From Dysosmobacter sp. Marseille-Q4140 (GTDB lineage: Bacteria; Bacillota; Clostridia; Oscillospirales; Oscillospiraceae), in assembly GCA_018228705.1 (NCBI GenBank), contig CP073694.1, positions 1,612,001-1,676,000 on the forward strand: DNA of 64,000 bases, in the 5' to 3' direction. The translations under genes were made by a program, and so were the position numbers. The number at the start of each line of letters is the position of its first letter. The stretch's first letter is position 1. Below the pieces are notes generated by a model. That model was not told the DNA's origin. It saw nothing but the letters and a program-made list of their open reading frames with translations, and did no database searches. Shown one piece after another: positions 1 to 64,000 of this stretch.

Positions 1-900
1 GATACAGGTGGACTCCGTCCCGGCGGCCAGTTCCACCGGCGCAATGCCCCACGCCCTGGTCAGCCGGTCCTTGTAGCACTTGGCGTCGGTCCCGGCAAAG
101 AAGAAGGCCTTCAGCCGGAACACGTCGCCCGGGACGATAGGCCGCCCGTCCCGGCGGCTGATGTACTTGGCCCGCAGATACCGCAGGGCGTTGCCCGGGG
201 AAGCCTTTACCTTTCCGCTGTGGCCGCCGCTGCTTTTGCCGAAGCTCTCCGTGATGTAATTGGCCACGGAGCCGATGCCGAAGAAGAAGTCCACGCCGCC
301 GCTCATGGCCATGGCGAAGCCCTTCTTGATCCGCTGGCTGAAGCTCAGGTCGGAATTGGTGTTGGAGTCCGGCAGCCAGGTGAAGCGGATGTCCTCGTCG
401 AAAAGGGAGGGCATCAGTCCCGTGGCATAGGGAAGCGGCGCGCCGCCGTACAAAATCCGGTCGCCGCGCTTGAGATCAAAGTCGCCCTTTTTCCGGGCAG
501 TGGCCATCATCATGGTGGCCAGCAGATTGTGACGGTAAGTATCCAGCATGCTGCGGGTATAGGGCGCCAGCTTCACCGGCCGGAGGCCGCCCTCCCAGGT
601 GGTCTGGATCCAAACGGCGGGCTCGCCGCAGAGCATATCCGTCCGCCGGGCCAGCAGCACGTCGGCGTAGTTGGCGTAGGTGGTCAGGGGCAGCATGGCC
701 CGCAGGTCATCGATGGTCCGGGGAGTCTTGCCCCGCAGCATCTGGCGGCCCAGCCCGCTCTTGCTCCAGAGATCGATCTGCTCCTCCATCAGCCGGCGCT
801 GGGTATACATATAGTCGGCAAGGCTCATGTCCAGGAAGCCGCAGTACTCCTGCCACAGCTGTTCATGGCTACACTTTTTCAGCTTGTCCTCAAATCGCAC
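1..900 (-). CDS. GH3-like adenylate-forming enzyme (3' part cut by window edge)
   Basis: About 300 codons are visible; the C-terminal part lies beyond position 1. The N-terminus, with W-x-E-Y and repeated TxYxxY-like stretches (PLTTYANYADV), and a late GTEST motif that resembles an AMP-binding loop, fit the GH3 auxin-responsive-promoter/acyl-adenylase family, which ligates an acyl acid to an amine through an acyl-AMP. The start is the GTG at 900, 9 nt after a GAGGGG ribosome site. A TTG at 915 overlapping the upstream stop is the alternative. It is probably co-transcribed with the membrane gene at 915-1460. The physiological substrate cannot be told from sequence. Confidence 0.7.
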   Translation of the reverse strand, partial: MRFEDKLKKCSHEQLWQEYCGFLDMSLADYMYTQRRLMEEQIDLWSKSGLGRQMLRGKTPRTIDDLRAMLPLTTYANYADVLLARRTDMLCGEPAVWIQTTWEGGLRPVKLAPYTRSMLDTYRHNLLATMMMATARKKGDFDLKRGDRILYGGAPLPYATGLMPSLFDEDIRFTWLPDSNTNSDLSFSQRIKKGFAMAMSGGVDFFFGIGSVANYITESFGKSSGGHSGKVKASPGNALRYLRAKYISRRDGRPIVPGDVFRLKAFFFAGTDAKCYKDRLTRAWGIAPVELAAGTESTCI

Positions 901-914
901 GGGCCCGATCCCCC

Positions 915-1460
915 TCAACTCTTTTTCCGGCAGCTTCTCCCGCGCCGCCGGCCCGGCAGCAGAAAGGGCGTGGCGGCCTGATAGGCCTCATACCCCTCCA
1001 GCAGCGCCGGAAACACACACCGGTCCTCAAACAGCACCAGCCCCACATTCACTCCGCACAGCAGCGCCGCCTCCCATAGCGGCAGCCCGGCGGCAAGCCA
1101 CAGGCATCCGTACACGCCGGCAAACCACAGCACGCCGGGATGCCGGCACAGGGCGTACACTCCCGTAGTGCAGGCCCGCCGCTTTTCTCCGGGGCGGGCG
1201 TAGGATGCCGCCGCAGGCAGGGCAAAAAACAGCGTATAGACCAAGAGCGCCAGAAACATTACGCCCAGAAGCAGCACCGCGGCCCGGAACCAGCCCCGAG
1301 CCAGCGACTGCTCCCACCGCAGGTCCAAAAGGGTCCCGGCCGTCAGCAGCAATCCTCCGCTGGGAAAGCAGAATCGCAGAGCCCGGTATCCCCACCGCCA
1401 GTCGTTATAATCGCTGAGAAAAAACAGCGCGAAGCCACAGAGGCTCAGCGGCCAACCCAT
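915..1460 (-). CDS. Integral membrane protein, ICMT/PEMT-like methyltransferase fold
   Basis: 181 residues with about five hydrophobic segments. The C-terminal half carries GVYALCRHPGVLWF followed by a late E-D-R-x-x-x-P-x-x-x-x-Y-x-x-Y pattern, as in isoprenylcysteine/phospholipid methyltransferases, where the RHP motif contributes to SAM binding. I chose the ATG at 1460 because GGGAGGA stands 7 nt before it; a longer ATG start at 1496 has no ribosome site. It is the first gene of a likely two-gene unit with the GH3-like enzyme. Real methyltransferase activity is inference; it could be a degenerate member of the fold. Confidence 0.65.
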   Translation of the reverse strand: MGWPLSLCGFALFFLSDYNDWRWGYRALRFCFPSGGLLLTAGTLLDLRWEQSLARGWFRAAVLLLGVMFLALLVYTLFFALPAAASYARPGEKRRACTTGVYALCRHPGVLWFAGVYGCLWLAAGLPLWEAALLCGVNVGLVLFEDRCVFPALLEGYEAYQAATPFLLPGRRRGRSCRKKS

Positions 1461-1524
1461 GGCATCGTCCTCCCAACCGGTCACATATTTCTCCATAATA
1501 TTGTTATGTTACCTATTGTATCTT

Positions 1525-1553
1525 ATTATACTGGTGTTTATGTATAATTTCAA
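1525..1553 (-). promoter_or_regulatory. Sigma-A promoter for the 1460 gene
   Basis: On the minus strand TTGAAA (1553-1548), a 17-bp spacer and TATAAT (1530-1525) make a near-consensus vegetative promoter in an AT-rich gap. The rest of 1461-1725 shows no gene or clear structure. Confidence 0.75.
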
Positions 1554-1725
1554 CAAATTTTGACTATACGATTTACACAAATCGCTTACAAACCAACCGG
1601 GCACAAGATATGGGGCACTGTTTCTTGCACAATTTCCACCGCTTGTATCAGGTTTCTTATTATTTTTCAATTTGAAAATAATATAATTTTTGTAACCAAC
1701 TGTTTTTGGCAAATCTCACAACAGA

Positions 1726-1762
1726 AAAACCGGCTCAGCCCAAAGGCTTTGCCGGTTTTTTC
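1726..1762 (-). terminator. Terminator of uvrC
   Basis: AAAACCGGC and GCCGGTTTT pair around an inner AGCC-CAAA-GGCT hairpin, with A and T runs on both sides. It lies 10 nt past the uvrC stop and could work in both directions. Confidence 0.8.
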
Positions 1763-1771
1763 CTGCTTTTG

Positions 1772-3601
1772 TCATGGATTTTTCTGGTGAAAATGCTGCC
1801 ATACCGCCTCGGCGGCACTCCGCGGCACCACAGCGGCCAGGGCCTCCACGTCCGCTTCCCGGATGGCCCGGATGGTGCCGAAGTGCCTGCGCAGCTCCTC
1901 CCGCCGCTTGGGCCCCACGCCGGGGATGCCGTCCAGCGCGGAGCGGGTGGCGCTTTTGCTGTGGCTCTCATGGTGGTAGGTAATGGCAAAGCGGTGGGTC
2001 TCCTCCTGGATCTGGCCGATCAGGGAGAACACCGCCTGGTTGGCCACAATGCCGATCTCCCGGCCGTCCGGGGTCACCAGGGCCCGGGTCCGGTGGCGGT
2101 CGTCCTTCACCATGCCGAAGATGGGCACGGCCACCCCAAACCGCTGCGCCACCTCCCGGGCGGCGGCGGCATGGGTCTGGCCGCCGTCGATCAGAAACAC
2201 GTCCGGCAGGGGCAGGAACTTCTCATCCCCGTCAGCGGCCCGCTGGAGCCGCCGGGTCAGCACCTCCTGCATGGAGGCGTAGTCGTCGGGATGGCCCTCC
2301 AGGGACTGGATGCGGAAGCGCCGGTAGGCGGATTTCAGGGGGCGGGTGCCGCTGTACACCACCATGGAGGCCACGATGTCACTTTTTCCAGTGTTGGAGA
2401 TGTCGAAGGACTCCATCCGCCCCGGCGGGGCGGGCAGGTCCAGCATCCGCTGCAGCAGCTCCAGGGTGTGGGCCACCCGCTCGGCGTCGGTGGTGGCCCG
2501 CTCCGCCTCCCGGGCGGCGTTGTCGTGGGCCATCTCCAAAAGGTCCGCCTTCTCCCCACGGTAGGGCACGTGGACCCACACCTTCCGCCCCGCCCGGCGG
2601 GTGAGGACCTGGCTGAGATCCTCGCAATGGCCCTCCGTCTCGGCGGGCAGCAGGATCTCGTGGGGCAGGATGGATCTGGGCAGATAGTACTGGGCGGTGA
2701 TAGCGGAGAGCATCTCCCCCTCGTCCTCGTCAATGGGGGCGGTGAACAGCTCCGTCTCCCGGCCGGCCAGGTTCCCCTCCTCCATGTGGAGCACGGCATA
2801 GCAGCACTTGCCGGAGCCTCGGAAGATGCCCCAGATGTCCGTGTCGGCGCAGAGGCCAGCGATCACCGTCTGCTTTTTGGCCAGGGCGCCGATGGCGTTG
2901 ATCCGGTCCCGCAGAGCCGCTGCCTGCTCGAAGCGCAGTGCCTCCGCCTCCGCCTCCATCTGGGCGGTCATCTCCCGCAGCAGCTGCTTGGACTTGCCCT
3001 CCAGCAGCTGCACCGCCTGCTCGATCCGGGCCCGGTAGGTCTCCGCCGTCATCTCCCGGCGGCAGAAGCCGTCGCACCGGCCCATGTGGAAGTTCAGGCA
3101 GGGCCGCTCCGCCCCGATGTCCCGGGGGAACACCCGGGAGCAGGTGGGCAGGCGCAGGGCGGAGAGCACCGCGTCCAGGGCCTGGCGGGTCTCGTACCGG
3201 CCGCCGAAGGGGCCGAAGTACCGGGCCCCGTCCTGAGCCATCTTGTTGACCATGGAAAAGCGGGGATACTCCCCCTTGGACAGCCGCACAAAGGGATAGC
3301 CCTTGTCATCCTTCAGGAGGATGTTGTACTTGGGACTGTGGCGCTTGATGAGAGAGTTCTCCAGCACCAGCGCCTCGAACTCACTGGAGACGAAGATGGT
3401 GTCGAAGTGGTCCACCTGGGCCACCATCTGCCGGGTCTTAGCGGTGTGGCCCGCGCTGTCCTGGAAATACTGACTGACCCGGTTTTTCAGTTTCTTGGCC
3501 TTGCCTACGTAGATGACCTTGCCGGTCTTGTCCATCATCAGATAGACTCCCGGCGTCAGGGGCAGGTCGTTGGCCTTCTCCCGCAGCTCCTCCCGTGTCA
3601 T
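1772..3601 (-). CDS. uvrC: Excinuclease ABC subunit C
   Basis: 609 residues, the usual length. It makes the two incisions in UvrABC nucleotide excision repair in the cytoplasm. The GIY-YIG nuclease domain is at 17-45 (GVY...VIYVGKA), a cysteine-bearing segment (CSRVFPR..C..C) at 154-180, the UVR UvrB-binding helix at about 206-241, the RNase H-like second nuclease after about residue 370 (SFDISNTGKS), and a C-terminal helix-hairpin-helix (IPGVGPKRREEL). The longer reading to 3733 is rejected: the ATG at 3601 has AGAGAGGAGG before it and matches family N-termini. Transcribed alone, with the terminator just downstream. Confidence 0.97.
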   Translation of the reverse strand: MTREELREKANDLPLTPGVYLMMDKTGKVIYVGKAKKLKNRVSQYFQDSAGHTAKTRQMVAQVDHFDTIFVSSEFEALVLENSLIKRHSPKYNILLKDDKGYPFVRLSKGEYPRFSMVNKMAQDGARYFGPFGGRYETRQALDAVLSALRLPTCSRVFPRDIGAERPCLNFHMGRCDGFCRREMTAETYRARIEQAVQLLEGKSKQLLREMTAQMEAEAEALRFEQAAALRDRINAIGALAKKQTVIAGLCADTDIWGIFRGSGKCCYAVLHMEEGNLAGRETELFTAPIDEDEGEMLSAITAQYYLPRSILPHEILLPAETEGHCEDLSQVLTRRAGRKVWVHVPYRGEKADLLEMAHDNAAREAERATTDAERVAHTLELLQRMLDLPAPPGRMESFDISNTGKSDIVASMVVYSGTRPLKSAYRRFRIQSLEGHPDDYASMQEVLTRRLQRAADGDEKFLPLPDVFLIDGGQTHAAAAREVAQRFGVAVPIFGMVKDDRHRTRALVTPDGREIGIVANQAVFSLIGQIQEETHRFAITYHHESHSKSATRSALDGIPGVGPKRREELRRHFGTIRAIREADVEALAAVVPRSAAEAVWQHFHQKNP

Positions 3602-3742
3602 GGGGCATCCTCCTCTCTCTGAGCCTCTCCGGCGGCCGCCGGCATTGTCAGTGTAACAAAAAGCGCGGCTCCGCGCAAGGCGAAGCCGCTGCATTCCGAT
3701 CCTTCCGTTTTCAGCAGAGCCGGCGCTCCGCAAGGGACAGGA

Positions 3743-4006
3743 TTACTCGCCGAAGTTGTCGTTGACCAGATCCACCAGGGCGCTGACAGCTTCCTTCTCA
3801 TCAGCGCCGTCGGCGATGAGGGTGATGGTGGTGCCCTTCACGATGCCCAGGGACAGAACGCCCAGCAGGCTCTTGGCATTGACACGGCGGTCCTCTTTCT
3901 CGACCCAGATGCCGCTCTTGAACTCATTGGCTTTCTGGATGAAGAAGGTAGCGGGTCTGGCGTGCAGTCCCACCTCGTTGTTAACAGTGATCTCCTGTGT
4001 ATACAT
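3743..4006 (-). CDS. ptsH: HPr phosphocarrier protein
   Basis: 87 residues. Passes phosphate from enzyme I to sugar-specific EIIA in the PTS, and in Firmicutes acts in catabolite repression after Ser46 phosphorylation. The active histidine is His15 in GLHARPA, and Ser46 lies in NAKSLLGVLSLG; having both marks it as HPr rather than Crh, which lacks His15. The ATG at 4006 follows GGAGAG; upstream codons in frame to 4054 are not needed. No enzyme I gene is adjacent, so it is a stand-alone unit like many clostridial ptsH genes. Confidence 0.96.
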   Translation of the reverse strand: MYTQEITVNNEVGLHARPATFFIQKANEFKSGIWVEKEDRRVNAKSLLGVLSLGIVKGTTITLIADGADEKEAVSALVDLVNDNFGE

Positions 4007-4238
4007 GATACAGCTCTCCTTTTCTATACCAATTCGTTTCGCGTGCGATTGCATAGCAGGTCATTTTCCTGTTATCATCATAACCGCTTTTGCCAGTTGC
4101 GTCAACGGCGTTTTTCACAAACATTTGAAAAAAACCAACTGTTGGAAACCCAGTCTTTTGGTAGTTTGCACCATTCCAGGGCGATTTTATACCCGGTTTT
4201 TATCACTTTTTCCATCCGGTGTCCGACAAAACGAAAAT

Positions 4239-4267
4239 GAGCGGGACATCCTTCGGATGTCCCGCTC
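4239..4267 (-). terminator. Terminator of the perR-rubrerythrin operon
   Basis: GAGCGGGACATCC, loop TTCG, GGATGTCCCGCTC: a perfect 13-bp stem, followed on the minus strand by ATTTTCGTTTT. Confidence 0.9.
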
Positions 4268-4292
4268 TCTTGCTGCACGGCAGCCGTACGGA

Positions 4293-4826
4293 TCAATAGT
4301 TCTGGGCCTTGATCTGGAAGTAGGCCTGGGGATGCTTGCACACCGGGCACACGGCAGGCGCGCTCTCGGCGATCTCCACATGGCCGCAGTTGCGGCAGAA
4401 CCACATGACCTTCTCGCCCTTCTTGAAGACCTCGCCCTTCTTCAGGTTGTCCAGCAGCTTCAGATAGCGCTCCTCATGGGTCTTTTCGATCTTGGCAACG
4501 CCCTCAAACTGAGCGGCCAGGGCCAGGAACCCCTCCTCCTCGGCGGTCTTGGCCATCTCGGCGTACATCTTGGTCCACTCCTCGTTCTCGCCGGCAGCGG
4601 CGGCAGCCAGGTTGGCCTCGGTGCTGCCGATGCCGCTCAGGGCCTTGAACCAGAGCTTGGCGTGCTCTTTCTCGTTCAGAGCGGTCTCCTGGAAGATGGC
4701 CGCGATCTGCTCGTAGCCCTCTTTCTTGGCCTGGCTGGCAAAATAATCATACTTATTGCGGGCCTGGGACTCCCCCGCGAATGCGATCCACAGATTGGCC
4801 TCGGTCTTGCTGCCTTTCAGTTCCAT
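4293..4826 (-). CDS. rbr: Rubrerythrin
   Basis: 177 residues. Cytoplasmic non-haem di-iron peroxidase that reduces hydrogen peroxide in anaerobes. The ferritin-like four-helix domain (1-130) has Glu19 in [12 protein letters not shown] at 52-55 and EKTH at 114-117 as metal ligands. A C-terminal rubredoxin domain supplies Cys144/Cys147 and Cys160/Cys163 for one iron. The ATG at 4826 has AAAGGGGA before it. It lies 53 nt downstream of perR on the same strand with no terminator between, so a PerR-type regulator and its classical target share a transcript. Confidence 0.95.
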
Positions 4827-4879
4827 AATAACTTTCCCCTTTCAAAAAATAAGTTGAATACTTGATCTCCTTTGTATAC

Positions 4880-5272
4880 TCAAGCCGGTTCCCGCTGCGC
4901 CGCGCAGGCGGGGCAGCATCCGGTGAATACCAAAATATGTCCATTTACCTGCCAGCCGCTTTCAGCGGCGGCCTGATCCAGCGCGCTGTCATAGGGGACG
5001 GACTCCATATCCGTCACCCGGCCGCAGCAGGCGCACTGAAAATGGGTGTGCGGCGTGGTATCGCCGTCAAAGCGAACCACCGGTCCCGGAAGCTCCCGCA
5101 GGCGGCCCTCCTGGGCCATCTGGTGGAGGTTGCGGTATACCGTCCCCAGACTCAGCCGGGGCATCTCGGGTTTGAGCTGCTGGTAGACCATCTCCGCCGT
5201 GGGGTGGTCCTTTCGGCCGTACACTGCCTGGTAGATCTGCTCCCGCTGATGGGAGAAGCGTCGTTCTGCCAT
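4880..5272 (-). CDS. perR: Fur-family peroxide regulator (PerR-like)
   Basis: 130 residues. Metal-dependent repressor of the Fur family. N-terminal winged helix (1-72) with TVYRNLHQMAQEG as recognition helix; HPTAEMVY at 23-30 matches the segment holding the oxidisable His of PerR. The zinc site is Cys80/Cys83 and Cys120/Cys123. PerR rather than Fur is favoured because rubrerythrin follows in the same operon. Start ATG at 5272 with AGGGG upstream; a GTG at 5278 is possible. Autoregulation is likely through the box at 5288-5318. Confidence 0.88.
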   Translation of the reverse strand: MAERRFSHQREQIYQAVYGRKDHPTAEMVYQQLKPEMPRLSLGTVYRNLHQMAQEGRLRELPGPVVRFDGDTTPHTHFQCACCGRVTDMESVPYDSALDQAAAESGWQVNGHILVFTGCCPACAAQREPA

Positions 5273-5287
5273 GGGCACCCCTTTCTT

Positions 5288-5318
5288 AATCAGTAATGAT
5301 TGCTATTATTAATATAAC
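5288..5318 (-). promoter_or_regulatory. Fur/PerR-like box upstream of perR
   Basis: The minus strand reads TTATATTAATAATAG (11 of 15 matches to the Bacillus PerR box) running into CAATCATTACTGATTA, which also resembles a Fur box half. It lies 16 nt before the perR start in an AT-rich patch, as expected for autoregulation. Assigned by eye only. Confidence 0.6.
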
Positions 5319-5472
5319 ACATTTCTCTTCAAATTGCAAGCATTTTTTAAAAAAATTACCCATAATTTTTCTGTCCGCTGCGGAGAAACTTTCCAGCCAT
5401 AAATCGACGCCGGCCGGAGACAATAGGCACTGGGTATCGCGCACAACCATCCCGCATCAAGGGAGGAGCACA

Positions 5473-5871
5473 ATGAAAAGAAAATTCGCGCTCTTGCTGG
5501 TCTCCGGTCTGCTGGCTGTTACCCTGGCCGGCTGCGGCGGAGACGACAAGGACGCCGGGACCACAGACGGTACCGACGGCATGGTGACGGATCAGAACGA
5601 CAGCGCTCTGACGGGCGATGACAGCTCTGACCGCAACCAGGACGACGGCACCGGCATGGAGAACGACCATTCCACGGATGCCGGCGATGACGGTGTTCTG
5701 GGTGATCTGGAGGACGGCATGAACGACCTCGGAGATGACCTGGAACGAGGCGTGGACGATCTGACGGACAGCGGCGCCAGCTATGATCAGATGGTGCGCA
5801 ACGGCTCCGTCCACGACACCGACGGCGACCTGACGGACGGCGAAAACGCCCATACACCCGGCGCCACTTAA
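5473..5871 (+). CDS. Acidic secreted lipoprotein, unknown function
   Basis: 132 residues. A type II signal peptide (MKRKFALLL, hydrophobic core) ends in a lipobox LAGC with the lipidated cysteine at 21. The mature part is a low-complexity run of Asp, Gly, Thr and Asn with no fold I recognise; aspartate-rich stretches such as DDSSDRNQDDG could bind calcium or simply act as a wall-spanning spacer. GGGAGGAG precedes the ATG at 5473. Single gene between the divergent perR promoter and a hairpin. Function is not assigned. Confidence 0.8.
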   Translation: MKRKFALLLVSGLLAVTLAGCGGDDKDAGTTDGTDGMVTDQNDSALTGDDSSDRNQDDGTGMENDHSTDAGDDGVLGDLEDGMNDLGDDLERGVDDLTDSGASYDQMVRNGSVHDTDGDLTDGENAHTPGAT

Positions 5872-5892
5872 CCGCGCCTGTTCCTGGAGGCG

Positions 5893-5935
5893 TGAAAAAA
5901 CGGGGACTCCGGCATAAGCCGGGGTCCCCGTTCAG
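5893..5935 (+). terminator. GC-rich hairpin after the lipoprotein gene
   Basis: ACGGGGACTCCGGC, loop ATAA, GCCGGGGTCCCCGT. The A-run is on the left, so the better U-tract is for minus-strand transcripts. A sister hairpin with the same CCGGCATAAGCCG core stands at 7899-7936. Confidence 0.6.
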
Positions 5936-6166
5936 CCTGCCGAAAGAGTTTTTTCAACAGGCTGCAAACATTTTTCAAACCCCAAAGCGGTTCTCCCAAT
6001 TCCCTTCTGTGTTCCCGTAGACTAAAATCCAGAAGCCGATGCAGAAATATTCATCTGGGGCATATGATTCCCCCCCCCACCACCTCAAGTCTTGAAAGTC
6101 AATTCCTTGCGAGTTTTCTCTCTTGGTTTCGTCATAGCTGGTCGCTCCTTTCTGCCCGTAGGCATG
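5936..6166. other. Low-GC gene-free stretch with a nine-C run, possible gene relic
   Basis: On the minus strand a good ribosome site (AAAGGAGCGACC) precedes an ATG at 6135 that opens only 16 codons before a stop. In another frame a short open run continues across the region. A run of nine C at 6070-6078 lies between the two, the kind of tract where frames slip. No family was recognised in either frame. Confidence 0.35.
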
Positions 6167-6200
6167 GAAAAAGGGCAGTCGATTTTCTCGGCTGCCCTTG
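6167..6200 (-). terminator. Terminator of the ECF/anti-sigma operon
   Basis: On the minus strand GGGCAGCCGA, loop GAAAA, TCGACTGCCC and then TTTTTCC, 14 nt beyond the anti-sigma stop. Confidence 0.85.
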
Positions 6201-6213
6201 TGGGGAAACAAAG

Positions 6214-6978
6214 TTATTCTTCTGCGTTTGAATCAAGTGTTCCTGCACCGTCATCGGTATATAGTTCGGCAGGAATTGAACTAACAGCAAGTTGTTCTTC
6301 TGGCGACAAGGAATTATACCATTCAAGCCATTCAAGAGTTTCTTCGGTCAAGTCAGATTTGCTGAATGACTGTCCATTAAATTCAATGGTTCCATTAGAA
6401 CCTATATCCCCAGAAATAGGGGTCAATGCCTTTAATAAATCTTCGCCTGTAACACCTAATTGAGCACCATCACTTGCAAATGGAATGTGCAACAAATATT
6501 CTCCGTCTACTTCATAAACATAAATATAGATGCCAGAACCAATATCTTGTGTATTGCCCAAAAGGGAAAGGACTTCTTCTCTTGTCATAGCTGGCTCTAA
6601 TTCTCTTATCTGTTCAGATGTTACTTGTGTCGGCACGTCAATCTGCTCTTCGTTACCTGGCAATAGGTTAAGGATTTCTTCGGTTAATGGACTACTTTCT
6701 CCAGCATCGATGGTTTTTACTGCTTCTTTTATTTCTTTGTGGGAGTAGTCGCCCAAATCTTCAACAGGAATACCGAGGGAATTCAGATAATCGACTGCCG
6801 CATTATATTGAATTGTATCAATAGCAAATGCGGTTAATGGTACCATCAAGCACAAACAAGCCGCCATAGCTCCCCACTTTACCCAGCCGGGCTTCTTTGC
6901 TTTGTGATATGCCCTTGCCTCGTTGATATGCTTCTCATTGATGTCACCGAGGACTTCATACAGTTTTTCATTCGTCAT
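6214..6978 (-). CDS. Membrane-anchored anti-sigma factor-like protein
   Basis: 254 residues. A short cytoplasmic N-terminus (1-33, with EKHINEARAYH) is followed by one membrane span at about 35-55 (WGAMAACLCLMVPL) and a roughly 200-residue outer domain of unknown fold. Gene order and a 4-nt ATGA overlap with the ECF sigma gene upstream indicate that it holds that sigma factor at the membrane until a signal arrives. The cytoplasmic part has no zinc motif, so it is not a classic ZAS-type anti-sigma. Base composition (about 45% GC) is well below the window, suggesting transfer. The sigma partner assignment is inference from context. Confidence 0.72.
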   Translation of the reverse strand: MTNEKLYEVLGDINEKHINEARAYHKAKKPGWVKWGAMAACLCLMVPLTAFAIDTIQYNAAVDYLNSLGIPVEDLGDYSHKEIKEAVKTIDAGESSPLTEEILNLLPGNEEQIDVPTQVTSEQIRELEPAMTREEVLSLLGNTQDIGSGIYIYVYEVDGEYLLHIPFASDGAQLGVTGEDLLKALTPISGDIGSNGTIEFNGQSFSKSDLTEETLEWLEWYNSLSPEEQLAVSSIPAELYTDDGAGTLDSNAEE

Positions 6979-7535
6979 AGTTCAAAGCCCCTTTCTAAAA
7001 GGTAGTTGTGTAGTTTTAGGCGGATGCGGTTAAGGGTCATTGATACTGCTCCATCATTCATATTGTGTCGGACAGCAATTTCTGAAATACTATCTGTGTA
7101 CCAGTATCGGCTGATAAAAATGCTTCTTTTCTTTGGTGATAGACGATCCAAAAATGTATCAATGGCTTTCGTGAGTTCCTTTTGGTCAAATGCCTGCTCA
7201 ACATCATCCTTGCCAGATACTAAGTCCGAAAGTTCCTCCAGAACCGCAGGGATTTCTCCGCCGCCCCGTTTGTCGGCGGTATTGTGTTTATACCTGTTGA
7301 ATGACAGGTTTCTTGTGATTTTCCCAAGGAATGCGGACAGAATGCTTGGCCTGTGAGGCGGCATGGCGTTCCATGCGTTTAAGTAGGTATCGTTGACACA
7401 TTCTTCAGCATCTTCCTGATTGCCCAGTATATTCTTAGCAATCGAGGTACAATAGTTCCCGTATTTGTCAGATGTGGCATGGATGGCCTGCTCGTTTCTA
7501 TCCCAGTATAATTGGACTATCTGTGCATCATCCAT
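6975..7535 (-). CDS. ECF RNA polymerase sigma factor
   Basis: 186 residues. Region 2 covers about 15-85 with the DAEECVNDTYLNAW core that contacts RNA polymerase and melts the -10 element; region 4 is at about 120-183 with SEIAVRHNMNDGAVSMTLNRIR as a helix-turn-helix for the -35. There is no region 1.1 or 3, as usual for ECF factors. Low GC, like its anti-sigma partner, which it overlaps by 4 nt. The start is the ATG at 7535 after a GAGGTG site. Its regulon is unknown; no obvious target sits beside it. Confidence 0.9.
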   Translation of the reverse strand: MDDAQIVQLYWDRNEQAIHATSDKYGNYCTSIAKNILGNQEDAEECVNDTYLNAWNAMPPHRPSILSAFLGKITRNLSFNRYKHNTADKRGGGEIPAVLEELSDLVSGKDDVEQAFDQKELTKAIDTFLDRLSPKKRSIFISRYWYTDSISEIAVRHNMNDGAVSMTLNRIRLKLHNYLLERGFEL

Positions 7536-7966
7536 CGGTTTTCACCTCGCTTCCTTATTTACCTTTTCACCTATATACACAACTTTTGAACTTAAATCTC
7601 ACACATTTTTTCAAACTTTTTTCTATCCAATAATACCATATTGTTATCACTGCAGTATATAGCAATAGGACTACCATCAAGTTATGAACGATAGAGACAC
7701 TCATTTCTGAGTGTCTCTGCATATTTATAGGTCGTATTCAAGTAATATTCATTGGCCTATGGCCGGGAACACAAAGTCGAATTGGGACAAGCGGTTTTAA
7801 AAACGCATGATTGAAAACGAAAGGAACCCTCCTGGGTTCCTCTCGCAACGCTCTTCCTTCCCGTCGCGTAAGCTGACCGGTTTTGCTGTCTACATCAAAA
7901 CGGGAGCCCCGGCATAAGCCGTTGCTCCCGTTTTTTCGGATGCGCGTACAGGCCGCATCCCGCTGT
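7536..7966. other. Gene-free low-GC gap with three hairpins
   Basis: No ORF with a ribosome site. Three stem-loops are visible: AGAGACACTCA-TTTC-TGAGTGTCTCT (7693-7718), AGGAACCC-TCCT-GGGTTCCT (7822-7841), and the terminator at 7899-7936. An extended -10 (TGGTATTAT on the minus strand, near 7630) may start the ECF operon. Confidence 0.6.
7899..7936 (-). terminator. Terminator of the HAD phosphatase gene
   Basis: AAAACGGGAGC...GCTCCCGTTTTTT with an internal CGGCATAAGCCG hairpin, and T-runs on both strands. It shares its loop core with the hairpin at 5893-5935. Confidence 0.8.
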
Positions 7967-8629
7967 TCAGGTTTTCTCTTTGCCCAGGATCACGGCGGCC
8001 AGCTGCTCCGGCGTGTCCGCCAGGAACTCCGCGCCGGCGGCCTCCAGACTCTCCCGGGATCGGAAGCCCCAGGTGACGCCGCAGGCGGGAAGGCCCGCGT
8101 TGTGGGCCGTCTCCATGTCCACGGAGCTGTCCCCCACAAAAAGGGTCGCGGCCGGGTCAGCGTTCAGCTCCGCCAGCACCTGCCGCACGCCGGTGGGGTC
8201 CGGCTTCACCGGAACGCCCCGGACCTTTCCCCGCACCAGGGAAAATACGCCGGGGAAAAAGTGCTCCACGATCTGACGGCTGAAGTCGTCGGCCTTGTTG
8301 GAGTAGACCGCCATCTGCACGCCGCGTTTCTTCAGCTCCGCCGCCAACTCCTCCATTCCCGCGTAGGGCAGGGTCTTGTCCATATTATGGGCGCCGTAGT
8401 ACTGGGAAAACTGCGCCAGGGTGTTCACCATCAGCAGGGGGCTGCGGCAGCCCTCCGGGGAAAACCGCTCCACCAGATTGGGGATCCCGTGTCCCACCAT
8501 GGACCGGAACTCCTCCAGGGAGTGCTCCGGCCAGCCGTTGCGGCGGCAGACCCAGTTGCCGGCGTCCGCCAGATCCTCCAGGGTGTCCAGCAGCGTTCCA
8601 TCCAGATCGAAAATCACCGTTTGGTACAT
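7967..8629 (-). CDS. gph: HAD-family phosphatase, phosphoglycolate phosphatase-like
   Basis: 220 residues. Motif I DLDGTLLDT at residues 8-16 (nucleophile Asp8, acid/base Asp10), motif II Ser in AVYSNKADD (about 105-113), motif III Lys in VKPDP, and motif IV VGDSSVDMETA (about 166-176). The four-helix cap after motif I fits the Gph/PGP group, which removes 2-phosphoglycolate made during DNA repair, though substrate range in this family is broad. It sits alone between two terminators, beside but not in the his operon. The substrate is inference. Confidence 0.85.
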   Translation of the reverse strand: MYQTVIFDLDGTLLDTLEDLADAGNWVCRRNGWPEHSLEEFRSMVGHGIPNLVERFSPEGCRSPLLMVNTLAQFSQYYGAHNMDKTLPYAGMEELAAELKKRGVQMAVYSNKADDFSRQIVEHFFPGVFSLVRGKVRGVPVKPDPTGVRQVLAELNADPAATLFVGDSSVDMETAHNAGLPACGVTWGFRSRESLEAAGAEFLADTPEQLAAVILGKEKT

Positions 8630-8703
8630 AGGCGCACCTCATTTCGTAAATTCCCGTCTATTTTAGCAACTTTACCGACGCTTCACAAGTGTCAGACAAA
8701 CTG

Positions 8704-8734
8704 AAAGGCGCGGCGGATGCCGCGCCTTTTTTAT
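8704..8734. terminator. Bidirectional terminator ending the his operon
   Basis: AAAGGCGCGGC, loop GGAT, GCCGCGCCTTTTTT. It stands downstream of hisJ on the minus strand, and its best T-run faces the plus direction. Confidence 0.7.
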
Positions 8735-8754
8735 GGATTTCGCAGGGGATATTC

Positions 8755-9576
8755 TCACAGGAAATCGGGCATGGGGCCCCGGCTGGTCAGAAGGGTGTGC
8801 TCCCGGAACCCGGCGGCCCGGGCCAGCTCCGCCGCCTGATCGTAGGCGTGGACGATCCCGGCGGCGCTGTGGGCGTCGGCGGTGAGGATAACCCGGCCGC
8901 CCATCGCCCGCCACTCCCGCAGCAAGAACAGCGCCGGATAGGGCGTGTCCCGGTAGCCCCGGGCCATGGCGCCGGTGTTGATCTCCAGCAGCGTGGCGTC
9001 CGGGTCCGCGGCGTGGAGGGCCTCCAGCGCCGCGGCGCGGTAGGCCGGGTCCGCCTCGTCGAAGAAGCGGCCGTCCCGGTTCAGCTTCACGATCAGGTCC
9101 ATGTGGCCCAGGATGGTGGGTCTGCGCCGCGCCATGGCGGCCACGTCGGCAAAATACCCCCTCGCCATGGCCAGGGCGTCCCCGCCGAACATCTCCCGCA
9201 GGCAGGCCGCAACATGGTCCGCGTCCCAGTCCACGCAGTGGTACTGCCTGGTCCGGGGATCGTACAGGTTGTGGACGGAGCCGATCCAGTACGCCGCCCA
9301 GTCCGGCACCGGCTGGGAGGACTGGCTGTCCTGCTCGATGCCCGGCAGTACCTCCATCCGCCCCCGGTATTCCTCTCGCAGCCGCAGCACCTCCGCCCGG
9401 TAGGCGGACGGGTCCTCCGGCAGCACGTTGCCCTGGTCCCAGGGGATATCGGTGTGGCTGTGGCCGGAGGCGCCGAAGGTCACCGCTCCGGCTTCAAAGG
9501 CCGCCCGGGCCATCTCCGCCAGGGTGTTCTTCCCGTCGCAGAGGGTGGAGTGGGTGTGGACGGTGCAGATCCTCAT
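8755..9576 (-). CDS. hisJ: Histidinol-phosphatase, PHP family
   Basis: 273 residues. Dephosphorylates L-histidinol phosphate, the penultimate stage of histidine synthesis. The PHP metal-binding motif [10 protein letters not shown] is at 7-16, with later histidines in GHSHTD (about 38), SVHNLYD, GHMDLI and TADAHS typical of the trinuclear site. The ATG at 9576 overlaps the hisIE stop in ATGA, so translation is coupled; the ORF open upstream is shadow. It is the last gene of the his operon. A PHP enzyme here explains why hisB encodes only the dehydratase. Confidence 0.92.
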
Positions 9577-10208
9577 TGCATCCGCTCCTGCTTGACCTTG
9601 TGGTCCACCACATGGCGCTTTTCCAGCTCCCGGGTGATGTCCTCCACGGAAATGCCCATTTGGACCATCAGCACCATGACGTGGTAGGTCAGGTCCGCGA
9701 TCTCGTAGATGGTCTCCTCCCTGTCCTCCTTGCGGCCGCCGATGATGACCTCGGTGCACTCCTCGCCCACCTTCTTGAGGATCTTATCCAGGCCCTTGTT
9801 GAAGAGGTAGGTGGTGTAGCTGCCCTCCTTGGGGTCGGTCTTGCGGCCCTCGATCAGGTGGTAGAGACCCTCATAGCTGAACTGCTTGAGTTCCTCGGAC
9901 AGATACACCGGCTGGAAAAAGCAGCTCTCCGCGCCGGTGTGGCAGGCAGGACCGGCCTTGACCACCTCCACCACCAACGCGTCGGCGTCGCAGTCGGCGG
10001 TGATGGACACCACCCGCTGCACGTTGCCGCTGGTCTCGCCCTTGCGCCAGAGCTCCTGACGGCTGCGGCTCCAGAAGCAGGTGCGGCCCTCGTCGATGGT
10101 GATGGCCAGGCTCTCGGCGTTCATGTAGGCCAGGGTCAGGACCTCCTTGGTGTAGTGGTCCTGGACGATGGCGGGGATCAGGCCCTTTTCGTCAAATTTC
10201 AGTTCCAT
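9573..10208 (-). CDS. hisIE: Bifunctional phosphoribosyl-AMP cyclohydrolase / phosphoribosyl-ATP pyrophosphohydrolase
   Basis: 211 residues. The N-terminal HisI domain (1-105) has the metal-binding DCDAD and [12 protein letters not shown] segments; the C-terminal HisE domain (about 115-211) has [14 protein letters not shown] and EIADLTYH, the MazG-like helices. Together they perform the second and third steps of histidine synthesis. GGAG lies 10 nt before the ATG at 10208. The gene is separated from hisF by 818 bp of non-coding DNA holding a repeat-like element, so it may be poorly read from the main his promoter or have its own start. Confidence 0.95.
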
Positions 10209-10254
10209 GGTGGATACGCTCCTTTTTGAAAGGTTTCCTCGCTGGGAGGGGATA

Positions 10255-10995
10255 CCGGGAGGTTCCCGGGGATTCCGGCCCCACTTTTCTTTGTCTTGTC
10301 AAAGAAAAGTCGCCGCCGGAGCGGTGGAAAAGAAAACGTTTAGTGCCAAACCTTGCGCCGTCGGCGCAAGGTCCGGCAAATACGGGGGTCGTGCGAAGCG
10401 GTGCGGCGGGCGTCGATGGTCCCGCCGTCCCTGCGCCGTTCTCCGGCGATCGAAGGGCCCCGGCCCCGCATAACGACTGCGGCGGGCAGACGGGGTGCAA
10501 AATCGCATTTATCCCCTGCTTCTCGTTCCGCGCCTTCCGCTGCGCCAGGCGCTGCCCCGGCGGGTACGGGAGTACGGCGATGCCGGGGCTTCCGGTCTGC
10601 CGTAGGGGCTGATTCCATATCGGCCCGCCGCCGGGCGCTCCGCCAGCACCAGGTGAGCGGCAGCGGAAAGAGACGCTGGCCGATCCGAAAAGCACCCCGT
10701 CCCTCCGCCGCACAGTCTATGCGGCTCCAAGGTATTTCGACCACCGAGGCAAGGCGCAGGGTCGACGGGGCCGTCGATTCAGCGCAAGCCGATTCGCACG
10801 GCCTCGCGCTTCGGCAAATAAGCCCCGGACGGGGCGCTTTGCCGCCCGGCATCTTTTCTTTTGACCGGCCGCGGCCGTTTGCCTCCGGCCTAAGAGCCGC
10901 CTACGGCGGTTGGCCTCCGGCACGCGCCTGCAGGCGCAGTCTTTTCGTCTTGCCGAAAAGAAAATGGGGGCGGATCCCCCGCGGGAAGCCCGCGC
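10255..10995. mobile_element. Non-coding TIR-bounded element of about 740 bp between hisF and hisIE
   Basis: The ends are imperfect inverted repeats: CCGGCCCCACTTTTCTTTG at 10275-10293 matches the complement of 10954-10973 (CCGCCCCCATTTTCTTTTCG), and similarity goes on outward for roughly 15 bp. Inside are many short palindromes: 10284-10309, 10351-10371, GCGCCTGCAGGCGC at 10924-10937, CCGCCTACGGCGG at 10897-10909, and 10941-10960. All open frames are arginine/proline-rich without ribosome sites. There is no transposase. MITE-like element or large structured RNA are both possible. Confidence 0.6.
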
Positions 10996-11026
10996 TCCCG
11001 CCCGGCCCGCCGGCAGCAGGGCAGGC

Positions 11027-11782
11027 TCAGATCCGCATCTCCACGCCCCGGGCGCGGAGGTAGCGCTTGAGGTCCTTGATGTCCACCTCTCCGGTGTGGA
11101 AAATGGAGGCCGCAAGACCCGCATCGATGCCGGGGTGGGTGAACAGCTCCGCAAAATGCTCCATGTTCCCGGCGCCGCCGCTGGCGATGATGGGCACGTG
11201 CACCCGCTCCGCCAGGGCGTCCAGCATCTCCAGGTCGAAGCCCTGCTTCACGCCGTCGGTGTCGATGGAGTTCAGCACGATCTCCCCGGCGCCGTCGTTC
11301 ACGCCCCGGACCGCCCAGTCCAGGGCGTCGATGCCGGTGTCCTCCCGGCCGCCCTTGGCGAAGAGGCGGAACTGTCCGTCCACCCGCTTGACGTCCATGC
11401 TGAGGACCACGCACTGGTCGCCGTACTTCTTGGCGGCGGCGGCGATGATGGAGGGGTCCGCGATGGCGCCGGAGTTGACGGACACCTTGTCGGCGCCGCA
11501 CTTGAGCACCCGGTCGAAATCCTCCACGGAGCGGATGCCGCCGCCCACGGTCAGCGGAATGAAGATCTCCGCCGCCACCCGGCGGAGGATGTCGGTGAAG
11601 AGCTTGCGGCCCTCGGCGGAGGCGGTGATGTCGTAGAACACCAGCTCGTCGGCGCCGGAGTCGTTGTAGAACCGGGCCATGACCACCGGGTCCGCCATGT
11701 CCCGCAGGCCCTCAAAATTGACGCCCTTCACCACCCGTCCGTCCTTCACGTCCAGGCAGGGGATGATCCGCTTGGCCAGCAT
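11027..11782 (-). CDS. hisF: Imidazole glycerol phosphate synthase, cyclase subunit
   Basis: 251 residues, a TIM barrel. Uses ammonia from HisH to turn PRFAR into imidazole glycerol phosphate and AICAR. Catalytic Asp11 (CLDVKDG) and Asp130 (SMDVKR) are in place, with phosphate loops VGGGIRS and IASGGAGN. The start at 11782 overlaps the hisA stop by one base (TGATG), so the two are coupled; codons upstream to 12079 belong to hisA read in another frame. The non-coding element starts within 35 bp of its stop. Confidence 0.97.
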   Translation of the reverse strand: MLAKRIIPCLDVKDGRVVKGVNFEGLRDMADPVVMARFYNDSGADELVFYDITASAEGRKLFTDILRRVAAEIFIPLTVGGGIRSVEDFDRVLKCGADKVSVNSGAIADPSIIAAAAKKYGDQCVVLSMDVKRVDGQFRLFAKGGREDTGIDALDWAVRGVNDGAGEIVLNSIDTDGVKQGFDLEMLDALAERVHVPIIASGGAGNMEHFAELFTHPGIDAGLAASIFHTGEVDIKDLKRYLRARGVEMRI

Positions 11783-12495
11783 CAGCCCACCTCCTTCATG
11801 ACGGTTTTCAAATCCAGCCGCCCGGTGTACAGGGCCTTGCCCAGAATGGCGGCCTGGGTGCCGATGGCCTTCAGCTGCCGCAGCTCCTCGATGCTGCTGA
11901 CACCGCCGGAGGCGGTGACGGCCAGGCCGTCGATTTTGGAAAGTTCCCGGTAGAGGTCCAGGTTCGTCCCCTGTTCGGCCCCGTCCCGGCTGATGTCGGT
12001 GTAGATGACGGCCTTCACCCCGGCGGAGCGGAGGCGGCGGCAGAAGTCCACGCCCTTTTCCGCGGACAGCTCCTTCCACCCGCTGACGGCCACGTAGCCG
12101 TCCCGGGCGTCCACACCCACAACGATACGCTCGCCGTACTTCCGGGCCATGCGCTCCGTGAAGGCGAAGTCCTTTACGGCGATGGTGCCCAGGATGCAGC
12201 GGCCCACCCCCAGGTCCAGGTAGCGGCGGATGCGGTCCTCATCCCGGATGCCGCCGCCCACCTCGATGTACAGCCCGCCCTGGCGGGCGATGGCGGCGAT
12301 GGAGTCAAAATTGGCCAGGGTGCCGTCCCGGGCACCGTCCAGGTCCACCACGTGGAGGCATTTCGCCCCGGCGGCCAGGAAGTCCCGGGCCACGGCGCAG
12401 GGGTCCGCGGCGTAGACGGTCTCTTTGTCGTAATCCCCCTGGTAGAGGCGGACCACCTGTCCGCCCCGCAGGTCAATGGCGGGAAAAATATCCAT
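11782..12495 (-). CDS. hisA: Phosphoribosylformimino-AICAR ribotide isomerase
   Basis: 237 residues, a TIM barrel homologous to HisF. Isomerises ProFAR to PRFAR. Catalytic Asp8 (FPAIDLRGG) and Asp129 (VVGVDARDG) are present, as are the phosphate-binding EVGGGIR (78-84) and TASGGVSS. The ATG at 12495 with GGGAGAG ahead is preferred over an ATG seven codons upstream. It follows the PNPOx-like gene by 27 nt and overlaps hisF by 1 nt. No sign of the PriA-type dual enzyme, as expected outside actinobacteria. Confidence 0.97.
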   Translation of the reverse strand: MDIFPAIDLRGGQVVRLYQGDYDKETVYAADPCAVARDFLAAGAKCLHVVDLDGARDGTLANFDSIAAIARQGGLYIEVGGGIRDEDRIRRYLDLGVGRCILGTIAVKDFAFTERMARKYGERIVVGVDARDGYVAVSGWKELSAEKGVDFCRRLRSAGVKAVIYTDISRDGAEQGTNLDLYRELSKIDGLAVTASGGVSSIEELRQLKAIGTQAAILGKALYTGRLDLKTVMKEVG

Positions 12496-12522
12496 AGGCG
12501 TTCTCTCCCATCTCAAATGGCG

Positions 12523-13002
12523 TCACAGGTGTTCCTTGCAGGTGAGGCTCTCCACCTCCAGCCGGAAGATCCCCACGGCATCCAGCATGGCCGGGCCGTA
12601 GGTCCACCGGTCCTGCCCGGTGCACTGGCGCATGACGGCGCTGAGCCCCGTCTCCTTCTCGGCAGGGTCCGTCACCTCGGCGACGGTCCCCTCCCCGATG
12701 ATGCTGCGGAAGGCCGCGGTGTAGTCGCAGGCCTGCTCCCCGCCCTGGAGGCGGTAGCCAGTGTCCATCTCAAAGCAGGCACAGCCGCCCTGCCGGATCA
12801 GGTCCGCCTTGCGGCCCTCCTTCGCCCCGTGGAAGTAGAGGAACTGCTTGCCCTCCCGTTCCGCCAGGCCGAAGTTCAGCGGCACCACATACACCCGCTC
12901 CCCGTCCCGCAGGCCCAGGCGGCACACCTGGCACTCCGCCAGCACGGCGCGGATCTTTGCCGGGTCCGTGACGGCCCGGTCCTTGCGTCTCATGGGTCTC
13001 AT
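12523..13002 (-). CDS. Flavin-binding PNPOx-like protein inside the his operon
   Basis: 159 residues of the split-barrel flavin fold (NimA / pyridoxamine phosphate oxidase-like). Recognisable parts are VCRLGLRDGERVYVVPLNF-type strand pairs near 25-45, FLYFHGAKEGRK, and CACFEMD. Such proteins bind FMN or haem; a few confer nitroimidazole resistance, most are uncharacterised. The ATG at 13002 follows GGAGGG. It lies 12 nt after hisH on one side and 27 nt before hisA on the other, hence co-expressed with histidine synthesis, yet no step of that pathway needs it. The role is unknown. Confidence 0.85.
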   Translation of the reverse strand: MRPMRRKDRAVTDPAKIRAVLAECQVCRLGLRDGERVYVVPLNFGLAEREGKQFLYFHGAKEGRKADLIRQGGCACFEMDTGYRLQGGEQACDYTAAFRSIIGEGTVAEVTDPAEKETGLSAVMRQCTGQDRWTYGPAMLDAVGIFRLEVESLTCKEHL

Positions 13003-13013
13003 AGGTCCCTCCC

Positions 13014-13628
13014 TCACAGCTCACCGAAGGCCTTCAGGATCCGCAGCCCCGTGTCCCCGGACTTCTCCGGGTGGAACTGGGTGCCCCAGACGTTGCCCTG
13101 GCGGACCACGCCGGTGACGGCCACGTTGCCGTACCGGGACACCGCCGAGGTGCTCTCCGCGCAGCGGCGGGCGTAGAAGCTGTGGACATAGTAGACATAC
13201 TCCCCGTCGCTGACATCCCGCAGCAGGGGATCGTCCTTCTTTTGAAATTCCAGGCTGTTCCAGCCCATGTGGGGGACCTTGAGCGTCTTGTCGGAAAGGT
13301 CCTCCCGCAGGTCCGCCACCTCGCCGGGCACCAGCCCCAGGCCCGGGTGCTCCCCGTACTCAAAGCTCCGGTCAAAGAGCAGCTGCATCCCCAGGCAGAT
13401 GCCCAGGAACGGCTTCTTCTCTGCCTCCTCCAGCAGCACCGGCACCAGCCCCGTGGCGTCCAGCTTGGCCCGGGCGTCGCCGAAGGCGCCCACGCCGGGC
13501 AGGACAATCCGGTCCGCGGCGCACAGGTCCTCCGCCTTTCCGGTGACCTCCGCCGCCAGGCCCAGGTGATGCAGGCTGGAGACCAGGGAGTAGAGGTTGC
13601 CCACGCCGTAATCCACAATGGCGATCAT
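13014..13628 (-). CDS. hisH: Imidazole glycerol phosphate synthase, glutaminase subunit
   Basis: 204 residues, class I glutamine amidotransferase that supplies ammonia to HisF. Catalytic Cys78 lies in LGICLGMQLL; His186 and Glu188 lie in TQFHPEKSG, completing the triad. The oxyanion strand PGVGAFG is at 44-50. AAGGAGG precedes the ATG at 13628. Between hisB and the flavin protein in the operon; its partner hisF is two genes downstream. Confidence 0.97.
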   Translation of the reverse strand: MIAIVDYGVGNLYSLVSSLHHLGLAAEVTGKAEDLCAADRIVLPGVGAFGDARAKLDATGLVPVLLEEAEKKPFLGICLGMQLLFDRSFEYGEHPGLGLVPGEVADLREDLSDKTLKVPHMGWNSLEFQKKDDPLLRDVSDGEYVYYVHSFYARRCAESTSAVSRYGNVAVTGVVRQGNVWGTQFHPEKSGDTGLRILKAFGEL

Positions 13629-13640
13629 GGTCAGCCCTCC

Positions 13641-14228
13641 TTACAGCGTGCCCTTGGTGCTGGGGATCTCCCCCAGGTGCTTTTCGTCCAGGGCCACGGC
13701 GGCCTTCAACGTCCGGCCCATGCCCTTGAACACCGCCTCCAGGATGTGGTGGGTGTTCTCCCCGGCCATCTGCCGGATATGGATGGAACCGGGGCAGCTG
13801 CGGACGAAGGCCAGCCAGAACTCCTTGGCCAGCTCCGTGTCAAAGTCCCCCACCTTTGCGGCGGGCAATTCCACGGCCCAGCCCAGATAGTCCCGGCCGG
13901 AGAGGTCGCAGGCGCACAGCACCAGCGTCTCGTCCATGGGCAGCAGGAACTGGCCGTAGCGGCAGATGCCCCGCTTGTCCCCCAGGGCCTGGGAGAAGGC
14001 CTTGCCCAGGCAGATGCCGATATCCTCCACGCTGTGGTGGCCGTCCACCTCCGTGTCCCCGTCGCAGCGGACCGTCAGGTCGAAGTCCCCGTGGCGGGCG
14101 AAGAGGGTCAGCATGTGGTCCAGGAACCCCACGCCGGTGGCGATGTCGCTCTTTCCGGTGCCGTCCAGGCACAGGCTCAGGCGGATGCGGGTCTCCTGGG
14201 TGTTGCGCTGAATGTCAGCAGTGCGCAT
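13641..14228 (-). CDS. hisB: Imidazoleglycerol-phosphate dehydratase
   Basis: 195 residues, the monofunctional form without a phosphatase domain. Dehydrates imidazole glycerol phosphate using two manganese ions; ligand motifs DGHHSVED (62-69) and ENTHHILE, plus GFLDHML near 34-40, are intact. The ATG at 14228 with AAGGAGG is chosen over an upstream extension to 14351 that runs through the hisC end. Histidinol phosphate hydrolysis is left to hisJ in the same operon. Confidence 0.97.
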   Translation of the reverse strand: MRTADIQRNTQETRIRLSLCLDGTGKSDIATGVGFLDHMLTLFARHGDFDLTVRCDGDTEVDGHHSVEDIGICLGKAFSQALGDKRGICRYGQFLLPMDETLVLCACDLSGRDYLGWAVELPAAKVGDFDTELAKEFWLAFVRSCPGSIHIRQMAGENTHHILEAVFKGMGRTLKAAVALDEKHLGEIPSTKGTL

Positions 14229-14245
14229 GGCGCGTCCTCCTTCCT

Positions 14246-15307
14246 TTATTCCGCCAGCAGGCGGTCGATCCGCTCTACCAGCGTCTCCATCTGCTGGCGG
14301 GAGCCGATGGTGATGCGGACATAGTCCCGGATGCGGTCGCTGTCGAACCACCGCACCAGGACCCCCGCCGCCTTCAGTCTCCGGTAGAGCTCTTCGCCGC
14401 CGATACGGTCGCTTTTGGCGAAGAGGAAATTTGCCAGGGAGGGCAGGATGGTGAAGCCCCGCTTGGTCAGGGCCCGGACCGTCCAGTCCCGGTTCTCCTC
14501 AATGGCGGCGCAGCAGCGGGCGAAGTAGTCCCCGTCCTCCATGGCGGCGGTGCCGGCCAGGATGGACAGGCGGTTGACGTTATAGGGGTTGAAGCTGTAC
14601 TTCACCCGGTTCAGGTCCGCGATCAGCGCCTCGCAGCCCAGGGCGAAGCCCACCCGCCCGCCGGCGAGAGACCGACTCTTGGACATGGTCTGGGTCACCA
14701 GCAGGTTGTCGTATTCACGGACCAGGGGCACGCAGCTCTCGGCGCCGAAGTCCACATAGGCCTCGTCTACGATCACCACCCGGTTTTTGTCCGCCTCCAG
14801 CAATCTCCGAATGTCGGACACCGCCACGGCCATGCCGGTGGGGGCGTTGGGGTTGGCGATGACGACGGTGCCGGGGAAGTCCAGGTAGTCCTCCACCGCC
14901 AGGGAGAAATCCTGGCGCAGGGAGACGATGCGGCTGTCCAGGCCGAACAGGGCCGTCTGGGCCTTGTAGAAGCCGTAGGTGATATCGGCGTAGGCCACGG
15001 GCTTTCCCGCCCCGCAGAAGGCCCGGAAGGCAAAGGCCAGGATCTCGTCGGAGCCATTGCCGGTGAGGACATTCTCCCGGCGCAGGTCGTACCGCTGGGC
15101 GATGGCGTCGTTCAGCGCCTGGCAGGTGGGGTCGGAGTAGAGGTTCAGCCGCTTCACCTCGCCCCGGGAGACGGCCTCCAGCACGCCAGGGGCAGGCGGG
15201 AAGGGGCTCTCGTTGGTGTTGAGCTTCACGTACTTCTGGTCCCGGGGCTGTTCCCCGGGGGTATAGGGTGCGAGGCGTTCCGCCTCGGCGGACAAAAAGC
15301 GGCTCAT
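14246..15307 (-). CDS. hisC: Histidinol-phosphate aminotransferase
   Basis: 353 residues, fold-type I PLP enzyme. Transfers an amino group from glutamate to imidazole acetol phosphate. The Schiff-base lysine is Lys210 (TMSKSRSLAGGR); NPNAPTG (152-158) and VDEAYVDF (180-187) bind PLP and substrate, and the N-terminal KLNTNES (28-34) is typical of HisC. The ATG at 15307 overlaps the hisD stop by one base. Confidence 0.96.
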   Translation of the reverse strand: MSRFLSAEAERLAPYTPGEQPRDQKYVKLNTNESPFPPAPGVLEAVSRGEVKRLNLYSDPTCQALNDAIAQRYDLRRENVLTGNGSDEILAFAFRAFCGAGKPVAYADITYGFYKAQTALFGLDSRIVSLRQDFSLAVEDYLDFPGTVVIANPNAPTGMAVAVSDIRRLLEADKNRVVIVDEAYVDFGAESCVPLVREYDNLLVTQTMSKSRSLAGGRVGFALGCEALIADLNRVKYSFNPYNVNRLSILAGTAAMEDGDYFARCCAAIEENRDWTVRALTKRGFTILPSLANFLFAKSDRIGGEELYRRLKAAGVLVRWFDSDRIRDYVRITIGSRQQMETLVERIDRLLAE

Positions 15308-16605
15308 CAATCGGTTTCTCCCTTCTCCTTGGTCTGGCGGCGGCTCAATACCGACCGGGCGTGGGCCTCCAGGCCCTCCCGGCGGGCGAACTCGGCGATC
15401 CGGGGGGCGGCCTCCGCCAGGGCCTCCCGGGTGTAGTAGAGGAAGCTGGACCGCTTGCGGAAGTCGTCCACCCCCAGGGGGCTGGAGAACCGGGCGGTGC
15501 CGGAGGTGGGCAGGGTGTGGTTGGGCCCGGCGAAGTAGTCACCCAGGGCCTCCGGGGCACTGCGGCCCAGGAACACGCTGCCGGCATTGCGAATTTGAGG
15601 CAGCAGGGCGAAGGGGTCCGCCACGCACAGCTCCAGGTGCTCCGGGGCGATGCGGTTCACCGCCTCCACCGCCGCGGAGAGGTCCGCGGTCACGATGATC
15701 TTGCCGTTGTCGTTGAGCGCTTTTGCAGCGATGTCCTGCCGGGGCAGGGCCGCGAGCTGCTTTTCCAGCTCCCGCTGCACCGCCTGGGCCAGGGGGCGGC
15801 TGTCCGTCACCAGCACGGCGGAGGCGCACACGTCGTGCTCCGCCTGGCTCAGCAGGTCCGCCGCCACCCAGGCGGGGTCGCTGTCCCCGTCGGAGAGCAC
15901 CAGGATCTCGCTGGGCCCGGCGATCATGTCGATGCCCACCTGGCCGAACACCTTCCGCTTGGCGGTGGCCACGAAGATGCCGCCGGGGCCCACCACCTTG
16001 TCCACCGCCGGGATGGTCTCGGTGCCGTAGGCCAGGGCCGCCACCGCCTGGGCGCCGCCCACCTTGAAGATCCGGTCCGCACCGGCGATCTTTGCCGCCG
16101 CCAGGGCCTCCGGGCTGACGGCGCCGGTTTGGTCCGGCGGCGTCACCACGAAGATCTCCTCCACGCCCGCGATCCGGGCGGGGATCACGTTCATCAATAT
16201 GGTGGAGGGGAAGGCCTCCGGGCTCCGGGGCACGCACACGCCCACCCGCCGGATAGGGGTGTACCGCTGGCCCATGACGATGCCGGGCCGGTCGGTGAGA
16301 ACAAAGTCATTGTGCACCTGCCGTTCGTGGAAACGGCGGATGTTGTCCGCCGCCATCTGGAGAGTGGTCTTGAAGTCCTCGTCCAGGGCGGCCCAGGCCG
16401 CGTCCATCTCCGCCGCCGTCACCTCCAGGGCCGTCAAGGACACGCCGTCGAACCGCTCCGTGTACCGCAGCAGCGCCGCGTCGCCGTTTTTCCGCACGTC
16501 GGCGATCACCGCGTCCACGGCGGCGCCCACGTCCGCCTCCGCCCGGATGTCCCGGTTGAGGATCTCCTCCGGCCGGATCGTCTCCCAATCTAAGATCCGG
16601 ATCAC
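15307..16605 (-). CDS. hisD: Histidinol dehydrogenase
   Basis: 432 residues. Zinc enzyme making histidine from histidinol in two NAD-dependent oxidations. Zinc-binding Gln254 and His257 (LLSQAEHD), the HLELCV region and C-terminal GLEAHARS are present. Two usually invariant spots differ: the strand normally reading VPGGxAxYPS is VPRSPEAFPS at 125-134, and GPGN is GPGG at 206-209. Starts with GTG at 16605, overlapping the hisZG stop in GTGA. Length and remaining motifs are normal, and all other his genes are present, so I take it as the pathway enzyme, but the changes deserve attention. Confidence 0.93.
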   Translation of the reverse strand: MIRILDWETIRPEEILNRDIRAEADVGAAVDAVIADVRKNGDAALLRYTERFDGVSLTALEVTAAEMDAAWAALDEDFKTTLQMAADNIRRFHERQVHNDFVLTDRPGIVMGQRYTPIRRVGVCVPRSPEAFPSTILMNVIPARIAGVEEIFVVTPPDQTGAVSPEALAAAKIAGADRIFKVGGAQAVAALAYGTETIPAVDKVVGPGGIFVATAKRKVFGQVGIDMIAGPSEILVLSDGDSDPAWVAADLLSQAEHDVCASAVLVTDSRPLAQAVQRELEKQLAALPRQDIAAKALNDNGKIIVTADLSAAVEAVNRIAPEHLELCVADPFALLPQIRNAGSVFLGRSAPEALGDYFAGPNHTLPTSGTARFSSPLGVDDFRKRSSFLYYTREALAEAAPRIAEFARREGLEAHARSVLSRRQTKEKGETD

Positions 16606-18179
16606 TGGTCCGTCACCTCCGTGAGTTTTTTCAGAAGCGTGCCGATCTCCCGGTGCTTGAACTGGTAGCTGGCCCGGTTGGCGATGAACCGGGCGGAGAT
16701 GGGCATGAACTCCGTCAGCACCTTCAAATCGTTCTCCTTCAGGGTGGTGCCCGTCTCCACGATGTCCACGATCACGTTGCTGAGGCCCAGGATGGGGGCC
16801 AGCTCGATGGAGCCGTTGAGCTTGATGATGTCGATGTCCCGGCCCTGGGCGGCGTAGTAGGCCTTGGCGATGTTCACGAACTTGGTGGCCACCCGCAGCG
16901 CCCGGCTCTGGTCCTCGGCAAAGTCCTTGGGCCCGGCCACGCACATGCGGCACTTGCCAAGGCCCGTGTCCAGCAGTTCGTACACGTCCGCCCCGGACTC
17001 GGCCAGGATGTCCTTGCCCACGATGCCGATGTCGGCGGCGCCGTGCTCCACATAGATGGCCACGTCGCTGGGCTTGACCAGGAAGTAGCGGATCCCGGCC
17101 TCCCGGTTCTCCACCACCAGCTTGCGGGTGTCGTTGTAGTTCTCCGGGCAGCCGTAGCCCACGCCTGCCAGCAGATCGTAGACCTTGTCGCCCAGGCGGC
17201 CCTTGGGCAGGGCCACGTTCAGCATGACCTTCCCGTCCGTCTCCGCCGGGGCGTCGGCCAGCCGGTCCAGCTCGTCTAAGTACAGCGCAAAGCCAATGGC
17301 CCGGGCGCCGGGCCGGAACTGCTCCGCCAAAGGGTCGTACCGGCCGCCCCGCAGCACCGCCCGGGGCAGTCCCGCCAGATACCCCTGGAGGACCAGGCCG
17401 TTGTAGTACTCCATGTCGTTGACGAGAGACAGGTCCAGTTTCACGTTGGCGGTGCCGTCGGTGCCCTCCAGGGCCTCACACAGCGTCCGCAGCTCCGTCA
17501 GGGCGTCGCCCATGGCCGCGTTGAGGGCCAGGGGCTCCGCGGCGGCAAGCACCTGCTCCCAGGGTCCCGCCAGCTCGCCCAGGCGGCACAGGGCGTCCGT
17601 GCCCTGGCGGGAGAGGCCCGCCGCGGCGGCGGCCTTCTGGAGCTCGTGGCGGTTCTTGTCCCGGATGCAGGTCAGCAGCTTCGGCCGCGCCGCCTCCCCG
17701 GCGCCCACGGCGTCAAAGAGCCCCGTCACGAAGCCCATGTGGCTGATCTCCAGCAGGAAGTCCCGCTCCGTCAGGGCCAGGCTCCGCAGGGCCAGGGACA
17801 CGGCCTGGGCGGTGGCATCGTCGTCCACGGCGCCGATGCACTCCAGGCCCATCTGGCTGATCTCACGGAAGGTGTGGCTCTCCTGGCTGGGGCGGTAGAC
17901 GTTCTCCATATAATAGTAGCGTCCGCAGCCGCCGCTCTCCACCTGGGCGTTCTTGGCGATGGAGAGGGTCACGTCCGGCTTGAGGGCCAGCAGCCGCCCG
18001 TCCAGATCTGTGAAGGTGATGACCTGCTCGCTGGAGAGGAAGCGCCGGTTCTCCTGATAGAGCCCGTACTCCTCGAAGCGGCCCATGTGGTACTTGGAAA
18101 AGCCCGCGCGCTCGTACAGCAGCCGCAATTGCAAAGACACCCGCTCCTGGGGCTTGAGAATGTTGAGATCCAGTTCCAT
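16602..18179 (-). CDS. hisZG: HisZ-HisG fusion: ATP phosphoribosyltransferase with its regulatory subunit in one chain
   Basis: 525 residues. Residues 1-312 are HisZ, a histidyl-tRNA synthetase paralogue lacking the anticodon domain, with LRGGRYDPL (276-284) and ARAIGFAL (292-299). Residues 317-525 are short-form HisG (VALPKGRLG at 322-330; PRPP-binding DIVETGTTLKENDL at 472-485). In most bacteria with short HisG these are two subunits of a hetero-octamer; here no stop separates them. It catalyses the first, feedback-controlled step. Start ATG 18179 with GGGAGGA ahead. First gene of the operon, with a promoter-operator upstream. Confidence 0.95.
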   Translation of the reverse strand: MELDLNILKPQERVSLQLRLLYERAGFSKYHMGRFEEYGLYQENRRFLSSEQVITFTDLDGRLLALKPDVTLSIAKNAQVESGGCGRYYYMENVYRPSQESHTFREISQMGLECIGAVDDDATAQAVSLALRSLALTERDFLLEISHMGFVTGLFDAVGAGEAARPKLLTCIRDKNRHELQKAAAAAGLSRQGTDALCRLGELAGPWEQVLAAAEPLALNAAMGDALTELRTLCEALEGTDGTANVKLDLSLVNDMEYYNGLVLQGYLAGLPRAVLRGGRYDPLAEQFRPGARAIGFALYLDELDRLADAPAETDGKVMLNVALPKGRLGDKVYDLLAGVGYGCPENYNDTRKLVVENREAGIRYFLVKPSDVAIYVEHGAADIGIVGKDILAESGADVYELLDTGLGKCRMCVAGPKDFAEDQSRALRVATKFVNIAKAYYAAQGRDIDIIKLNGSIELAPILGLSNVIVDIVETGTTLKENDLKVLTEFMPISARFIANRASYQFKHREIGTLLKKLTEVTDQ

Positions 18180-18196
18180 GGATGCGTCCTCCCAAA

Positions 18197-18218
18197 GGGG
18201 CCTGCGGCCCCGTTTTTT
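18197..18218. promoter_or_regulatory. GC hairpin in the his leader
   Basis: GGGGCC-TGC-GGCCCC, with a six-T run on the plus-strand side. In the his mRNA it lies between promoter and ribosome site; read on the plus strand it would be an antisense terminator. Confidence 0.55.
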
Positions 18219-18228
18219 CATGGGGTCC

Positions 18229-18257
18229 ATTTTACTTTATTTTATTAGCAAAGTAAA
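18229..18257 (-). promoter_or_regulatory. his operon promoter with overlapping operator
   Basis: On the minus strand TTTACT (18257-18252), 17-bp spacer, TAAAAT (18234-18229). An inverted repeat TTTACTTT-N11-AAAGTAAA (18231-18257) covers both hexamers, so a bound repressor would block polymerase. No known histidine T-box is present in the short leader. Confidence 0.7.
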
Positions 18258-18315
18258 GCGGTAATTCGGTAGCAAACGAAATTTTCCGATTTGCACAAAT
18301 TTCCAGGCGCAAACA

Positions 18316-18352
18316 AAACGATACAGGGTGTATTTTACACCCTGTATCGTTT
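18316..18352. terminator. Perfect 17-bp stem terminator
   Basis: AAACGATACAGGGTGTA, loop TTT, and its exact complement, with T/A-rich flanks. It ends the small gene at 18361-18534 and isolates it from the his promoter. Confidence 0.9.
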
Positions 18353-18360
18353 CTTTGCAA

Positions 18361-18534
18361 TCATTCCCCGTCCGACCGGCGCGGTTCCTTCACCGGGATG
18401 CCGCTTCGGATCAAAAAGATCCGCAGCTGCTCCAGCGCCTCGGCGTCGCTGGTCCGCTCCTCCAGGATGCGGGCGATGTCCCGCAGAGGCCTGCTGTACG
18501 GCTGGGGACGAATGTAAATTTTGTCGAGATCCAT
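18361..18534 (-). CDS. Small hypothetical protein
   Basis: 57 residues (begins MDLDKIYIRPQPYSRPLRD). No family recognised; it is charged, helical in its second half and cytoplasmic by appearance. GGAGGCG stands before the ATG at 18534, which I prefer to a start 20 codons further up. It is divergent from the XRE regulator at 18635, with a shared intergenic region bearing inverted repeats, so it may be that regulator's target. Confidence 0.6.
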   Translation of the reverse strand: MDLDKIYIRPQPYSRPLRDIARILEERTSDAEALEQLRIFLIRSGIPVKEPRRSDGE

Positions 18535-18563
18535 GTTGTCGCCTCCATTTTTCTTTTCATTAG

Positions 18564-18623
18564 ATATACATAATAAAATTAACACGCTCCGCACATAAAA
18601 TCAAGATATCTCATTATGTATAT
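18564..18623. promoter_or_regulatory. Paired 11-bp inverted repeat in the divergent promoter region
   Basis: ATATACATAAT (18564-18574) and ATTATGTATAT (18613-18623) are exact complements 38 bp apart. Each sits close to one of the two divergent start sites; a minus-strand promoter TTGATT-17-TAATTT lies between. They are likely operators of the XRE protein. Confidence 0.6.
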
Positions 18624-18634
18624 GGAGTGTTATT

Positions 18635-18874
18635 TTGAAACGGAGTACGCCTCTCAGCCGCAATATCGGCAAAAAAGTGAAATACTACCGGGAGCTGCGG
18701 GGGCTGACCCAGAAGGAGCTGGCCGCCCGGCTGCAAACCGTCGGCTGCGACTTGACGGAAAGCATGGTGGGGCAGATTGAGATCGGCTATCGGGCCACCT
18801 CCGTTTATGAGATCGACAAGCTGGCGGAGGTCCTGCACGTGGATTACAACGCCCTGTTCGCCCAGGACGACTGA
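18635..18874 (+). CDS. XRE-family helix-turn-helix regulator
   Basis: 79 residues, essentially one HTH_3 domain: LTQKELAARLQTVGCD (24-39) is helix 2 and turn, and SMVGQIEIGYRATSV the recognition helix region. The TTG start at 18635 has GGAG 7 nt upstream; no ATG fits the frame. There is no sensor domain, so it acts as a simple repressor, likely of itself and of the divergent small gene through the inverted repeats at 18564-18623. Followed directly by a strong terminator. Confidence 0.85.
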   Translation: MKRSTPLSRNIGKKVKYYRELRGLTQKELAARLQTVGCDLTESMVGQIEIGYRATSVYEIDKLAEVLHVDYNALFAQDD

Positions 18875-18904
18875 CCGGGAGGCCGTGAAGGCCTCCCGGT
18901 TTTT
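18875..18904 (+). terminator. Terminator of the XRE gene
   Basis: CCGGGAGGCC, loop GTGAA, GGCCTCCCGG, then TTTTT; it starts right at the stop codon. Confidence 0.95.
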
Positions 18905-18919
18905 CTGCCGCAGCCGCCC

Positions 18920-19065
18920 GCCCCAAGGCTTCCCCCTCTGGGGGGGAAGCCGGCGAGCGCAGCGAGCCTGATGAGGGGCCGCATCCCGGAAATCCGCCGG
19001 TCAGCGGGCCCTCATCCGTCATTTGCTCCGCAAACGCCGCCTTCCCCCAAAGGGGAAGGCTTTTT
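18920..19065. repeat. MITE-like palindromic repeat, about 146 bp
   Basis: The left end AAGGCTTCCCCCTCTGGGGG and right end (complement AAAGCCTTCCCCTTTGGGGG) are imperfect inverted hairpins, continuing inward to GAAGCCGGC / GCCGCCTTC. The interior holds GATGAGGG and CCCTCATCCG in opposite orientation. Elements of this style are, from general knowledge, dispersed in gut Clostridia. Its right end abuts the stop of the MerR-RDD gene and its T-run could stop plus-strand transcripts. Confidence 0.75.
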
Positions 19066-20479
19066 ATTTTTCCAGCGCCAGGGTGAGGGTCACCGTCCCC
19101 CACAGGGCCTCGGTGGTGGACCCGGTCACCCACCGCATATCCGCGTCGCAGGTGATCTCCAGGCCCTCCCACTGGATCGTCCAGTCTCCCACGCCCATGC
19201 GCTCCAGCTCCTCCAGCCGCCGGTCCCGGCTGGATTTCCAGAAGGGCGCGCCCTCCTGCGCCCAGGCCAGGGCCATGGCCGACGCCAGCGCGGACTGGGG
19301 CAGCGTCAGCGGATAGCTCATATCCAGCGTCCCATCCGCCCGCACCGTCACGGCCGTCACCACGTCTCCCTCCGTCTGGTAGGAAAACTCCGTCTGCTTC
19401 CAGAAGCGGTGCGCGTCCCGATAGCCCTCCCACTGACCCGCCGTGTCCATGGCGCCGTCCACATAGCCATCGAGATATGCCTTCTGCTGGTTGACGTTCT
19501 CCGCGAACTCCGCCACCGTCAGGTCTCCCCGGTTGGGCGGCAAAGTCGCCTGGGTCCACCGCACCATATAGGCGATGAGCCCCGCAAGGCCCAGTCCCAG
19601 CAGCACCAGCCACCAGGGATATGCCTCGCTGACGCTGCGGTAGGCGGTCTCCCGGTCCCAGGGCTGAGGCTCGTCCTCCACGCACCGCTTCAGGCACCGG
19701 TACAGCACGAACCAGCCCACCACGGGAATGGCCAGCAGGATCTGACAGCCATAGATCCCCGCCAGGCGGGCCGCCCCCTGTTTCACGGACAGCCGCCCGC
19801 CGCCGGGTCGGCTGAGCCGCAGGCCCATGAGGACCTTGCCCGGGGTGGTGCCGAACAGGTGCAGCAGCAGCGGCTCCGCCAGCAGTTCCAGCAGCTTGGA
19901 CAGCAAAAACGCGAACCATTCGCTGCCCGCGTCCAGCCCGTAGGAGGACAGCGCCAGGGGGATCAGAAACACCAGCAGATACAGCGTCTCATCGATGGAC
20001 CGGGCCACCAACCGCCGGACCGGATTGCCGACCGTGGGCAGCGTGTCCGCCGCCGGCAGGGGCGGCGCCTCCGGCTGGCGCCACCAGGTCCCCCCGCTCT
20101 TCTCCGGCAGGGCCGGGGCGTCCAGGTCCCGGAGGTACCGCCCGGCGTCCAGGGCGTCGAAGCCGACCCCCGCTGAGCGGACCGCGCCGCACACCTGCCG
20201 CACCCGCTCCAGCGACGCCTGCTCGCCCTCCAGCTCCGCCAGACGCCGGTCCAGCACGGCGGGGAGAGCCTCCGTCCCCCGGCGCAGGTTCCGCAGCTCC
20301 TCCACGCTGACCCCCAGCCGCCGCAGCAGCTTGATCTTCTCCAACGTCTCCAGGTCTTTCTCGCTGTATTCCCGGTAGCCGTTTTTCGCCCGCCGGGGAC
20401 TCAGCAGCCCCTCCGCCTCGTAGTAGCGGATGTTGGCCCGGGGCACACCGGAGCGCACCTCCATCTCCTTGCTGGTCAT
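19064..20479 (-). CDS. Membrane-bound MerR-RDD regulator, copy 1
   Basis: 471 residues. Residues 1-70 are a MerR helix-turn-helix (VPRANIRYYEAEGLLSP), followed by a coiled dimer helix to about 105 and a linker with tandem prolines. Then comes an RDD-type membrane region (about 150-265, with FGTTPGKVLMGLRL) and a further span near 285-305 (WWLVLLGLGLAGLI), leaving about 160 C-terminal residues outside the cell (PPNRGDLTVAEFAEN near the span). This looks like a one-component, membrane-tethered transcription factor. It follows its paralogue by 4 nt. The first 148 codons are nearly identical in DNA to the paralogue. Signal and targets are unknown. Confidence 0.8.
   Translation of the reverse strand: MTSKEMEVRSGVPRANIRYYEAEGLLSPRRAKNGYREYSEKDLETLEKIKLLRRLGVSVEELRNLRRGTEALPAVLDRRLAELEGEQASLERVRQVCGAVRSAGVGFDALDAGRYLRDLDAPALPEKSGGTWWRQPEAPPLPAADTLPTVGNPVRRLVARSIDETLYLLVFLIPLALSSYGLDAGSEWFAFLLSKLLELLAEPLLLHLFGTTPGKVLMGLRLSRPGGGRLSVKQGAARLAGIYGCQILLAIPVVGWFVLYRCLKRCVEDEPQPWDRETAYRSVSEAYPWWLVLLGLGLAGLIAYMVRWTQATLPPNRGDLTVAEFAENVNQQKAYLDGYVDGAMDTAGQWEGYRDAHRFWKQTEFSYQTEGDVVTAVTVRADGTLDMSYPLTLPQSALASAMALAWAQEGAPFWKSSRDRRLEELERMGVGDWTIQWEGLEITCDADMRWVTGSTTEALWGTVTLTLALEK
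20034..20479. repeat. 446-bp near-identical block, copy A
   Basis: Matches 21511-21956 almost base for base (offset 1477) and covers the DNA-binding and linker parts of the two MerR-RDD genes; similarity drops sharply beyond 20034. Confidence 0.9.
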
Positions 20480-20483
20480 CCCG

Positions 20484-21956
20484 TCATTCCTCCAATGCCA
20501 TGGTGAAGGTGAAGGCGAAATGGTTCTCCCCGCCCTTGGTGTCGGGGAAGGCGATCCCCATTGTCGTTGCGGAAAAACCGTCCATCTCCGTCTCCAGCGT
20601 CATGGTCACATCGCCCTGGCGCAGGGTGAAGCCCCGGTCCCAGTCCAGCTCGTCAAACACCGCCAGCTGCCGCTTCTTTCCAGAGGTCCAGAAGGGCGCG
20701 TCCTCCCGGGCCCAGGCAAAGGCGGCCAGGACCGCCGCCATGCGGTACTCCGGCAGGCTGTACCAGTCAAAGCTGTTCCGCACTTCACCGGACAGCGTCA
20801 CGGCGGTGAGCCGCCCGTCCTCCACGGTGTAGCGGAACTGGTCCGCGCCGGGGATCTCCTGACTGACGGAAACGCGGATCACATTGGGCTCCTCCGGCCG
20901 CTCCCGAAAGACGCCCTGGCTGTCCAGCTCCCCGCCGAAGTCCATCCCCAGGTACGCCGCCTGGCGGTTGAAGTTCTCCGCAAATTCCGCCACCGTCAGG
21001 TCCCCCCGGTTGGGCGGCATCAGGGCGGCGCTGTTGACCGCCTCGCCCACGCCAATGACCAGGGCCAGCGCCGCGGCGGTGGCCGCCAGGTTCCGCAGCC
21101 GGAAGGGCCGGGCCGTATAGGCGATGTCCGCGTCCCAGGGCTGGGGCTCCTCATCCAGGCAGCGCCGCACCGTCCGGTACATCTGGATCAGCGACCAGAT
21201 GGGGAGGCCGAAGCCCAGACCGCACCAGAGCATCATGAGGTAGCGGGTGAAGCCGTCGGACCAGGACAGCCGCCCGCCGTCGCTCCGGGCCAGATGCAGG
21301 CCCATGAGGGCCTTGCCCGGGGTGGTGCCAAACAGGCGCAGCAGCAGCGGCTCCACCAGCGCCAGCAGCACCGCGAGCCCCAGGTTCACAGCCAGATCGT
21401 TCAGCTGGGCCGGATTTTGTCCCAGGAGACACAGCGCCGTCAGCAGAACCATGGCCAGGAAAAACTGATCCAGCATCCGGGCAATCAGCCGCCGGGGGAT
21501 GCTGCACACCGTGGGCAGCGTGTCCGCCGCCGGCAGGGGCGGCGCCTCCGGCTGGCGCCACCAGGTCCCCCCGCTCTCCTCCGGCAGGGCCGGGGCGTCC
21601 AGGTCCCGGAGGTACTTCCCGGCGTCCAGGGCGTCGAAGCCGACCCCCGCTGAGCGGACCGCGCCGCACACCTGCCGCACCCGCTCCAGCGACGCCTGCT
21701 CGCCGCCCAGCTCCGCCAGACGCCGGTCCAGCACGGCGGGGAGAGCCTCCGTCCCCCGGCGCAGGTTCCGCAGCTCCTCCACGCTGACCCCCAGCCGCCG
21801 CAGCAGCTTGATCTTCTCCAACGTCTCCAGGTCTTTCTCGCTGTATTCCCGGTAGCCGTTTTTCGCCCGCCGGGGACTCAGCAGCCCCTCCGCCTCGTAG
21901 TAGCGGATGTTGGCCCGGGGCACACCGGAGCGCAGTTCGATTTCCTTACTGGTCAT
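20484..21956 (-). CDS. Membrane-bound MerR-RDD regulator, copy 2
   Basis: 490 residues, same plan as the gene downstream: MerR DNA-binding domain 1-70, dimer helix, linker, RDD membrane domain (FGTTPGKALMGLHLA) and an extracellular C-terminal domain after a span near 295-315. The outer domains of the two proteins share PPNRGDLTVAEFAEN but are otherwise divergent, so they may sense different ligands with the same DNA specificity. AAAGGAG precedes the ATG at 21956. It is first in the two-gene unit and has a MerR-type promoter with a 19-bp spacer upstream. Confidence 0.8.
   Translation of the reverse strand: MTSKEIELRSGVPRANIRYYEAEGLLSPRRAKNGYREYSEKDLETLEKIKLLRRLGVSVEELRNLRRGTEALPAVLDRRLAELGGEQASLERVRQVCGAVRSAGVGFDALDAGKYLRDLDAPALPEESGGTWWRQPEAPPLPAADTLPTVCSIPRRLIARMLDQFFLAMVLLTALCLLGQNPAQLNDLAVNLGLAVLLALVEPLLLRLFGTTPGKALMGLHLARSDGGRLSWSDGFTRYLMMLWCGLGFGLPIWSLIQMYRTVRRCLDEEPQPWDADIAYTARPFRLRNLAATAAALALVIGVGEAVNSAALMPPNRGDLTVAEFAENFNRQAAYLGMDFGGELDSQGVFRERPEEPNVIRVSVSQEIPGADQFRYTVEDGRLTAVTLSGEVRNSFDWYSLPEYRMAAVLAAFAWAREDAPFWTSGKKRQLAVFDELDWDRGFTLRQGDVTMTLETEMDGFSATTMGIAFPDTKGGENHFAFTFTMALEE
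21511..21956. repeat. 446-bp near-identical block, copy B
   Basis: Partner of 20034-20479. The high DNA identity confined to the 5' part points to gene conversion or a recent partial duplication. Confidence 0.9.
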
Positions 21957-21977
21957 CCCGTCATCTCCTTTGGGCCT

Positions 21978-22011
21978 ATGGTAAAGGGTGAAGTGGCTTG
22001 ATAGTCAAGCC
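21978..22011 (-). promoter_or_regulatory. MerR-type promoter, 19-bp spacer, with palindrome
   Basis: Minus strand TTGACT (22008-22003), 19-bp spacer, TACCAT (21983-21978). The over-long spacer is the hallmark of MerR-activated promoters. A perfect palindrome GGCTTGA-N3-TCAAGCC (21995-22011) overlaps the -35. Confidence 0.7.
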
Positions 22012-22041
22012 TTTTCTGAAAAAAAGCGGATTTTTCCCGGC

Positions 22042-22070
22042 TGGACATTCCCCCGCCCCTTTGATACAAT
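22042..22070 (+). promoter_or_regulatory. Promoter of the cupin gene
   Basis: TGGACA (22042-22047), 17-bp spacer, TACAAT (22065-22070). Confidence 0.75.
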
Positions 22071-22146
22071 GACACCATCAGTTTACCACCCCCGCCCCCG
22101 GCGGCGCAAGGCCGGCGGCGGGGCGGTGAAAAAAGGAGAGAGCGCT

Positions 22147-22491
22147 ATGATCACCCGCAGCGAAAACTGTCCCCGCCGGGACGCCTGCGTCCAGAAGGGC
22201 AAGGGCCTGATCCACATGAAGGACCTGACCGACAAGGAGGGCCTGTACGGCCACGGCCGCCTGTTCGCCCACGTCACCGTGGACCCGGGCTGCTCCATCG
22301 GCTATCACCCCCATGACCACGAGACGGAGTTCTACTATATCATTAAGGGCGAAGCGGTGTTCAGCGACAACGGCGTGGAATCCGTGGTCCGCGCCGGCGA
22401 CATCTGCGCCACCGGCTACGGCGAATCCCACGGGCTGGAGAACCGGACCGATGAGCCGGTGGAGCTGATCGCCCTGATCGCCATGGAGTGA
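22147..22491 (+). CDS. Single-domain cupin protein
   Basis: 114 residues forming one small cupin barrel: motif 1 GYHPHDHETEFYYIIKG (about 58-74) with metal-binding His and Glu, motif 2 GDICATGYGESHGLEN. It may be an isomerase, a sugar/metal-binding or a sensing protein; cupins this short cannot be assigned a substrate from sequence. An N-terminal segment with two cysteines (CPRRDAC) could add a metal or disulfide. AAAGGAGAG before the ATG at 22147. Monocistronic between promoter and terminator, divergent from the MerR-RDD pair. Confidence 0.85.
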   Translation: MITRSENCPRRDACVQKGKGLIHMKDLTDKEGLYGHGRLFAHVTVDPGCSIGYHPHDHETEFYYIIKGEAVFSDNGVESVVRAGDICATGYGESHGLENRTDEPVELIALIAME

Positions 22492-22500
22492 GCCCATGAA

Positions 22501-22527
22501 AAAGGAGCGGCGGCGCCGCTCCTTTTT
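22501..22527 (+). terminator. Terminator of the cupin gene
   Basis: AAAGGAGCGGC, GGC, GCCGCTCCTTTTT, nine bases after the stop. Confidence 0.93.
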
Positions 22528-22568
22528 GCTGTCCAAATTGTTCCTCCGAAAAAAGTCCCCCCTCCCAG

Positions 22569-22597
22569 TGAAAGTTTTCTCTCCGCCGGATCGTATC
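22569..22597 (+). promoter_or_regulatory. ECF-type promoter before the sigma gene
   Basis: TGAAAG (22569-22574), 17-bp spacer, CGTATC (from 22592), close to the SigW-class TGAAAC-N16-CGTA pattern. Suggests that the sigma factor drives its own operon. Confidence 0.65.
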
Positions 22598-22629
22598 CAA
22601 GGTGAGAGCGCTCCAAAGGAGTTGAAACC

Positions 22630-23121
22630 ATGAACCAAACCCAACAACAGGCCCAGCGCCTGGCGGAAACCTACGCGGACCCCATCCTCCGCCTCAGCTA
22701 CGCCTACCTGAAAAACACCCACGATGCCCAGGACGTGTGCCAAACGGTGTTCGTCAAGCTGCTGACGGAGCCCCGGGAATTCGAGAGCCCCCAGCACGAG
22801 CGGGCCTACGTCCTGCGGATGGCGGCCAACGCCTGCAAGGATATTCTGAAAAGCCCCTGGCGCAGGCGCACCTGCGGCCTGGAGGCGGTGCTGGAGGTCC
22901 CGGCGCCGGAGGCGGAGGAGGGCACCGTCCTCTCGGCGGTCAACACCCTGCCGCCCCACTACCGGGCGGTCATCTACCTCTTTTACTACGAGGGATATCA
23001 GGCCGCAGAGATCGGCGCCATCCTGGGGGTCCCCACCGCCACGGTCCACACCCGCCTGGCCCGGGGCCGGGCCAAGCTGAAAACTTTACTGGGAGGAACT
23101 GAATATGAGCAATCCGTTTGA
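22630..23121 (+). CDS. ECF RNA polymerase sigma factor
   Basis: 163 residues. Region 2 at about 10-80 (DAQDVCQTVFVKLL), region 4 at about 105-158 with GYQAAEIGAILGVPTATVHTRLARGR as helix-turn-helix. Ribosome site AAAGGAG before the ATG at 22630. The 3' end overlaps the DUF4179 gene by 17 nt, so the two are translationally linked. A SigW-like promoter stands upstream, giving probable autoregulation. Unlike the ECF pair at 6.2-7.5 kb, this one has the high GC of the chromosome. Confidence 0.92.
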   Translation: MNQTQQQAQRLAETYADPILRLSYAYLKNTHDAQDVCQTVFVKLLTEPREFESPQHERAYVLRMAANACKDILKSPWRRRTCGLEAVLEVPAPEAEEGTVLSAVNTLPPHYRAVIYLFYYEGYQAAEIGAILGVPTATVHTRLARGRAKLKTLLGGTEYEQSV

Positions 23122-24160
23122 ATATAAGGACGCCATGAATGCCCTGCACTACACCGACGAGCAAAAATCCCTCCTGGCAGCGCAGGCGGCCCAGGCCGCC
23201 CAGTCCGCCCGCCGGACGGAGCGGCGCACCCGCCGCCCCCTGCTGCGCACGGCGCTGATCGCCGCCTGCCTGACGGCGGCCCTGGCCGTCACCGCCGGTG
23301 CCACCGGCGTGCTCAAATCCGCCGCGGAGGCCTTCGCCCCCATCTTCGGCGGCAGCGCCGCCCAGACGGAGATCATCGACAAGATCGGCTATCCCGTGGG
23401 CGCCAGCGACACGGACAATGGCATCACCATCACCGCCGACGCGGTCCTGGGCGACCGGTACAACGCCGCCATCGTCTTTACCATCACCCGGGACGACGGC
23501 ACCGCCCTGCTGCCTGCCGGAGCGGAGGACGCCATGCTGCTGGTCCGGGGCGGCGGTGTGGATCTGGACATCCTGGGCGGCACCCACGGCGGCAGCTGGT
23601 TTGTGGACGAGGACCCCACCGACGACACCGTCCAGCTGATCCAGACCGTCAGTTCTGACGTGCCCATCAACGACTGCACCGCCACGGCAAAGTTTGAAGA
23701 CCTCTGGCTCTGGGACGAGGAGAGCGGCGAATCTGTTCCCTTCGCGGAGGGGACCTGGAAGCTCCGCTTCGACGTGCGCTACGAGGACGCCTCCGTCACC
23801 CTGGGCGGCGGCGAGACCTTCGCTCAAGACGGCATGACGTTCACTATCGACGCCGTCACCGTCTCCCCGGTGGCCTTCAAGGTGGACTACACCGTGGACA
23901 GCGAGGTCCGGTGGAGCGACAGCGGCAGCGGTCAGCAGAGCGAGGCCGACAGCCGGGAGATGCAGCGGTACTTTGAAAACGTGGAGATCCTGCTGAACAA
24001 GACCGACGGCACGATCCTGGATCTCAGCGGCGCCGGCGGCAGCATCAGCCCCGACCACGGCACCACCGTCTGCTCCAAGAGCAATTTCTTCAGCGAGATC
24101 CTGCCCATGGAGGAGATTGCGAGCATCCGCGTCGGCGGTGTGGTGTTCCCCCTGGCGTAA
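23105..24160 (+). CDS. DUF4179-type membrane anti-sigma factor
   Basis: 351 residues. A basic cytoplasmic N-terminus (1-48, RRTERRTRRPLL) precedes one membrane span at about 49-70 (LIAACLTAALAVTAG), then an outer beta-rich DUF4179-like domain (about 95-200) and a C-terminal immunoglobulin-like half. Such proteins stand next to ECF factors in Clostridia and are taken to hold them inactive; that function here is from context. Overlaps the sigma gene by 17 nt. Ends before a strong hairpin at 24175. Confidence 0.82.
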   Translation: MSNPFEYKDAMNALHYTDEQKSLLAAQAAQAAQSARRTERRTRRPLLRTALIAACLTAALAVTAGATGVLKSAAEAFAPIFGGSAAQTEIIDKIGYPVGASDTDNGITITADAVLGDRYNAAIVFTITRDDGTALLPAGAEDAMLLVRGGGVDLDILGGTHGGSWFVDEDPTDDTVQLIQTVSSDVPINDCTATAKFEDLWLWDEESGESVPFAEGTWKLRFDVRYEDASVTLGGGETFAQDGMTFTIDAVTVSPVAFKVDYTVDSEVRWSDSGSGQQSEADSREMQRYFENVEILLNKTDGTILDLSGAGGSISPDHGTTVCSKSNFFSEILPMEEIASIRVGGVVFPLA

Positions 24161-24174
24161 AAAGCGCAAAAAAC

Positions 24175-24208
24175 GAGAGAGCGGAGCCTCCCCAAGCTCC
24201 GCTCTCTC
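24175..24208 (+). terminator. Terminator of the sigma/DUF4179 operon
   Basis: GAGAGAGCGGAGC and GCTCCGCTCTCTC around an 8-nt loop. T-run weak on plus (ATATAAAA), stronger on minus. Confidence 0.7.
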
Positions 24209-24292
24209 ATATAAAAGGTGTCATCGTGGTGTGTCAAGTCACGATTCAGTAAGGTCAGTATAGAAGAAGTCGTTGCGTTTGTCAACTAAAAT

Positions 24293-24309
24293 AGTTGCGA
24301 ACCGCAACT
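24293..24309. promoter_or_regulatory. Palindromic operator upstream of marR
   Basis: AGTTGCG-AAC-CGCAACT is a perfect 7-bp dyad. A degenerate copy (GTTGCGTTTGTCAAC) lies just before it at 24272-24286. It sits 34 bp upstream of the -35, typical of MarR self-control. Confidence 0.6.
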
Positions 24310-24342
24310 TTTGTGGATCCTGACAAAAAGTACCCGCTTGAA

Positions 24343-24371
24343 TTGACGAAACGCCCCAATCCATGTAAGAT
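24343..24371 (+). promoter_or_regulatory. Promoter of marR
   Basis: TTGACG (24343-24348), 17-bp spacer, TAAGAT (24366-24371). Confidence 0.75.
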
Positions 24372-24403
24372 ACATACAAACGGATGAAGGGGAGGCGGTG
24401 GTC

Positions 24404-24883
24404 ATGGACCCCACCAAGCGGAGGATCCGCAAAATCGACCGGGACGTGCAGCGTTTCGTGGCCCACGCCCTCCACAACACCAGCCTGAGCCTGTCGGACT
24501 ATGAGATGGTTCAGACCGTCCACCACCGGCCCGGCATCACCCAGGGGGAGCTGTGCCGGCGGTACAGTCAGGACAAGAGCACCGTGGCCCGCCGGGCCGC
24601 CAAGCTGGAGAAGGAGGGCTACATCCAGCGCCTGCCCAGCGACGAGGACCGCCGCAGCAAGCACCTGTATGTGACGGACAAGGGCCTGGCTCTGCGGAAC
24701 CAGAAGATCGACGCGGAGGTCTTTTATTTCTCCTGGCTGACGGCGGAGCTGACGGAGGAGGAAATTTCGGTTCTGGTCCCCCTGCTGGACAAGCTCCATG
24801 CCCGCAGCCGCGGCGAGCGGCTGGAGGACTTCGTCCACATCCTTTCGGAATACCGCGAGACCCATTCCAAACAGGCTGAATAA
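24404..24883 (+). CDS. MarR-family regulator
   Basis: 159 residues. Winged helix with ITQGELCRRYSQDKSTVARRAAKLE-type recognition region at about 46-70 and the wing EDRRSKHLYVTDKG (about 86-99), the diagnostic MarR D-x-R motif. Flanking helices form the dimer. The ATG at 24404 has GGGGAGG 8 nt ahead; a GTG at 24398 is the alternative. It is monocistronic between its own promoter and a terminator, with no adjacent efflux or detoxification gene, so the ligand and targets are open. Confidence 0.9.
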   Translation: MDPTKRRIRKIDRDVQRFVAHALHNTSLSLSDYEMVQTVHHRPGITQGELCRRYSQDKSTVARRAAKLEKEGYIQRLPSDEDRRSKHLYVTDKGLALRNQKIDAEVFYFSWLTAELTEEEISVLVPLLDKLHARSRGERLEDFVHILSEYRETHSKQAE

Positions 24884-24892
24884 CACAGAAAA

Positions 24893-24917
24893 AGCCGGGG
24901 CGCTGCGCGCCCCGGCT
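24893..24917. terminator. Bidirectional terminator
   Basis: AGCCGGGGCGC-TGC-GCGCCCCGGCT between convergent marR and the small gene at 24928. Confidence 0.85.
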
Positions 24918-24927
24918 TCTCGCTTGC

Positions 24928-25194
24928 TCAGATGTCCTCCAGTGCCGCCCTGGCCCGGTCCAGATCCTCCGGCCGGACGGAGACATAGTAGGTCTTTCGG
25001 TCGATCTTTCCGTTGGGGCCGAAGTCCCGGTGGTCCAGCTTGGCCCCGCAGCCGCACACCGGCGGCTCCGTCTCGTAATATCCGGCCTCCATGACCTTGA
25101 TGCCAGCGGCTTTCAGCCGCTCCCTGGCGGCCTTCCACCGTCTCTGGTCGCCCCAGACCTCAAAGGCCTTCTCCCGCTTTCCGAACAGGGCCAT
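24928..25194 (-). CDS. Small cytoplasmic protein, DUF2007-like
   Basis: 88 residues. Possesses an alpha/beta pattern with a CGCGAKLD cysteine pair in the middle and a C-terminal VSVRPEDLDRARAALED segment similar to DUF2007 domains, which resemble PII-like or putative signal-transducing proteins. Family assignment is tentative. It starts at an ATG one base beyond the end of the purine phosphorylase gene on the same strand, so it is the last gene of the salvage operon at 25-27.7 kb. The two cysteines could bind metal. Confidence 0.6.
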   Translation of the reverse strand: MALFGKREKAFEVWGDQRRWKAARERLKAAGIKVMEAGYYETEPPVCGCGAKLDHRDFGPNGKIDRKTYYVSVRPEDLDRARAALEDI

Positions 25195-25195
25195 C

Positions 25196-25930
25196 TTAAT
25201 CCTCCAAAGACTTCCAGGCGGTCTCCAGGGCGATCTCCATCATCTCGTGGAAGGAGTCCTGCCGCTCCTGGGCGTTCAGGGCCTCCCCGGTGAAGATGTG
25301 GTCGGAAATGGTGAGAATGGCCAGGGCCCGCTTGCCCAGCCGCTGGGCGGTCCAGTACAGTCCCGCCGCCTCCATCTCCAGGGCCAGGATGCCGAACTTT
25401 CGGTACATCTCCCCGGCCTCGGGGTTGTCGTTGTAAAACTGGTCGGCAGTGAATACCTGGCCCACATCCGCCCGGACGCCCAGGCGCTCCGCCGCCGCCA
25501 CGGCGTCCTTCAGCAGGCCGTAGTCCGCGGTGGCGCACAGCTGGCCGGGGAAGCGGTACTGGTCGGCAAAGTGGGAGTTGGTGGACGCGCCCAGGGCAAT
25601 CACCACGTCCCGGACCTTCACGTTGTCCCCGATACCGCCGGCGGAGCCGATGCGGATGATGGTGTCCACGCCGAAAAACTGGTAGAGCTCATAGCTGTAA
25701 ATGCCCACAGAGGGCACGCCCATGCCGTGGCCCATGACGGAGATCTTCTTGCCCTTGTAGGTGCCGGTGTAGCCCAGCATGTTGCGCACGGTGTTGAAGC
25801 ACACGGGGTTTTCCAGATAGTGCTCCGCCACATACTTGGCCCGCAGTGGGTCGCCGGGCATCAGCACCGCCTTGGCGATGAGACCTTCTTCCGCCGCGAT
25901 GGAGGCGGAGGGGGATTCCTGGATTGCCAT
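25196..25930 (-). CDS. deoD: Purine nucleoside phosphorylase, DeoD type
   Basis: 244 residues. Cleaves purine (2'-deoxy)nucleosides with phosphate, giving base and (deoxy)ribose-1-phosphate. Phosphate-binding MPGDPLRAKY (24-33), RIGSAGG, and ribose-binding ALEMEAAGLY are intact, and the length is that of the hexameric bacterial class. AAGGAGG precedes the ATG at 25930. Downstream of mtnA and an aldolase gene in one operon, which suggests that it may also act on 5'-deoxyadenosine or methylthioadenosine here. Confidence 0.95.
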   Translation of the reverse strand: MAIQESPSASIAAEEGLIAKAVLMPGDPLRAKYVAEHYLENPVCFNTVRNMLGYTGTYKGKKISVMGHGMGVPSVGIYSYELYQFFGVDTIIRIGSAGGIGDNVKVRDVVIALGASTNSHFADQYRFPGQLCATADYGLLKDAVAAAERLGVRADVGQVFTADQFYNDNPEAGEMYRKFGILALEMEAAGLYWTAQRLGKRALAILTISDHIFTGEALNAQERQDSFHEMMEIALETAWKSLED

Positions 25931-25968
25931 AGTTGTTTCCTCCTTGTATCTTGTTTGGCGCGCCGCGG

Positions 25969-27039
25969 TCAGTCCCGGAACAGCGCTTTCAGGCTCTTGG
26001 TGTAGGGCGGGCGGCAGATGCCCCTTTCCGTGATGATGGCGGTGATGAGGTCGTGGTCCGTCACGTCGAAGGCCGGGTTGTAGCACTTGACCTCCGCCAG
26101 GGCCATGGGCTTTTCATACCACATGGTCTTGATCTCATTCGGGTCCCGCTCCTCGATGGGGATGTGGGCCCCGTCGGGGCAGTCCATGTCGATGGTGGAG
26201 GTGGGGCCCAGCACGTAGAAGGGGATGCCGTAGTGCTTTGCCAGAATGGCCACGCCGGAGGTGCCGATCTTGTTGGCGGTGTCGCCGTTGGCCGCCACCC
26301 GGTCGCAGCCCACGAAGCAGGCCTGGACCCATCCGTTCTTCATCACGATGGAGGCCATGTTGTCGCAGATCAGCGTCACATCCACCCCCGCCCGCTGGAG
26401 CTCATAGCTGGTCAGGCGTGCGCCCTGGAGAAGGGGCCGGGTCTCGTCGGAGAACACGTGGAAGGTCATGCCCCGCTCCGTGCCCAGCAGGATGGGGCCC
26501 AGGGCCGTGCCGTACCGGGAGGTAGCCAAGGGGCCGGCGTTGCAGTGGGTGAGGATGCCGTCTCCGTCCTTCACCAGGGACAGCCCATACTCCGAGATGG
26601 CGGCGCACTTGTCCATGTCGTCTTTGTGGATAGCCACCGCCCGCTCGTACAGGGCGTCCAGCATGGGGCCCCGGGGGTCGTTCAGATGCTCCAGGGCGGT
26701 GCGCATCATCTCCCGGATGGCCCAGCTGAGGTTCACCGCCGTGGGCCGGGCGTCGGAGAGGATCTGGCCGTAGCGGCTCAGCTCCCGCAAAAACACCTGC
26801 CGGTCCTCCGTCCGGATGGACTTGGCCAGCACGTACATACAGTAGGCGGCGCAGATGCCGATGGCCGGGGCGCCCCGGACCCGCAAGGCCCGGATGGCCT
26901 CCACCATCTCCTCCACCGTCCGCAGGCGGATCTCCTTCTCCTCTCCCGGCAGCAGGGACTGGTCCAGGATGTACAACGCCTCCGCCTTCCGGTCGTACCG
27001 GATATTCTCCACGGCCACCACGGCCTTCAGGTCTGCCAT
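25969..27039 (-). CDS. mtnA: S-methyl-5-thioribose-1-phosphate isomerase
   Basis: 356 residues, eIF2B-alpha-like fold. Converts 5-methylthioribose-1-phosphate (or 5-deoxyribose-1-phosphate) to the ribulose form. Catalytic Cys166 ([11 protein letters not shown]) and Asp246 ([10 protein letters not shown]) are present, with RGAPAIG near 55-61. The ATG at 27039 lies 9 nt after AAAGG; the ATG three codons upstream has no spacing for a ribosome site. No mtnK, mtnB, mtnC or mtnD is nearby, so the classic methionine salvage route is not encoded here; the adjoining aldolase suggests the shorter DHAP route. Confidence 0.92.
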
Positions 27040-27079
27040 ATCGCTCATCCTTTCCGCCGGCGCCGGGCCGGCCGCGAAT

Positions 27080-27742
27080 TCACTGGTCCCGCTTCTGCCG
27101 CAGGGCCTGGTACATCCCCCGCAGGCTCCGCAGCTGCGCGGTCTCCGCCTCCGTCAGGGCCACCGGGTCCCCCAGCAGCTGCGCGTTTTGCACGATCTTC
27201 GCCGTGTGCTCCACGGTCTCCAGCCGGTCGAAGGCCTCCCACAGGTCGCCGCCCCAGGTCAGGGCGCCGTGGTTTGCCAGCAGCACAGCGTTGTGGTCTT
27301 TCAGGTACGGCTCCACGCTGCGGGGCACCGCCTCGGTGGAGAGCATGGCGAATTCCGGCGTGCAGGGTACGGTGCCCAGGCCCGCCGCCAGCTCCGCGAC
27401 ATACGGCGTCTCCAGCCCCCGGCGGCACACGGCAAAGGCCGTGGACACCGGCGGGTGGGCGTGGACCACGGCCCGGACATCGGCCCGGCCCCGGTAGACC
27501 GCCAGGTGCATCTTCATCTCCGAGGAGGGGTGCCGGTCGCCTTCCAGCACCCGACCCTCCAGGTCCGTCACCAGCAGCATATCCGGCGTCATCCGGCCCT
27601 TACTGACGCCGGAGGGCGTCATCAGCAGCCGCCCCGGCTCCACCAGCATGGAGAGATTGCCGTCGTTGGCGGCGGCGTAGCCCCGGTCGTACAGCAGCTT
27701 TCCCACGGCGCACATCAGCGCCCGCTCCGCTTCAAAGGTCAT
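27080..27742 (-). CDS. Class II aldolase/adducin family, likely deoxyribulose/fuculose-phosphate aldolase
   Basis: 220 residues. Zinc-dependent aldolase: Glu75 (HPSSEMKMH), His94 and His96 (VVHAHPPVS) and His158 (LANHGALTW) are the expected ligand set; NDGNLSM at 26-32 binds phosphate. Relatives act on L-fuculose-1-P or 5-(methylthio/deoxy)ribulose-1-P, releasing DHAP and an aldehyde. The ATG at 27742 with AAAGGAGG is used. Its place directly before mtnA argues for the second group: MtnA makes exactly that substrate. The substrate is inference. Confidence 0.88.
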
Positions 27743-27799
27743 CAGCCCGCCTCCTTTCATCATGGCTCCATCTTACCCCATTCCGCCGCCGGGCGCAAG

Positions 27800-27834
27800 A
27801 AAAAGAAGCGGCGGCAGGACTTCCCTGCCGCCGC
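27800..27834 (-). terminator. Terminator of the nitroreductase gene
   Basis: On the minus strand GCGGCGGCAGG, loop GAAGT, CCTGCCGCCGC, then TTCTTTTTC. Confidence 0.9.
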
Positions 27835-27849
27835 CTTGGCTGTCCGCGC

Positions 27850-28380
27850 TTACGGGCGATAGATGTAGTGCTCCTTCCGGGGCTTGGGAGCGGGCACGTC
27901 GCCGTCGATGTAGCCCAGGATGCAGTTGCCCACGCCCCGGTACGTCTCCGGCAGGCCCCACTTCTTCAGCAGCTCCTTGCCCTCGGGCCGGTCGAACAGC
28001 TCCATGGCCCGGTTGATCCAGCAGGAGCCCACGCCCAGAGCCCAGGCCGCCGTCATCAGGTTGCCCATGACCAGAGAGCCGTCCTGGAGCCAGTTGGGGG
28101 TCTCCCCGTCGGCCAGGACCACCACCACGGTGGGAGCGCCGTAGAAGGGATCCGTGCCGGGCCTGCCCTGGATCTCGGCGTTCAGGGCGGACATATAGGA
28201 GATGGTCTCCGGATCCTGGACCAGCACCATCACCGCCGCCTGGCCGCCCTTGGCGGAGGCAGCCCAGGTGCCGGCGTCCAGAATGGCATCCAGGGTCTCC
28301 GCCGCCACCTGCTCCTTCTTGTATTTGCGGATGCTTCTGCGCTCTTTCAATACCTTCAGCGTCTCGTTCACTGGGATCAT
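27850..28380 (-). CDS. Nitroreductase-family flavoprotein
   Basis: 176 residues. FMN-dependent oxidoreductase fold: RRSIRKYK (14-21) contacts the FMN phosphate, AGTWAASAKGGQ (about 36-47) lines the active site, and GVGSCWINR and LGYIDGD complete the family pattern. Length fits the short clostridial type. Start: ATG at 28380 close to AAAAGG; a GTG three codons in (28371) has better spacing and is equally possible. Probably monocistronic. The natural substrate is unknown; quinones, nitro compounds or flavins are usual for the family. Confidence 0.88.
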   Translation of the reverse strand: MIPVNETLKVLKERRSIRKYKKEQVAAETLDAILDAGTWAASAKGGQAAVMVLVQDPETISYMSALNAEIQGRPGTDPFYGAPTVVVVLADGETPNWLQDGSLVMGNLMTAAWALGVGSCWINRAMELFDRPEGKELLKKWGLPETYRGVGNCILGYIDGDVPAPKPRKEHYIYRP

Positions 28381-28535
28381 CCTTTCCTTTTATATATTGT
28401 CAGGGATATCATACCACACTTTCCCGCGGTTCCAAAGGGCCCGCGAAAAATTCTTTTTCTCTGCATCTGGCTTTTTCTGCCGGTTTCCGCTACAATCAGA
28501 CCATCGACCGTTAACCGTTAAAGGAGGAACCATCC

Positions 28536-29699
28536 ATGCCCCAGCCTCTGTCCCAGCGCACCGCTGATTTTACCGACTCCGTGATCCGGCGCATGACCCG
28601 GGTCTCCCTGAAATACGGCGCCGTGAACCTGTCCCAGGGATTCCCGGACTTTGATCCGCCCCAGGCGATCCTGGACCGGCTGGCCCAGGTGGCCCACGAG
28701 GGGCCCCACCAGTACTCCGTCACCTGGGGCGCTCAGAACTTCCGGGAGGCCCTGGCAAAAAAGCAGACCCACTACATGGGCCGCACCATTGACCCCGACA
28801 AGGAGATCGTGGCTACCTGCGGGTCCACCGAGGCCATGATGTGCGCCATGATGACTGTCACCAACCCCGGCGACAAGGTGATCGTGTTCTCCCCCTTCTA
28901 TGAGAACTACGGGGCGGACACCATCCTCTCCGGGGCGGAGCCCATCTACGTGCCCCTCCATCCCCCGGCATTCACCTTCGACGTGGACGAGCTGGAGGCC
29001 GCCTTCCGCCAGGGGGCCAAGGCCCTGGTGCTGTGCAATCCCTCCAACCCCTGCGGCCGGGTGTTCACCCGGGAGGAGCTGCTGACCATCGCCGAGATGG
29101 CCACCCGGTACGACACCTACGTCATCACCGACGAGGTGTATGAGCACATCGTCTACGCCCCCCATCAGCACACCTACTTCGCCACATTGCCGGGAATGTG
29201 GAGCCGGACCCTGTCCTGCTCCTCCCTGTCCAAGACCTACTCCATCACCGGCTGGCGCCTGGGCTACATCATCGCCCCGGAGGAGATCATCGACCGGGCC
29301 AAGAAGGTCCACGACTTTTTGACCGTGGGCTGCGCCGCGCCGCTGCAGGAGGCAGTGATCCCGGGGCTGGAGTTCGGCCAGGACTACTACGACGAGCTGC
29401 TGGCCAAGTACACCCACAAGAAGGAGCTGTTCTTGAAGGGCCTGGACGACCTGCACATCGTCCACAACGACCCGGAGGGCGCCTACTACGTGCTGCTGGA
29501 CATCAGCGAGTACGGCTATGACAGCGACCTCCAGTTCTGCAAGAACCTGGCCCGGGAGGTGGGCGTGGGCGCCGTGCCCGGCTCCAGCTTCTTCCGGGAG
29601 CCGGTGAACCACCTGATCCGCCTCCACTTCGCCAAGAACGACGACACCCTCAACGAGGCCCTCAACCGCCTGGAGCGGATTCAGAAGCTGAAGAAATGA
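28536..29699 (+). CDS. Class I/II PLP aminotransferase
   Basis: 387 residues, fold-type I. NLSQGFPDFD (31-40), NPSNPCGR (168-175), TDEVYEH (198-204) and Schiff-base Lys233 (SSLSKTYSITGWRLG) are the standard aspartate-aminotransferase-superfamily set. The QGFPDFDPP opening is typical of the kynurenine/glutamine or methionine aminotransferase branch, so an aromatic or sulfur amino acid is a fair guess. AAAGGAGG before the ATG at 28536; a -10-like TACAAT lies at about 28492. Neighbouring mtn-like genes make methionine salvage conceivable but unproven. Confidence 0.93.
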   Translation: MPQPLSQRTADFTDSVIRRMTRVSLKYGAVNLSQGFPDFDPPQAILDRLAQVAHEGPHQYSVTWGAQNFREALAKKQTHYMGRTIDPDKEIVATCGSTEAMMCAMMTVTNPGDKVIVFSPFYENYGADTILSGAEPIYVPLHPPAFTFDVDELEAAFRQGAKALVLCNPSNPCGRVFTREELLTIAEMATRYDTYVITDEVYEHIVYAPHQHTYFATLPGMWSRTLSCSSLSKTYSITGWRLGYIIAPEEIIDRAKKVHDFLTVGCAAPLQEAVIPGLEFGQDYYDELLAKYTHKKELFLKGLDDLHIVHNDPEGAYYVLLDISEYGYDSDLQFCKNLAREVGVGAVPGSSFFREPVNHLIRLHFAKNDDTLNEALNRLERIQKLKK

Positions 29700-29813
29700 T
29701 CAGCCGCCGCCTGTCCCGGTCCCCGGGGCGGGCGGTTTTCCCTGCCCGGCCGCGCATATCCCCATTTCTCCCCGCATAGGATGGACCAACAAGAGGCGGG
29801 GAGTGAACGAGTT

Positions 29814-30062
29814 TTGAAGGGTAACATGGAGGAGCGGGCGGAGCGCCTGGCTCAGTACATTATAGAAAACCGGACCACGGTCCGGGCCGCCGCGCAGAAA
29901 TTCGGCATCAGCAAGTCCACTGTGCACAAGGATATCTCCGAACGGCTGCCCCAGTTCAACCGGGCCCTCTATCTTCAGGTGAAGGAGGTCCTGGATGTCA
30001 ACAAGGCCCAGCGGCACATCCGGGGCGGCATCGCCACGCGAAAAAAGTACCGCGGCCAGTGA
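29814..30062 (+). CDS. spoIIID: Sporulation transcription regulator SpoIIID
   Basis: 82 residues. DNA-binding protein that switches mother-cell genes during sporulation. The helix-turn-helix TVRAAAQKFGISKSTVHKD and the following SERLPQFN, EVLDVNKAQRHIRGG and ATRKKY segments are the conserved SpoIIID core. With the TTG start at 29814 (GGGGAG upstream), the distance to the HTH equals that of Bacillus SpoIIID; an ATG at 29826 is the alternative. It marks the host as belonging to a spore-forming lineage. Confidence 0.93.
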   Translation: MKGNMEERAERLAQYIIENRTTVRAAAQKFGISKSTVHKDISERLPQFNRALYLQVKEVLDVNKAQRHIRGGIATRKKYRGQ

Positions 30063-30111
30063 GACGCGCATAAGCTGGACTGTGACAAACGCTTGTATCG
30101 GAGGAATGTAT

Positions 30112-30366
30112 ATGGCAAATCCGTCCCAGGGCCGCTGCCGCCCGGTCCGGTCCGCGCCGGCCGTCCAAACGAGGCGCAGTTCCGCCGCCCAGGAGCCGCC
30201 GGTCCGCCGCTGGCCCCACCCGGTGGGCTGCCAGGACCCGCCTCTCCCGCCGGAGCCCACGCTCCACTACATACGCTGCGCACTTTCCTATCAGAACCAG
30301 CTGCTCTCAGAGATCAAAACCCTCCTCCAGCAGCTGGCGGAACGAGAGAACAGTCAGGAGAGCTGA
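30112..30366 (+). CDS. Small hypothetical protein, proline-rich then helical
   Basis: 84 residues. GGAGGA stands 6 nt before the ATG at 30112, 49 nt after spoIIID. The first half is rich in Arg, Pro and Ser with no fold; the last 35 residues (LHYIRCALSYQNQLLSEIK) form an amphipathic helix, possibly a coiled coil. No family recognised. Because it follows spoIIID closely and precedes the first terminator, it may be co-transcribed in the mother cell. Whether it is made is uncertain. Confidence 0.5.
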   Translation: MANPSQGRCRPVRSAPAVQTRRSSAAQEPPVRRWPHPVGCQDPPLPPEPTLHYIRCALSYQNQLLSEIKTLLQQLAERENSQES

Positions 30367-30369
30367 AGT

Positions 30370-30399
30370 ATGGCGTGCCGGTGCCGGCACGCCATTTTC
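30370..30399 (+). terminator. Terminator after the spoIIID unit
   Basis: ATGGCGTGCCGG, TG, CCGGCACGCCAT and TTTTCC. Confidence 0.88.
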
Positions 30400-30403
30400 C
30401 CTC

Positions 30404-30432
30404 TTGTGTTTTTCCGCGGGGTGTCCTATAAT
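30404..30432 (+). promoter_or_regulatory. Promoter of the LCP gene
   Basis: TTGTGT (30404-30409), 17-bp spacer, TATAAT (30427-30432). Confidence 0.75.
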
Positions 30433-30509
30433 AAGTGGCGATATTATGTAAATCGACCCAAAAGACATCACCGCGGCCCCCGGCCGCGCACAAGGAGCGT
30501 AATATACCC

Positions 30510-31496
30510 ATGGCAAAACGAGTCATGAAGCGCCGGCGCAGCCGGAAGCGGTTTCTCCTGCTGATCGTCCTGATCGCCGGTTTGATCTATGCCGGAGCCC
30601 ACATTCTGATCCGCCAGCCCGAGGTGAAGGCCCAGGAGGATCCGGACCCTGCGGAGGAGACGGAGGACCTGACCCAGGAGGAGCAGGACGCCGCCGCGGC
30701 GGCTGCCGCGGCCCTGGCCGCCCATACGGAGCGGAAGGATCAGTTCTACACCATCCTGGTCTCCGGCTGTGACGACGGCAACGGCAACAGCGACACCAAT
30801 ATTCTCCTGGCGGTGGACGCCAAAAACGGCTATATCCACGGCGTCAGCATCCCCCGGGACACCAAGGCCGTCTGGAACGGCAAAAGCCACAAAATCAACG
30901 CCGCCTTCGGCTCCGGCGGCACCGAAAAGCTGGCGGAGGTCATCGGCGACCAGCTGGGCATCCCCGTGGACTTCACCGTCTCCGTGGACCTCAAGGGCTT
31001 CGTGGCCCTGGTAGACGCCATCGGCGGCGTGGACTTCGACGTACCGGTGAACATGGACTACGAGGACCCCTATCAGGACCTGTACATCCACATCCCCGCC
31101 GGGATGCAGCATCTGTCCGGCAAGGAGGCCCTGAAGGTGGTCCGCTTCCGGGAAGGCTATGCCTCCCAAGACATCGGCCGGATGGAGACCCAGCAGAAAT
31201 TCCTCAAGGCCGTGGCCCAGCAGACGCTGACGCTGTCCAATTTGGACAAGATCCCGGAATTCGCCAACATCTTTAACCAATATGTCAAAACGGACCTGAC
31301 CCTGGGGAATCTCGCCTGGCTTGGCAAGGAGGCCATCTCCATGGGCTCCAGCGCCATCTCCTTCTCCACCCTGCCCGGCGAGTGGAAGTCCCCCTATATC
31401 TATCTGGATCAGGACGCCGTCCTGGAACTGGTGAACCAATACCTGAACCCCTATGTGGAGGACCGGACGGCGGAGGATCTGAACATCCCCGCCTGA
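30510..31496 (+). CDS. LytR-CpsA-Psr (LCP) family cell-wall ligase
   Basis: 328 residues. A basic N-terminus (MKRRRSRKR) and one membrane span at about 15-33 leave the LCP domain outside: ILVSGCDDGN (about 78-87), SIPRDTKAVWNGKSHKINAA (about 111-130) with the arginines that bind polyprenyl pyrophosphate, and VRFREGYASQDIGR. LCP enzymes attach teichoic acids or capsule polymers to peptidoglycan. The ATG at 30510 has AAGGAG rather far upstream (12 nt). Followed by the SLH-transglutaminase gene on the same strand with 43 nt between. Confidence 0.93.
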   Translation: MAKRVMKRRRSRKRFLLLIVLIAGLIYAGAHILIRQPEVKAQEDPDPAEETEDLTQEEQDAAAAAAAALAAHTERKDQFYTILVSGCDDGNGNSDTNILLAVDAKNGYIHGVSIPRDTKAVWNGKSHKINAAFGSGGTEKLAEVIGDQLGIPVDFTVSVDLKGFVALVDAIGGVDFDVPVNMDYEDPYQDLYIHIPAGMQHLSGKEALKVVRFREGYASQDIGRMETQQKFLKAVAQQTLTLSNLDKIPEFANIFNQYVKTDLTLGNLAWLGKEAISMGSSAISFSTLPGEWKSPYIYLDQDAVLELVNQYLNPYVEDRTAEDLNIPA

Positions 31497-31539
31497 GGTT
31501 CCCCTCCGTCAACCGTCCGCACCCCAAAGGAGGCACGCC

Positions 31540-32976
31540 ATGAAAACCCGTATCCTGTCTCTGGCCCTGGCGGCCAGTCTGCTGCTGGGCGTCCCCGCCC
31601 TGGCGGCGGAGAACAGCACCGGCAACTTCGTCCGCGAAAAAACCTATACCGGACAGTTTTCCGACCTGACGGAGGACTCCGTTTTTTACGACAACGTGAC
31701 CGCCCTGTATGAATATGGCCTCTCCGTTGGCAAGGGCGACGGCACCTTCGGTCTCAAGGACTCCCTGACGGTAGGCCAGATCGTGATTTTTGCCGGGCGG
31801 ATCCGCAGCCTCTACCGCACCGGCGACGCCGAGGCCGGTCCCAATGCCCACAGCAAACCCGGCGACACCGCCACGGCGGCGCGGTATCTGCGCTACCTCC
31901 AGGCGGAGGGCGTGCTGGGCACGGAGCTGGACGGCAGCCTTACAGCCCCGGCTACCCGGGCCCAGGTGGCCCACGTGCTGGCCAACACCCTCCCGTCCGA
32001 GGTCCTGCCGCCCATCAACGACGAGATCGTGACCGAGGGCTACGCCAGCCGCCACTTCATCACCGACGTCACCGAGTACACCGACTATTACCGGGACATC
32101 CTGTTCCTGTACCGGGCCGGCATCTCCGTCGGCTCCGACGCCACCGGGTCCTATCTGCCCCAGGACCCCATCACCCGGGGCGCGGCGGCGGCCATGCTGA
32201 CCCGCATGGTGGACCCCTCCCTGCGGCTGACCCCCGACTGGGATCTGGACAGCGTCTGGAGCGCCGCGGGCACCACCCTGGGCGACCTGGTGACGGCGGG
32301 CACCTATGTGGCCGCCCCCACCACGGAGGAGGAGATCGACTCCAGCGTCCGCTACATGCTGGCCTCCAATCAAAACACTCTGCAGCTGCAATACGATACC
32401 ATCTCCGCCATGGCCGCTCGGAAGGTGATGGAGCAGACCCTGGCGGTGGTCAAGACCTATGTGGAGCAGTGCTACAACACCGTCACCTGTACCTTTGATA
32501 CCAGCGGCGCCCTCACACTGACCTTCTCCGCCTCCAGCGCGGGCACGGCCATCCAGACCTACCGGGAGGAGGCCATGGCGGCGGCCATCGCCGTCCACGA
32601 CGAGCTGTGGTCCTCCGGACAGATCACGCCGGGCATGTCGGAGTATGACAAGGCCCGGGTGTACTACACCTGGATCTGCGACAACTGCGTCTACGACTAC
32701 GACGCCGGAGACGACTCCCTCAGCCACATCGCGTACAGTCTCTTCCACGACGGCACCGCCGTGTGCGACGGATACACCGGCGCCTACAACATGCTGCTGA
32801 AGCTGGAGGGCATCGACTGCACCGCCCTCTCCAACAGCTCCCACATCTGGACCGTGGCCACCCTGGACGGCGTCCAGTACCACATCGACACCACCTGGGG
32901 CGACAGCGGCGCCCAGCCGGATTACAGCTATTTCGCCATGACTCCCACCCAGTCGTGGAACCAGCACCGCTGGTAA
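31540..32976 (+). CDS. Secreted SLH-domain protein with transglutaminase-like domain
   Basis: 478 residues. Signal peptide 1-22 (ALAASLLLGVPALAA). Three S-layer homology repeats span about 35-225 (FSDLTEDSVFYDNVTALYE; FITDVTEYTDYYRDILFLY), anchoring it to wall polymers. After a linker, a transglutaminase-like domain (about 355-478) has Cys in AVCDGYTGAYNML, His in SSHIWTVATLDG and Asp in YHIDTTWGD, a complete triad. Probable role: cross-linking or hydrolysing peptide bonds at the surface. AAAGGAGG before the ATG. Its place behind an LCP ligase fits envelope assembly. Confidence 0.9.
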   Translation: MKTRILSLALAASLLLGVPALAAENSTGNFVREKTYTGQFSDLTEDSVFYDNVTALYEYGLSVGKGDGTFGLKDSLTVGQIVIFAGRIRSLYRTGDAEAGPNAHSKPGDTATAARYLRYLQAEGVLGTELDGSLTAPATRAQVAHVLANTLPSEVLPPINDEIVTEGYASRHFITDVTEYTDYYRDILFLYRAGISVGSDATGSYLPQDPITRGAAAAMLTRMVDPSLRLTPDWDLDSVWSAAGTTLGDLVTAGTYVAAPTTEEEIDSSVRYMLASNQNTLQLQYDTISAMAARKVMEQTLAVVKTYVEQCYNTVTCTFDTSGALTLTFSASSAGTAIQTYREEAMAAAIAVHDELWSSGQITPGMSEYDKARVYYTWICDNCVYDYDAGDDSLSHIAYSLFHDGTAVCDGYTGAYNMLLKLEGIDCTALSNSSHIWTVATLDGVQYHIDTTWGDSGAQPDYSYFAMTPTQSWNQHRW

Positions 32977-32992
32977 ACAGAGCGAACATAAA

Positions 32993-33022
32993 GAGCCCCG
33001 GGCCAAAGCCCGGGGCTCCTTT
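32993..33022 (+). terminator. Terminator after the SLH gene
   Basis: GAGCCCCGGGC, loop CAAA, GCCCGGGGCTC, CTTTT. Confidence 0.93.
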
Positions 33023-33036
33023 TCGCATTTTTCCTT

Positions 33037-33330
33037 TTACAGGTGATGGTCCCGCAGCAGGCGCTTGGCCTGCTCCCACAGCTCGTCGCTGACGGTCTGG
33101 ACCACCACGACCTTATGCACCAGCTCCGGCAGGGCCTTCACCACCTCCGCCTCCACGATGGTCTCGTTGGTCAGGTCCGCAGAGGGGCACCCGGCGCACT
33201 GGCCCAACAGCTTCACATACAGCACGCCGTCCTCCAGGTGGTCAATGGCGATCTCGCCGCCGTGGGCCCGGAGGGAGGGGCGCACCTCCCGCTCCAGCAC
33301 GTCCTCAATTCTCTTCAGGGTCTCTTCCAT
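33037..33330 (-). CDS. nifU-like: NifU-like C-terminal domain protein
   Basis: 97 residues. The stand-alone Nfu domain with LRAHGGEIAIDHLEDG and the GQCAGCPSADLT cluster-binding pair Cys-x-x-Cys; such proteins carry Fe-S clusters to target enzymes in the cytoplasm. The ATG at 33330 after GGGAGGA lies inside the end of the MoxR gene (26-nt overlap), so translation is coupled. It is the last gene of a minus-strand operon LRR-VWA-MoxR-NifU, an unusual partner for a MoxR/VWA pair. Confidence 0.9.
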   Translation of the reverse strand: MEETLKRIEDVLEREVRPSLRAHGGEIAIDHLEDGVLYVKLLGQCAGCPSADLTNETIVEAEVVKALPELVHKVVVVQTVSDELWEQAKRLLRDHHL

Positions 33331-34855
33331 GGTCTCGTTCCTCCCTCTCCGCCGCCTTGGCGGCCATGATGTCCTGCCGGATCCGGTGCCGGGTGTCGTC
33401 AAAGAGCAACTCCCGGTTGTGGCGGAAGTAGGCGTCGCAGCCGAAGTTCTCCACGAACCAGGAGGTGTCGTACCCGGCGGTCAGCTCCGTGACAAACAGC
33501 ACCAGCTCCTGGCTGTCCCCAAAGGTCTGCTCCAGGAAGCGGAAGGCGTTGTCGAAGGCCGCGCCGGCCTCGGCGCCCAGGGTCTCCCGCCGGTCCGCCT
33601 CGGCGGCAAACCACGTCCGCACCGCCTCCATGGCGGCGTCGCCAGTGTCGATCCCCTCCCGGGCAAGGCGCGCCTGGTAGTCCTCCAGCAGGTTGATGGC
33701 CCGCTGGTCCAGATCCCGGCGCTCCTTGTCCTGCTGGCCGGCCTCCCGGGCCTGGCGCATCTTCTCCCGCCGCTTCCAGATCAGATTTCTCAGCACGTCC
33801 CCCGGCGCCGCCTGGGCGATCTGCTCACGGAACACGGTCAGGTCGCCGTGGACCGTCTCCGCCAGGGCGTCCTGGCGGCGGGTGTTCCGGGCCATCTCGG
33901 AGAGCCGGGCCACCACCAGCCCCATGACGGAGAGTTTCTCGTCAAAGGGGGCCTCCCGCAGCTCCAGGGAGGTGATCGTCTCCCAGGTGCCCCGGAGGAT
34001 GTCCTCCACGTGGTAGGTCTTTTGGTACTTGTAGTAAAGATCCAGGTAGTTGGCGAAGTCCTTGGCGATCCGGGGCATCTGGATGTACTGCCCCACCACG
34101 CCCCGGTCCGCCCGGATGCCCAGCTGCTCATAGGCGCAGAGCAGCTCGCTCAGGTCCTCCCAGCCCCGGGCAGTGGCGAACTGGAGGCCCTCCGCCGTGG
34201 TCTCGATGCGGTAGAAGTTCTCCTTCTTGATGTCCAGGTAGGACACCACCGCCCCGTGGAGGCCCTTGCGCCGGGCGTACTCCTTCCAGACGGCGAAGTC
34301 CTCCTCCACGTCGATGCGCTTGACCCGGTCCAGCGTCACCACGTCGAACTCCCGGACGGAGCGGTTGTACTCCGGCGGGTTGCCCGCCGCCACGATCAGC
34401 CATCCCTCCGGCAGGCGCTGGTTGCCGAAGGTCTTGCACTGGAGGAACTGGAGCATCATGGGCGCCAGGGTCTCGCTGACGCAGTTGATCTCGTCCAGAA
34501 AGAGGATGCCCTCTTTCAATCCGGTGGACTCCATCAGCCGGTACACGGAGCCCAGGATCTCGCTCATGGTGTACTCGGTGACGGAGAATTCCTCCCCGCC
34601 GTAGGTGCGGTGCTCGATGAAGGGCAGGCCCACGGCGCTCTGGCGGGTGTGATGGGTGATGGTGTAGGCCACCAGGCCCACGCCGGTCTCCGCGGCGATC
34701 TGCTCCATGATCTGGGTCTTACCCACACCCGGAGGGCCCATCAGCAGCACCGGCCGCTGGCGGACGGAGGGGATGAGGTAGTTCCCCAGCCCGTCTCGGG
34801 CCAGATACGCCCGGAGGGTGTTGGTGATCTCCTGTTTGGCCTGTTTGATATTCAT
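33305..34855 (-). CDS. MoxR-type AAA+ ATPase
   Basis: 516 residues. Walker A GPPGVGKT at 40-47, Walker B GILFLDEIN at 116-124, sensor AAGNPPEYN near 155-163, all intact. The C-terminal half (300-516) is helical and charged. MoxR ATPases act with VWA-domain partners as chaperones that load metal or remodel protein complexes. The ATG at 34855 lies 58 nt after the VWA gene. The long C-terminal extension goes beyond the usual 320-residue MoxR core and matches types found next to DUF2201 proteins. The client is unknown. Confidence 0.9.
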   Translation of the reverse strand: MNIKQAKQEITNTLRAYLARDGLGNYLIPSVRQRPVLLMGPPGVGKTQIMEQIAAETGVGLVAYTITHHTRQSAVGLPFIEHRTYGGEEFSVTEYTMSEILGSVYRLMESTGLKEGILFLDEINCVSETLAPMMLQFLQCKTFGNQRLPEGWLIVAAGNPPEYNRSVREFDVVTLDRVKRIDVEEDFAVWKEYARRKGLHGAVVSYLDIKKENFYRIETTAEGLQFATARGWEDLSELLCAYEQLGIRADRGVVGQYIQMPRIAKDFANYLDLYYKYQKTYHVEDILRGTWETITSLELREAPFDEKLSVMGLVVARLSEMARNTRRQDALAETVHGDLTVFREQIAQAAPGDVLRNLIWKRREKMRQAREAGQQDKERRDLDQRAINLLEDYQARLAREGIDTGDAAMEAVRTWFAAEADRRETLGAEAGAAFDNAFRFLEQTFGDSQELVLFVTELTAGYDTSWFVENFGCDAYFRHNRELLFDDTRHRIRQDIMAAKAAEREERDHGRDPEEN

Positions 34856-34913
34856 AGGTACACTCCTTACACAGCCTCCCGCCGGGTCCCGGCCGGGGGA
34901 TCGGTCATCTCAT

Positions 34914-36275
34914 TCACAGCTGGGGCAGCTCGTCCAGGTCCAGCCCGTCGTCCTCCGCCGCCTGCTGCACCGCCCGCTCCAGGGCAGGCACCGGCAGCAC
35001 CAGCCGGATGGCCCAGGGGGGCATCCGCACCGACAGCGGCGGCTCCTCCAGCAGGATGAAGGCCGTCTCATAGGGGGGCCGGGTCTTTGGGTAGATGCCC
35101 ATGCCGTCGGTGAAGTAGACGAGGCCCCGCAGGTCGGAAAAGGCCCCCTTCTCCCGGAGCTTCGCCACGTGGTCGAACACGGGGCGGAAGTCCGTGGCGC
35201 TGCCGCCGGTGAGCTGGAAGTTCTCCATATACTCCTTCAGCTGGTCCAGGTCCCGGATGGGGGTGTCGGACCGGATCTGGTCGTCGCACTGGAGGATGCG
35301 GATGTTCACCTGCCGGGTGAAAGTCTGGGTGCTGCGCAAAATGGCGTAGGTGCAGGCCAGGAAGGCCCGGACCAGCTCGCCGGAGGTGGACATGGAGGTG
35401 TCCACGGCGATGACGAAGTCCTGGATGCGGTGTTCCTCCCGGGTCTCCGGCGGCTCCACCAGAGGCATGTTGCCGTAGAGTTGGAGCCCGTAGGTGTAGA
35501 AGATGTAGTCGAAGGCGTCGTCGTCCACGGCCAGCACCTCCCGGGGGGCGGCGAACCGCCGCAGGAAGGCCCGGTAGTCCACATCGTCCCGGACGGCCAC
35601 CCGCACCTGCTCCAGCACCGCCTCGCCGCCGGTGGCCTGGGCGGCCAGCACCGTCTCCATGCCGGTCTGGGTCCGCTCGGAGAGGCTCTTCCACCGCTCA
35701 TCCTGCCGCTGGCGCTGCTCCTGGTCCTGCTGCTTCTCCGGGTCCCAGAGGCCGTGGTCGTCCTCCAGAAAGGCCCGCTGGAGCCGGGCCAGCTCGTACT
35801 CCGAGGGTGCCGTCCGCAGCAGGTGGCGGTAGATGCCCTCCGCCGTCAGCACCGGCATCTCGGCCCGGCACTGGCCGTAGAACTTCTGCCGCGCCGGCAT
35901 GGCCGTGCCGGTGAGGCAGGGGTAGTCCAACTCATCCAGGATGCTCTCCACCGCCGCGTCGCAGCTCAGGTCCCACAGCACCGGGTCCTTCCCCCGCTTC
36001 TTCCACAGGTGCCGCAGCATACAGTGGAGGATCACGTGGAGGTAGGCCCGGTTGGCCGCCGTCCGGGACCGGAGGTACCGCTCGGCAAGCCAGGCGCCGC
36101 TGTAATAGAGGGTCTCGCCGTCGGTGGCGATGGACACCGTCACCTCCCCGCCCGGCTGGAAGGCCAGGGCGCACAGCGCCGCGTCCAGATAGGGCAGGTT
36201 CATATACAGTTCGTTCCGGGCGGCATGGAGGATGTCCAGCCCCACGTCGCTCAGGTCCTTTTTCGTCTCCTCCAT
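34914..36275 (-). CDS. VWA-like DUF2201 protein (MoxR partner)
   Basis: 453 residues. N-terminal DUF2201 metallopeptidase-like domain with HVILHCMLRHLW (80-91), a possible zinc site, followed by a Gln/Glu-rich hinge (182-200) and a C-terminal von Willebrand A domain: MIDAS DTSMSTS at 292-298, with GGSATDF and YFTDGMG completing the metal site. With the adjoining MoxR ATPase it likely forms a cytoplasmic chaperone or maturation complex. No signal peptide. The first residues MEETKKDL and SD-like GGAGGG support the ATG at 36275. Confidence 0.88.
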   Translation of the reverse strand: MEETKKDLSDVGLDILHAARNELYMNLPYLDAALCALAFQPGGEVTVSIATDGETLYYSGAWLAERYLRSRTAANRAYLHVILHCMLRHLWKKRGKDPVLWDLSCDAAVESILDELDYPCLTGTAMPARQKFYGQCRAEMPVLTAEGIYRHLLRTAPSEYELARLQRAFLEDDHGLWDPEKQQDQEQRQRQDERWKSLSERTQTGMETVLAAQATGGEAVLEQVRVAVRDDVDYRAFLRRFAAPREVLAVDDDAFDYIFYTYGLQLYGNMPLVEPPETREEHRIQDFVIAVDTSMSTSGELVRAFLACTYAILRSTQTFTRQVNIRILQCDDQIRSDTPIRDLDQLKEYMENFQLTGGSATDFRPVFDHVAKLREKGAFSDLRGLVYFTDGMGIYPKTRPPYETAFILLEEPPLSVRMPPWAIRLVLPVPALERAVQQAAEDDGLDLDELPQL

Positions 36276-36297
36276 GTCCGCCCTCCTCTCCGTCGTC

Positions 36298-37269
36298 TTA
36301 CAAATCGAAGCGCCGCCGGGCGCCCGCTCCCGCTCGGTGCCGGGCCTCCAGCAGCAGCGCCAGGGCCTCGGCCGCCTCCAGCTCCCGGGCCAGGGCGCAG
36401 CCTCCCGCCAGGGCCTCCGGTCCCGGCCTCACCCGCTCCAGCAGGAAGTGCAGGCTTTCCGTGTCCCGCTCCGCCAGCAGCCAGGCCAGGGCCGCCTCCG
36501 ATTGTGCGCGGAGGTAATCCAGATAGGCCTTCTCCGCCTCCGGCGTCAGATCCAGCGGGTAGCGCAGCCGCCAGAAGGCCAGGCGCAGCGCGCAGTCCGC
36601 CTCGTGCTCCATACCCAGAAAGGCTTTCCACAGCCGGTCGTAATTCCGCAGGTCCAGGCGCCGCCGGACAAAGCAGTGGTGATAAGGGTAGCCTGCGCCG
36701 CTGATGTTGTAGTCGAAGTGGTGGGCGGGGCAGTTCTCCTCGTACAGCTCCCGGTACTCCGGGAAGATCAGCCGGGCAAGGATTCCCTCCGGCCCCGCCA
36801 GCGTCACATCCAGCTCCCGGCTCAACTCATCGGCAAAGTAGGCCAGGGTATCCCCCTCGGCTCCCGGCCGGGTCAGGTGAAAGACGCGGAGGCTGCGGCA
36901 GTTCATCAGCGCCCCGCCGCCCCACCGGCGGATGCTGTCGCAGAGAGACAGGCTCCGCAGCGCGCCGCAGTTCAAAAAGGCGTAGTCCCCGATGGCCTCC
37001 AGGGCAGGCGGCAGGGCCAGTTCCTCCAGGCGGCGGTTGTCCCAGGCCGCATCGGCCGGGGCGCCGCAGGTGATCTCCACCGCCTCGCCGGGCACCTCGG
37101 CGGCGCCGGGTGCCAGAGCGTGGTTCCCCAGGGCCGTCACCGGCAGGCCCCACAGGGTATCCGGCAGGGCCGCCCGGGTATCGCAGGTGGCCGCCCGCAG
37201 GACCGTCACCCCCGCCGCCTCCCGGCGGACCGTCAGTTTCCAGTTGTTGGCGCCTGCCATGGTCTCCAA
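36298..37269 (-). CDS. Leucine-rich (BspA-like) repeat protein, cytoplasmic
   Basis: 323 residues. Two to three BspA/LRR_5-type repeats (ALPPALEAIGDYAFLNCGAL at about 84-103; SIRRWGGGALMNCRSL) sit in the N-terminal half; the C-terminal half is helical, ankyrin-like in rhythm (LAWLLAERDTESLHFLLERV). There is no signal peptide, unlike surface BspA proteins. TTG start at 37269 with GGAGG 8 nt before it; an ATG three codons later is possible. First gene of the operon with VWA, MoxR and NifU, so it may be the client-recognition part of that complex (inference). Confidence 0.75.
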   Translation of the reverse strand: METMAGANNWKLTVRREAAGVTVLRAATCDTRAALPDTLWGLPVTALGNHALAPGAAEVPGEAVEITCGAPADAAWDNRRLEELALPPALEAIGDYAFLNCGALRSLSLCDSIRRWGGGALMNCRSLRVFHLTRPGAEGDTLAYFADELSRELDVTLAGPEGILARLIFPEYRELYEENCPAHHFDYNISGAGYPYHHCFVRRRLDLRNYDRLWKAFLGMEHEADCALRLAFWRLRYPLDLTPEAEKAYLDYLRAQSEAALAWLLAERDTESLHFLLERVRPGPEALAGGCALARELEAAEALALLLEARHRAGAGARRRFDL

Positions 37270-37378
37270 AGCCGTTTCCTCCCGCTGTTTTCTCGCTTTT
37301 CGCAGTATACCACACTTCCGCCCTCCTGCCTAGGGCAGACGTCTGGAAAAGAAATTTTGAAAAATTTGTGGTTTCCCC

Positions 37379-37420
37379 TTGACAAACTGTTTATACTGTA
37401 TATACTGTACATGTACAGTA
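37379..37420 (+). promoter_or_regulatory. Promoter and GntR operator
   Basis: TTGACA (37379-37384), 16-bp spacer, TATACT (37401-37406). A perfect 18-bp palindrome TACTGTACATGTACAGTA at 37403-37420 overlaps the -10 and the start site; a weaker half-match (ATACTGTATATA) precedes it. Strong case for autorepression. Confidence 0.85.
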
Positions 37421-37436
37421 CGAACGGAGGAGCTCC

Positions 37437-37817
37437 ATGGAAATCATCATCCGAAACACCACCAATCAACCGATCTACGAGCAGATCTACGCCCAGATCA
37501 AGGCCCAGATCATCGCCGGGAAGCTGTCTCCGGGGGAGGCCCTTCCCTCTATCCGCAGCTTGGCCAAGGACCTGCGGATCTCCGTCATCACCACCAAGCG
37601 GGCCTACGACGAGCTGGAGGCCGAGGGCTTTCTCTATACCGTGGCCGGCAAGGGCTGCTTTGTGGCGGAGAAGAATTTGCAGCTGGTCCGTGAGGGCCGC
37701 CTGCGGGAGCTGGAGGAACACCTGGCCGCCGCCGCGGAGCTGGCGGTCAGCTGCGGCGTCACCGCGGAGGAAGTGCTGGAGACGCTGCGCACGCTGTTGG
37801 AGGAGCACAATCTATGA
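37437..37817 (+). CDS. GntR-family regulator, YtrA subfamily
   Basis: 126 residues. N-terminal winged helix (1-75): PIYEQIYAQIKAQI, LPSIRSLAKDLRISVITTKRAYDELEAEG-like recognition region, and wing GKGCFV. The short C-terminal helix pair is the mark of the YtrA group, which usually controls an adjacent ABC exporter. It starts 17 nt after its own palindromic operator and overlaps the ABC ATPase gene by 4 nt. Ligand unknown; YtrA relatives respond to cell-wall antibiotics. Confidence 0.93.
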   Translation: MEIIIRNTTNQPIYEQIYAQIKAQIIAGKLSPGEALPSIRSLAKDLRISVITTKRAYDELEAEGFLYTVAGKGCFVAEKNLQLVREGRLRELEEHLAAAAELAVSCGVTAEEVLETLRTLLEEHNL

Positions 37818-38668
37818 ATGCCATCGAACTGAACCATGTGACCAAGGAATTTCCCGGCTTCACCCTCCGGGACCTGACGCTCTCGGTGCCCCAGGGCACC
37901 ATCTGCGGCCTGGTGGGTGAGAACGGTGCCGGAAAGTCCACCACCATCCGCCTGCTGATGGGCGCCCTGCGGCCCGACAGCGGCACCTGTTCCGCCCTGG
38001 GGGTGGACGCCGCCTCGCCGGAGTTCCTGGAGGCCAAGGAGGACATCGGCGTGGTGCTGGACGAGGCCTACTTCCCCGAGGTCCTCACCCCCCAACTGGT
38101 GGGGAAGGTCATGGCCAAAACCTACCGCCGGTGGGACGGCGCCGCATACCAGGGGTATCTCACCCGTTTCTCCCTGCCGGAGAAGAAGATGTTCAAGGAC
38201 TTCTCCCGGGGCATGAAGATGAAGCTGGCCATTGCCGTGGCACTGAGCCACGATCCCAAGCTCCTGGTGCTGGACGAGGCCACCTCCGGCCTGGACCCCA
38301 TCGTCCGGGACGAGGTACTGGAAATCTTCAACGAGTTCACCCGGGCCGAGGACCACTCCATCCTGATCTCCTCCCACATCCTCAGCGACCTGGAAAAGCT
38401 GTGCGACTACATCGCCTTCCTCCACCAGGGGCAGCTGCTGTTCTGCGAGGAGAAGGACGCGCTGCTGGAGCAGTACGGCATCTTCGTGGGCACCGCCGAG
38501 CAGGCGGACAGCCTCCTGCCCGAGGCCGTGGCCGGCCGGGAGGCGGGCGGCATGGGCGGCGTGCGGTGCCTAGTGCGGCGGGATCTGGTTCCCGCCACGC
38601 TGGAGCTGGAGCGGCCCACGGTGGAGGACATCATCCTCTTTCTGGTGAAAGGAGCGAAAAACGCATGA
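37814..38668 (+). CDS. ABC transporter ATP-binding protein (exporter type)
   Basis: 284 residues. Walker A GENGAGKSTT (about 36-45), signature DFSRGMKMKL in place of LSGGQ, Walker B LLVLDEATSGLD, and the H-loop SSHILSD. The SRGMKMK signature is typical of YtrB/BcrA-like drug or lipid exporters. The last 60 residues form an extra domain. Overlaps gntR by 4 nt and the permease by 4 nt (ATGA). Confidence 0.93.
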   Translation: MNAIELNHVTKEFPGFTLRDLTLSVPQGTICGLVGENGAGKSTTIRLLMGALRPDSGTCSALGVDAASPEFLEAKEDIGVVLDEAYFPEVLTPQLVGKVMAKTYRRWDGAAYQGYLTRFSLPEKKMFKDFSRGMKMKLAIAVALSHDPKLLVLDEATSGLDPIVRDEVLEIFNEFTRAEDHSILISSHILSDLEKLCDYIAFLHQGQLLFCEEKDALLEQYGIFVGTAEQADSLLPEAVAGREAGGMGGVRCLVRRDLVPATLELERPTVEDIILFLVKGAKNA

Positions 38669-39279
38669 GTGCGCTGATCCTGAAGGATTTTTACGTGATG
38701 TGGAAGCAGACCAAGGTGCTGCTGATCATCATTCTGGTGTTCTCCTGCCTGCCGGGCGCTTTCTATCCCACCTTCGCGGTGATATACGCCGCCATCCTGC
38801 CCTATTCCGCCATGGCCTACGACGAGCGCAGCAAGTGGGACCAGCTGGCCGGCATGCTGCCCTATGCCGACCGGGACATTGTGCTTGGCAAGTATCTTTT
38901 CGGATATCTGTCCATCGCCGTGGCGGCGGGGCTCTCCCTGGTGATCCAGACGGCGCTGACTCTGTTCTGGGACCGGGCCTCCGACAACCTCTCCCCCCTC
39001 TCCACGATCCCTCTGGCCGTATGTGTGGGCGTGTGCGTCCTGGCGCTGACACTGCCCCTGATGTTCCGCTTCGGCGTGGAAAAGGGACGGCTGGTGATGT
39101 TTCTGATCATCTTCCTGGTGTGCGGCAGCACCGGCGTCCTCACCGGCATCTCCAGCGACAGCCTGGACGGCGGCTACTACCTGTCCCTGGCCCTGCCGGC
39201 CGCGGCGCTGGCGGCGGTGGTGCTGACGGCCGTGTCCATCCCTCTGTCTTTGCGGCTGTACCGCAGGAGGCGCGCATGA
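38665..39279 (+). CDS. ABC-2 type permease
   Basis: 204 residues with six hydrophobic segments (from about 17 to 197) and the DERSKWDQLAGMLPYADRDIV loop that marks the ABC-2 permease group found with YtrB-like ATPases. Forms the membrane half of the exporter controlled by the GntR protein. It begins in ATGA with the ATPase stop and ends in ATGA with a 42-codon reading frame. Confidence 0.9.
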   Translation: MSALILKDFYVMWKQTKVLLIIILVFSCLPGAFYPTFAVIYAAILPYSAMAYDERSKWDQLAGMLPYADRDIVLGKYLFGYLSIAVAAGLSLVIQTALTLFWDRASDNLSPLSTIPLAVCVGVCVLALTLPLMFRFGVEKGRLVMFLIIFLVCGSTGVLTGISSDSLDGGYYLSLALPAAALAAVVLTAVSIPLSLRLYRRRRA

Positions 39280-39404
39280 GTGCCGGCGCGCCTCCTGCGG
39301 CGGAGCCCACCGCCGCGGACATCGCCGCCGGACTGTGGCTGCTGGGCCAGGCCCTGCTGCTGGAGGGGCTGGTCCCTCCGCCGGAGGCGGAAAAACAGCC
39401 GTGA
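39276..39404 (+). CDS. Possible 42-residue protein coupled to the permease
   Basis: ATGA overlap with the permease stop, then 42 codons up to 39404. The peptide is Ala/Pro-rich with a hydrophobic helix (IAAGLWLLGQALLLEGL) that could lie in or on the membrane. GGAGG lies 7 nt before the ATG in the end of the permease gene. No family recognised; small membrane subunits of ABC exporters exist, so a role is possible. Confidence 0.45.
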   Translation: MSAGAPPAAEPTAADIAAGLWLLGQALLLEGLVPPPEAEKQP

Positions 39405-39409
39405 AAATA

Positions 39410-39451
39410 CCGGAGGAACCCGCAGAGCGGGCTCCTCCGGTTCGCTTTTTG
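39410..39451 (+). terminator. Terminator of the GntR-ABC operon
   Basis: CCGGAGGAACCCGC, AGA, GCGGGCTCCTCCGG, TTCGCTTTTTG, just after the 42-codon frame. Confidence 0.9.
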
Positions 39452-39466
39452 TCCGGTCTCCGGCGC

Positions 39467-41086
39467 TCAGCCCCACAGGGCGGAGAGCATGGGGATGACC
39501 TGCTTTTTCCGGGACATGATCTTGGGCAGGAAGGGCGCCGCGTCGTTGGTGCGGATGTTGAAGGCCTGGCGGATGGTGTCGGCCTCTCCCACGAACAGCA
39601 GGTGGGTGCCCTCCTTCAGCACGTCGGTGATCATGAGGACCACCGTGTGCAGCTTCTGCTTTTTCCGAATGTTCTCCATGGCGGAGAGGAACTCCTCCTG
39701 CCTCTGGAGCAGCCGGTCGGAGTCCATGCAGGTGATCTGGCTGACCGCCAGGTCATGGCCGGCGATGTGGAACTCCTTATAGTCGGTCCGCAGCATGTCC
39801 TCCACGGACTTGTCGTCGCCGCTGGTGGCGGAGAAAATGGCCTTGCCCACCTCCTCCAGGGAGACATTGGCAATCCGGGCCATGCGGTTGGCCACATCGA
39901 TATCCCGCTGGGTACAGGTGGGGGATTTGAACATGACGGTATCAGAGACAATAGCGGCAGCCATGAGGCCCGCCATCTTGGCTGTGGGCATGAGGCCCTT
40001 TTCCTGATACATGCCGGCCACGATGGTGGTGGTGCTGCCCACGGGCTCATTGCGCACGGCGATGGGATTCTTAGTCTGGATGTCCGCCAGGCGGTGGTGG
40101 TCGATGATCTCCAGGATCTCCGCCTGCTCCAGGCCCATCACCGACTGGGCCTTCTCATTGTGGTCCATCAGCACCACCTGCTTGCGGCGGGGGCGCAGCA
40201 GATGGAACCGGGACAGGGTACCCACCACCCGCTCGTTCTCGTCCAGAATGGGGTAGGCGCGGAAGCGGCTCTCCAGCACGGTGTCCTGCACGTCGTCGAT
40301 ATAGTCGTCCAGATGGAAGCTGACCAGGTCCTGATTTTTGCAGATACTGCTGATGGGCAGGGCATGGTACAGCAGGCGCACCGCCCGGTAGGCATCGTAG
40401 GGGGTGGAGATGATGCACGTCCCCTTCCCCGCCGCCTCTTCCAGCAGAACCGGATCCACCTCGGCCTGGCAGACGATGACGCCGGCCGCGCCCACATCCA
40501 GCGCCCGGCGGATCATATCCGGCTGGTCGCCGCAGACCACGATGCTCTCCGGATCGGAGAACACCAGGTTCTCCCGGCTGGCCGGCAGAGCGATGGTGAC
40601 CTCGCCGGAGATCACATCACGCAGCTGCTCCCCCTCGTTGAGGATCTTACCCTCCAGCACCGACAGCAGGTTGAAAATGGGCACCTCTCCCAGCCGGGGA
40701 TTTCGGACGGAGGACATATCATAGCTGGCCACATCTCCGGCGGAGAGCATGCCGAACAGTGTCCCGTCGTCATTGGCCACCGGAATCACAAAGATCTTGT
40801 CAGCCTGCATGGTCTGCCAGGCCCGGCTGATGGTGGCGGCGGCGGACAGGGTGGGCGGCGTGTCGTAGTCCAGGTCCCGCACCTGCGTGCGGACGTTGCT
40901 GAGCAGACGGGGCGGCTGGAACCCGAACTTGTCCAGCACGATCTGGGTCTCATCGCTGACCTGACCCAGCCGGGCGGCCTGATACTGCCGCTGGCCCAGC
41001 GCGTTTTTCAGCGCGGCGTACGCCATGGCGGAGACGATGGAATCCGTGTCGGGGTTCCGGTGTCCAGTGATATAAATAGTATCCAT
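39467..41086 (-). CDS. ppaC: Manganese-dependent inorganic pyrophosphatase with CBS-DRTGG insert
   Basis: 539 residues. Family II (DHH) pyrophosphatase: HRNPDTDSI at 9-17 and IIDHHRL near 310-316 hold the metals, and the DHHA2 domain is C-terminal with the SRKKQ motif (PKIMSRKKQVIP). Between them, at about 70-245, are CBS, DRTGG and CBS domains that bind AMP/ATP or diadenosine polyphosphates and regulate activity. Cleaves PPi in the cytoplasm. The ATG at 41086 has GGAAGGGAG ahead; the open frame to 41164 has no support. Convergent with the ABC operon. Confidence 0.95.
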   Translation of the reverse strand: MDTIYITGHRNPDTDSIVSAMAYAALKNALGQRQYQAARLGQVSDETQIVLDKFGFQPPRLLSNVRTQVRDLDYDTPPTLSAAATISRAWQTMQADKIFVIPVANDDGTLFGMLSAGDVASYDMSSVRNPRLGEVPIFNLLSVLEGKILNEGEQLRDVISGEVTIALPASRENLVFSDPESIVVCGDQPDMIRRALDVGAAGVIVCQAEVDPVLLEEAAGKGTCIISTPYDAYRAVRLLYHALPISSICKNQDLVSFHLDDYIDDVQDTVLESRFRAYPILDENERVVGTLSRFHLLRPRRKQVVLMDHNEKAQSVMGLEQAEILEIIDHHRLADIQTKNPIAVRNEPVGSTTTIVAGMYQEKGLMPTAKMAGLMAAAIVSDTVMFKSPTCTQRDIDVANRMARIANVSLEEVGKAIFSATSGDDKSVEDMLRTDYKEFHIAGHDLAVSQITCMDSDRLLQRQEEFLSAMENIRKKQKLHTVVLMITDVLKEGTHLLFVGEADTIRQAFNIRTNDAAPFLPKIMSRKKQVIPMLSALWG

Positions 41087-41179
41087 GAAAGACTCCCTTC
41101 CGCCGGATGCGGGGCATCCGCTGGTTCTCGTTTCCATTATGGGGCCCAGGCGGGTCTTTGTCAACCGTCAGCCCAGCCA

Positions 41180-41213
41180 GAAAAATGCCGCCCGGGGCCT
41201 CCCCGGGCGGCAT
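41180..41213 (-). terminator. Terminator of the M24 peptidase/TipAS unit
   Basis: On the minus strand ATGCCGCCCGGGG, AGG, CCCCGGGCGGCAT and TTTTC, four bases past the stop. Confidence 0.93.
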
Positions 41214-41216
41214 CTG

Positions 41217-41510
41217 TCACAAGGTCTCCAGGTAGGCCTCGATGGCCTCTCCCATAAAGTGGGCGGTGCCGTCTCCGAAGCTGTCCAGATGCTCGGCGAA
41301 GCGGTCGTCCGCGCCGTAGAGATACGCCAGACGGCGCAGCTTTTCCGTGTCGCAGCTGCCGTGGAACCGGGCGATGTGGTCCTGCCAGCGCAGCACCAGG
41401 GCCCGGGCCTCGGGACTGGACGGATCGTCCTTTTTCGCCTCCGCGGCAAATTCCACCAAAATGGCGTCCGCGGAGATCTGTTCTTCTCCTGCGCCGATGT
41501 ATGCAGACAT
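41217..41510 (-). CDS. TipAS-like domain protein
   Basis: 97 residues. Resembles the antibiotic-recognition domain of TipA without its MerR part: LRWQDHIARFHGSCDTEKLRRLAYLYGADDRFAEHLD contains the W-x-x-x-I-x-x-F and LAxLYxxDxRF pattern, then GDGTAHFMGEAIEAY. Free-standing TipAS domains can bind thiopeptide-like drugs; this is family knowledge, not shown here. AGGAGG before the ATG at 41510. It lies 24 nt downstream of the M24 peptidase on the same strand. Confidence 0.72.
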   Translation of the reverse strand: MSAYIGAGEEQISADAILVEFAAEAKKDDPSSPEARALVLRWQDHIARFHGSCDTEKLRRLAYLYGADDRFAEHLDSFGDGTAHFMGEAIEAYLETL

Positions 41511-41534
41511 ATGGGCTCCTCCTTTTCCCGCAGA

Positions 41535-42608
41535 TCACAGAATCATCAGCTCTTTGGGCGCCTTGGTCAGGTTCCGGCAGCCCTCCTCCGTCAGGAGGAT
41601 CACGTCCTCGATCCGCACGCCCATGCGGCCCGGCAGATAGATCCCCGGCTCCGCAGAGATCACAGCACCGGCGGGCAGAGGCTGGTCGTTGAGCGGCGAG
41701 GCGCTGGGGCTCTCATGGATCTCCACGCCCACCCCATGACCGAAGCTGTGGGTGAAATAGTCCCCGTAGCCGGCGGCGGTGATGACGGCCCGGGCGGCGC
41801 CGTCTACCTCCCGGCCGGTCACTCCGGCCCGGGCAGCGGCGATGCCGGCGGCCTGTGCGGCAAGCACCGTCTGGTAGACCTGCTGCATCTCCTCGGTGGC
41901 AAAGCCCACAGCCACCGTGCGGGTCATGTCGGAGCAGTAGCCGTGATAGATACAGCCGAAGTCCATGGTGACAAACTCTCCCCGTCCGATCTCCCGCTCT
42001 GAGGGCACGCCGTGGGGAAGGCTGCTGTTGGGGCCGGATACCACGATGGGATCAAAGGACATATTCTCCGCCCCGTAGTGGAGCATCCGGTACTGGAGCC
42101 GGGCGGCCACCTCCTTCTCCGTCATGCCCGGGCGAATCTCGCCCAGGATGTCCTCCAGCGCCCGCTCGGCGATCCGCTGGGCTGCTACCATGGCCTCCAG
42201 CTCCTCGCTGTCCTTGGTGCGCCGCAGGTCCCACAGCAGCTCTGAAGCGGGGATCAGATCGCAGGGAAGAGCCTTGCGGTAGCGCTCCCACTCCTGCACG
42301 GTCATATAGGCGTCCTCAAAGCCCAGGCGGCTGACCGCCTGCTCCCGGAGCACCTCCTCCAGCAGTACGGCATAGCCCCGGCCAGGCCCCGTCTCCCGGA
42401 TCTCCGCCCCCTGGACGTAGCGTCCGGCGGCCTCAATGTACCGCGCGTCGGTGAAATACCAGGCGCGATGCTTTGTCACCAGGGCCACGCCGTCGGTGCC
42501 TGCGGAGTGGAAGCCGGCCGCGTAAAAGCGGTTGGCCTCGCCGGTCAGCAGCATGGCGTCCAGGCCCGCGGCCTCCAATCGGGCCGCGATCTTCTGAAAG
42601 TGGTTCAC
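41535..42608 (-). CDS. pepP: Xaa-Pro aminopeptidase, M24 family
   Basis: 357 residues. The N-terminal creatinase-like domain (1-125) is followed by a pita-bread peptidase domain: metal ligands Asp in TMDFGCIYHGY and SDMTRT, His in HSFGHGVGVEIHE, Glu in SAEPGIY and RIEDVILL. Removes N-terminal residues preceding proline. GTG start at 42608 with AAGGAGG upstream. Typical length for the short bacterial Xaa-Pro dipeptidase/aminopeptidase. The gene lies downstream of pyrG and the pyrG fragment. Confidence 0.93.
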   Translation of the reverse strand: MNHFQKIAARLEAAGLDAMLLTGEANRFYAAGFHSAGTDGVALVTKHRAWYFTDARYIEAAGRYVQGAEIRETGPGRGYAVLLEEVLREQAVSRLGFEDAYMTVQEWERYRKALPCDLIPASELLWDLRRTKDSEELEAMVAAQRIAERALEDILGEIRPGMTEKEVAARLQYRMLHYGAENMSFDPIVVSGPNSSLPHGVPSEREIGRGEFVTMDFGCIYHGYCSDMTRTVAVGFATEEMQQVYQTVLAAQAAGIAAARAGVTGREVDGAARAVITAAGYGDYFTHSFGHGVGVEIHESPSASPLNDQPLPAGAVISAEPGIYLPGRMGVRIEDVILLTEEGCRNLTKAPKELMIL

Positions 42609-42690
42609 TGACGTTCCTCCTTATTTGTATATGTCCGCCCGCGCCGGGGCGGTCTTTCCGAAGCCATCAAAGGAATCCGGACGGGTCTGC

Positions 42691-42842
42691 CCGCAGGGCA
42701 TCGCCCTCCGCCTCGCCGCTGCCGCGGCAACCGGCGGAGATGGCGTGAGAGCCGCCCCTCTGCGCTTATTTCTCTTCTGCGCCCTGCTCCAGCGCCGCCT
42801 TCACGAATCCGTAAAACAGCGGATGCGGACGGTCGGGGCGGA
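42691..42842. repeat. Direct repeat copy 1, remnant of the pyrG 3' end and following DNA
   Basis: About 152 bp repeated with a 171-bp period; the partner is 42862-43013. The copies differ at only a few bases. Confidence 0.92.
42766..42842 (-). pseudogene. pyrG C-terminal fragment
   Basis: Encodes the last 25 or so codons of CTP synthase again ([20 protein letters not shown] and three more residues) and ends in its own TAA. It has no start codon or ribosome site. Left by the tandem duplication; the real gene ends at 42937. Confidence 0.85.
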
Positions 42843-42861
42843 TCGCTCCCTTCGGGGGCGA

Positions 42862-43013
42862 CCGCAGGGCATCGCCCTCCGCCTCGCCGCTGCCGCGGCA
42901 ACCGGCGGAGATGGCGCGAGAGCCGCCCCTCTGTGCTTATCTCTCTTCTGCGCCCTGCTCCAGCGCCGCCTTCACGAACCCGTAAAACAGCGGATGCGGA
43001 CGGTCGGGGCGGC
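42862..43013. repeat. Direct repeat copy 2, includes the true 3' end of pyrG
   Basis: Partner of 42691-42842. The non-coding part holds palindrome-rich GGGCATCGCC...GCCGCGGC DNA like other gaps in the window. Confidence 0.92.
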
Positions 43014-44544
43014 TCTTGAACTCCGGGTGGAACTGGGCGCCCACAAACCAGGGATGGTCCTCCAGCTCCACGATCTCCACCAGCCTCTCATCGGGGGACA
43101 GGCCCGCCAGGGTCAGGCCTGCGGACCGGGCGGCGGCGCGGTAGTCGTTGTTGAACTCATAGCGGTGGCGGTGACGCTCGGAGATCTCCGCCGCGCCGTA
43201 CAGCGCCCGGCTCCGGCTGCCCTCTGTCAGGCGGCAGGGATACCGCCCCAGGCGCATGGTGCCGCCCTTGTCGGTGATGTGCACCTGATCCGGCATCAGG
43301 TCGATGACCGGGTGCCTGGTGGCGGCGAACTCGGAGGAGTTGGCGTCCTCCAGCCCCATCACGTGGCGGGCAAACTCCACCACCGCCATCTGCATCCCCA
43401 GGCAGATGCCGAAGTACGGCACCATATTTTCCCGGGCGTAGCGGCAGGCGGCGATCATGCCCTCGATGCCCCGGTCGCCGAAGCCCCCGGGCACCAGCAC
43501 CCCGGCGCAGCCGGAGAGGACCTGGGCCGCGTTTTCATCGGTGACGGTCTCGGAGTCCACCCACCGGATGTCCACCACCGCGTCGTTGGCGGTGCCGGCG
43601 TGGTGCAGGGACTCCACCACGGAGAGGTAGGCGTCGTGGAGCTGGGTGTACTTGCCCACCAGGGCGATGGTCACATGGCGCTCCGCCGCCAGCTCCCGCT
43701 TTACCATGGCCTTCCACTCCCGCAGGTCCGGCTGGTGGGTGATGAGGCCCAGCTTCCGGCAGACCACCTCGTCCAGGCCCTCCTTCGCCATCAGCAGAGG
43801 CACCTCGTAGAGGGTCCGGGCGGTGGTGTTCTGGATGACGCAGTCCGGCTCCACGTTGCAGAACAGGGCGATCTTCCGGCGGATGTCCTCGGTGATGGGG
43901 GCGTCGCACCGGCACACCAGGATGTCCGGCTGGATGCCCAGAGACAAAAGCTCCTTCACGGAGTGCTGGGTGGGCTTGCTCTTGAGCTCCCCGGAGCCGG
44001 GGATCTGGACGATCAGGGGCACATGGATGAACACCACGTCGCCCCGGGGCCGCTCCACGGCCACCTGGCGGATGGCCTCCAGAAAGGGCTGGGACTCAAT
44101 GTCGCCCACGGTGCCGCCGATCTCGGTGATGACCACGTCCACATCCTCCCCGGCCATGGAGTAGATGCGGTTTTTGATCTCGTCGGTGATGTGGGGGATG
44201 ATCTGCACCGTGGCGCCCAGGTAGTCGCCCCGGCGCTCCCGGTTCAGCACGGACCAGTAGATCTTGCCGGAGGACACGGAGCTGTTGCCGGTCAGGTCCT
44301 CGTCCACGAACCGCTCGTAGTGACCCAGGTCCAGATCCGTCTCGGCGCCGTCCTCGGTGACGAACACCTCCCCGTGCTGATAGGGGCTCATGGTCCCGGG
44401 GTCCACATTGATATAGGGGTCGAACTTCTGATTGCGCACCCGGACGCCCCGCTGCTTCAAAAGCCGTCCCAGGGACGCCGCGCAGATCCCCTTGCCCAGG
44501 CCGGACACCACGCCGCCGGTGACAAATACAAACTTGGTGGTCAC
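42937..44544 (-). CDS. pyrG: CTP synthase
   Basis: 535 residues, normal length. Makes CTP from UTP, ATP and glutamine. The synthetase domain (1-265) opens with [12 protein letters not shown] (P-loop, 9-20); the glutaminase domain (about 290-535) has nucleophile Cys in [12 protein letters not shown] and His/Glu in [13 protein letters not shown] start at 44544, 6 nt after a GGTGAG-type site; no better ATG. A consensus promoter lies 215 bp upstream, leaving a long leader with a GTCCCG/CGGGAC hairpin and TTTT, possibly an attenuator. Confidence 0.96.
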
Positions 44545-44757
44545 ACCGCTCACCTCACCTTTCCTTTTTCCTATCATGCCCGTATTTCTGCCGGAGCTCT
44601 CCACAAAAAAAGCGGCACCACTGGACCCTTTTGCGGCGAAAAGTCCCGGCCTTTTCGGGACGTTCAGCTGCGATCCACGGTGTCGCTGTGTGTTCGATTG
44701 TGGCCCCGCGGCATCGCCGCGGACCGCTGACCAAAGCGTTTCCAAAAATACTTTCCC

Positions 44758-44786
44758 AATATAGCACCGCCTCCCGCAAAAGTCAA
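44758..44786 (-). promoter_or_regulatory. pyrG promoter
   Basis: Minus strand TTGACT (44786-44781), 17-bp spacer, TATATT (44763-44758), followed by GGGAAAG. The leader to 44544 contains a hairpin near 44646-44664 with a following TTTT. No other gene is seen in 44545-44935. Confidence 0.8.
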
Positions 44787-44935
44787 CGGGGCAAATTTTC
44801 GCGCTCTGTTATACCGGGCAGCTGTCAAACGGCTTCCCACAAACGCAAAAGCGCGCGGCGCGCCGCTCTGCCGCCATTCCGGCAAAAAGCGATCATTTCA
44901 AAAAAGGCGGCGCCTGTTTTTGTGGAAAATGACGG

Positions 44936-44964
44936 TTGACTTTATCCCTTTAAAGCTATATATT
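44936..44964 (+). promoter_or_regulatory. Promoter of the 35-codon ORF / ABC system 1
   Basis: TTGACT (44936-44941), 17-bp spacer, TATATT (44959-44964), divergent from the pyrG promoter. Confidence 0.8.
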
Positions 44965-45008
44965 GAAAAAGTAATTTGAGGCAGCCGAAAGGCAGAGAGG
45001 AGTCCGCC

Positions 45009-45116
45009 ATGGGTCGTACCGTTCGTTTTACCGTCCAGGCCAACGCTCATTTCTCCTTTATGAAGGCCCGCTACGCGGGCCGCTATTACCACGCCCAGAT
45101 CTCTCCGGCCGGCTGA
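45009..45116 (+). CDS. 35-codon ORF, possible leader peptide
   Basis: AGAGAGGAG stands 6 nt before the ATG. The peptide is basic and aromatic (HFSFMKARYAGRYYHAQ), with 3 Phe, 3 Tyr and 2 His. It lies between a strong promoter and a terminator-like hairpin that precedes an amino-acid-type ABC operon, the layout of an attenuation leader. It could equally be an independent small protein. Confidence 0.5.
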   Translation: MGRTVRFTVQANAHFSFMKARYAGRYYHAQISPAG

Positions 45117-45151
45117 AACAGAAAATGCGCTTCCCTATCATCGTATGAGAG

Positions 45152-45187
45152 GCGGCTCTGTTCCTACCGGGACGGAGCCGCTTTTTA
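45152..45187 (+). terminator. Terminator or attenuator ahead of ABC system 1
   Basis: GCGGCTC/GAGCCGC with an inner GTTCC/GGGAC helix, then TTTTT. Located 36 nt after the 35-codon ORF and 42 nt before the lipoprotein gene. Confidence 0.8.
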
Positions 45188-45228
45188 TAATTGTCTCTGC
45201 GATCCCATTGTAGAAAAGGAGAATTGTG

Positions 45229-46248
45229 ATGAAAAAGAAACTGCTTGCCCTGACGCTCGCCGCCCTGATGGCGCTGAGCCTGGCCGCCTGCGGCGGCGAC
45301 ACCGCCTCCACCGATACGGAAGCTGCCGAGGACGAAGCCGCCGAAACCGCTGAAGCCTCCGGCCAGGTCTACAACATCGGCATCTGCCAGCTGGCGCCCC
45401 ACCCCGCTCTGGACGCCGCCACCGAGGGCTTCATCGACGCTGTGACGGAAGCTCTGGGCGCTGAAAACGTCAACATCGATAACCAGAACGCCGCCGGCGA
45501 CAGCCCCACCTGCGGCACCATCATCAACGGGTTCGTCTCCGCCAATGTGGATCTGATCCTGGCCAACGCCACCGCGCCGCTGCAGACCGCTGCCGCCGCC
45601 ACCGCCACCATCCCGGTGCTGGGCACCTCCGTCACTGAGTACGGTGTGGCCCTGGGCATCGACGGCTTCACCGGCACCGTGGGCACCAACGTCTCCGGCA
45701 CCTCCGACCTGGCGCCGCTGGACCAGCAGGCCGCCATGGTGAAGGAGTGGTTCCCCGACGCCAAGACCGTGGGTCTGCTGTACTGCTCCGCCGAACCCAA
45801 CAGCCAGTATCAGGTGGACAACGTCCAGGCCTATCTGGAGGAGCTGGGCTATACCTGCACCCAGTACTCCTTCTCCGACACCAACGACATGGCCTCCGTC
45901 ACCCAGCAGGCCGCCGACAACAGCGACGTGCTCTATGTCCCCACGGATAATACCTGCGCCAACAACACCGGCGTCATCGACAACATCTGCCGTCCCGCCG
46001 GCGTCCCCATCATCTGCGGCGAGGAAGGTATCTGCGGCGGCTGCGGCGTGGCCACCTTGTCCATCAGCTACTATGATCTGGGCTATACCACCGGCGAGAT
46101 GGCTGTGAAGATCCTCACCGGCGAGGCCGACGTGTCCGAGATGCCCATTGAGTACGCCCCCCAGTTCACCAAGAAATACAACGAAACCATCTGCGCCGAC
46201 CTGGGTCTGACTGTTCCCGAGGGCTACGAGGCAATCGTCATCGAGTAA
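45229..46248 (+). CDS. ABC transporter substrate-binding lipoprotein, TrpX-like (system 1)
   Basis: 339 residues. Lipoprotein signal with lipobox LAAC, Cys21. The mature protein is the two-domain PF04392 type: YNIGICQLAPHPALDAATEGF opens the family, and SGTSDLAPLDQQ and GYTTGEMAVKIL are typical. Family members bind aromatic amino acids or related small molecules (TrpX, peptide or nucleoside relatives). AAGGAG 7 nt before the ATG at 45229. Followed by a weak terminator, then permease and ATPase genes. The ligand cannot be fixed; no T-box here, unlike system 2. Confidence 0.9.
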   Translation: MKKKLLALTLAALMALSLAACGGDTASTDTEAAEDEAAETAEASGQVYNIGICQLAPHPALDAATEGFIDAVTEALGAENVNIDNQNAAGDSPTCGTIINGFVSANVDLILANATAPLQTAAAATATIPVLGTSVTEYGVALGIDGFTGTVGTNVSGTSDLAPLDQQAAMVKEWFPDAKTVGLLYCSAEPNSQYQVDNVQAYLEELGYTCTQYSFSDTNDMASVTQQAADNSDVLYVPTDNTCANNTGVIDNICRPAGVPIICGEEGICGGCGVATLSISYYDLGYTTGEMAVKILTGEADVSEMPIEYAPQFTKKYNETICADLGLTVPEGYEAIVIE

Positions 46249-46271
46249 CTCCCTCCCGATTTTTAAGCGGA

Positions 46272-46303
46272 CAGCGGAAAAGGGATCTCCTTTTCCGCTG
46301 TTT
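46272..46303 (+). terminator. Partial terminator between binding protein and permease
   Basis: CAGCGGAAAAGG, loop GATCT, CCTTTTCCGCTG, TTTCCC. It likely lets some read-through so that the binding protein is made in excess. Confidence 0.8.
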
Positions 46304-46354
46304 CCCGCTATACGAATAAACCTTACCGACTTTCGACTGGGGGAACGCATCCAT

Positions 46355-47317
46355 ATGCTGAATTTTGTCAACGCGCTGCCGGGCGCTGTGTCCCAGGGCC
46401 TGATCTGGGGCATTATGGCCATCGGCGTCTACATCACCTACAAGATCCTGGACATCGCAGACCTGACGGTGGACGGCTCCTTCTGCACCGGCGCCGCCGC
46501 CTTCGTCATGCTCTACACCACCGGCACCAACCTGTGGCTGGCCATGCTGGTATCCATTCTGGCAGGCATGGCGGCCGGCCTGGTCACAGGACTGCTGCAC
46601 ACCTTCTGCGGCATCCCCGCCATCCTCGCCGGCATTCTGACCCAGCTGGGCCTGTGGTCCATCAATATGGCCATTATGGACATGAAGGCCACGGTGGCCA
46701 TCAATGTCACACAGGCTGATATGCTGGACGGCCTGCTGGTGTCTCTTCGCTTCGTGCAGGACGCCTCCAACGGCACCCGCCCCTTCTACCGTCACCCCAT
46801 TCTGGTAGTCGGTCTTTTGACGGTGGTTTTGATCGCCCTGCTGTACTGGTTCTTCGGCACGGAGCTGGGCGCATCCCTGCGGGCCACCGGTTCCAATCAG
46901 AACATGGCCCGGGCCCAGGGCATCAGCACTGACTTCACCAAAGTCCTGGGATTGATGATCTCCAACGGCCTGGTGGCCCTGTCCGGCGCCCTGCTGGCCC
47001 AGTACAACAGCGCCAGCGAGATCAACATGGGCCGCGGCGCCATCGTCATCGGCCTGGCCGCCGTCATTATCGGCGAGGTGGCCTTCTCCAAGGTCTTCCA
47101 CAACTTCGCACTGAAGCTGCTGGCGGTGTCCATTGGCGCCATTTTGTATTACATCGTCATTCAGGCGGTGCTGGCCATGGGCCTCAACGCCAACTATCTG
47201 AAGCTGCTCTCCGCGGTGGTGGTGGCCGTCTTCCTGTCCATTCCCTATTGGAAGGGCAAGTACATTCACGCCAACGTCCGCACCGGTGTGCAAACGGGAG
47301 GAAACGGCCATGCTTGA
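46355..47317 (+). CDS. ABC transporter permease (system 1)
   Basis: 320 residues, eight or nine membrane spans, of the BPD_transp_2 / LivH-like type. Opens with ALPGAVSQGLIWGIMAIGVYITYKI, and carries the DLTVDGSF motif (about 39-46) shared with TrpY/YtnP-type permeases, and an EAA-like loop GSNQNMARAQGI (about 181-192). Translocates the ligand delivered by the upstream lipoprotein. Overlaps the ATPase gene by 8 nt in the same ATGCTTGA arrangement as in system 2, showing the two operons share origin. Confidence 0.9.
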   Translation: MLNFVNALPGAVSQGLIWGIMAIGVYITYKILDIADLTVDGSFCTGAAAFVMLYTTGTNLWLAMLVSILAGMAAGLVTGLLHTFCGIPAILAGILTQLGLWSINMAIMDMKATVAINVTQADMLDGLLVSLRFVQDASNGTRPFYRHPILVVGLLTVVLIALLYWFFGTELGASLRATGSNQNMARAQGISTDFTKVLGLMISNGLVALSGALLAQYNSASEINMGRGAIVIGLAAVIIGEVAFSKVFHNFALKLLAVSIGAILYYIVIQAVLAMGLNANYLKLLSAVVVAVFLSIPYWKGKYIHANVRTGVQTGGNGHA

Positions 47318-48104
47318 ACTGAAAAACATCTACAAGACCTTCAACGCCGGTACGGTCAATGAAAAGCGGGCCCTGGCGGGGCTGAACCTGACGCTCAATG
47401 ACGGAGACTTCGTCACCGTCATCGGCGGCAACGGCGCCGGCAAGTCCACCATGCTCAATGCCGTGGCGGGCACCTGGGCCGTGGACGCCGGCCAGATCCT
47501 CATCGGCGGCACCGACGTGACCCACCTGCCGGAATTCAAGCGGGCCAAGTTCATCGGCCGGGTGTTCCAGGACCCCATGATGGGCACTGCCCCCACCATG
47601 CAGATCGAGGAAAACCTGGCTCTGGCGGCCCGCCGCGGGCAGCGCCGCGGCCTGCGCTGGGGCATTACCAAAACGGAACGGGCCGACTACCGGGAGCTGC
47701 TGCGGGACCTGGACCTGGGTCTGGAGGACCGGCTCACCAGCAAGGTGGGCCTTCTCTCCGGCGGCCAGCGCCAGGCGCTGACGCTGCTGATGGCCGCATT
47801 GAAGCGGCCGAAGCTGTTGCTGCTGGACGAGCACACCGCCGCCCTGGATCCCAAGACTGCCGCCAAGGTGCTGGAACTCTCCGACCGGATCGTGGAGGAG
47901 AACCACCTGACCACCATGATGGTGACCCACAATATGAAGGACGCCATCGCCCACGGCAACCGGCTCATCATGATGTACGAGGGACACATCGTTATCGACG
48001 TGTCCGGCGAGGAGAAGAAGAAGCTGACGGTGCCCCAGCTGCTGGAGCTGTTCAGCAAGGTCAGCGGCAGCGACGAAGCCGACGACAAGATGCTGCTGTC
48101 CTAA
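47310..48104 (+). CDS. ABC transporter ATP-binding protein (system 1)
   Basis: 264 residues. Walker A GGNGAGKST (about 39-47), Q-loop FQDPMMGT, signature LLSGGQRQAL, Walker B LLLLDEHTAALDP and H-loop MVTHNM. The DEHTAALDP box is common to the TrpZ group. Energises the system 1 permease. The ATG at 47310 follows GGGAGGAAA and overlaps the permease end. Last gene of its operon, ending before a duplicated hairpin. Confidence 0.92.
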   Translation: MLELKNIYKTFNAGTVNEKRALAGLNLTLNDGDFVTVIGGNGAGKSTMLNAVAGTWAVDAGQILIGGTDVTHLPEFKRAKFIGRVFQDPMMGTAPTMQIEENLALAARRGQRRGLRWGITKTERADYRELLRDLDLGLEDRLTSKVGLLSGGQRQALTLLMAALKRPKLLLLDEHTAALDPKTAAKVLELSDRIVEENHLTTMMVTHNMKDAIAHGNRLIMMYEGHIVIDVSGEEKKKLTVPQLLELFSKVSGSDEADDKMLLS

Positions 48105-48170
48105 TGCCGCTGACCCGGGGCCCCGCACAGCGGGGCGCGCGTCAAGCGGTTTTCCGCAGGAAAACCTTGG

Positions 48171-48206
48171 CCCGGAGGGAATTCACTTCCCTCCGGGCTC
48201 ATTTTT
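48171..48206 (+). terminator. Terminator of ABC system 1
   Basis: CCCGGAGGGAA, loop TTCAC, TTCCCTCCGGG, CTCATTTTTTC. Confidence 0.88.
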
Positions 48207-48403
48207 TCAAAACAGTCTCACAGAGTTCGCATCGGGAGGTTCGAATTCAGTAAAATCTGTTTTCGGCCGCGGCATGTACGTGGACGAAAACACCTCTCGC
48301 CCCACAAGTGTGGGATTTGTGCGCCAAAGGTGTGCAAATCCTGCGCGCAGTGGGGTGAAACTTTTCAAAAAAGTGGAAAATTCGCTTTTTTGAAAATTCT
48401 GAT

Positions 48404-48433
48404 CCGGAGGGAATTCACTTCCCTCCGGGCTTC
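48404..48433 (+). terminator. Second copy of the same hairpin
   Basis: CCGGAGGGAA-TTCAC-TTCCCTCCGG followed by GCTTCTTTG, weaker than the first copy 233 bp upstream. Confidence 0.7.
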
Positions 48434-48521
48434 TTTGATCAAAGGACTCCGTGCGCTCCGGTCCCCCGAGCCGAACAGTTTATTCCTTTACTGCGCTGAT
48501 GTAATTTGTGGATTTTGCCCC

Positions 48522-48551
48522 TTGACAAGACAGGCGCCCCCTGCGTATAAT
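48522..48551 (+). promoter_or_regulatory. Promoter of the T-box transcript
   Basis: TTGACA (48522-48527), 18-bp spacer, TATAAT (48546-48551). Confidence 0.85.
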
Positions 48552-48554
48552 GCA

Positions 48555-48830
48555 GACAATCCAGTGAAACCTGTGAGCAAGAGAAGTACCCGGTCCAGTC
48601 CCCTTTCAGAGAGCCGTGGATGGTGGGATCACGGCGGCGGACACTCCGGTGAATGGACTTGCGAGGGCAGAGCGAACGGGGTCCTTTGATCCTCAGTAGC
48701 GACTGACGGGACCCGCACCCGTTACCATGGCGGCGCGTATGAAGTACGCGGAGAGAGGGGGCGCCATGCGCCAACTTGGGTGGTACCGCAGGATGCAAGT
48801 CTTGTCCCAATGATGGGGCAGGGCTTTTTT
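48555..48830 (+). promoter_or_regulatory. T-box leader, probable tryptophan specifier
   Basis: Hallmarks in order: GAGAAGTACC (stem I loop E region), AGAGAGCCGTGGATGGTGGG (stem I apex), GAATGGACTTGCGAGG with candidate specifier TGG at 48654-48656 followed by a purine, then the T-box GGGTGGTACCGC at 48778-48789 that binds the tRNA acceptor end, and a terminator AAGTCTTGTCCC...GGGGCAGGGCTTTTTT at 48798-48828. Uncharged tRNA-Trp would favour antitermination and turn on the transporter. The specifier is read by eye; downstream TrpXYZ-type genes agree with it. Confidence 0.88.
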
Positions 48831-48874
48831 GTTTGCCCGCCTTGGACCGCCGCTCCCCGGAAAGGAGTTTTCAC

Positions 48875-48916
48875 CATGAAGAAAGACACGAGACGATGGC
48901 GCCTGCGGCGCATCTG
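48875..48916 (+). CDS. 13-codon ORF after the T-box
   Basis: AAAGGAG lies 8 nt before an ATG that opens MKKDTRRWRLRRI and stops, 78 nt before trpX. It contains one Trp codon in a run of Arg codons. Might be a secondary leader peptide or a decayed gene start. Confidence 0.35.
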
Positions 48917-48993
48917 AACCCGTGCCGTCCCGGCATGACGGGACCGCACATCAACGATCGGCCATATATGAAAATTGATAAGGAGAATTGACC

Positions 48994-50010
48994 ATGAAAC
49001 CGTTCAAGAAGTTTTTCGCGGCCCTGCTGGCCCTGACCATGACCCTGTCCCTGGCCGCCTGCGGCGGCGCCAGTGACGACACCGCCGCCGAGGGCGACGG
49101 CTCCGGCGAGGGTGAGGCCACGATGTACAAGATCGGCATTTCCCAGTACGGCGAGCACGGCTCCCTGGACAACTGCCGGGAGGGCTTCCTCCAGGGTCTG
49201 GAGCAGGCGGGCCTGGTGGAGGGCACCGATTTTGAGATCCACTATGAGAACGCCGGATTTGACGACTCCATCGCCACCCAGATCGGCCAGACCTTCTCCG
49301 CCGAGGGCGTGGACCTGATGGTGGGCATCGCCACCCCCTCCGCCGTGGCCTGCTACGCCGCCGCCGAGGACAAAAACATCCCCGTGATCTTCACCGCCAT
49401 CACCGACCCCGTGGGCGCCCACCTGGACGCCAGCAACATCACCGGCACCTCCGACGTGCTGCCGGTGGCCGGCCAGCTGGAGCTGATCCGGGAGCTGCAG
49501 CCCCACGCCAAGACCATCGGCATCGTCTATATGACCAGCGAGGCCAACTCCGTGTACTCCATCGGCGTGTATGAGGAACTGGCCGCCGACTACGGCTTTG
49601 CCATCGAGTCCGTGGGCGTCACCGCCCAGTCCGAGGTCACCCAGGCGGTGGACACTCTGATCTCCCGGGGCGTGGACTGCCTGTCCAACCTGACCGACAA
49701 CACCGTGGTGGGCGTGCTGCCCGCCATCCTGGAAAAGACCAACGAGGCCGGCATCCCCGTCTACGGCTCCGAAGTGGAGCAGGTGAAGCTGGGGTGCGTG
49801 GCCGGCGCGGGCCTGGACTATGTGAAGCTGGGCATCCAGACGGGCCTCATGGCCGCCAAGGTCCTCACCGGCGAGGCCACCTGCGAGGACCTGCCCTATG
49901 AGATCATCGAGGACTACGACCTGTATATCAACAGCGAGGCTCTGGACGCCATGGGGCTGGCCGTGCCCGAGGACGTGGCCCAGACAGCAGTCGAGGTCAA
50001 CGCGGCCTGA
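48994..50010 (+). CDS. trpX: Tryptophan-type ABC transporter substrate-binding lipoprotein
   Basis: 338 residues. Lipobox LAAC with Cys23; mature domain of the PF04392 type (YKIGISQYGEHGSLDNCREGF; ITGTSDVLPVAGQ; GYxxG-like GIQTGLMAAKVLTGE). AAGGAG before the ATG at 48994. First large gene downstream of the T-box with a TGG specifier, the known arrangement for trpXYZ in Firmicutes, hence the symbol. Roughly one third identical by eye to the system 1 protein. Ligand assignment depends on the specifier reading. Confidence 0.85.
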   Translation: MKPFKKFFAALLALTMTLSLAACGGASDDTAAEGDGSGEGEATMYKIGISQYGEHGSLDNCREGFLQGLEQAGLVEGTDFEIHYENAGFDDSIATQIGQTFSAEGVDLMVGIATPSAVACYAAAEDKNIPVIFTAITDPVGAHLDASNITGTSDVLPVAGQLELIRELQPHAKTIGIVYMTSEANSVYSIGVYEELAADYGFAIESVGVTAQSEVTQAVDTLISRGVDCLSNLTDNTVVGVLPAILEKTNEAGIPVYGSEVEQVKLGCVAGAGLDYVKLGIQTGLMAAKVLTGEATCEDLPYEIIEDYDLYINSEALDAMGLAVPEDVAQTAVEVNAA

Positions 50011-50070
50011 AGTCCGCTCCCTCTGTACCCGCATTTCCCCCCAACGATAAAAGGCAAAGGAGATCCCATC

Positions 50071-50937
50071 GTGAAGCTGCTCACCTATCGTCTGGGCGGC
50101 CGACAGGCCGTCGGTGCCCTGACCGGGGACGGCAAGACCGTCCTGTCCCTGCCCTATCCCGACATGAATACCCTGATCGAGACCGCCTCCCTCTCCGACC
50201 TCCGCTCCGCCGCCGACGCGGCGGAGCGGACCGGCGCCTCCGTCCCCCTGGATGCTGTGGAGCTGCTGGCCCCCATTCCCCGCCCCCGGCAGGACATCAT
50301 CTGCCTGGGCATGAACTACCGGGCCCATCTGGAGGAGGCCGCCCGCTACAACGCCGACGCCTTTGAAAAGCAGAAGCCCGTGGCGGTGTACTTCTCCAAG
50401 CGGGTGACGGAGGCCGTGGCTCCCGGCGGCGACATCCCCCGCCACGCAGGGCTGGTGGAGCGGCTGGACTACGAGAGCGAGCTGGCGGTGATCCTGGGGA
50501 AGACCGCCCGGAACGTGAAGGCGGCCGAGGCCGGGGACTACATCTTCGGCTATACCATCATCAACGACGTCTCCGCCCGGGACGTACAGACCGGCCACAA
50601 GCAGTGGTACTTCGGCAAGGGTCTGGACGGCTTCACCCCCATGGGTCCCTGGATCGTCACCGCCGACGAGATCCCCTTTCCCCCGGCCCTGGACATTGGC
50701 TCCACGGTCAACGGCGAGGTCCGGCAGAAGTCCAACACGGCCCTGTTTCTCACCTCCATCCAGGAGGTGCTGGAGGAGCTGACCTCCGGCATGACGCTGC
50801 TGCCCGCCACCATTATCGCCACCGGCACCCCCGCCGGCTCGGGTATGGGCTTCGACCCGCCCAAGTTTCTCAAAACGGGGGACGTGGTGGAGTGCACCAT
50901 TCAGGGCATCGGCTCCATCCGCAACACCGTCCGCTGA
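50071..50937 (+). CDS. Fumarylacetoacetate hydrolase-family protein within the trp transporter operon
   Basis: 288 residues. N-terminal small domain (1-70), then the FAH barrel: LGMNYRAHLEEA (about 79-90), metal-binding Glu in DYESELAVILGK and Asp in IINDVSARDVQ, and GTPAGSGMG near the end. Relatives are acylpyruvases, oxaloacetate decarboxylases or hydratases in aromatic catabolism. GTG start at 50071 with AAGGAG ahead. It sits between trpX and the permease on the same transcript, so a role in handling the imported compound or its keto acid is plausible but not shown. Confidence 0.9.
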   Translation: MKLLTYRLGGRQAVGALTGDGKTVLSLPYPDMNTLIETASLSDLRSAADAAERTGASVPLDAVELLAPIPRPRQDIICLGMNYRAHLEEAARYNADAFEKQKPVAVYFSKRVTEAVAPGGDIPRHAGLVERLDYESELAVILGKTARNVKAAEAGDYIFGYTIINDVSARDVQTGHKQWYFGKGLDGFTPMGPWIVTADEIPFPPALDIGSTVNGEVRQKSNTALFLTSIQEVLEELTSGMTLLPATIIATGTPAGSGMGFDPPKFLKTGDVVECTIQGIGSIRNTVR

Positions 50938-50965
50938 GGCGGACCCTTCGAGGAGGCGCATTTCC

Positions 50966-51913
50966 ATGAACCTTGCAGATCTGCTGGCAGGCGCCCTGAT
51001 CCAGGGCCTGATCTACACCCTGGTATCCTTCGGCGTCTACATCACCTACTCCATTCTGGACTTCCCGGACCTGGGGGTGGACGGCACCTTCCCCCTTGGG
51101 GCCGCCGTCACCGCCGTGCTGCTGACAAAGGGCGTGGACCCCTATCTGACGCTGCCCCTGGCCATGGTGGCCGGAGCTCTGGCGGGCCTGGTCACGGGCC
51201 TCATCCATGTACGGCTGCGGGTGCGCAACCTCCTGGCCGGCATCATCACCATGACGGCCCTGTTCTCCATCAACCTCCAGATCGCCGGGTCCAACCTGAC
51301 GGTGGAGCGGGCGGTGGACACCATCTTCTCCGCCGGGCCCACCATGGCGCTGCTGGGCGGACTGACCCTGACGGGGCGGAAGCTGGTGGTGTCCGCGGTG
51401 CTGGTGCTGGTGGTGAAAATCGCCCTGGACCTGTACTTCAAGACCAAGTCCGGCCTGCTGCTGCGGGCCGTGGGCGACAACGCCTCCCTGGTCACCGCCC
51501 TGGCCAAGGACCGGGGCCGGGTGAAGATCCTGGGCCTGGTGATCGCCAACGCCCTGGTGGCTCTGGGCGGGTGCGTGGTGTGCCACGAGCTGCGGAGTTT
51601 CTCCTCCACCATGGGCACCGGCCAGCTGGTGTACGGCCTGGCGGCCGTCATCATCGGCATCTCCCTCTTCCGCTTCTACGAGCACTCCCCCCTGGCCCGG
51701 GCCCTGCGCAAACATAAGGGCCTGCGGTGGCTGGGCGCCCCCACAGGGACCACGGCGGTCATCGTGGGCAGCGTGCTCTACAAGCTGTGCATCCAGACGG
51801 CCCTGAGCCTCAGCTGGTTCCCGGCCAATATGATGAAATTCGTCACCGCCGTGCTGTTTTTGCTGGTGCTGGTCGTTTCCGGCCGGAAGGGAGAGGAGAT
51901 CATCCATGCTTGA
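50966..51913 (+). CDS. trpY: Tryptophan-type ABC transporter permease
   Basis: 315 residues, eight or so membrane spans, homologous to the system 1 permease (GALIQGLIYTLVSFGVYITYSI; DLGVDGTFPLG; coupling loop VGDNASLVTALAKDRGR). GAGGAGG before the ATG at 50966. Overlaps trpZ by 8 nt. Works with TrpX and TrpZ in uptake across the membrane. Confidence 0.87.
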   Translation: MNLADLLAGALIQGLIYTLVSFGVYITYSILDFPDLGVDGTFPLGAAVTAVLLTKGVDPYLTLPLAMVAGALAGLVTGLIHVRLRVRNLLAGIITMTALFSINLQIAGSNLTVERAVDTIFSAGPTMALLGGLTLTGRKLVVSAVLVLVVKIALDLYFKTKSGLLLRAVGDNASLVTALAKDRGRVKILGLVIANALVALGGCVVCHELRSFSSTMGTGQLVYGLAAVIIGISLFRFYEHSPLARALRKHKGLRWLGAPTGTTAVIVGSVLYKLCIQTALSLSWFPANMMKFVTAVLFLLVLVVSGRKGEEIIHA

Positions 51914-52679
51914 ACTGCGTGACATCACCAAGATCTACAACCCCGGCACCGTCACGGAGCAGACGCTGTTCGACCGCTTCTCTCTGACGGTGGAGGACGG
52001 CCAGTTCGTCTCCATCGTGGGCAGCAACGGCAGCGGCAAGACCTCCCTGCTGAACATCATCTGCGGGTCCATCGGTATCGAGGGCGGCGACGTCCTCATG
52101 GACGGCAAAAGCATCTCCAAGCTGAAGGACTACCAGCGCTACGCCTCCATGGGCCGGGTGTATCAGGACCCCTCCGCCGGCACCTGCCCCAACCTGACGG
52201 TGCTGGAGAACCTGTCCCTGGCGGACAACAAGGGAAAGCCCTTCGGTCTGGGCCGGGGCGTCAACCGCCGCCGGGTGGCGGACTACCGGGACCAGCTGGC
52301 CTCCCTGGGCCTGGGGCTGGAGGATAAGCTGGACGTGCGCATGGGCGCCCTCTCCGGCGGCCAGCGGCAGGCGGTGGCGCTGCTGATGGCCACTATGACC
52401 CCCCTGCGCTTTTTGATCCTGGACGAACACACCGCCGCCCTGGACCCCAAGACCGCCGAGGTCATCATGGCCCTCACCGACAAGGTGGTGCGGGAGAAGC
52501 AGCTGACCGCCATGATGGTGACCCACAATCTCCGCTACGCCGCCGAGTACGGCGACCGCATCCTCATGATGCGCCAGGGCCAGGTGGTCCTGGACCGGGC
52601 CGGGGCCGACAAGGCCGCCACCTCCATGGACGATCTGCTTGCCATGTTCAACAAGATCTCCCTGGAGACAGGCAACTGA
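51906..52679 (+). CDS. trpZ: Tryptophan-type ABC transporter ATP-binding protein
   Basis: 257 residues. Walker A GSNGSGKTS (about 37-45), signature ALSGGQRQAV, Walker B FLILDEHTAALDP, H-loop MVTHNLRYA. Close relative of the system 1 ATPase, including the DEHTAALDP box. Start ATG at 51906 inside the permease end, after GGGAGAGGAG. The operon ends here with a terminator. Confidence 0.9.
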   Translation: MLELRDITKIYNPGTVTEQTLFDRFSLTVEDGQFVSIVGSNGSGKTSLLNIICGSIGIEGGDVLMDGKSISKLKDYQRYASMGRVYQDPSAGTCPNLTVLENLSLADNKGKPFGLGRGVNRRRVADYRDQLASLGLGLEDKLDVRMGALSGGQRQAVALLMATMTPLRFLILDEHTAALDPKTAEVIMALTDKVVREKQLTAMMVTHNLRYAAEYGDRILMMRQGQVVLDRAGADKAATSMDDLLAMFNKISLETGN

Positions 52680-52688
52680 AAACACGCA

Positions 52689-52725
52689 AAAACCGGGTGG
52701 ACGCCGATGGCGTCCGCCCGGTTTT
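52689..52725. terminator. Bidirectional terminator between trpZ and ilvA
   Basis: AAAACCGGG-t-GGACGCC, GATG, GGCGTCC-g-CCCGGTTTT with flanking T/A runs. Confidence 0.92.
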
Positions 52726-52735
52726 CGTTTTCCTT

Positions 52736-53926
52736 TCAGTCGTCCAGATGATAGCCCATGGCCGTCAGCTGCTGGCGGATCTTCTCCACATGGGCGGCGT
52801 CCCGGGTCTCCAGGACCATGGACACCATGCAGGCGCCCACGTCGGAGTGCTGGTCCTCCCGGGAGTGGTCGATGCTGAGGATGTTGGCGCCGCTGTCGGC
52901 CACCACCTTCAAAAGCTGCAGGAGGCTGCCCGGCTTGTCCACCACCTTGGTGGTGATCTCCGCGATGCGCCCGGCCTTGGAAAGGCCCTTGGTGATGATC
53001 CGGGACAGCGTGGTCACATCCACATTGCCGCCGGAGACCAGGCACACGGTCTTGCGGCTGGAGGTATCCACCTTGCCGAACATCACCGCCGCCACGCTGG
53101 TGGCGCCGGCGCCCTCGGCCACGGTCTTTTGCACCTCCATCAACGCCAGGATGGCGGAGGCGATCTCGTCCTCGCTGACGGTGACGATCTCATCCACATA
53201 CTGCTGGCACAGGGCGAAGGTCAGATCGCCGGGCTTCTTCACGGCGATGCCGTCGGCGATGGTGGACACGCTGCGCAGCTCCGTGGGGCCGCCGGCGTGG
53301 CGGGAGAGATACATGGAGGCGGCCCCCGCCGCCTGGACGCCCACAATCCGGCAGTCGGGTCTGAGGCTCTTGACCGCAAAGGCAATGCCGCTGATGAGCC
53401 CGCCGCCGCCAATGGGCACCACGATCTGCTCCACCTCCGGCAGCTGCTCCAGGATCTCCAGGCCGATGGTGCCCTGGCCGGCAATGACCAGGGGGTCGTT
53501 GAAGGGATGGGCGAAGGTGTAGCCCTCCTCCCGGACCATCCGCTCTGCCTCCGCCGCTGCGTCGTCGTAGACGCCGGGCACCAGCACCACCTCGGCGCCG
53601 TAGTTCCGGGTGGCCTCCACCTTGCTGATGGGCGCCCCGGCGGGCATGCAAATCACGGACTTGATGCCCAGCCGGGTGGCCGATAGGGCGATGCCCTGGG
53701 CATGGTTGCCCGCGGAGCAGGCCACCACGCCCCGCGCCGCCTCCTCCGGGGTCAGGGAGCGGATCTTGTTGTAGGCGCCCCGCAGCTTGAACGCGCCGGT
53801 CAGCTGCAGATTCTCCGCCTTGATGTAAATGTTCTCGCCCAGCCGCGGGGCCGGATCCAGAGGTGTGCGCCTGGCGATGCCCCGCAGGGCCTCCTGGGCC
53901 TCCCGCACCATATCCAATGTCAGCAT
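52736..53926 (-). CDS. ilvA: Threonine ammonia-lyase with C-terminal ACT domain
   Basis: 396 residues. PLP enzyme deaminating threonine to 2-oxobutyrate. The Schiff-base lysine is Lys47 (GAFKLRGAYNK), the glycine loop binding PLP phosphate is PIGGGGLIS, and SAGNHAQG (about 90-97) is typical. A single ACT-like domain at about 325-396 is that of the short (TdcB/IlvA2) type, which may respond to AMP or amino acids rather than the tandem-ACT biosynthetic form. GAGGAGGG before the ATG at 53926; the frame open to 54025 is not needed. Monocistronic. Confidence 0.94.
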   Translation of the reverse strand: MLTLDMVREAQEALRGIARRTPLDPAPRLGENIYIKAENLQLTGAFKLRGAYNKIRSLTPEEAARGVVACSAGNHAQGIALSATRLGIKSVICMPAGAPISKVEATRNYGAEVVLVPGVYDDAAAEAERMVREEGYTFAHPFNDPLVIAGQGTIGLEILEQLPEVEQIVVPIGGGGLISGIAFAVKSLRPDCRIVGVQAAGAASMYLSRHAGGPTELRSVSTIADGIAVKKPGDLTFALCQQYVDEIVTVSEDEIASAILALMEVQKTVAEGAGATSVAAVMFGKVDTSSRKTVCLVSGGNVDVTTLSRIITKGLSKAGRIAEITTKVVDKPGSLLQLLKVVADSGANILSIDHSREDQHSDVGACMVSMVLETRDAAHVEKIRQQLTAMGYHLDD

Positions 53927-53959
53927 GGGTCCCCCTCCTCTTGTCTCGTTTTCGCTTTG

Positions 53960-53988
53960 ATTATATGCCCGCCCTCGGGGGATTACAA
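53960..53988 (-). promoter_or_regulatory. ilvA promoter
   Basis: Minus strand TTGTAA (53988-53983), 17-bp spacer, TATAAT (53965-53960). Confidence 0.75.
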
Positions 53989-54032
53989 TGGACGAATCCT
54001 CCAAATGTTTTTCAATCAAATACATAAAATTT

Positions 54033-54063
54033 ACAATATGTCTTTATATTGAGGACATATTGT
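54033..54063. promoter_or_regulatory. Inverted repeat between ilvA and the lysis cassette
   Basis: ACAATATGTC, 11-nt gap, GACATATTGT: perfect 10-bp arms in AT-rich DNA. May be an operator or a hairpin. Confidence 0.5.
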
Positions 54064-54092
54064 TTTCTCATACAGGCAGGCGGCCGCCGAAG

Positions 54093-54122
54093 AAAAAGTT
54101 GCACGGTTTCGTGCAACTTTTT
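54093..54122. terminator. Perfect hairpin with A and T tracts
   Basis: AAAAAGTTGCACG, GTTT, CGTGCAACTTTTT. Insulates the lysis cassette from upstream DNA. Confidence 0.85.
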
Positions 54123-54139
54123 CCTGTTTTCCGCCCAGT

Positions 54140-54176
54140 TTGTCCCCGGTCCGTTTTTCCCCCTCTCCGGGGACAA
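54140..54176 (+). promoter_or_regulatory. Inverted repeat just before the lysis cassette
   Basis: TTGTCCCCGG, 17-bp spacer, CCGGGGACAA: exact 10-bp arms ending 4 nt before the AAAGGAGG ribosome site. Could be a repressor site or an mRNA hairpin controlling translation. Confidence 0.6.
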
Positions 54177-54196
54177 TTTAAAAGGAGGCGAGAGCA

Positions 54197-54679
54197 TTGA
54201 GCAACTTTGGCGAGATCTGGCGGATCGACGGCGTCACCGCCGCCTATATCACGCGGGGCCCGGTCAACGGTCAGTACCGGGTGCTGTTCGAACGGAGTCT
54301 GGCAGAGCTGGCGGACATCGAGGCCATCCGCTGGGAACATCCCACCGTGGAGCTGCTGCGCACGGACATTACGGGCGTTCTGGGCCTGCCGGAGGGCTAC
54401 GGCTTCACCGTAGTAGACATCACCTACGATCATGGCAACAAGAGTTACACCGTGACGGTGCAGGTGGCGTCCCAGTACCTGGGCGACGTGACCGGCTATG
54501 AGGCCCAGGTGGCGGCGTTGGAGGAGCAGGTGGCGGACGCCCAGGCCCAGGCGGCCCAAAAGGATGAGACCATTGCGGCCCAGGCGCAGCAGATCGAGGC
54601 GCTGAAGGCCGACAGCGGCACCGCCATGGTGGAATCTCTGGAGCAGGCCTATGAGGAAGGAGTGGAGAGCAATGGCTGA
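54197..54679 (+). CDS. Phage tail/baseplate-associated-type protein with coiled coil
   Basis: 160 residues. The first 100 residues are an alpha/beta domain of no recognised family (opens MSNFGEIWRIDGVTAAYITR); residues 103-150 are a coiled coil (AALEEQVADAQAQAAQKDE). Together with its neighbours it looks like the accessory gene before a fibre-type protein in Firmicute phages. TTG start at 54197 with AAAAGGAGG. First gene of the six-gene cassette, and overlaps the next by 8 nt. Function is a guess from position. Confidence 0.6.
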   Translation: MSNFGEIWRIDGVTAAYITRGPVNGQYRVLFERSLAELADIEAIRWEHPTVELLRTDITGVLGLPEGYGFTVVDITYDHGNKSYTVTVQVASQYLGDVTGYEAQVAALEEQVADAQAQAAQKDETIAAQAQQIEALKADSGTAMVESLEQAYEEGVESNG

Positions 54680-55145
54680 GATCGTGACCATGGCCCGTGA
54701 GGAACTGCGGGCCCGGGGCGCCGCCGACGCCGCGGCTCTGGCTGCCAGGGCCGTTTCCGGCGATGCCGACGGCACTGCCCTGATCGCCGGAGAGAACCAG
54801 GTCCCCACTTGGCGCCAGCGGGACTACTCCGCCGTGGCGGTGGGCACCCCCTATAAGTGGCAGGGGCAGGTGTACAAGCTGTGGCAGCAGCATGACGCCA
54901 CAGACCAGCCCGACTGGACCCCGGACCAGGCGGTGAGCCTCTGGGACATCTGCCACACAACCGACCCTGCCGCCGCAAAGCCCTATCAGGCCCCCCAGGG
55001 CAGCCGGGGTCTGTACCAGACCGGCGAATGCTGTCTGTACGGCGGCCATGTATGGAAGTCCAAAATCGACAGCAACTCCTGGGCCCCCGACGCCTACCCA
55101 ACGGGCTGGGAGGACCTGGGCGCACCGGAGGCATCGGAGGCATGA
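54672..55145 (+). CDS. Carbohydrate-binding (ChtBD3-like) phage fibre-type protein
   Basis: 157 residues. Two aromatic-rich carbohydrate-binding-like motifs: VGTPYKWQGQVYKLWQQHD and CCLYGGHVWKSKIDSNSWAPD, followed by YPTGWEDLG, the pattern of type 3 chitin-binding modules found on phage tail proteins and endolysins. Overlaps the preceding gene by 8 nt and the following one by 4 nt (ATGA). Likely a surface-glycan adhesin of a phage or phage-derived particle. Confidence 0.7.
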   Translation: MAEIVTMAREELRARGAADAAALAARAVSGDADGTALIAGENQVPTWRQRDYSAVAVGTPYKWQGQVYKLWQQHDATDQPDWTPDQAVSLWDICHTTDPAAAKPYQAPQGSRGLYQTGECCLYGGHVWKSKIDSNSWAPDAYPTGWEDLGAPEASEA

Positions 55146-55372
55146 CAGAAAGTCTGCTGACCGCCCTAGTCACCGGCGCCCTGACGCTGCTGGGCGTCAT
55201 CATTTCCAACAACAAGCACCAGGCGGTGGCGGATGCCAGGATGGAGGAGCTGACCCGGGAGGTGCGGGAGCACAACAACTTTGCCCGGCGGCTGCCGGTG
55301 GTGGAGGAGCAGATCAAGGTCATCAACCATCGGATCGGCGATCTGGAGGACTTCCACCGGCCCGTTCCCTGA
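55142..55372 (+). CDS. Small membrane protein, XhlA/holin-accessory-like
   Basis: 76 residues. One N-terminal membrane span (LLTALVTGALTLLGVIIS, about 5-22) followed by a charged coiled coil (ARMEELTREVREHNN; VVEEQIKVINHRIGDLEDF). Size and layout resemble hemolysin XhlA-type proteins that sit before holins. ATGA overlap upstream. Family assignment tentative. Confidence 0.65.
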   Translation: MTESLLTALVTGALTLLGVIISNNKHQAVADARMEELTREVREHNNFARRLPVVEEQIKVINHRIGDLEDFHRPVP

Positions 55373-55388
55373 GAAAGGGGGGCGGGCC

Positions 55389-55682
55389 ATGGGAGGAAAG
55401 CGGCTGGAGCGGCCGGCGGGGCAGCGGTGGACCGCCTCCAAGCTGATCGCTCTGGGGCTGCTGGCGGTGGATGCCAGCGCCACATATATTGTACTGTATC
55501 TCTGCTGGCTGTCGATCCGGTGCCAGTTCACCGGGAGCCTGCCCTATCTCACCGCCCTGATCGGCGCCCTCCAGGCGGCCGCGGCGGTGGTTCTGGGGGC
55601 CTATTTCAGCAAATCAAAAGCAGAGAACACCAGAGGCGGCATCGTCTATGACGCCGCCCTGAACCAGGAAGGAGACCTTTGA
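55389..55682 (+). CDS. Small membrane protein of the lysis cassette
   Basis: 97 residues with two membrane spans (about 18-42 and 53-73) between basic ends. AAAGGGGGG before the ATG at 55389. No family recognised with certainty; the place between XhlA-like and holin-like genes suggests a holin or antiholin partner. The stop at 55682 touches the TTG start of the next gene. Confidence 0.62.
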   Translation: MGGKRLERPAGQRWTASKLIALGLLAVDASATYIVLYLCWLSIRCQFTGSLPYLTALIGALQAAAAVVLGAYFSKSKAENTRGGIVYDAALNQEGDL

Positions 55683-55901
55683 TTGCAGAGAACCATTTAT
55701 AAACGGCTGGCCGCGCTGCTGTCGGTGAAATCCCTGGTGACGCTGACCCTCACCGGGATCTTTGCCTGGATGGCGGTGGCCGGCACCATCAGCCAGGACT
55801 TCATGACCATCTACGCGGTGATCATCGCCTTCTACTTCGGCACCCAGAGTCAGAAGATCCAGGACGCGGTGGATTGGACGGCGGACGATGGCCAGCTGTA
55901 A
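55683..55901 (+). CDS. Holin-like small membrane protein
   Basis: 72 residues. A basic N-terminus (MQRTIYKRLAALL) and two hydrophobic stretches (about 17-34 and 42-55; FMTIYAVIIAFYFGTQSQK) match the general holin pattern of phage lysis modules, which let endolysin reach the wall. TTG start at 55683 with AAGGAG. Overlaps the endolysin gene by 14 nt. Confidence 0.65.
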   Translation: MQRTIYKRLAALLSVKSLVTLTLTGIFAWMAVAGTISQDFMTIYAVIIAFYFGTQSQKIQDAVDWTADDGQL

Positions 55902-56580
55902 AGATGTGCTGGAACTGGCCCGGGGGGAGATCGGCTACTGCGAGTCCCCCGCCGGGTCCAACAAGACGAAATACGGCATCTGGTTCGGACTCAACGGCCA
56001 GCCCTGGTGCATGATGTTTCTCCAGTGGCTGTTCCACCAGGCGGACGCTGCGGCGTTGCTGCCGGTCAAAACCGCCTCCTGCGGGACGATGATGCGGGCG
56101 GCCCAGGCCGCGGGGCTGTGGGTCACCGACGGTTACCGCCCCGGGGACCTGGTGATCTACGACTTCCCCGGCGGCGCTGCCACGGACCACTGCGGCATCG
56201 TGGAGACCGCGGAGGCAGAGACACTCACCGCCATCGAGGGCAACACCGCCGAGGGCAACGACGCAAACGGCGGCATGGTCATGCGGCGGAGCCGGTCCCT
56301 GCGGCTGGTGGCAGGGGCTGTCCGTCCCCGATACGAGGAAGAGGAGGAGGAAACCGTGGTTCGATATGCCCATCTCAGCGACATTCCGGCCAAGTTCCGG
56401 TCAGTGATCGAGGCGCTGATGAACGCCGGCGTCATCCAGGGCGACGGCAGCGACCCCGCCGGCAACGGCGACGTCATCGACCTGAGCCACGACCAGGTGC
56501 GGCTGCTGGTGTTCGCCTACCGGGGCGGCGCCTTTGACGCCCGGCTCAAGGCCGCCGGACTGGAGCCGGCGGTGAAATAA
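55888..56580 (+). CDS. CHAP-domain endolysin
   Basis: 230 residues. N-terminal CHAP amidase/peptidase domain: catalytic Cys41 (GQPWCMMFLQW), His101 (ATDHCGIVE) and the IEGNT segment (116-120). After an acidic hinge (EEEEEE) a C-terminal 70-residue domain (YAHLSDIPAKFRSVIEALMNAG) looks like a single SLH-type or wall-binding repeat. No signal peptide, so release needs the holin genes upstream. The last gene of the cassette; terminator follows. Confidence 0.87.
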   Translation: MASCKDVLELARGEIGYCESPAGSNKTKYGIWFGLNGQPWCMMFLQWLFHQADAAALLPVKTASCGTMMRAAQAAGLWVTDGYRPGDLVIYDFPGGAATDHCGIVETAEAETLTAIEGNTAEGNDANGGMVMRRSRSLRLVAGAVRPRYEEEEEETVVRYAHLSDIPAKFRSVIEALMNAGVIQGDGSDPAGNGDVIDLSHDQVRLLVFAYRGGAFDARLKAAGLEPAVK

Positions 56581-56583
56581 GCC

Positions 56584-56621
56584 AAAGCACCCCTGACGCA
56601 GCTGCGTCAGGGGTGCTTTTT
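56584..56621 (+). terminator. Terminator of the lysis cassette
   Basis: AAAGCACCCCTGACGCAGC and its exact complement, then TTTTTCC. Works both ways, also serving the MBL gene. Confidence 0.95.
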
Positions 56622-56624
56622 CCG

Positions 56625-57332
56625 TCACAGGGAAATAACCTGGCCCGGTCCCGTGACCGGCACGGTCCGGTCCGCAAACTGCGGATACCGGGCCAGGAAG
56701 GCGGCGGTGAAGCCGTAGTCGTCCCACTGGTGCATGGGGAGCATCCGGCGGATGTCCGCCAGGTCCAGGAAGTACCTGGGACCCCGGAAGCCGTCCTCCC
56801 CCAGCCGGGGATCCAGGGGCAGCATGGCAAGGTCGATCCGCCGCCCCCGAAGGGGCTCGGCGTACCGCCGGAAATCCGCCTCCATGTTCCGGTTCCAGGC
56901 GGGGTCCTCCCCCTCCCAGTGCCACCAGTTCAGGTCCCCGGCGTGAAAGACGGTCTGTCCCTCCGCAGTCACCAGAAAGGCCACGCCCTCGTCGGTGGAG
57001 GGCAGGGTCTCCACGCTGACGCCGGGGAAGATCTCCGCCGTCTCGCCGCCGGAGAGGACGCGGCACCGCCCTGCGGCGGCCGCGTCCAGGCCCCAGCGGC
57101 TCCGGTTCCGGTCCGTCAGGCGAATGCCCTTGCCCAGGAGGAAACGGGTGTCCGGCCCGTCCAGAGAGAAGATCCGGGGATCGAAGTGGTCCGGATGGCG
57201 GTGGCTGGCAAAGACCGCCAGGGGCTTTCCCACCGGCAGGGCCGGCAGCTCCCCCTTCCACCAGTCAAAGAGCAGACTCACGCCCTCCAGTTCCGCCAGA
57301 AAGCCGCTGTGGCCCAGATAAGTGACGCGCAT
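56625..57332 (-). CDS. Metallo-beta-lactamase fold hydrolase (UlaG-like)
   Basis: 235 residues. Starts with the MBL strand MRVTYLGHSGFLAEL, then the metal motif SHRHPDHFDP (about 43-52), Asp in FHAGDLNWW and LPLDPRLG; the later His in MLPMHQWDD is the fourth element. Resembles UlaG/YfjN-type phosphodiesterase-like members lacking the classical HxHxDH (here H-x-H-x-x-H). The ATG at 57332 overlaps the YbjQ stop by a base. Last gene of the operon; substrate unknown. Confidence 0.82.
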   Translation of the reverse strand: MRVTYLGHSGFLAELEGVSLLFDWWKGELPALPVGKPLAVFASHRHPDHFDPRIFSLDGPDTRFLLGKGIRLTDRNRSRWGLDAAAAGRCRVLSGGETAEIFPGVSVETLPSTDEGVAFLVTAEGQTVFHAGDLNWWHWEGEDPAWNRNMEADFRRYAEPLRGRRIDLAMLPLDPRLGEDGFRGPRYFLDLADIRRMLPMHQWDDYGFTAAFLARYPQFADRTVPVTGPGQVISL

Positions 57333-57643
57333 CACCGGTACTTGACCGCCGTGCCGTAGGCGATGACCTCCGCCGCGCCCTGCATGACGGAGGAGGAACC
57401 GTAGCGGATGTTGATAACGGCGTCGGCGCCCAGGGCCTCCGCCTCGTCCACCATCCGCTTGACGGCGATCTGACGGGCCTCGTTGAGCATCTCCGTGTAG
57501 CCGGTGATCTCGCCGCCCACCAGAGTCTTCATGCCCGCCATGAAGTCCTTGCCGAAGTTCTTGGACTGGACCACGGTGCCCTTCACCAGACCCAAAACCT
57601 CGAATTCCTTTCCGGGAATGTAATCAATATTGACCAGCAGCAT
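57332..57643 (-). CDS. YbjQ/UPF0145 family protein
   Basis: 103 residues. LGLVKGTVVQSKNFGKDFMAG (about 17-37), GGEITGYTEMLNEAR and LGADAVINIRYGSSSV are the hallmarks of PF01906, a pentameric fold of unknown function, at times annotated as heavy-metal binding. AAGGAGG before the ATG. Its start overlaps the end of the small membrane gene by 20 nt, so translation is coupled within the operon. Confidence 0.92.
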   Translation of the reverse strand: MLLVNIDYIPGKEFEVLGLVKGTVVQSKNFGKDFMAGMKTLVGGEITGYTEMLNEARQIAVKRMVDEAEALGADAVINIRYGSSSVMQGAAEVIAYGTAVKYR

Positions 57644-57887
57644 CTAATTCTCCTCCTTCGATTTCTTTGAACCTCTGCCGAAGCGCCGCCAGGGCGATCA
57701 GCACGGGAACCACGCATAATACGGCCAGGACCGCAAACAGATAAAAAAGCCACCGGGGCAGGTCCGGGATCCAGCACAGAGCCGCGAACCCCGCCACGCA
57801 GGCCGCCTGGAGCACGGCGAACAGCACCACGCCCCGGACCGCCTCCCGCTTTCGGCGGGCCTGCTTCGCTTCAATACTTTCGGGCAT
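57624..57887 (-). CDS. Two-span membrane protein with MerR-TM-like tail
   Basis: 87 residues. A charged N-terminus, spans at about 17-40 and 46-70, and the tail LRQRFKEIEGGELDAAGQY. The tail R-x-x-E-I-x-x-G-E recurs in the next two upstream genes. GGGGGAGG before the ATG. Function unknown; the shared tail suggests a common partner or a family that arose by duplication of the MerR-TM membrane part. Confidence 0.75.
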   Translation of the reverse strand: MPESIEAKQARRKREAVRGVVLFAVLQAACVAGFAALCWIPDLPRWLFYLFAVLAVLCVVPVLIALAALRQRFKEIEGGELDAAGQY

Positions 57888-58128
57888 TCTCTTCCTCCCC
57901 CTTCCGGATCTCCCGCAGCCGCTGGAACATGGCCGCGAACACGCCGATCACCACCGCCGCGCCGAAGAGGCCGTAGACGATCATGATGCCCACGGCGGCG
58001 GGGACCGGTCCCTCCTCCAGCATGACCCACAGCAGCGAGCCGATGAACAGCACCACAACCAAAGCCGTGCCCGTGGCGGCAATCACCGCCCCCAGGGCGC
58101 CCCGGCGCCGGTCAGTATTTCCGCGCAT
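57871..58128 (-). CDS. Two-span membrane protein, paralogue of the neighbouring gene
   Basis: 85 residues. Spans at about 13-36 and 42-66 and the tail FQRLREIRKGEEENARKY. Overlaps its neighbours by 17 nt on both sides; GGGGAG lies before the ATG at 58128. Same architecture as the C-terminal membrane part of the MerR-type gene upstream, but without a DNA-binding domain, so it could modulate that regulator by pairing with it in the membrane. Confidence 0.75.
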   Translation of the reverse strand: MRGNTDRRRGALGAVIAATGTALVVVLFIGSLLWVMLEEGPVPAAVGIMIVYGLFGAAVVIGVFAAMFQRLREIRKGEEENARKY

Positions 58129-58765
58129 CGTCGATCTCCCCTTTCTCGATCTCCTGGACCCGCTGGATCAGGGCCAGCAGCACCCCCAGAATGACGATCC
58201 CGGGAATCGCCACCAGCACCACTACCAGGGGCAGCGGCGGGGCCTGGTCGGCATCGGTGGTAAAGCCCCAGATCATCAGGGCCATCAAGCTGGCCATAAA
58301 GGCCACCATGATGACCGTCACCACCGCCGGAGCCACGTAGCGCAGCCGCCGGGCGTCGCCGGTCTGCCGGTTGAGGAAAGTGGCGCCCTGGTGCTCCAAA
58401 GCCTCCATCTCCGACAGCAGCGCCTGGGCGTCCAGGGCGGCGAGAGGCTCCTCCCGGTCTTTCAGACGGCGGCACAGGGCCATGGACTGCTCCAGGTTCT
58501 TCTGCTCCCGCTCCAGCGTCACCAGATGGCGGCGCATCCCGTCTCCCACGGTGTGGGTGCCGGAGAGCATCTGCCGGATCTCCTCCAGAGGCAATCCCAG
58601 CTTGCGCAGCAGCTTGATCCGCCGCAGGACCTCCACTTCCGCCTCGCCGTAGTCCCGGTAGCCGTTTTCGCTGTTGCGCCGGGGCGCCAGCAGACCCTCG
58701 GCCTCGTAGAAGCGGATGTTCTTCTTGGTGATGCCCACCAGAGCCTCCACCTCATTAATTTTCAA
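58112..58765 (-). CDS. MerR-family regulator with C-terminal membrane hairpin
   Basis: 217 residues. MerR helix-turn-helix 1-70 (VGITKKNIRFYEAEGLLAP), dimer helix 75-125, then two spans at about 143-167 and 179-200 and the tail IQRVQEIEKGEIDDARKY. No cysteine metal site. TTG start at 58765 with AAGGGGG upstream. First gene of an operon with two small membrane proteins bearing the same tail, YbjQ and an MBL hydrolase. A third membrane-bound MerR besides the two RDD types at 19-22 kb. Confidence 0.85.
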   Translation of the reverse strand: MKINEVEALVGITKKNIRFYEAEGLLAPRRNSENGYRDYGEAEVEVLRRIKLLRKLGLPLEEIRQMLSGTHTVGDGMRRHLVTLEREQKNLEQSMALCRRLKDREEPLAALDAQALLSEMEALEHQGATFLNRQTGDARRLRYVAPAVVTVIMVAFMASLMALMIWGFTTDADQAPPLPLVVVLVAIPGIVILGVLLALIQRVQEIEKGEIDDARKY

Positions 58766-58871
58766 GGGCTCTCGCCCCCTTTCCGTGCTTATCGTATACC
58801 TTCCACAAAGGGGAAAGTCAAGGGGTTTCAGAAATTTTCCCGCCAGGGGGTGGGAAGCGGCGGCGGGATGT

Positions 58872-58888
58872 GGTACAATCATAGCATG
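58872..58888 (+). promoter_or_regulatory. Extended -10 directly before mutY
   Basis: TG-G-TACAAT (TACAAT at 58874-58879), then six bases and the mutY ATG. Transcription would begin at or next to the start codon. Confidence 0.6.
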
Positions 58889-59971
58889 TGCGACACGAAG
58901 CTGACAACCGAAAAGATTTTGCCAGCCCTGCCCGCCCCCCTGTTGGCCTGGTACCGCCGAAACGCCCGGGACCTGCCCTGGCGCCGGACGGCGGACCCCT
59001 ACCGGATCTGGGTGTCGGAGATCATGCTCCAGCAGACCCGGGTGGCGGCGGTGCTGGGCTACTATGCCCGGTTTCTCGCGGCCTTCCCCTCGGTGGAGGC
59101 TTTGGCCGCCGCGCCGGAGGACCGGCTGATGAAGCTGTGGGAGGGCCTGGGGTATTACAGCCGGGCCCGGAACCTCCAGAAAACCGCCCGGATCGTGGCG
59201 GAGCGAGGCGCCTTTCCGGACACCTTCCAGGGCCTGCTGGCCCTGCCGGGCATCGGGGAGTACACCGCGGGCGCCATCGCCTCGGCGGCCTTCGGCGCCC
59301 GGGAGGCGGCGGTGGACGGCAACGTCCTGCGGATCTTCACCCGGCTGACGGACTGCCATGACGATATCGCGGACCCCAGGGTCAAGCGGACCGTCCGGGA
59401 CGCCCTCCAGGCGGTGATGCCGGAGACGGCAGAGGACATCCGCATCTTCAACCAGGCCACCATGGAGCTGGGCGCCACGGTCTGCGTCCCGAACGGGCCG
59501 CCCAGGTGCGAGGCCTGCCCGGTGCGGGAGCTGTGCCTGGGTCGAATGCGGGGCACGGCGGAGGCCCTGCCGGTAAAGCGGGCCAAGAAGGCCCGCCGCA
59601 CGGAGGAGAAAACGGTCTTTTTGCTGCTGCGGCAGGGCCGGGTGGCCCTGCGGAAACGGCCGGGCGAAGGGCTGCTGGCGGGCCTTTGGGAGTTTCCCAA
59701 CGCCGAGGGCGCGCTGGACGAGCCCGCCGCCGGAGCGGCGGTTTCCGCCTGGGGCCTGACGCCCCGGGTCTGGCGCAGCCGTCTGACGGCAAAGCACATC
59801 TTCACCCACGTGGAGTGGCACATGACCGGCTACGCTCTGGAGGTGTCCGGAGACGGGCCGGAGGACTTTTTCTGGGCGGACGAAGCGGCCCTGGCGGCCC
59901 ACGCGGTGCCCTCGGCCTTCGCCCGGTACTACGCCCAGGCCATGGAGATCCTGAGGGAGGCTGCGCCATGA
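58886..59971 (+). CDS. mutY: A/G-specific adenine DNA glycosylase
   Basis: 361 residues. Removes adenine mispaired with 8-oxoguanine. Catalytic Glu45 (SEIMLQQTRV) and Asp144 (AVDGNVLRI), helix-hairpin-helix LPGIGEYTAGAI (120-131), a [4Fe-4S] set Cys200, Cys208, Cys211, Cys217, and a NUDIX-like C-terminal domain that reads 8-oxoG (LLAGLWEFPNAEG). The first cysteine spacing is seven rather than the usual six. No ribosome site fits the ATG at 58886; the promoter suggests a leaderless message. An ATG at 58868 has a weak site. Overlaps the next gene in ATGA. Confidence 0.95.
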   Translation: MCDTKLTTEKILPALPAPLLAWYRRNARDLPWRRTADPYRIWVSEIMLQQTRVAAVLGYYARFLAAFPSVEALAAAPEDRLMKLWEGLGYYSRARNLQKTARIVAERGAFPDTFQGLLALPGIGEYTAGAIASAAFGAREAAVDGNVLRIFTRLTDCHDDIADPRVKRTVRDALQAVMPETAEDIRIFNQATMELGATVCVPNGPPRCEACPVRELCLGRMRGTAEALPVKRAKKARRTEEKTVFLLLRQGRVALRKRPGEGLLAGLWEFPNAEGALDEPAAGAAVSAWGLTPRVWRSRLTAKHIFTHVEWHMTGYALEVSGDGPEDFFWADEAALAAHAVPSAFARYYAQAMEILREAAP

Positions 59972-60735
59972 GGATCCTGCTGGTCCTGCTTCTCTTCCGG
60001 CCGGCACGGCGGCTGGCCGAAAAGGTCCGGGCATGGCGGCGGCACCGGAAGCTGGTCCGCCAGCTGCGGGACCTGGGCGTCTACGGCGGGACTATCACGG
60101 CGGACCGCTCCAAAAGCGACCGCCCGGCGCCGCCCGTTCCGGCGCCCTGCCGGGAGCCGGACGGACCGGTGCCCTTCGGCTGCAAGACCGCCTGGCTGGC
60201 CCTGCGCTGCGGCAGCCCGGAGCCGGTCATCTCCGCCCTCCGGCCCGGTCTGCGGCAAAGCGCCAACTGGACCACCGGGCTGGCGGCGTCCCAGGCGCAG
60301 TCCGGGGGATGGGTCTTCGTCTCCCCGGTGCTGGACGGCTTCGTGCTGGCCGTGGGAGACGGGCTTTTTGCGCTGGCAGAGCGCCAGGAGGAACTGAACG
60401 CCTTGGCGGCGCAGTTTTCGGAGGTGCAGTACTTTGCCAGCCACCGGGTCTCCTCCTCTTACTGCTGGGCCCGGTACAAGGCGGGCCGCTGCCTGCGGGC
60501 GTATTGCACGGAGGACGGCAGGGTCCTCCGCAATACCGGCGCCCTGACACCGGAGGAGCAGGCGCTGGGCTTCGGCGCCTTTCCTGCGCAAGATGGGCAG
60601 GATGCGGACCGCCAGCCCGGCGAGGAGGACGTGCTGGACATCGCCGCCGCCTGGGGCGTGGACCCCAGATTTGAAACACCATATCCGCCGTCCACCGGGT
60701 GGCTGTGCCGTCCGAACGGCTGGAAGGAGGAGTGA
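59968..60735 (+). CDS. Hypothetical protein downstream of mutY
   Basis: 255 residues. A basic N-terminal hydrophobic stretch (MRILLVLLLFRPARRL) may anchor it to the membrane. The central part is globular (FGCKTAWLALRCGSPEPVI; GWVFVSPVLDGFVLAVGDGLF; FASHRVSSSYCWARYKAG) and the end is acidic. The pattern of a Trp/Gly-rich repeat resembles no family I can name. Coupled to mutY by ATGA; GGGAGG precedes its start. First of a run of small membrane and zinc-ribbon proteins. Confidence 0.7.
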   Translation: MRILLVLLLFRPARRLAEKVRAWRRHRKLVRQLRDLGVYGGTITADRSKSDRPAPPVPAPCREPDGPVPFGCKTAWLALRCGSPEPVISALRPGLRQSANWTTGLAASQAQSGGWVFVSPVLDGFVLAVGDGLFALAERQEELNALAAQFSEVQYFASHRVSSSYCWARYKAGRCLRAYCTEDGRVLRNTGALTPEEQALGFGAFPAQDGQDADRQPGEEDVLDIAAAWGVDPRFETPYPPSTGWLCRPNGWKEE

Positions 60736-60738
60736 CCA

Positions 60739-60987
60739 ATGGGTCTGCTGGTAGGCCTGCCGCTGATGCTTTTACGCATGATAATGGTTATTTTGCGTCT
60801 CATATTGCCCATTTTGCTGATCCTGCTGGTGATCTGGCTGATCCGCCGGAGCCGCCGGGGCGGCGGTCCCTCCGGCGGGCAGAGGCCCCCCAAGGAGCCC
60901 ACGTTCCACGGCCCGGTGTACACCGTGGACTACGAGGACGTGGAGGAGGACCAGCCGCCGGAGGGCGGGAACGGCCGGGAGGGGTGA
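60739..60987 (+). CDS. Small membrane protein
   Basis: 82 residues. One long or two short hydrophobic spans (about 3-35, LLRMIMVILRLILPILLILL), a basic stop-transfer run (IRRSRRGGG) and an acidic cytoplasmic tail. AAGGAGG before the ATG. No family recognised. Confidence 0.68.
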   Translation: MGLLVGLPLMLLRMIMVILRLILPILLILLVIWLIRRSRRGGGPSGGQRPPKEPTFHGPVYTVDYEDVEEDQPPEGGNGREG

Positions 60988-60991
60988 GGTC

Positions 60992-61201
60992 GTGGAGCTC
61001 ATCAACATCCTGGGCATCGCCCTGCTGGCGCTGCTGGTGCGCAAGCTGATCTGGTGTTTTTTGTGGCTGTGGTGCTACTACCGCGGCCGCAAGACGCCGG
61101 AGCCCATCCCCTTCCTGCCCCGGCGGAGCGGAACCCTCTTTTCCGACCACGTCCGCCAGGCCCGGGAGGAGCCGGATCAGAGTGAGGAGGAAGAACGATG
61201 A
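60992..61201 (+). CDS. Small membrane protein
   Basis: 69 residues with one span (about 3-28, ILGIALLALLVRKLIWCFLWLW) and a basic then acidic tail. GTG start at 60992 with GGGAGGGG ahead. Coupled to the next gene by ATGA. Possibly a partner of the 82-residue protein upstream. Confidence 0.65.
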   Translation: MELINILGIALLALLVRKLIWCFLWLWCYYRGRKTPEPIPFLPRRSGTLFSDHVRQAREEPDQSEEEER

Positions 61202-61524
61202 CCGCTGCAAACGACGCTTCCCGGGAGACGGCCGATGCCCTGACCTGCCCCTGGTGCCAAACGGACATGGAGCCGGGCTACCTCTATTCCGGAGACAGTA
61301 TCCGCTGGGTGGACCGCAGGCCCGGCGCCATCCTGGGGGCTCTGTCCGCCGGGAAGGAGCTGTACGTCAGCGACGAGGGCATCACCACGGCGTACAAGCG
61401 CTGCTGGTATTGTCCCTCCTGCCGCCGCCTGGTGGCCCAGCTGTCTGAGGAGGCCCGCCCGTCCACGGAGGAGTGCCGGGACGAGTTCCTGCGGTATGCC
61501 CAGCAGGCGAAAGGACGGAAGTAA
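61198..61524 (+). CDS. Zinc-ribbon protein, copy 1
   Basis: 108 residues. Two cysteine pairs, CPWC (about 16-19) in CPWCQTDMEPGYL and CPSC near 71-74 in CWYCPSCRRL, form a zinc ribbon split by a 50-residue beta insert with GDSIRWVDRRPG. Resembles the DUF6487 type. Paralogue of the following gene (shared CPWC, MEPGYL, RRPG). AGGAGG-like site before the ATG. Function unknown. Confidence 0.75.
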   Translation: MTAANDASRETADALTCPWCQTDMEPGYLYSGDSIRWVDRRPGAILGALSAGKELYVSDEGITTAYKRCWYCPSCRRLVAQLSEEARPSTEECRDEFLRYAQQAKGRK

Positions 61525-61525
61525 G

Positions 61526-62005
61526 ATGGCCTTTTGGAAAAAGAGCGAGGACCCCTGGGATATTGACCCGGAGAAGCGGCGCCCCGCGCCGCAGCCGGAT
61601 ACGGAGGACCGGGACCCGGACACGGGGCTTCTGGAGGACCTGCGGATCTGGAATGAGAACCGGAAGGCGGAAAAGGCCCTGCGGGAGACGCCGCCGGCGC
61701 CCATCCCCTGCCCCTGGTGCGGAGGAGAGATGGAGCCGGGCTATCTGGTGGGCGGACGGGATGCCGTCCGCCTGGTGCGCCGGCGCCCCGGCGGACTGCG
61801 CCTGATGGACCCGGAGGACACCCTGTACCTCCAGGGCGACGGCACCTTCTGGTGCGACTACAAGATCGCCTGGACCTGCAAAGCCTGCCGGAAACTGGTA
61901 CTGGACCTGCCGGAGGAAGCGAATGAGGACGCACTCCAGGCGGCATATGAAGAAGAGCTCCGCCGGTACGCGGACCAGGCAAATATGAGAGAGGAAGAAG
62001 ACTGA
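61526..62005 (+). CDS. Zinc-ribbon protein, copy 2
   Basis: 159 residues. A charged N-terminal extension (1-60) precedes a zinc ribbon like that of the gene upstream: CPWCGGEMEPGYL and, about 55 residues on, CKACRKLVLDL. Ends in an acidic helix. It starts one base after the upstream stop. Tandem duplication with divergence. No enzymatic motif; such ribbons may act in nucleic-acid or protein binding. Confidence 0.75.
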   Translation: MAFWKKSEDPWDIDPEKRRPAPQPDTEDRDPDTGLLEDLRIWNENRKAEKALRETPPAPIPCPWCGGEMEPGYLVGGRDAVRLVRRRPGGLRLMDPEDTLYLQGDGTFWCDYKIAWTCKACRKLVLDLPEEANEDALQAAYEEELRRYADQANMREEED

Positions 62006-62008
62006 CCG

Positions 62009-62596
62009 ATGGCACAGCTTTATTTCAAATACGGAGCCATGGGCTCCAGCAAGACCGCCAACGCCCTGATGACCCGCTTCAACTATGAGGAGCGGGGCCA
62101 AAAGACGCTCCTGGTGAAGCCCCGGATCGACACCCGGGACGGGGACCACATGGTGGTCTCCCGGATCGGCCTCACCTACCCCTGCATCTACTTCGACGAA
62201 CTCCGGGCCCTGTCCGTCATGGAATTGCAGCAAAATGCCTGCGTCATCGTGGACGAGGCCCAGTTCCTCACCCGTGAGGAGGTCATGTATCTGGTGGGTC
62301 TGGTGGACGACCTGGACATCCCCGTGATCTGCTACGGCCTGCGGGCAGACTTCAAGGGGGACCTGTTCCCCGGCAGCGAGGCCCTGCTGGTCATGGCGGA
62401 CAAGCTGGAGGAGGTCAAGACCGTGTGCTGGTGCGGCCGAAAGGCCACCTTCAACGCCCGCTTCGACCGCAGCGGCAAGGTCCTCAAGGAGGGCGAGCAG
62501 GTGGTCCTGGGGGCCAACGACCAGTACATCGGCCTGTGCCGCCGGCATTGGATGGCCGGGGACCTGGGCCCGGACTTCGACGTAGACCGCCTATGA
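62009..62596 (+). CDS. tdk: Thymidine kinase
   Basis: 195 residues. Phosphorylates thymidine for salvage. P-loop GAMGSSKT at 9-16, Walker B VIVDEAQFL at 79-87, and a C-terminal zinc ribbon from CWCG and GLCRRH. The lid segment between carries the thymidine-binding GLRADF. Type II, tetrameric class. Overlaps the radical SAM gene by 4 nt (ATGA); it seems to belong to the same transcript as the zinc-ribbon genes. Confidence 0.95.
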   Translation: MAQLYFKYGAMGSSKTANALMTRFNYEERGQKTLLVKPRIDTRDGDHMVVSRIGLTYPCIYFDELRALSVMELQQNACVIVDEAQFLTREEVMYLVGLVDDLDIPVICYGLRADFKGDLFPGSEALLVMADKLEEVKTVCWCGRKATFNARFDRSGKVLKEGEQVVLGANDQYIGLCRRHWMAGDLGPDFDVDRL

Positions 62597-63465
62597 TCTG
62601 CCGTCTGTGCCCGCGAAGCTGCGGTGCGGAGCGGACCGCAGACCAGGCCGGGGGCCTTTGCGCCATGCCGTCAGCCCCCGTGGCGGCCAAGGCCATGCTG
62701 CACCAGTGGGAGGAGCCGTGCCTGGTGGGCAGCCATGGGGCGGGCTGCGTGTTCTTCTCCGGCTGCAACCTCCGCTGCCGCTTCTGCCAGAACGGCGTCA
62801 TCTCTCAGGAGGGCTTCGGCAAGCCCCTGACCGTGCCGGAGCTGCGGGCGGTGTTTCAGGCCCTGGTGGACCGGAGCGCCGCCTGCCTGGACCTGGTGAC
62901 CCCCACCCACTTCACGCCCGCCGTGGCGGAGGCCCTGGGGGACGGGGAATGGCCGGTGCCGGTGGTTTGGAACAGCAGCGGCTACGAAAAGCCCGAGACC
63001 CTGCGGCTGCTTACGGGCAAGGTCCAGGTGTACCTGCCGGACCTGAAATACGCCCTGGCGGAACCCGCCCGGAAATACTCCGGCGCGGCGGACTACTTCG
63101 ACTGGGCCAGCGCGGCCATTTTGGAGATGTTCCGCCAGACCGGCCCTTACGTGATGGAGGGCGGGCAGCTGAAGCGGGGTGTGCTGATCCGCCACCTGCT
63201 GCTGCCGGGCGAGCTGGAGAACACCCGCCGCTGCATCGATTGGGTGGCGGAGACCTTTGCGCCGGGACAGGTGCTCTTCTCCCTCATGAGCCAGTACACC
63301 CCTCAGCCCGGCGCCCAGGGGAACCTCCGCCGCCACGTGACGAAGGCGGAGTACCGGGCCGCGGTGGCCTACATGGAAAACTGCGGCATCACCGACGGCT
63401 ACACCCAGGAGCGCACCTCCGCAAAGGAGGAGTACACGCCGGACTTCGACCTCTCCGGCCTGTGA
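62593..63465 (+). CDS. Radical SAM protein, PflA-like
   Basis: 290 residues. The [4Fe-4S]/SAM motif CNLRCRFC is at 58-65; an N-terminal cysteine group (CRLCPRSCG...GLC) precedes it. The motif and the following NSSGYEKPETLRLL and YLPDLKYALA segments match the PflX/YfmL branch of glycyl-radical-activase-like proteins, many of which have no known partner. No glycyl radical enzyme is in the window. Begins in ATGA with the tdk stop and ends before a strong terminator. Confidence 0.9.
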   Translation: MICRLCPRSCGAERTADQAGGLCAMPSAPVAAKAMLHQWEEPCLVGSHGAGCVFFSGCNLRCRFCQNGVISQEGFGKPLTVPELRAVFQALVDRSAACLDLVTPTHFTPAVAEALGDGEWPVPVVWNSSGYEKPETLRLLTGKVQVYLPDLKYALAEPARKYSGAADYFDWASAAILEMFRQTGPYVMEGGQLKRGVLIRHLLLPGELENTRRCIDWVAETFAPGQVLFSLMSQYTPQPGAQGNLRRHVTKAEYRAAVAYMENCGITDGYTQERTSAKEEYTPDFDLSGL

Positions 63466-63470
63466 GCATG

Positions 63471-63508
63471 AAAAAATCCGTTTCCGCTTTCGCGGAAACG
63501 GATTTTTT
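63471..63508. terminator. Bidirectional terminator after the mutY-radical SAM strip
   Basis: AAAAAATCCGTTTCCGC, TTTC, GCGGAAACGGATTTTTT: a 17-bp perfect stem between convergent genes. Confidence 0.96.
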
Positions 63509-63515
63509 TGATCCA

Positions 63516-64000
63516 TCAGTCCCGGTCCCCGTCGCTCAGCCTGCGCAGGGACTCCAGAGCCTCGGACAGCCGCCCGCCGCTGCTGGCGGTGGGGTTGCCC
63601 CGCAGGATGCGCACGGCCTGGCGGTAGGTCCGCTCGGTCCGGGCCCGGACGGCGGCCTCCCGGTCCCGGAGCTTCTCCAGGGCCTCGCTGATCTCCGCCC
63701 GGCGGCGCTCCAGGGCCTCGCCGGTCAGCTCGCTCTCCAGCCGGGCCTGATAGGCCTCCAGGGCCTGGGCGATGTTGCGCAGGGCCTTCAGCTTAGCCGA
63801 GGTCCGGCGGCGCAGGGACTCCTCCAGGGCCTCCCGGCGGCGCAGCTTCCGCTGGGTCCGGGCGCTCTCCAGGCGCTCCTGGAGCAGCAGCTTCTCCACC
63901 TCGGTCTTTTCCCGGAAACGGCGCAGGTCATCCTCGGCAAAGGCGGAGACCACCTCCACGCGCTTGGCGATCCGCCGCAGCTCCTCGTTTTCCTCGGTGA
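63516..64000 (-). CDS. Coiled-coil protein, 5' end beyond the window
   Basis: At least 161 codons, open to position 64000; a GTG at 63959 is in frame but no ribosome site is seen there, and the reading frame runs on to the edge without a stop. Very charged helical sequence (LQERLESARTQRKLRRREALEE; LRDREAAVRARTERTYRQAV) consistent with a long coiled coil. The tail RGNPTASSGGRLSEALESLRRL is less charged. No family recognised. Confidence 0.7.
   Translation of the reverse strand, partial: TEENEELRRIAKRVEVVSAFAEDDLRRFREKTEVEKLLLQERLESARTQRKLRRREALEESLRRRTSAKLKALRNIAQALEAYQARLESELTGEALERRRAEISEALEKLRDREAAVRARTERTYRQAVRILRGNPTASSGGRLSEALESLRRLSDGDRD

Follow-up and report, generated by a model that had tools for sequence, protein, structure and literature searches.

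What fills the space between hisF and hisIE in this histidine operon, and how did it come to be there? The locus lies in a 64,000-nucleotide stretch of the genome of Dysosmobacter sp. Marseille-Q4140 (the whole stretch that was analysed, called the window here and used for all coordinates), where the his genes are read from the minus strand in the order hisF, an 818-bp gap and hisIE. A hisA-type gene and a glutamine-amidotransferase (hisH-like) gene lie upstream of hisF, a PHP-domain (hisJ-like) gene lies downstream of hisIE, and hisB and hisC were named by eye in the same cluster. A preliminary description of this DNA had held that the gap is not random filler, that it harbors no credible gene, and that it is either a MITE-like repeat or a structured RNA transcribed with the his mRNA. 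Open reading frames of up to 236 aa do run across the gap. No credible gene was found among them: a gene caller that was trained on the his genes and recovered them placed none within the gap (the caller, which was checked on the window, misses short genes), and a Pfam scan of six of the ORFs that cross the gap gave no match. A plasmid search also gave no match, leaving a plasmid origin unsupported. The corresponding search of phage records gave six matches, all of them pieces of 32-60 bp in unannotated faecal contigs, and these are no evidence for a phage element. The contigs in question, filed as “Bacteriophage sp.” (MT836050, MT839812, MT838800, MT836682, MT838930 and MT839079), may themselves be bacterial.

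The reading that we favor, with a probability of about 0.72, is that the insert is one copy of a dispersed mosaic family of palindromic DNA repeats of Oscillibacter-like bacteria, and that the hisF-hisIE gap has been filled in the window lineage and in several relatives. Copies were sought in relatives' genomes; a HisIE scan of genome contigs left 80 loci, the close ones belonging to Oscillibacter and related Oscillospiraceae. When the gap was compared by BLASTN with 20 of the relatives' genomes, 12 gave matches, with at least 18 places in one genome (place counts are lower bounds, taken from the best 26 candidates or fewer per genome). Across the loci fetched from whole genomes, 774 of the 818 gap bases match repeats at loci other than his (his-sense positions 5-778, corresponding to window 11022-10249). 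The coverage leaves out the his locus of one genome (L139 of G320), the only locus matched by the hisF and hisIE control queries, and the figure is 774 with or without it. Queries made of single copies gave at least 35-146 matches per genome, halves often being tallied apart. Comparison with related genomes thus uncovered many further copies, and unique decayed filler is rejected; the limits first proposed for the element, 10255-10995, were right to within about 30 bp.

How far the family extends depends on which part of it is followed. A strict end motif (CCCCCATTYTCTTTTN{6,14}AAAAGARAA) occurs in 40 of the 86 genomes of the genus of G002, with a maximum of 36 ends in G002 itself and 34 each in G006 and G008. 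Samples of 149 other genomes of the family (G352 among them, a genome that the genus list includes as well) and of 298 others of the phylum had none, and the reversed pattern, used as a control, gave 0 matches. Within the genomes sampled, then, the exact end motif is confined to the genus. The window copy is a variant that fails the strict pattern, and the motif counts are therefore lower bounds. The inner module at 10852-10970 is more widely spread than the strict motif: it was found in at least 8 of 245 genomes of the order (seven and G002, with the best three candidates or fewer scored per genome).

The window copy consists of two end hairpins of one kind in inverted array with imperfect palindromes between them (Table 1). 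The CTTTTC/GAAAAG hairpins with TCTTGT and TCTTGC loops that had been noticed at the two ends are both there, and no hairpin like the hisIE-side one arose in 100 shuffles of the window. Two further pairs of inverted arms were measured, at 10315-10336 and 10854-10875 (22 nt, 73%) and at 10344-10360 and 10362-10378 (17 nt, 88%). The sequence GTAGGGGC occurs once in the window, within the GTAG-tagged REP.

Table 1. The hisF-hisIE gap of the window, its flanking genes and the parts of the repeat copy within it.
Feature	Position	Strand	Remarks
hisF	11027..11782	-	directly upstream of the element; TIGR00735, 344.6 bits
hisF-hisIE gap, containing the element	10209..11026	-	818 bp
Sequence homologous to dispersed non-his repeats	10249..11022		774/818 nt; at least 10 loci over 10257-10980
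Entry hairpin GGGGGATCCGCCCCC, B-like by eye, then ATTTTCTTTT (10956-10965)	10966..10980	-	intrinsic-terminator-like; first met by transcription exiting hisF
hisF-side terminal hairpin CTTTTCG-TCTTGC-CGAAAAG	10941..10960		sequence; 7-bp stem; homologous end hairpins covary (65 distinct copies)
hisF-side terminal unit with GACTGCGCC...GCGCGTGCC...CGCCTACGGCGG module	10852..10970	-	matches dispersed copies most strongly, E 4.5e-33 in G003
Inner arm	10692..10777		imperfect pairing (71%, 86 nt) with 10413-10498
Degenerate GTAG-tagged REP: GTAG and stem GGGCTGAT / ATCGGCCC (one T-G pair), loop TCCAT	10602..10626	+	
Inner arm	10413..10498		partner of 10692-10777
Subterminal hairpin TGCCAAACCTTGCGCCG / CGGCGCAAGGTCCGGCA (88%), adjoining CCCCCGTA on the his-sense strand	10344..10378		layout shared with L002 and L003
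hisIE-side terminal hairpin CTTTTCTTTG-TCTTGT-CAAAGAAAAG	10284..10309		perfect 10-bp stem
Weaker entry hairpin GGGGATTCCGGCCCC, then ACTTTTCTTTG, hisIE side	10268..10282	+	4-bp stem
hisIE	9573..10208	-	directly downstream of the element; NF002747, 264.6 bits

The general architecture was read from 46 paired-end elements of 481-1389 bp from nine genomes. Every end opens with a hairpin, outside which lie further small hairpins of two types: type A (AGCCAT..ATGGCTGGGCA, often with GCGTCC..GGACGC before it) and type B (CTCCCGC..GGGG.., often with GGCCGCC..GGCGGCC before it). In 30 of the 46 elements, stretches of about 70 bp (69-117) at the ends are at least 97% identical between elements at unrelated sites, and the matches of one element to others often stop near its middle. 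These shared ends and the breaks in mid-element lead us to describe the element as two half-units in inverted order. Subterminal types are mixed in 18 elements and matched in 8 and 6, with one side unclassified in 14. The element is a pair of inverted half-units, each opening with a covarying hairpin, whose different subtypes combine freely and whose copies are intergenic. A central GTAGGGG is present in 17 elements, absent from 29, and found in both orientations in 7. More broadly, a 5-bp stem comes immediately after the tag, as in a GTAG REP module, at 55 of the 78 distinct GTAGGGGC sites of loci L081-L223.

Folding bears on whether the structure belongs to RNA or to DNA. The fold of the gap is much more stable than those of its dinucleotide shuffles, whichever strand is taken (z of -10.0 and -11.1; 0 of 20 shuffles as good on each), and equal folding of the two strands is what is expected of a DNA palindrome and gives no sign of a strand-specific RNA. 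The small end hairpins covary. Among 65 distinct copies, one stem pair is T-A in 36, C-G in 24 and a T-C mismatch in 5, and complementarity of the inner 2 bp was seen in 37 of 42 distinct loops, against a mean of 13.4 and a maximum of 23 over 2000 permutations. Most repeat loci were picked from listed places and fetched by patterns requiring part of each hairpin arm, so that the AAAAG present in 65 of 65 ends is not independent of the fetch pattern, which placed no constraint on the inner pairs or on the Y-R pair. The long stem that would join arm to arm behaves differently: there is no excess complementarity within elements compared with between elements of the same genome, the left-right medians being 146, 90 and 42 within and 184, 113 and 93 between (0, 45 and 90 bp of the ends skipped; 43 vs 520 comparisons). 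Covariation therefore holds for the local end hairpins and not for the long-range arms.

These results weigh on the idea that the gap acts in the his mRNA as a structured regulatory RNA, such as an attenuator or a riboswitch-like element. Such an RNA would account for the very stable fold and for the co-directional placement with hisF and hisIE. Against it, an Rfam scan of the window found no family at the gathering threshold, most of the 78 relatives in which the gap was measured have a short one, and copies of the family lie at many unrelated loci, including sites beside mutS-, uvrA- and trmFO-like genes (identified by eye). With both strands folding equally and long arms that are no more complementary within than between elements, a his-specific riboregulator is rejected, and we give the wider regulatory-RNA explanation almost no credence.

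Gene calling found 0 genes inside the 46 elements (short genes are missed by the caller). At two loci, L127 (1887-2520) and L131 (1875-2465), small genes lie between two element ends: an HTH_3 or RHH_3 regulator and an ORF with no Pfam match. By the caller's assignments the flanking genes are co-directional for 39 elements, divergent for 5 and convergent for 2, a tally that becomes 43, 1 and 2 when four short HTH genes are added by eye. The elements are also oriented. The A end lies towards the start of the downstream gene in 17 of 20 elements that were typed as A plus B by rule and sit between co-directional genes (p 0.0026). The bias remains at 14/17 (two-sided p about 0.013) without the three elements of this count whose stops were set by eye (such stops were set in L135, L143, L144 and L152, where the caller missed short HTH genes), at 15/18 (p about 0.0075) when a site shared by L126, L137 and L153 is tallied once, and at 18/22 (p about 0.004) when ends missed by the rule are added by eye, namely the second element of L154 (for) and L139 (against). 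Exceptions to the polarity are thus 3 of the 20 by rule and also L139, the his element of G320, whose A end faces hisF.

The two types of end differ in what they resemble. A G/C stem directly before a T-rich tract is found in 18 of 37 B ends, 0 of 25 A ends and 6 of 30 untyped ends, compared with 11.8% of shuffled flanks. The hisF-facing end of the window copy looks like an intrinsic terminator: it has a 5-bp G/C stem followed by ATTTTCTTTT, and a terminator scan also picked it out. A scan of 9500-11800 with the sigma-70 consensus found no promoter-like site, where 0.1 would be expected by chance, and says little either way. From this layout, a polar effect on hisIE and an uncoupling of hisIE-hisJ are plausible, and our best guess from the sequence is that there would be partial termination or processing between hisF and hisIE. 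Transcription exiting hisF would meet the G/C hairpin and T-rich tract and then a very stable hairpin; the hairpins would cause partial termination, or would provide a point of mRNA cleavage or protection, and hisIE-hisJ would then be made at a lower level than hisF. More broadly, the positions could be kept over species time while occupants are swapped in a preferred orientation, with a terminator-like B end after the upstream stop and an A end before the downstream start. That the family might for this reason be a mobile system of interchangeable terminators or insulators, as opposed to passive junk, is a tentative and rather doubtful proposal.

Comparison of the his gap in relatives shows both filled and empty sites. 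The gap could be measured in 78 of the 80 loci. Nine close relatives (L001, L004, L005, L007, L008, L010, L012, L014 and L015) have gaps of 14-78 bp; those of L003 and L002, at 984-995 bp, hold an element with a layout like that of the window. In a tree of HisA, HisF and HisIE the window groups with L002, L003 and L008 (support 95/95), and the gap of L008 is empty. The gap was re-examined in 16 genomes, of which ten were measurable, some of these being re-measurements. In G320 the gap measures 891 bp and contains a full element (A end towards hisF; in L002 the B end is towards hisF, by eye); the gaps of G008 and G385 are 77 bp each and almost identical; and other short gaps were found in G357 (53 bp), G343 (57 bp), G012 (14 bp), G339 (17 bp) and G019 (13 bp). 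The gaps of G376 (583 bp) and G321 (404 bp) have no strict ends, and that of G376 contains a gene by eye. The contig of G006 starts 204 bp before hisIE, within an element end, and is counted as occupied from one end. Five genomes were unusable for gap size: G341 (hisF off the locus), G369 (a partial hisIE match), and G334, G351 and G363 (no usable hisIE). The site is thus occupied in the window, L002, L003, G320 and G006 (one end), and empty sites exist even in the sister L008. The preliminary description would have taken the gap for decayed unique sequence had there been no second copy, no empty site and no covarying helices; all three were observed.

In other species the his gap holds extra genes, which makes it a recurrent insertion site inside the his operon. 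These include a KptA/Tpt1 RNA 2'-phosphotransferase in L011 and L018, a DUF6892 gene in L009 (similar by eye in L286), an XRE gene in L020, and a gene with no Pfam match in L013 and L049 (similar by eye in L019).

Sites elsewhere in the genome tell how occupants change. For six sites of G008, 17 of the 24 orthologous loci fetched had both flanks; 11 of these are occupied and 6 lack a full core. Among the latter, L241 has no module by eye, L228 and L247 retain outer hairpins, and L236 retains one half; because of these remnants, gain and loss are not separable at L228, L247 and L236. Identity of the element is 99% in one occupied pair and 88% in another, and the other nine have only 0.49-0.71 identical bases per element base. 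The L155/L224 pair is the most telling: its flanks are 100% and 99% identical, and identity between its elements is 76% (553 of 728 aligned bases), with hairpin types that differ at both ends. Near-identical flanks around different elements do not arise by point mutation, and the occupant was either replaced or lost and then re-inserted. Copies, in short, are gained and lost at orthologous sites and differ there beyond point mutation. We infer gene conversion at the swapped sites as a candidate process; loss followed by re-insertion would look alike, and no nearly identical donor was found among the matches listed (at most the best 40 candidates per genome), the best being 88% and about 80% over nearly full length. 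In the mechanism that we propose, the near-identical ends of about 70 bp would mediate ectopic recombination or gene conversion, homogenising and replacing copies, and an enzyme working in trans, with the hairpins in single-stranded form as its substrate, would seed new sites. One pair points in the opposite direction: at L151/L227 the orthologous element is 99% identical and its flanks are 94-96% identical, so the element is more conserved than the neighbouring sequence. A mutS-like gene (by eye) in G334 (L250) has element ends on both sides, and the site upstream of mutS is also occupied, by different copies, in G008 and G385 (L155 and L224).

What would move such elements? MITEs, and the Correia elements of Neisseria, have inverted ends, are non-coding, reach high copy numbers and show presence/absence polymorphism. 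The present family shares all of these traits: it has terminal inverted repeats, many copies of 481-1389 bp that are non-coding with the exceptions of L127 and L131, and orthologous sites that are empty in some relatives. The MITE-like character suggested for the window copy therefore stands as to copy number, inverted ends and empty sites. It is less clear as to two features by which MITEs are defined: as to a target-site duplication, none that was clean being seen by eye in the empty-site comparisons (outer hairpins persist at some sites), and as to an autonomous partner with matching ends, none being found in the four longer end-to-end pairs inspected in a set of mostly fragmented genomes. 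Those four pairs enclose small regulators (L127 and L131) or, by eye, housekeeping-type genes (L205 and L250) in place of a partner transposase. Moreover, the halves assort independently here, which is unexpected for a cut-and-paste family. Movement as a MITE by a DDE transposase, encoded by an insertion sequence that shares these terminal inverted repeats, is unlikely.

A second candidate is a RAYT, a Y1 HUH transposase, which could mobilize the element as an oversized REPIN by recognizing a central GTAG REP. GTAG and CGTC REPs have been described, as have families of TIR repeats and RAYTs with long TIRs on either side (Di Nocera et al., 2013; PMC3733652), and the inner GTAG-plus-hairpin module fits the GTAG REP/RAYT pattern as set out in PMC3733652 and PMC2817692, there being RAYT-like genes in the genus and a REP at 10602-10626 of the window. 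Y1 transposase domains occur in 36 of the 86 genus genomes. Ten of the weaker Y1 genes were read and look RAYT-like, two of them scoring 63.9 and 62.9 bits with NF047646, both below the cut-off of 80, and RAYT-like genes are present in some element-rich genomes. On the other side, inspection gave no consistent link between Y1 transposases and element number, and there was no Y1 match in G003 or in G006, which has 34 ends. The ends of the compound element are CCCCCATTYTCTTTT hairpins without a GTAG tag; REPs are central and not terminal, and most elements lack the central GTAGGGG. Nor was the end motif found on the 3-7-kb loci of the ten RAYT-like genes, a difference from the TIR-flanked RAYTs of PMC3733652. 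RAYTs may explain the inner REPs and not the compound element, and mobilization of the whole by a RAYT is decidedly unlikely.

The RAYT-like genes have features of their own. The DNA of L195 and L201 shows an in-frame GTAG-plus-hairpin REP, and similar peptides suggest one in L194, L197, L199 and L202. By eye, a parC/gyrA-like start follows the gene in L194, L195, L197, L198 and L200, and a parE/gyrB-like end precedes it in L198, L199 and L200. In L203 (G329), four tandem variants of ATGTAGGGGCGGCAATCTGCCGCCCGC lie directly upstream of a RAYT-like gene.

Small regulator genes suggest a third possibility, that the element is a cassette platform which brings XRE-type regulator genes to intergenic sites and of which the his copy is cargo-free. 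Genes of the XRE type look enriched near element edges. Eight elements (L135, L143, L144, L152, L154 (1295-1510), L157, L146 and L155) have a 70-92-aa XRE HTH gene whose stop is 20-74 bp away from the element edge (the L144 protein being assigned by its near-identity to that of L152), and in a ninth (L154, 5645-5884) an XRE gene starts 142 bp away. The small genes between ends in L127 and L131 and the XRE gene in the his gap of L020 would fit as well. Most of the 46 elements, however, have no such gene in view, and we consider a cassette function quite improbable.

The mosaic repeat that we favor also has known counterparts. BIMEs have many intergenic copies and are mosaics of short palindromic modules in inverted order, and this family is likewise intergenic, present in many copies and built in that way. 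It differs from BIMEs in its length of 481-1389 bp from end to end, its non-GTAG terminal hairpin, its two long half-units and its REPs, which are internal and optional. Nor does it consist of REP units in alternating orientation, given the minority of elements with a central GTAGGGG or with both orientations. Pneumococcal BOX elements are modular (boxA-boxB-boxC), intergenic, variable in their internal modules and presumed to be mobilised in trans, and the present family resembles them in each of these respects; to our knowledge, BOX is unrelated to it in sequence and has no inverted half-unit architecture. By analogy, the family would seem to behave like BIME or BOX mosaics without the features that define REPINs. 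BIMEs built of REPs are named for E. coli and its relatives in PMC2817692, and REPs too are stated in PMC3733652 to lie mostly between unidirectional and convergent genes. The main text of PMC3733652 has no mention of Oscillibacter, Clostridi-, Firmicutes, Faecalibacterium or Ruminococc-. No description of the family was found in the open-licence literature on repeats of Oscillibacter, Faecalibacterium and Oscillospiraceae or on RAYTs, REPINs and BIMEs, and within that literature it appears to be unnamed so far.

The family is of interest on several counts. One 2.4-Mb genome of these gut bacteria has 36 exact ends, and several copies lie at contig ends, so that it may help to explain fragmented metagenome assemblies in the group. 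The family is also a natural test case for the persistence of palindromic repeats through replacement at fixed sites, and its elements may tune operons internally, here the histidine pathway. The window has, in addition, two pairs of direct repeats away from the his gap: 20026-20325 and 21503-21802 (300 bp, 98%), and 42682-42844 and 42853-43015 (163 bp, 94%).
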